This document shows positions 1-10,817 of a DNA stretch of 10,817 nt, piece by piece. Position numbers and translations under genes: made by a program. A model generated the notes under the pieces. It was not told where the DNA came from. It worked only from the letters and a program-made list of their open reading frames with translations, and did no database searches. The DNA is from an uncultured Clostridia bacterium. GTDB taxonomy: Bacteria > Bacillota > Clostridia > Oscillospirales > Ruminococcaceae. The stretch is from assembly GCA_945931735.1 (NCBI GenBank), contig CAMEPN010000024.1:1-10817 (forward strand), given 5' to 3'. Every line of letters starts with the position of its first letter. Positions within the stretch are counted from its first letter, which is position 1.

Positions 1-1
1 T

Positions 2-718
2 GTCACCAACGCAAACGGCAATCAGGCGGGACTTCAGAGCGTTTGCTATGCGGCGGACGTTCTCCGCAACGGCGACGAGAGCATAATGGTCGCGAGCGGC
101 ACCGACGAGAACACCGACACTATCGAGTATCTCTACGAAAAGCTCGGTCTGCTTGGAAATTCCAAGCCGTATTCCCTCGATAAAGAGGGCTTTACGCTCG
201 GCGAAGGCTCGGTTTCCCTCGTTATCGAAACAGAGGACAGCGCGGAAAAGCGCGGCGCGAAGAAGTACGCGGAGCTTGTCGGCTGCGCGTCGGCGCACAA
301 GTCGGTCGATTTCGGAAAGGTGACAGGCTCGGACAGCGCGCTTAAGCAGGCGGTGCTGGACGCGTGCGCGGCTGCGGGCATATCTCCCGCGGACATTGAC
401 GCGGTATGCGGCTTTGCGGACGGACACGAGGCGGTCGACGCTATCGAGCTTTCGGTTTACCGCGAGATATTCGGCGAGATCCCCGTGTTCTGCGTAAAGG
501 ATACCATGGGCGAAGCGCGCGCGGCGGCGAGCGCAATGCAGGCAGCGTATGCGGCGGAGATTCTTTCGGGCGAGGCGGGGACTTCTCTTCCCGCTTACAG
601 GATAACTGCGGACGGCGTTTGTGCGATAACTGCGGACGCGGCGGGCTATCAATATATTCTCGCGGCGGCATTCGGCGCGGGCGGCTCGTATTCGGCGGTA
701 ATTCTCAAAAAGGTGTGA
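2..718 (+). CDS. Ketoacyl-synthase-fold protein, 3' part only; probably a non-catalytic chain-length-factor-like subunit
   Basis: The reading frame is open from base 2 with no start in the window, so this is the C-terminal ~238 residues of a protein normally ~400 long. Similarity to FabF-type 3-oxoacyl-ACP synthases is clear: the GEGSVSLVIE stretch, EKRGAKKYAELVG, and the C-terminal FGAGGSYSAVILKKV, which matches the FGFGG...LIFKK end of FabF. Aligned by eye to E. coli FabF, the catalytic Cys in TACTSG falls on Asn (ANGNQAG, first residues of the window), the first His (HGTST) falls on Phe (GFADG), and the second His (GH) falls on Glu (GE), while the preceding Lys is kept. Loss of all three catalytic residues resembles the chain-length-factor partner of type II polyketide and aryl polyene KS heterodimers. 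The assignment to the KS fold is firm; the non-catalytic role is inference. It heads the cassette that follows, separated by 56 bases that hold a hairpin. Confidence 0.85.
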   Translation, partial: VTNANGNQAGLQSVCYAADVLRNGDESIMVASGTDENTDTIEYLYEKLGLLGNSKPYSLDKEGFTLGEGSVSLVIETEDSAEKRGAKKYAELVGCASAHKSVDFGKVTGSDSALKQAVLDACAAAGISPADIDAVCGFADGHEAVDAIELSVYREIFGEIPVFCVKDTMGEARAAASAMQAAYAAEILSGEAGTSLPAYRITADGVCAITADAAGYQYILAAAFGAGGSYSAVILKKV

Positions 719-724
719 TATATC

Positions 725-754
725 GGGCGGGGAGAGCGATTTCTCCGCCCTTTT
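725..754 (+). terminator. Terminator-like hairpin inside the operon
   Basis: The left arm GGGCGGGGAGA (725-735) pairs with TCTCCGCCC (742-750), with two extra G on the left arm, a six-base loop and TTTT immediately after. It lies between the KS-like gene and the ketoreductase gene. It may attenuate read-through or protect the upstream mRNA end. The T run is short and no obvious promoter follows, so complete termination here is unlikely. Confidence 0.45.
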
Positions 755-774
755 CCCGAAATTAGGAGGATAAA

Positions 775-1518
775 TTGGAAAATGAAACAAAAGTCGCGCT
801 GGTGACCGGCGCGTCGCGCGGAATAGGCAGGGCGTGCGCGCTTAAGCTGGCGGAGTGCGGGTACGACGTTGCGGTGAACTACAACAGCAACGAAGCAAAG
901 GCGCAGGAGGTCGTTTCCGCGATAGAGGCAACAGGCAGGCGCGCGATAGCTGTCAAGGCGGACACGGCTGACTTAAAGGCGGTTCAGAATATGTTCCGCG
1001 AGGTGCATAAGGCGTTCGGCAGGCTGGACGTGCTGGTGAACAACGCGGGCGTTGTGGACGACGCGTATCTTCTTATGATAAACGAGGACTCGCTCTCGCG
1101 CAGCCTTGACATCAACATAAAGGGCTATTTCCACTGCGCGCAGCAGGCGGCTCTAAAGATGATGAGCAGGAAGCAGGGCAAGATAATCAACATCTCGTCG
1201 GTAAGCTCGGTGCTTGCGGTCGAGGGGCAGGGGGTATATTCCGCGACAAAGGGCGCGGTGAACTCCATGACGGCTACTCTCGCAAAGGAGCTTGCGCCGC
1301 GCGGGATAACGGTGAACGCGGTCGCTCCGGGGTTCATCGAAACGGAGATGATCGACGCTATCCCCGAGGACAAGAAGGAGGAGTACCTAAAGGCTGTCCC
1401 CATGCACAAATTCGGCACGGCGGCGGACGTTGCGAACGTTGTCGCGCAGCTCTGCTCGGACGCTTTCGCGTACATGACGGGGCAGGTCATCGTGCTTGAC
1501 GGGGGGCTTAGCTTATGA
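775..1518 (+). CDS. fabG: 3-oxoacyl-ACP reductase, FabG-type SDR
   Basis: This 247-residue short-chain dehydrogenase is the standard FabG length. It would reduce the beta-keto group of an ACP-bound chain with NADPH. The Rossmann motif TGASRGIG is at residues 11-18, NNAG at 89-92, the structural Asn at 114 (DINIKG), and the catalytic Ser142, Tyr155 and Lys159 lie in ISSVSSV and YSATK. The end MTGQVIVLDGGLSL is typical of FabG. The start is TTG at 775, preceded by AGGAGGA at 764-770; the nearby ATG at 782 is out of frame. Its stop overlaps the ATG of the dehydratase gene (ATGA), so the two are probably translationally coupled. Family membership is certain. The symbol is by family; the context suggests a pathway-specific paralogue rather than the housekeeping FAS II enzyme. 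Confidence 0.93.
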   Translation: MENETKVALVTGASRGIGRACALKLAECGYDVAVNYNSNEAKAQEVVSAIEATGRRAIAVKADTADLKAVQNMFREVHKAFGRLDVLVNNAGVVDDAYLLMINEDSLSRSLDINIKGYFHCAQQAALKMMSRKQGKIINISSVSSVLAVEGQGVYSATKGAVNSMTATLAKELAPRGITVNAVAPGFIETEMIDAIPEDKKEEYLKAVPMHKFGTAADVANVVAQLCSDAFAYMTGQVIVLDGGLSL

Positions 1519-1964
1519 TGGATCTTATGGAGATAAACTCGCGGATAAAGCAGCGCCCGCCGTTTCAGATGATAGAGCGCGTGGTAGAGCTGGAACCCAA
1601 TGTTTCCGCGAAAGGGATAAAGTGCGTTTCGGTAAACGAGCCTTATTTCATGGGGCATTTCCCCGACGCGCCGATAATGCCGGGCGTGCTTCTGATAGAG
1701 TGCGCGGCGCAGCTTTGCAGCCTTGTAATTGCTGCGGAAAACGCCGCGGCGGACGCGGACAAGCTTTACGTCCTGCTAAAGGTAAAGGACTTCAAATTCC
1801 TTAAGCCCGTTATTCCGGGCGACAGGCTGGAGATCGAGGTAAAATGCACCCTCGCGAGCGCGGCGGCGTATGAGTTTTCGGCGGTCATTTCGGTGGACGG
1901 AAAGGTGCGCGCGAAGGGCAGTATGCTCTTCACGGCGATAGATAAGAGCGCGGTTTATGAGTGA
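1515..1964 (+). CDS. fabZ: (3R)-hydroxyacyl-ACP dehydratase, FabZ-type hotdog protein
   Basis: This 149-residue single hotdog-fold protein fits the FabZ length. It would dehydrate the 3-hydroxyacyl-ACP made by the preceding reductase to a trans-2-enoyl-ACP. The FabZ active-site segment is intact: GHFPDAPIMPGVLLIECAAQ at residues 47-66, with catalytic His48 and Glu62. An N-terminal PFQMIERV segment corresponds to the substrate-entry region of FabZ. The ATG at 1515 overlaps the fabG stop by four bases; in-frame ATGs at 1518 and 1527 are alternatives, and a G-rich run at 1501-1506 could serve as a weak ribosome binding site. It overlaps the downstream transferase gene by eight bases. No enoyl reductase is visible in the window, so the double bond may be kept, as in a polyene pathway; that last point is inference. 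Confidence 0.92.
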   Translation: MMDLMEINSRIKQRPPFQMIERVVELEPNVSAKGIKCVSVNEPYFMGHFPDAPIMPGVLLIECAAQLCSLVIAAENAAADADKLYVLLKVKDFKFLKPVIPGDRLEIEVKCTLASAAAYEFSAVISVDGKVRAKGSMLFTAIDKSAVYE

Positions 1965-2613
1965 TATCAGTATAGATTTTTCCGCCTGCATCGTCACGGG
2001 CGGCGAAGGGCTTCGCGTGCGCGCGGAAGAGGCAGCGGGCTGCTACTCCCCGCAGAGCGGTTATTTTGACGGGCTGTTTGAAAAGGAGGGCGCGGCGTTC
2101 GAGGAGAGCGCGTGCGGGTTCCTCCTGCTTGACAGCATGATCCAGTCGCGGCGGCTCGACCGCAGCTCGATAAGGCTGGAGCGCGCCGAGGGCGGCAGAC
2201 CGTTCGCGGCGTATTACGGGCTGGATTTCAGCATTTCGCACAGCGGCGGCTGCGCGTTCTGCGCTATGGCATACGGAAAGGACGCGAAGGCGGGCGTTAT
2301 CGGCGCGGATATCCAGCGCGAGCGGGAATATTCCGACGAGAAAATGTCGGAGCTTGCTATGGCTTTCATGAGCGAGGAGGAGCTTGACGCGTTCAGACGT
2401 TCCGCGGACAAGCGCGCGGAGTTTTTCACTGCTTGGACGCGGCGCGAGGCTTATACCAAACGGCTCGGCGGCGGGATTTTCGACCATCTCGGCGACAGCG
2501 TTCAGCTCGGCGCGGCGTTCCGCGGCGGGGTCATTTCCTGCTGCGGCGCGAAATATTACTACTGCATTGACACAGCGGCGGAGGTTACTGCCGCGGACGA
2601 GGAGAATATATGA
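1957..2613 (+). CDS. 4'-phosphopantetheinyl transferase, Sfp/AcpT type
   Basis: This 218-residue protein would transfer phosphopantetheine from CoA to the conserved Ser of an acyl or peptidyl carrier protein. Visible motifs in the expected order are GRPFAA at about 80-85, FSISHSGG at 91-98, GVIGADIQ at 113-120 with metal-binding Asp118, and W160-TRREAYTK with Glu164 and Lys168. Arg replaces the more usual Lys before that Glu. At about 220 residues it is the Sfp/AcpT class, not the ~120-residue AcpS that normally serves housekeeping ACP. It overlaps the dehydratase gene by eight bases and the next gene by four (ATGA). A dedicated Sfp-type enzyme inside an FAS-like cassette argues for a specialised carrier protein encoded nearby, not seen here. 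Confidence 0.88.
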   Translation: MSDISIDFSACIVTGGEGLRVRAEEAAGCYSPQSGYFDGLFEKEGAAFEESACGFLLLDSMIQSRRLDRSSIRLERAEGGRPFAAYYGLDFSISHSGGCAFCAMAYGKDAKAGVIGADIQREREYSDEKMSELAMAFMSEEELDAFRRSADKRAEFFTAWTRREAYTKRLGGGIFDHLGDSVQLGAAFRGGVISCCGAKYYYCIDTAAEVTAADEENI

Positions 2614-3314
2614 AGGTTCTTGTTTTTAACGGAAGTCCGAAAGCGGACCGAAGCAACACGCTGAACATCACAAAGGCGTTTCTGAGCGGTTTCCCGGACG
2701 ACGCCGAGGTTGAGTATGTCAATATTTACCGCATGAACATCAAGCCGTGCGTCGGCTGTTTTTCCTGCTGGAGCAAAACGCAGGGACACTGCGTTATTCA
2801 GGACGATATGCAGGCGCTCTACGGGAAGATAAGCGAGGCGGACGTAATCATCGAATCGTTCCCGCTGTATTTCTTCGGAATGCCGTCGCAGCTTAAGGCG
2901 ATGACCGACCGCTGCCTGCCGTTCATGCTCCCGTACATGGGAAATCTTGTCGAGGACAAGAACGCGTCGTTCCACGAGCTGCGCGACGAGTCAATGCACG
3001 AGAAGCGGCTCGTCGTCATAACGACCTGCGGCTATGTCGACGCGAAGCCGATGTACCCCGCGCTGCTAAAGGAATACGACCTTATCTGCGGCGACGGAAA
3101 CTACACTGCGATACTCTGCCCCGAGGGCGAGCTTTTCATCGCGGAAAAGGCTAAGCGCCAGCGCGAGGGCTATCTTTCGGATATCGCAAAAGCGGGCGCA
3201 GAGTTTGCTCGGGACCTCAGGCTAAGCCCGGAAACTATGGCGCGTATATCAAAGCCGATCCTCTCCCCGAAAGGCTTTGAAACGATAACCCTTGCCCACT
3301 GGGGAAGTCTTTGA
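2610..3314 (+). CDS. Flavodoxin-fold NAD(P)H-dependent oxidoreductase with iron-sulfur-flavoprotein-like Cys motif
   Basis: This 234-residue protein belongs to the NADPH-dependent FMN reductase/flavodoxin-like superfamily. The N-terminal phosphate-binding loop FNGSPKADRSNT (residues 6-17) would hold FMN, and ESFPLYFFGMPSQLKAMTDR (84-103) is the second typical flavin-site segment. Cys47, Cys50, Cys53 and Cys61 form a C-x2-C-x2-C-x7-C pattern, which fits the compact cysteine motif described for iron-sulfur flavoproteins; whether a cluster is bound cannot be told from sequence. Its ATG overlaps the transferase stop, so it is translated with the cassette, and a terminator follows about 50 bases after its stop. 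It could reduce a quinone or enone product, or supply electrons; the substrate is unknown. It is longer than the ~180-190 residues common in the family, with an extra C-terminal segment. Confidence 0.82.
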   Translation: MKVLVFNGSPKADRSNTLNITKAFLSGFPDDAEVEYVNIYRMNIKPCVGCFSCWSKTQGHCVIQDDMQALYGKISEADVIIESFPLYFFGMPSQLKAMTDRCLPFMLPYMGNLVEDKNASFHELRDESMHEKRLVVITTCGYVDAKPMYPALLKEYDLICGDGNYTAILCPEGELFIAEKAKRQREGYLSDIAKAGAEFARDLRLSPETMARISKPILSPKGFETITLAHWGSL

Positions 3315-3360
3315 CAGGACAAATGGGGCTTTCTGCTCCGATAATATTTTGGCGTATCTG

Positions 3361-3428
3361 ACGGCTGTGCCGTCGGGCATCGGCTGATCTTCCGCCCCTG
3401 CGCCCGACGTTGCTGCCGTTACTTTTTT
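3361..3428 (+). terminator. Strong intrinsic terminator of the KS/PPTase operon
   Basis: A perfect eight-base stem, CGTCGGGC (3371-3378) with GCCCGACG (3402-3409), sits inside a further ACGGC (3361-3365) / GCCGT (3415-3419) pairing, and six T follow at 3423-3428. An alternative small hairpin, GACGGC-tgt-GCCGTC (3360-3374), competes with the left arm. It marks the end of the first operon. The loop of about 23 bases is longer than usual. Confidence 0.7.
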
Positions 3429-3444
3429 GTCAAATTCTATTTCG

Positions 3445-3474
3445 TTGTTGAAAATTATTTGTCATATTCAACAA
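3445..3474. repeat. Inverted repeat upstream of the glgB promoter
   Basis: TTGTTGAA (3445-3452) and TTCAACAA (3467-3474) are a perfect eight-base inverted repeat separated by 14 A/T-rich bases. It lies about 50 bases upstream of the glgB -35 box and could be a regulator binding site or simple hairpin. The rest of the 324-base gene-free stretch from 3315 to 3638 holds the preceding terminator, this repeat, the glgB promoter and its leader. Confidence 0.4.
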
Positions 3475-3522
3475 AACTGAACAATAAAAAATAGCTATTA
3501 CCATGAAATATTAACAAAACTA

Positions 3523-3551
3523 TTGAAAAAACGAAGCAACTGTGTTATTAT
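3523..3551 (+). promoter_or_regulatory. Sigma-A promoter of the glgBCD operon
   Basis: TTGAAA (3523-3528) and TATTAT (3546-3551) are separated by exactly 17 bases in an A/T-rich region. Each box differs from consensus at one position. Transcription would start near 3558, giving a leader of about 80 bases before the glgB TTG start. Confidence 0.8.
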
Positions 3552-3638
3552 ATTACATAAAGAAATAATGAAATGCCTCAGGGTTTTTGGTTATTTTGTG
3601 CACATTGATATTTTGAAAATTAACAGGGAGGGATAATT

Positions 3639-5741
3639 TTGTCAGTAACAGTGCCCGAAAAATATAACGTTCCCCTATACCTGTTCCATCGGGGCGAAAA
3701 TTCGCGCGCTTATGAGTTCTTCGGTTCCCATAAGGAAAACCGCGGCGGGAAAAACGGCGTCGTTTTCAGAGTGTGGGCACCGCACGCAAAATCCGTCAGC
3801 GTCGTGGGTGATTTTAACCACTGGGACAGAAACCGCTGCTATATGAACAAAATAAGCGACGGCGGTATATGGGAGGCTTTCATCGAGGGGATAAAGCAGT
3901 TCGACAACTATAAGTACAGCGTCGAAGCCCCCGACGGGCTTATCAAGCTGAAGGCGGACCCCTACGGCTTCCACATGGAAACGCGCCCGAACACCGCGAC
4001 AAAATTCTACGACATAGAGGGCTTCCCGTGGAGCGACGAAAAATATCTCCGCGAGCGCACCGAGAAGAATATCTACGACAGCCCCGCGAATATTTATGAA
4101 GTGAACGCCGGCTCGTGGAAGCGCGACGGCGAGAATTACTTAGACTACCGCCGCCTTGCCGACGAGCTTATCCCGTATGTAAAGGAAATGGGATATACCC
4201 ATATCGAGCTTATGCCGATAGGCGAGTTCCCGTTCGACGGGTCTTGGGGGTATCAGCAGATAGGCTACTTCGCGCCGACCTCCCGCTTCGGAACGCCGCA
4301 CGACTTCATGGCGTTCGTGGACAAATGCCACAGCGAGGGCATCGGGGTCATTCTCGACTGGGTGCCCGCGCACTTCCCGAAGGACGCGGCGGGACTTTAC
4401 GAGTTCGACGGACAGAGCTGCTACGAATACGAGGACCCGCTCAAGCGCGAGCACAAGAGCTGGGGCACGCACATCTTCGACTGGGGCAAGCCCGAGGTGC
4501 AGTCCTTCCTCATCTCAAACGCGAATTACTGGATAGAGAAATACCATATCGACGGTCTGCGCGTGGACGCGGTAGCTTCCATGCTGTACCTCGACTATGA
4601 CAGGCGCGACGGCGAATGGCGCCCGAACTCCAAGGGCGGACACGAGAACCTCGAGGCGATCGCGTTCTTCCGGAAGCTCAATTCCGCGCTTTTCCGCGAC
4701 CACCCGAATATCATGATGATAGCGGAGGAGTCGACGGCGTGGCCGCTGGTAACAAAGCCCGCGGACATAGGCGGACTCGGCTTCAACTTCAAATGGAACA
4801 TGGGCTGGATGAACGATATGCTCAGGTACATGAGCATGGACCCGCTCGGCAGACCGTACAACCATAACCTTGTTACATTCTCGTTCTACTATGCGTTCTC
4901 CGAAAACTTCATACTCCCGATAAGCCACGACGAGGTCGTATACGGGAAGTGCTCAATGCTCGACAAGATGGGCGGGCCGCGCGAATACCGCTTTAACAGC
5001 CTGCGCACATTCCTCGGGTACATGGCGGCGCACCCCGGAAAGAAGCTCATGTTCATGGGACAGGAGTTTGCGCAGTACAAGGAATGGAACTTCCAGACCC
5101 AGCTCGACTGGGAGGTAATGGAGTTCGAGCCGCACTACAAGCTGCATGAGTACGTTAAGGCGCTCAACAAATTCTACAAGGACACCCCCGCTCTGTGGGA
5201 ATGCGACACAAGCTGGGAGGGCTTCAGCTGGATATCCGCGGACGACAGCGCGAACAGCGTTATCGCGTTCAGAAGAATTTCCCGCAGCAAGGAAGAGCTT
5301 ATAATCGTTTGCAACTTCCAGCCTGTAAGACACGAGGTATACGATATCGGCGTGCCGTTCTACGGGGATTATACCGAGGTGTTCAACTCCGACGACGTTA
5401 AGTTCGGCGGCAGCGGCATTTCCAACGGAACGCTCCGCGCAAGGAAAGACCCGATGCACGGTCAGGAATACAGAATATCCCTTGACCTGCCCCCGATGTC
5501 CGTCCTTTATTTCGAGGTGAAGAAGCTTGAGGAGCCGGAAACCGAGGATACCGACGAAACGGAGATAACCGCGGCAGAAGCGGAAGCTGTTGTTCCCGAA
5601 GCGGAAAAGGCTGCTCCCGAAGCGGCAGAAAATGCTCCCGAAACGGAAGAAGCTGCTCCCGAAAAAGCAGACGCGCCCGCTAAGGCGGCAGCTCCGAATA
5701 ACAGGGGACGCTCCCGAAAATTCAAAAAGCGCCACAGATAA
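3639..5741 (+). CDS. glgB: 1,4-alpha-glucan branching enzyme GlgB with repetitive C-terminal tail
   Basis: This 700-residue GH13 enzyme cuts an alpha-1,4-glucan and re-attaches the piece by an alpha-1,6 bond, branching glycogen. An N-terminal CBM48 domain is shown by [21 protein letters not shown] (~44-64). The catalytic barrel carries [17 protein letters not shown] (~191-207), nucleophile Asp310 in GLRVDAV, acid/base Glu363 in IAEEST and Asp431 in SHDEVVYGK. An all-beta C domain runs to about residue 626 (SVLYFEVKK). About 70 extra residues follow: an acidic Ala/Pro/Glu stretch with four 7-residue repeats, then the basic end [13 protein letters not shown], which ordinary GlgB lacks. The start is TTG at 3639 behind GGGAGGG (3626-3632), with no in-frame ATG nearby. 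It is the first gene of the glg operon; glgC follows after 52 bases. Confidence 0.96.
5592..5675 (+). repeat. Four 21-bp tandem repeats in the glgB tail
   Basis: Four consecutive imperfect 21-base units start at 5592, 5613, 5634 and 5655, sharing the core CCCGAA after GCT or GTT. They encode [21 protein letters not shown] and APEKADA, a disordered-looking Pro/Glu/Ala heptad series. Such coding repeats can change copy number by slippage. Confidence 0.75.
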
Positions 5742-5793
5742 ATTACGGCACAAGCCGAGAAATAAATTTGAACGACCGAACAGGAGGATAAAT

Positions 5794-6999
5794 ATGAACC
5801 ATATCAAAAAGGAATGTGTTGCCATGCTGCTTGCGGGCGGACAGGGAAGCCGCCTTTACGCGCTCACACAGGACATGGCAAAGCCTGCCGTTCCTTACGG
5901 CGGAAAATACAGGATCATTGATTTCCCGCTCTCTAACTGCGTAAACTCCGGCATAGACACGGTCGGCGTACTCACTCAGTATCAGCCGATGGTGCTCAAC
6001 GAATACATAGGCAACGGTCAGCCGTGGGGACTTGACAGAGCGCACGGCGGCGTACATGTTCTGCCCCCGTATGAAACCGCAGCGGGAAAGAGCTGGTATT
6101 CCGGCACGGCGAACGCTATCTATCAGAATATCGGCTTTGTCGACAGGTATAACCCCGAATATGTAGTTATTCTTTCCGGCGACCATATTTACAAGATGAA
6201 CTACGCAAAGATGGTAGACTTCCACAAGAAGAACAACGCCGACGCGACTATCGCGGTGCTCGAAGTTCCGTGGGAAGAGGCTCCCCGCTTCGGCATAATG
6301 AGCGCGAACGAGGACGGCGAGATATACGAATTTGCGGAGAAGCCCAAGGAGCCTAAGAGCAACCTTGCTTCCATGGGTATTTATGTGTTCACATGGAGCA
6401 AGCTGCGCCAGTATCTCATCGACAACGAGAACGACGAAACGGCGACAAAGGACTTCGGCAAGAACATCATTCCCGCAATGCTTGCAGACAAGCAGAAGAT
6501 GATGGCTTATCATTTCGACGGCTACTGGAAGGATGTCGGGACTATCGACTCCCTGTGGGAGGCGAACATGGACGTTCTCGACCCGAACGTACCGCTCGAT
6601 CTGCTTGACGACAGCTGGAAGATATACTCCCGCAACCCCGTTATGCCGCCGCATTATGCAGGCCCGAACAGCCAGATCGAAAACTCAATGGTAGCCGAGG
6701 GCTGCGAGATAAACGGCATGATCGACTTCTCCGTTCTGTTCGCGGGCGTTACCGTAGAGGAGGGCGCGATAGTGCGCGACAGCATTATCATGCCGAACAC
6801 CGTTATCAAGAAGGGCGCGGTGATTGAATACGCTATCGTCGGCGAGGACTGCGTTATCGGCGAGGGCGCGCACATAGGCGAGCGTCCCGAGCTTGTCGAG
6901 GACAAGTCGAGCTGGGGCGTTGCGGTAATCGGTCACCACGTCAACGTATCCGACAAGGCGGTCGCTCCGCCCAAGGCTATGATCTCCAAAGATATATAA
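5794..6999 (+). CDS. glgC: Glucose-1-phosphate adenylyltransferase, catalytic subunit GlgC
   Basis: This 401-residue enzyme makes ADP-glucose and pyrophosphate from ATP and glucose-1-phosphate, the committed step of bacterial glycogen synthesis. The nucleotide loop [10 protein letters not shown] is at residues 12-21 and is followed by [20 protein letters not shown] at 30-49, the ADP-glucose pyrophosphorylase signature. Further landmarks are [20 protein letters not shown] and [15 protein letters not shown], then C-terminal left-handed beta-helix repeats (about 290-385). The start is the ATG at 5794 behind AGGAGG (5782-5787). The frame is open upstream to an ATG at 5590, but that extension overlaps the glgB tail and is Lys/Arg-rich low complexity, so it is not used. 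It probably forms a heteromer with GlgD, encoded next. Confidence 0.96.
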
Positions 7000-7021
7000 G
7001 ACAGGAAAGGATGTTTTTGAT

Positions 7022-8146
7022 ATGGCAAGTATGGCTAACGTTTTAGGACTGATTTTTGCTAATATGCATGAACAGAACCTTCCCGAGCTGACGAAGGCGA
7101 GAGCTATGGCGAGCGTTCCGTTCGGGAGCAAGTACCGTCTGGTCGATTTCCCGCTGTCCAGCATGGTGAACTCGGGCATCACTCAGGTCGGCATTATAAC
7201 CAAGCAGAATTATTACTCCCTGATGAACCATCTCGGAATGGGCAGCGAATGGGATCTTGCGAGAAAGACAGGCGGTCTGCATATCCTCACTCCCTACGGC
7301 AGAGAGGGCACGGGAATGTACCGCGGCAGGCTTGAGGCGCTGTCGGGCGCGGCTGAATTTATCCGCGAGAGCAACGCAGAATATGTCATCATGTCGGACA
7401 GCAACTTTGTTGCGAACATGGATCTCAGACCCGTTATCGACTTCCACGAGGAGAGCGGCGCGGATATCACCTGCGTTTACGGAAAGGTGGTTTACACTGC
7501 CGAGCGCGCTACGCATCAGACGGTGCTCTGCGTGAATAACGACAACGTTGTTTACGACGTGCTTTCTCACCCCGATATGAGCGGCGAGATGAACGTTGCG
7601 CTCAACATTTACGTTATGCGCCGCCGTTTCCTTGAGGACATTATCCGCGAGAGCGAATGCCGCGCGCAGTACAGCTTTGAAACCGATATTCTTCAGCACA
7701 AGCTGCATGAATACAAGATAATGGGCTACAAGTACGACGGCTATTTCGAGATAATCGATTCGCTCAAGACCTACTACAAGGCTACTATGGACATGATGAA
7801 GCGCGAGATACGCCGCGAGGTATTCGCGCTCGACACGCCCATTTACACAAAGGTACGCGACGTTGCTCCCGCGAAATACGGAATTGACTGTGTTGTCAAA
7901 GGCTCGCTCATTGCCGACGGGTGCATTATCGAGGGCACTGTCGAGAACTGCGTGCTTTTTCGCGGCGTTAAGGTAGGAAAGGGCGCTGTCGTAAAGAACA
8001 GCATTCTGCTCCAGAACACCGTTATCGAGGAGAAGGCTTCGTTTATCGACGCGATAACCGATAAGGACGTTACGCTAACCAAGAACCGCACCATTACCGG
8101 GTCGGCTGATTATCCGATCTTTGTAAACAAGGGCGCGACGGTTTGA
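7022..8146 (+). CDS. glgD: Glucose-1-phosphate adenylyltransferase, regulatory subunit GlgD
   Basis: This 374-residue paralogue of GlgC keeps the ASVPFGSKYRLVDFPLSSMV segment (~30-49) but lacks the GGxGxRL nucleotide loop, which is replaced by LIFANMHEQNLPEL near the N-terminus. This is the hallmark of GlgD, the non-catalytic partner that activates GlgC in Firmicutes. EYVIMSDSNFVANMD occupies the place of the GDH active-site strand, and a C-terminal beta-helix is recognisable (IADGCIIEGTVENCVLF and following). The ATG at 7022 is preceded by AGGAAAGGA at 7003-7011 with ten bases between; an in-frame ATG at 7031 is an alternative. It lies 22 bases after glgC and is closed by a terminator 25 bases after its stop, so no glgA or glgP follows in this operon. 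Confidence 0.95.
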   Translation: MASMANVLGLIFANMHEQNLPELTKARAMASVPFGSKYRLVDFPLSSMVNSGITQVGIITKQNYYSLMNHLGMGSEWDLARKTGGLHILTPYGREGTGMYRGRLEALSGAAEFIRESNAEYVIMSDSNFVANMDLRPVIDFHEESGADITCVYGKVVYTAERATHQTVLCVNNDNVVYDVLSHPDMSGEMNVALNIYVMRRRFLEDIIRESECRAQYSFETDILQHKLHEYKIMGYKYDGYFEIIDSLKTYYKATMDMMKREIRREVFALDTPIYTKVRDVAPAKYGIDCVVKGSLIADGCIIEGTVENCVLFRGVKVGKGAVVKNSILLQNTVIEEKASFIDAITDKDVTLTKNRTITGSADYPIFVNKGATV

Positions 8147-8170
8147 TCGGGGTCAATAACGTATAAAACG

Positions 8171-8202
8171 ATACCGCAGGTTGTTTGCCTGCGGTATTTT
8201 TT
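8171..8202 (+). terminator. Intrinsic terminator after glgD
   Basis: ATACCGCAGG (8171-8180) pairs perfectly with CCTGCGGTAT (8188-8197) around a seven-base loop, followed by a run of six T (8197-8202). It ends the glg operon and lies between convergent genes, so it may also help stop minus-strand transcription from the Big_2 gene. Confidence 0.92.
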
Positions 8203-8217
8203 ATTGGGAAAAATAAT

Positions 8218-8548
8218 TTACGATACTACGATCTTGACCTTTTTGTAGGACGTTCCGCATTTGGCGGTGATTATCGTGGAGCCTGCTTTTTTCGCGGTTA
8301 TTTTTCCTTTGGAGCTGACCGTCGCGACGGAGGATTTGGAGCTTTTCCATGTCACCGTGCCGCTGCCGCCCGAGAGGGCTGCGCCGAGGGAGAGGGTGTC
8401 GCATTTTCCGGGCAGAATATTTGATGCCGATTTACCGCTTGATATTGCTGCTGCGGTGCTACAAATGCTGTCCGCCATCTGCCGAAATTGCAGCCGAAGC
8501 AGCCGCGCTAATCGCAATGACCGCTGCAATTTTTGTGAAAATCTTCAT
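8218..8548 (-). pseudogene. Small secreted Big_2 (bacterial Ig-like) protein, frameshifted
   Basis: Two minus-strand frames together make a sensible secreted protein. From ATG at 8548 the first frame encodes a classic signal peptide, MKIFTKIAAVIAISAAASAA, but it stops at 8461-8459 after 29 codons. From about 8478 the frame one base further on runs to a stop at 8220-8218 and encodes a C-terminal Big_2-like domain with WKSSKSSVATVSSKGKITA and a GSTIITAKCGT strand, the pattern seen in bacterial adhesin and surface Ig-like domains. Removing one base near 8470-8478 would join them into an about 109-residue exported single-domain protein. The domain has two Cys that could form a disulfide. It may be a genuine pseudogene, a sequencing or assembly error, or less likely a +1 recoding site. 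If translated alone, ATG at 8478 would give a leaderless 86-residue product. No strong ribosome binding site precedes 8548. Confidence 0.6.
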
Positions 8549-8578
8549 TCTGTAACTTTACTTAAAAATATTTCTCCG

Positions 8579-8597
8579 TTGGTATCAAATATACCAA
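8579..8597. promoter_or_regulatory. Palindrome 1, putative operator
   Basis: TTGGTAT (8579-8585), caaat, ATACCAA (8591-8597) is a perfect seven-base inverted repeat in the divergent intergenic region. Its GGTAT/ATACC half-sites recur, in the opposite order, in palindrome 2. A plausible binding site for the adjacent XRE regulator, which is inference. Confidence 0.55.
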
Positions 8598-8611
8598 ATC
8601 GGGATATTTAT

Positions 8612-8632
8612 ATTATACCGCTTTGGTATAAT
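8612..8632. promoter_or_regulatory. Palindrome 2, putative operator containing a -10 box on each strand
   Basis: ATTATACC (8612-8619), gcttt, GGTATAAT (8625-8632) is a perfect eight-base inverted repeat. The right arm holds TATAAT on the plus strand (8627-8632), preceded by TGG as an extended -10, pointing at the XRE gene. The left arm holds TATAAT on the minus strand (8617-8612). A protein bound here would block both promoters. Confidence 0.6.
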
Positions 8633-8640
8633 AATTTCAA
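8612..8640 (-). promoter_or_regulatory. Sigma-A promoter reading towards the Big_2 gene
   Basis: On the minus strand TTGAAA (8640-8635) and TATAAT (8617-8612) are separated by exactly 17 bases. Transcription would start near 8605 and leave a leader of about 57 bases before the ATG at 8548. The -10 box lies inside palindrome 2, and the other arm of the palindrome is in the spacer. Confidence 0.7.
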
Positions 8641-8652
8641 GGGGTGATGAGT

Positions 8653-8865
8653 ATGTTCAGGCTAAAAGAGCTGCGCGAGGCACGCGGGCTGTCGCAGGTG
8701 CGCCTTGCTATCGATCTGAATATCAATCAGAACTCCGTCAGCCGCTACGAAAGCGGCGCGCGCGAGGCGGACTACAAGACGCTTATCGCCATTGCGGATT
8801 ATTTTGATGTTTCGCTGGATTATCTTCTCGGCAGGACGGACTGCCCCTTGTTTATAAAGAAATAA
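8653..8865 (+). CDS. Small XRE/Cro-CI family transcriptional regulator
   Basis: This 70-residue protein is essentially one helix-turn-helix domain: LKELREARGLSQVRLAIDL (4-22), the recognition part NQNSVSRYESG, then the typical IADYFDVSLDYLLGRTD end. It would bind DNA as a dimer and most likely repress. The ATG at 8653 is preferred because AAGGGGTGAT (8639-8648) upstream is an excellent anti-Shine-Dalgarno match; GTG at 8644 and ATG at 8647 lie inside that site. It is divergent from the Big_2 gene, with two palindromes between them that it may bind, giving autoregulation and control of the neighbour. There is no extra ligand or protease domain, so the signal it responds to is unknown. Confidence 0.9.
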   Translation: MFRLKELREARGLSQVRLAIDLNINQNSVSRYESGAREADYKTLIAIADYFDVSLDYLLGRTDCPLFIKK

Positions 8866-8896
8866 CGCCTTTCGGTGCGAGGGGCGTGATTTTTTT
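8865..8896 (+). terminator. Intrinsic terminator after the XRE gene
   Basis: ACGCCTTT (8865-8872) pairs with AGGGGCGT (8880-8887), with two G-T wobbles, around the loop CGGTGCG; seven T follow at 8890-8896. The stem begins at the last base of the XRE stop codon. The following bases up to the rplM promoter (8897-9060) show no credible gene. Confidence 0.72.
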
Positions 8897-9060
8897 GCCT
8901 GCGGGGTTGCTCGCTTTTTCTCTGTTATTCTCGCATATTCTCTTGTTTTGAAAATGACCCCGAAAAATGAAACGAACTTCAAGAAACGGAGAAAAACAGA
9001 GAGAAACCGAGAGAAAACAAAAGAAATCGGGATATATTTGAATTTTGAACTGAGAAACCC

Positions 9061-9089
9061 TTGACAAACATTCTTAAATCGTGTATAAT
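9061..9089 (+). promoter_or_regulatory. Consensus sigma-A promoter of rplM-rpsI
   Basis: TTGACA (9061-9066) and TATAAT (9084-9089) are both perfect consensus boxes with a 17-base spacer, as expected for a strong ribosomal protein promoter. Transcription should start near 9096. An A/G-rich tract with A runs about every ten bases lies upstream (8981-9031) and may bend the DNA or aid polymerase contact. Confidence 0.95.
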
Positions 9090-9096
9090 AACCAAT

Positions 9097-9150
9097 GTTG
9101 TGAATTGCATTTCGTATGAAATGCGCTTATTTAATCGGAAATTCCGAACA
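9097..9150 (+). promoter_or_regulatory. Structured rplM leader, candidate L13 autoregulatory leader
   Basis: The leader contains a perfect hairpin, GCATTTC (9107-9113), loop gtat, GAAATGC (9118-9124), and a second small stem, TCGG (9135-9138) with CCGA (9144-9147), just before the AAGGAGG site (9150-9156). A ribosomal protein L13 leader is known from Firmicutes, where L13 is thought to regulate its own operon. Position and structure fit, but a covariance-model match was not tested. Confidence 0.4.
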
Positions 9151-9164
9151 AGGAGGAAAAAAGT

Positions 9165-9593
9165 ATGTCCACTTATATGCCTAATGCTCAGACAGTTGAG
9201 CGTAGCTGGTATATTCTTGACGCAGAAGGCAAGCCCCTCGGCCGCGTTGCCGCTATGGCTGCTCACCTGCTCAGAGGCAAGCACAAGCCCACCTTCGCTC
9301 CCCACTGCGACTGCGGCGACCATGTTATCATCATCAACTGCGCTAAGGCAGTCCTCACAGGCAAGAAGCTTGAGAAGAAGGTTTACAGATGGCACACCGG
9401 CTGGATCGGCCACCTCAAGGAAGTCGGCTATGACAAGCTGATGAAGGAGAACCCCGAGAAGGCTATGACAATCGCTGTAAACGGTATGCTGCCCAACAGC
9501 ACGCTCGGCAGAAAGGCTCTGACAAGACTGCGCTGCTACGCAGGCGCGGAGCACAACAACGCGGCTCAGAAGCCCGTTGAGTACAAGTTTTAA
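9165..9593 (+). CDS. rplM: 50S ribosomal protein L13
   Basis: This 142-residue protein has the usual L13 length and sequence: an early RSWYILDAEGKPLGRVA, then LLRGKHKPTFAPHCDCGD, a VYRWHTGWIGHLK core, and the signature VNGMLPNSTLGRKALTRLRCY in the last third. L13 is an early-assembly protein of the large subunit that contacts 23S rRNA. The ATG at 9165 is preceded by AAGGAGG (9150-9156). It has its own consensus promoter and shares a transcript with rpsI, twelve bases downstream, the arrangement conserved in most bacteria. Confidence 0.98.
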   Translation: MSTYMPNAQTVERSWYILDAEGKPLGRVAAMAAHLLRGKHKPTFAPHCDCGDHVIIINCAKAVLTGKKLEKKVYRWHTGWIGHLKEVGYDKLMKENPEKAMTIAVNGMLPNSTLGRKALTRLRCYAGAEHNNAAQKPVEYKF

Positions 9594-9605
9594 GGAGGGC
9601 TGAAA

Positions 9606-10004
9606 ATGTACGAATCTAAACCCTATTACTACGGAACAGGCAGAAGAAAGCACTCCGTTGCCCGCGTAAGAGTTTACCCCGGCAGCGGTTCCATCACCAT
9701 CAACGGCAGAGGCATCGACGACTACTTCGGTCTTGACACCCTCAAGCTCATCGTTCGTCAGCCCCTCACACTTACCGACACTGTTGACAAGTTCGACATC
9801 GTTTGCACCGTTGCGGGCGGCGGCGTTACAGGTCAGGCAGGCGCTATCCGCCACGGTCTCTCCAGAGCGCTCCTCCAGTACTCCGACGAACTGCGCCCTG
9901 TCCTCAAGAAGGCAGGCTTCCTCACTCGTGACCCGAGAATGAAGGAAAGAAAGAAGTATGGCTTAAAGGCTGCTCGCCGCGCTCCTCAGTTCTCCAAGAG
10001 ATAA
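9606..10004 (+). CDS. rpsI: 30S ribosomal protein S9
   Basis: This 132-residue protein matches S9 throughout: [19 protein letters not shown] near the N-terminus, [19 protein letters not shown] in the centre, [14 protein letters not shown], and the invariant basic end RRAPQFSKR. The S9 tail reaches the decoding region and contacts P-site tRNA. The start ATG at 9606 follows AAGGAGGG at 9592-9599, which overlaps the rplM stop codon, so translation of the two is likely coupled. The last two genes use fewer G/C-ending rare codons than the rest of the window, as expected of highly expressed genes (impression by eye, not computed). Confidence 0.98.
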
Positions 10005-10026
10005 TCTCTCGGACATTATCACATTC

Positions 10027-10051
10027 AACCCCCGATTTTCCGGGGGTTTTT
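10027..10051 (+). terminator. Intrinsic terminator after rpsI
   Basis: AACCCCCG (10027-10034) pairs perfectly with CGGGGGTT (10041-10048) around ATTTTC, and the T run continues to 10051. It ends the rplM-rpsI operon. Confidence 0.93.
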
Positions 10052-10103
10052 GTTCCGATATAAAATCGCGAAGTGTTCCTTAAAAAGCAAGGGCAGATTA
10101 TGT

Positions 10104-10135
10104 AAAAAATGCTCCTCCGGCGCGGAGGAGCATTT
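10104..10135 (-). terminator. Intrinsic terminator after the barstar-like gene
   Basis: A perfect 13-base stem, AAATGCTCCTCCG (10107-10119) with CGGAGGAGCATTT (10123-10135), has a three-base loop. Reading the minus strand, the hairpin runs into a T run ending near 10104. It begins one base after the barstar stop codon. Confidence 0.93.
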
Positions 10136-10136
10136 C

Positions 10137-10403
10137 TCATTCAAAAATAACGGTCAGCCAAGGGTTGCTTTCGGCGCTGTCCGAGAGGACGCGGAAAAAT
10201 GATTCCGCTTTTCGCTCGCCGAGGTTTTCCGCGAGCGCTCCGCAGTTCAGCACGGTTATTTCCGCTTCGGCGTCGGTCAGGCAGTCGTACAGCGCGTCAA
10301 GGTTCATTCCGTAATATCGCGGGAAACCCAGTTCCTCGGAAAGCAGCTCGTGGAGCTGACCGGCGGTGTGTATTTCTGCGGCGTTTATAGTAAGCTTTGT
10401 CAT
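10137..10403 (-). CDS. Barstar-family ribonuclease inhibitor
   Basis: This 88-residue protein aligns over its whole length with barstar of Bacillus amyloliquefaciens (about 90 residues). The hallmark segment LPEYYGENLDALWDCL of barstar appears here as FPRYYGMNLDALYDCL (27-42), keeping the Asp (Asp36 here, Asp35 in barstar) that plugs the barnase active site, and Asp40; the barstar Trp38 is Tyr here. It should bind and neutralise the ribonuclease encoded just upstream, in the cytoplasm. The ATG at 10403 follows GGAGAGG with good spacing; an in-frame upstream ATG at 10439 lies inside the ribonuclease gene and is not needed. It starts one base after the ribonuclease stop, so the two are translated together. 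Confidence 0.93.
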   Translation of the reverse strand: MTKLTINAAEIHTAGQLHELLSEELGFPRYYGMNLDALYDCLTDAEAEITVLNCGALAENLGERKAESFFRVLSDSAESNPWLTVIFE

Positions 10404-10404
10404 G

Positions 10405-10817
10405 TTATTCCTCTCCGTAAAGCAGCGTGAAGCTTTCATAATGGTCGTCGGTGTAGTAGATAAGCCCGTCGTTCGAGAATACTATGCGCTTTGCGCCGCG
10501 GCTGTCCGCGCCGAGCGTGTCGATATCGCATTCGGTGTAGCTCCTGCCCTCCTTTTCGGGGAGCAGTCCCTCGTAATTCCCGAAGCGGCTCCCGCCGATG
10601 CATTTCCCGGGCGCGTAGGGCTCAAGCGAGCCGCCGTTCCAGCCAAGCTCCTGCGCCTGCTTTTTGGTGATGAAATTCTCGGGGAGATGCCCGTACAGAT
10701 GCAGATATAGCGCAACGTCGTCGCGGGTCGTGTATATCCCGTCCTCGGTGACCGCGGGTGCAGGCTCCGACGCGTCGGCGGTCATGCCGTTTTCCTCGGA
10801 ATATTCGTGAGCAGTTT
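10405..10817 (-). CDS. Barnase-like guanyl-preferring ribonuclease, N-terminus cut by window edge
   Basis: The frame is open to the right edge, so the N-terminus and any signal peptide are missing. The visible C-terminal ~110 residues match barnase: YLHLYGHLPENFITKKQAQELGW, APGKCIGGSRFGNYEGLLP, SYTECDID and TDDHYESFTLLY. Counting from the internal Met at 10785, the catalytic positions are all kept: Lys41 (barnase Lys27), Glu85 (Glu73), Arg96 and Arg100 (Arg83, Arg87) and His115 (His102), so it should be an active RNase. An acidic, Pro/Ala-rich linker (SEPAPAVTEDG) precedes the domain, consistent with a secreted or tethered enzyme; that is inference because the start is not visible. Its inhibitor gene lies one base downstream on the same strand. 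Confidence 0.93.
   Translation of the reverse strand, partial: TAHEYSEENGMTADASEPAPAVTEDGIYTTRDDVALYLHLYGHLPENFITKKQAQELGWNGGSLEPYAPGKCIGGSRFGNYEGLLPEKEGRSYTECDIDTLGADSRGAKRIVFSNDGLIYYTDDHYESFTLLYGEE

Follow-up and report, generated by a model that had tools for sequence, protein, structure and literature searches.

A fused KS-CLF cassette in a genus of Ruminococcaceae and its possible role in supplying an unsaturated acyl chain to membrane lipid

KS-CLF enzymes with known products usually make unreduced, polyene or polyunsaturated chains. In the Pfa 'secondary lipid' synthases, KS and CLF lie on one chain within a megasynthase, as in the didomain of PfaC (6riw), and in PUFA clusters the KS-CLF is paired with an enoyl reductase (ER) and a phosphopantetheinyl transferase (PPTase) (excerpts of PMC3098273). 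In the highly reducing type II PKS for ishigamide, KS and CLF (6kxd) are separate polypeptides. Aryl polyene clusters also carry an ACP and an acyltransferase partner, and their aryl starter is supplied by a lyase and a CoA ligase. Their KS-CLF (ApeO-ApeC) is accompanied by a ketoreductase (KR), a dehydratase (DH) and ApeR, a second, homodimeric FabB-like KS (PMC8358021, in the sections cited), and their hosts are Gram-negative. In Clostridium thermocellum, the celluxanthene/flavoaffinin (cex) pathway is an anaerobic clostridial polyene pathway with a PPTase and an ACP, but relies on a type I PKS that works iteratively, together with two KASIII enzymes and a ligase (excerpts of PMC12144888).

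The window (10,817 nucleotides from an uncultured Clostridia bacterium of the Ruminococcaceae) starts at base 1 of its own contig and holds five genes, each at the position given in a preliminary description of this DNA:

2..718, + strand: C-terminal CLF-type part of a fused KS-CLF (Pfam Ketoacyl-synt_C, 3e-9; open at its 5' end)
775..1518, + strand: FabG-like beta-ketoacyl-ACP reductase, KR (Pfam adh_short_C2, 7e-65; TTG start behind AGGAGG)
1515..1964, + strand: FabZ-like 3-hydroxyacyl-ACP dehydratase, DH (Pfam FabA-like, 6e-24)
1957..2613, + strand: Sfp-type PPTase (Pfam ACPS, 3e-9)
2610..3314, + strand: flavodoxin-fold FMN reductase-like flavoprotein with a C-x2-C-x2-C-x7-C motif (Pfam FMN_red, 4e-18)

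The reading frames overlap by 4 bases (KR/DH), 8 bases (DH/PPTase) and 4 bases (PPTase/flavoprotein), as had been described, but the KS ORF stops 56 bases short of KR. DH passes the NCBIfam FabZ model NF000582 (128 bits against a cut-off of 113) and falls below the other FabZ model, TIGR01750 (126 against 155); its GHFP His and its Glu, which we take to be the active site, are conserved in the alignment. The nearest NCBIfam model for KR, an SDR protein, is FabG (265 bits, below the cut-off of 298).

Because the contig begins there, ORF 2..718 is incomplete at its 5' end. It aligns with residues 545-782 of a 782-aa fused protein from a related locus (L003; 89%), and in its relatives a KS and a CLF-type second KS share a single chain of about 740-800 aa. 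A single open frame of 742-802 aa is found in 35 of the 38 matching genomes of the genus; in the remaining three (the window's own genome, G1164 and G1165) the frame is shorter or split. Cys159, His291, Lys322 and His327 are invariant in 48/48 aligned fused proteins. In the L003 protein, the residues of the C-terminal half that align with Cys, His and His are Ile, Phe and Glu, and the second halves of the other aligned rows, as well as ORF 2..718, likewise lack the catalytic Cys/His pattern. Judged by these residues, a catalytic KS half is joined to a dead, CLF-type half that has lost the Cys and His, the pairing typical of KS-CLF condensing enzymes. By comparison with its relatives, the 'CLF-like' ORF 2..718 is not a whole CLF but what remains of the C-terminal end of such a fused protein. 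Gln552 of the CLF half, invariant in 48/48 and kept in ORF 2..718, is offset by one residue to the C-terminal side of the lost Cys in the alignment; the classical CLF Gln takes the place of the Cys itself, and Gln552 is a candidate equivalent of it.

The AF2 model of the fused protein (pLDDT 88, pTM 0.92) has as its first-ranked Foldseek match the KS-CLF of the PUFA synthase PfaC (6riw; TMq 0.79 over 915 alignment columns), at 18% identity and an rmsd of 7.0, and how exactly the halves are placed is uncertain; VIA-align gave one-domain rows only for this model, which speak neither for nor against the 6riw match. One ORF encodes two KS domains in a single polypeptide, as in Pfa synthases, and in the model the likeness to PfaC is one of architecture, not of close kinship. 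The likeness to Pfa synthases extends to the clustering of ACP, KR, DH and, in the window's genus, PPTase, and to the lipid destination proposed below. Unlike Pfa synthases, the enzymes here are free-standing, with a single small ACP and a FabZ-type DH, and neither a PfaA-type megasynthase with MAT and tandem ACPs nor a TIM-barrel ER such as PfaD was seen in the cassettes read of types A to C.

The fused gene is carried by 38 of the 43 genomes of the genus, so that the cassette is nearly universal there, and is sporadic outside it (family and class counts rest on profile A2 at E <= 1e-40, by which divergent members may be missed). Frames of 416-423 aa with a single KS, found in three of the five matching phylum-sample genomes, are probably ordinary FabF, and these three genomes were left out of the fused-protein counts. 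Genome G771 (locus L076) has a fused frame 33% identical to the protein of L004 in a different, distant arrangement; BLAST found no flavoprotein there, and a neighbouring 134-aa protein is an AcpS by eye. A short tree search gave an open three-way split between type A (the window's genus), types B and C together, and type D; a horizontal transfer out of the window's genus into the type D lineage is not borne out by this tree.

In the genus, the full cassette reads PlsC-like acyltransferase, ACP (single, about 80 aa), KS-CLF, KR, DH, Sfp-type PPTase and Cys4 flavoprotein. The order is the same across type A loci, and its conservation excludes a chance association; compared with L004, type A proteins are 82-98% (KR), 80-97% (DH) and 68-97% (flavoprotein) identical. 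The PPTase is a dedicated one, as had been proposed, in type A (13/13 loci reaching that side), but not in the other lineages (0/10). A PlsC-like acyltransferase lies upstream in 12/12 type A and 4/4 type B loci reaching that side (Pfam run on four of those 16: L004, L046, L077 and L083). Elsewhere the core is accompanied by PlsC together with a patatin-like gene, or else by an additional PlsX. The PlsX-like gene adjoins the cassette in 3/3 type C loci (by Pfam for L081, by a profile match for G071, the genome of L048, and by eye for L084). G071 has a second PlsX away from the cassette, which scores better (331 vs 225 bits). A pair of PlsX genes is not confined to type C, since the type B genome G1131 likewise has two, both located off the contig that carries the cassette. 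These PlsC, patatin-like and PlsX partners point to a membrane acyl lipid as the product.

The cassette is distinct from housekeeping FAS II in the window's own genome, where contig C134 carries a second fabZ, KS gene (fabF) and fabG, together with an ORF that is fabH-like by eye. The window's KR is 88% identical to the KR of the L004 cassette, vs 43% for the genome's own housekeeping FabG. No AcpS was found in this genome (70% complete). Upstream sequence in relatives shows the PlsC-like acyltransferase, ACP and catalytic KS, not the standard acc/fab housekeeping set, and the proposal of a dedicated reducing KS-CLF cassette, of a type II PKS/FAS-hybrid kind, is supported. The contrast with housekeeping FAS II is tempered by type D, a distant lineage, in which the core lies beside a standard fabH-K-D-G-F-Z set that includes a FabK-like reductase gene (Pfam on L073 only); that gene belongs to the adjoining set. 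In 3/3 type D loci there is no DH between KR and flavoprotein, and neither PlsC nor PlsX is adjacent, so that a lipid destination of the product lacks this support in type D.

We favour, at a probability of about 0.5, a dissociated PUFA-synthase-like KS-CLF pathway that supplies phospholipid with a (poly)unsaturated acyl chain. The PPTase would arm the ACP, housekeeping FabD would supply malonyl-ACP, and the KS-CLF would extend the chain iteratively to a length set by the CLF. KR and DH would leave double bonds, since the cassette has no classical enoyl reductase, although a housekeeping enoyl reductase could still act. The PlsC-like enzyme would take the acyl chain, a polyene or polyunsaturated one, off ACP and place it in membrane glycerolipid, a transfer in which the extra PlsX of lineage C may take part, and the flavoprotein would account for one obligatory redox reaction of the chain. 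A search of open-licence PMC literature found no description of the cassette or its product.

The flavoprotein is the most constant partner: it is present in 23/23 loci whose sequence reaches that side, vs 19/23 for a DH between KR and flavoprotein and 13/23 for the PPTase; it is no optional tailoring gene. Its four Cys are invariant in 23/23. Iron-sulfur flavoproteins have the motif C-x2-C-x2-C-x4-7-C, which the C-x2-C-x2-C-x7-C spacing fits, and cluster binding is putative. The nearest solved sequence is the flavone ene-reductase FLR (7d38; E 9e-9, residues 1-106 of 234 only), an enzyme of Flavonifractor plautii (PMC7862272, in part). By the thresholds for FLR-type ene-reductases in the cited part of that source (identity >=30%, coverage >=80%, E <=1e-10), the flavoprotein is not one of them. 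The Foldseek search also returned FLR, at rank 27 (TMq 0.59, 19% identity), below azoreductases and quinone reductases by E-value; these are the main fold neighbours, and the flavoprotein was rejected as a confirmed ene-reductase.

It is possible, if unlikely, that the flavoprotein serves as the missing enoyl/ene reductase in a complete PUFA-like synthase of discrete enzymes, in which it would replace PfaD/FabK and selectively reduce some double bonds to give an oxygen-independent polyunsaturated or specially reduced chain for phospholipid. Its constancy, the FLR matches, the PfaC-like predicted structure and the ER and PPTase of PUFA clusters all favour this; the short FLR alignment, the higher-ranked azoreductases and quinone reductases, a Cys4 motif suggestive of an electron-transfer cluster, and the retention of the flavoprotein in type D beside a FabK-like reductase speak against it.

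The almost universal presence of the cassette in the genus would also be compatible with a membrane fatty acid that is specialised yet ordinary. A chain that is special though saturated or mono-unsaturated (for example, a chain-length-controlled acyl), completed in trans by a housekeeping enoyl reductase, would agree with the genus-core distribution, the PlsC/PlsX partners and the FabK-like gene beside type D. Such a product would not need a dedicated flavoprotein and departs from the usual products of KS-CLF enzymes, and is unlikely.

The first proposal, an aryl polyene or else a related pigment for export, is improbable. A KS-CLF with KR and DH but no classical ER does resemble the core of aryl polyene or highly reducing type II PKS systems (PMC8358021, in the sections cited), but the KS-CLF is fused here, as it is not in ishigamide biosynthesis either, the hosts are Clostridia, and PlsC/PlsX and flavoprotein partners set the cassette apart from the ishigamide system. 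Among the cassette genes (Pfam on part of them) neither a gene for an aryl starter nor a further KS gene or a transporter was seen; each type A-C cassette read has one KS gene and none like ApeR, which leaves the aryl polyene label without support. An AMP-binding ligase was found near 5 of the 14 type A loci examined, always beyond the operon and encoded by the other strand (L078 has no downstream sequence; L004 and L079 have <5 kb), and the window itself lacks its upstream side. The near-universal distribution and PlsC/PlsX companions also argue against a pigment. The celluxanthene/YAS pathway, considered for its anaerobic polyene pigments, was rejected on the ground that cex depends on an iterative PKS of type I (PMC12144888 and PMC11839114, both in excerpt). 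Ruminococcus flavefaciens is yellow-pigmented and lacks cex (PMC12144888, in excerpt); a tie between its pigment and the cassette is neither supported nor excluded by the names among the matches listed (120 per protein search, most rows nameless), which are Ruminococcus sp., Oscillospiraceae, Clostridiales, Clostridia, Firmicutes, Lachnospiraceae, Anaeroplasma and Acholeplasmatales (MAG-labelled).

A small molecule that is cyclised, like cispentacin or coronafacate, is most improbable as the product: AmcG-type cassettes are reported from Firmicutes (excerpts of PMC10698177) and AmcF, AmcE and AmcB are among the weaker NCBIfam matches, but FabF and FabZ models outscore them and all three fall below their cut-offs (AmcE 64 vs 140, AmcB 37 vs 80 and, for the L003 fused protein, AmcF, NF058662, 272 vs 325 bits, on which cispentacin identity was rejected).

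The favoured KS-CLF lipid pathway has a more far-reaching form, rather unlikely as a whole: a dissociated, oxygen-independent polyunsaturated-lipid synthase of Clostridia, with fused KS-CLF, free KR, DH and ACP, and the Cys4 flavoprotein as a new enoyl/polyenoyl-ACP reductase, whose product would enter membrane phospholipid directly and mark the lineage by its lipid. If the favoured pathway is right, a whole genus and scattered little-studied Clostridia would make an undescribed unsaturated membrane lipid through a stand-alone condensing enzyme of the PUFA-synthase type. A widespread gene set would then be tied to a lipid chemistry within reach of lipidomics, chain-length setting by KS-CLF could be studied in a simple system, and a new class of enoyl reductase might come to light.

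The operon that the preliminary description read at window positions 2–3314 is present: its five open reading frames (ORFs) lie where they were placed and carry the expected domains. The ketoreductase (KR) and dehydratase (DH) genes overlap by 4 bases, DH and the phosphopantetheinyl transferase (PPTase) by 8, and PPTase and flavoprotein by 4, and the KR start codon is TTG with AGGAGG ahead of it. The source genome is fragmented (2.15 Mb in 377 contigs, 70% complete). The window starts at base 1 of contig C24 and covers 10,817 bases of it; the contig end cuts the first ORF (2–718), leaving it without a start. In seven related loci (L003–L009), obtained by a PPTase scan of one genome per species, there is one ORF of ~740–790 aa whose final third matches the window ORF; the fragment aligns with residues 545–782 of the L003 protein at 89%. 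The full-length ORF contains two ketosynthase (KS) domains (Pfam; four relatives tested). In its first half, Cys159, His291, Lys322 and His327 are invariant across 48 fused proteins, a count that leaves out the window protein because its 5' end is missing. The L003 protein's second half has Ile aligned at the Cys position and Phe and Glu in place of the two His. One residue past the Cys position is Gln552, which all 48 proteins share and the window fragment retains. AF2 modeling of the L003 protein gave pLDDT 88 and pTM 0.92, and the best Foldseek PDB match to the model is 6riw, the KS–chain-length factor (CLF) of the PUFA synthase protein PfaC (TMq 0.79, 18% identity and rmsd 7.0; 915 alignment columns); the remaining 49 matches listed are one-domain matches to ketosynthases. 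By its two KS domains, half-specific residue pattern and predicted fold, the full-length counterpart of the window ORF joins KS and CLF in one polypeptide. Thus, the earlier label of "CLF-like protein" fits the CLF-type half and not the whole protein, since the relatives' ORF is a KS-CLF fusion.

Related cassettes fall into four gene arrangements.

Cassette gene orders and the ~93-aa protein
Type A (the window's genus): ~93-aa protein, PlsC-like acyltransferase, ACP, fused KS-CLF, KR, DH, PPTase, flavoprotein
Type B (L049, L082, L083, L085): patatin-like gene, acyltransferase, ACP, KS-CLF, KR, DH, flavoprotein
Type C (L048, L081, L084): ACP, KS-CLF, KR, DH, flavoprotein, PlsX-like
Type D (L073–L075, another family of the class): ACP, KS-CLF, KR, flavoprotein; adjoins FabH, FabK-like, FabD, FabG, FabF, FabZ
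L004 4690–4971, L044 11241–11504 and others: ~93-aa protein

The patatin-like call comes from Pfam on L083 and from a similar N-terminus at the other loci; the PlsX-like call from Pfam (L081), a genome search (the genome of L048) and inspection by eye (L084); and the type D neighbors from Pfam on L073 only (FabH, FabK-like, FabD) or BLAST (FabG, FabF, FabZ). The flavoprotein gene is adjacent in all 23 type A–D loci covering that side (L078 ends before its position), and four of these 23 show no DH between KR and flavoprotein, among them L049, whose contig stops 159 bases later. Among type A loci whose relevant side is covered, the acyltransferase is found in 12/12 and the PPTase in 13/13; no PPTase was found in the 10 cassettes of other types, so the proposal of a dedicated PPTase stands for type A and not beyond it. 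The conserved ~93-aa protein lies upstream of the acyltransferase in 8/12 type A loci and has, by eye, a secreted look; its L004 copy matched neither Pfam nor NCBIfam, and its L044 copy had no Pfam match.

Several other genes were observed around the cassettes. Five further type A loci (L006, L044, L046, L077, L080) carry an AMP-binding acyl ligase on the opposite strand no more than 5 kb away, a gene identified by eye as SecA-like (in L005 a fragment) is on the upstream side in 7 of 14 type A loci examined, and glgB and glgD follow the cassette in L003 as in the window.

Genes flanking the cassettes
Window 3639–8146: glgB-glgC-glgD glycogen genes, directly after the cassette
Window 8221–8529 (−): small protein with Big_2 Ig-like domain, upstream of L13 and S9 ribosomal protein genes
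Window 8644–8865 (+): Cro/C1-type HTH regulator, upstream of the same ribosomal protein genes
Window 10140–10815 (−): barnase-like ribonuclease (PF00545, runs past the window end), then barstar-like inhibitor (PF01337)
L073 11908–13376 (−): asparaginase-like protein and a 210-aa protein without Pfam match, preceding the type D cassette

The cassette had been proposed to be distinct from housekeeping FAS II, and this is borne out by a separate set on another contig (C134) of the same genome, where FabZ, FabF (415 aa), FabG and a FabH-like ORF (by eye) lie together; compared with the cassette enzymes of L004, the first three show 34%, 37% and 43% identity. A second PPTase (218 aa) is encoded on contig C31. 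Searches of three type B genomes and one type D genome found in each only one PPTase-family protein, of AcpS size (120–133 aa), and a type C genome has two (142 and 213 aa), neither on the cassette contig. Type B, C and D cassettes, having no PPTase of their own, must therefore rely on a general enzyme. In the GxDxE metal motif, 9 of 10 aligned cassette PPTases (window 1957–2613) have Gln where the genome's other PPTase has Glu; the exception is L003, which retains Glu.

To map distribution, genomes were searched with a CLF-half profile (A2, E ≤ 1e-40). The fused gene occurs in 38/43 genomes of the window's genus (25/27 of the high-quality ones), in 14/396 of a family sample (7 from this genus) and in 4/391 of a class sample (the window's genome plus three from a single further genus). 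A phylum sample gave 5/398: the window's genome, a distant fused frame and three frames discounted as members for having one KS only. Protein searches returned at least 120 clusters each (57–100% identical); among the matches listed, all have both KS-domain annotations, and the few that are named bear generic ketosynthase names, mostly from MAGs. A tree was built from 20 N-halves, 20 C-halves and 14 single KS (FabF) proteins (a short search, with long branches for type E). In it a branch sets each class apart from the rest (support 93, 99 and 98), and types A, B+C and D split alike in both halves. This pattern fits a single KS-CLF fusion predating the split of the lineages.

PUFA synthases carry KS-CLF in one chain, and their clusters also encode ACP, KR, DH, ER and PPTase (PMC3098273); for them an intramolecular KS-CLF dimer has been proposed (PMC13311796). 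The fused KS-CLF is common to these synthases and the cassette, whereas the cassette encodes free enzymes and one ACP, without PfaA or PfaD. Aryl polyene clusters have a two-subunit KS-CLF plus ApeR (PMC8358021), in contrast to the cassette's single chain, and celluxanthene is made by a type I PKS (PMC12144888), unlike the cassette. A term search of the main text of a type II PKS cluster catalog (PMC10132072) returned "Firmicutes" once and "fused/fusion" not at all, and no description of the cassette was found in the open-licence PMC literature.

We infer a polyene or polyunsaturated product. The flavoprotein is predicted to have a flavodoxin-like fold related to azoreductase, quinone reductase and the flavone ene-reductase FLR (model pLDDT 83, pTM 0.85), and FLR is its nearest solved sequence (E 9e-9 over the N-terminal 106 residues). 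C-x2-C-x2-C-x7-C is invariant in 23/23 flavoproteins and recalls iron-sulfur flavoproteins. The flavoprotein would act in the pathway at a required redox step, possibly ene reduction.

In alignments, the ACP has the serine motif DSI/DSV, the acyltransferase keeps NH-x4-D and FPEG, KR keeps Y-x3-K and DH keeps GHFP...E. Among NCBIfam models, the L004 acyltransferase best matches part of the one for acyl-[ACP]–phospholipid O-acyltransferase, far below the full-length cut-off. The genome of L048 (G071) carries a standard PlsX elsewhere (331 bits vs. 225 for the cassette copy), and a type B genome (G1131) likewise has two PlsX copies, so copy number alone proves little. Taken together, the kept motifs, the acyltransferase match and the PlsX evidence favor a product passed to glycerolipid. 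The cassette is a real, conserved and uncharacterized variant of KS-CLF biosynthesis that most likely feeds membrane lipid.
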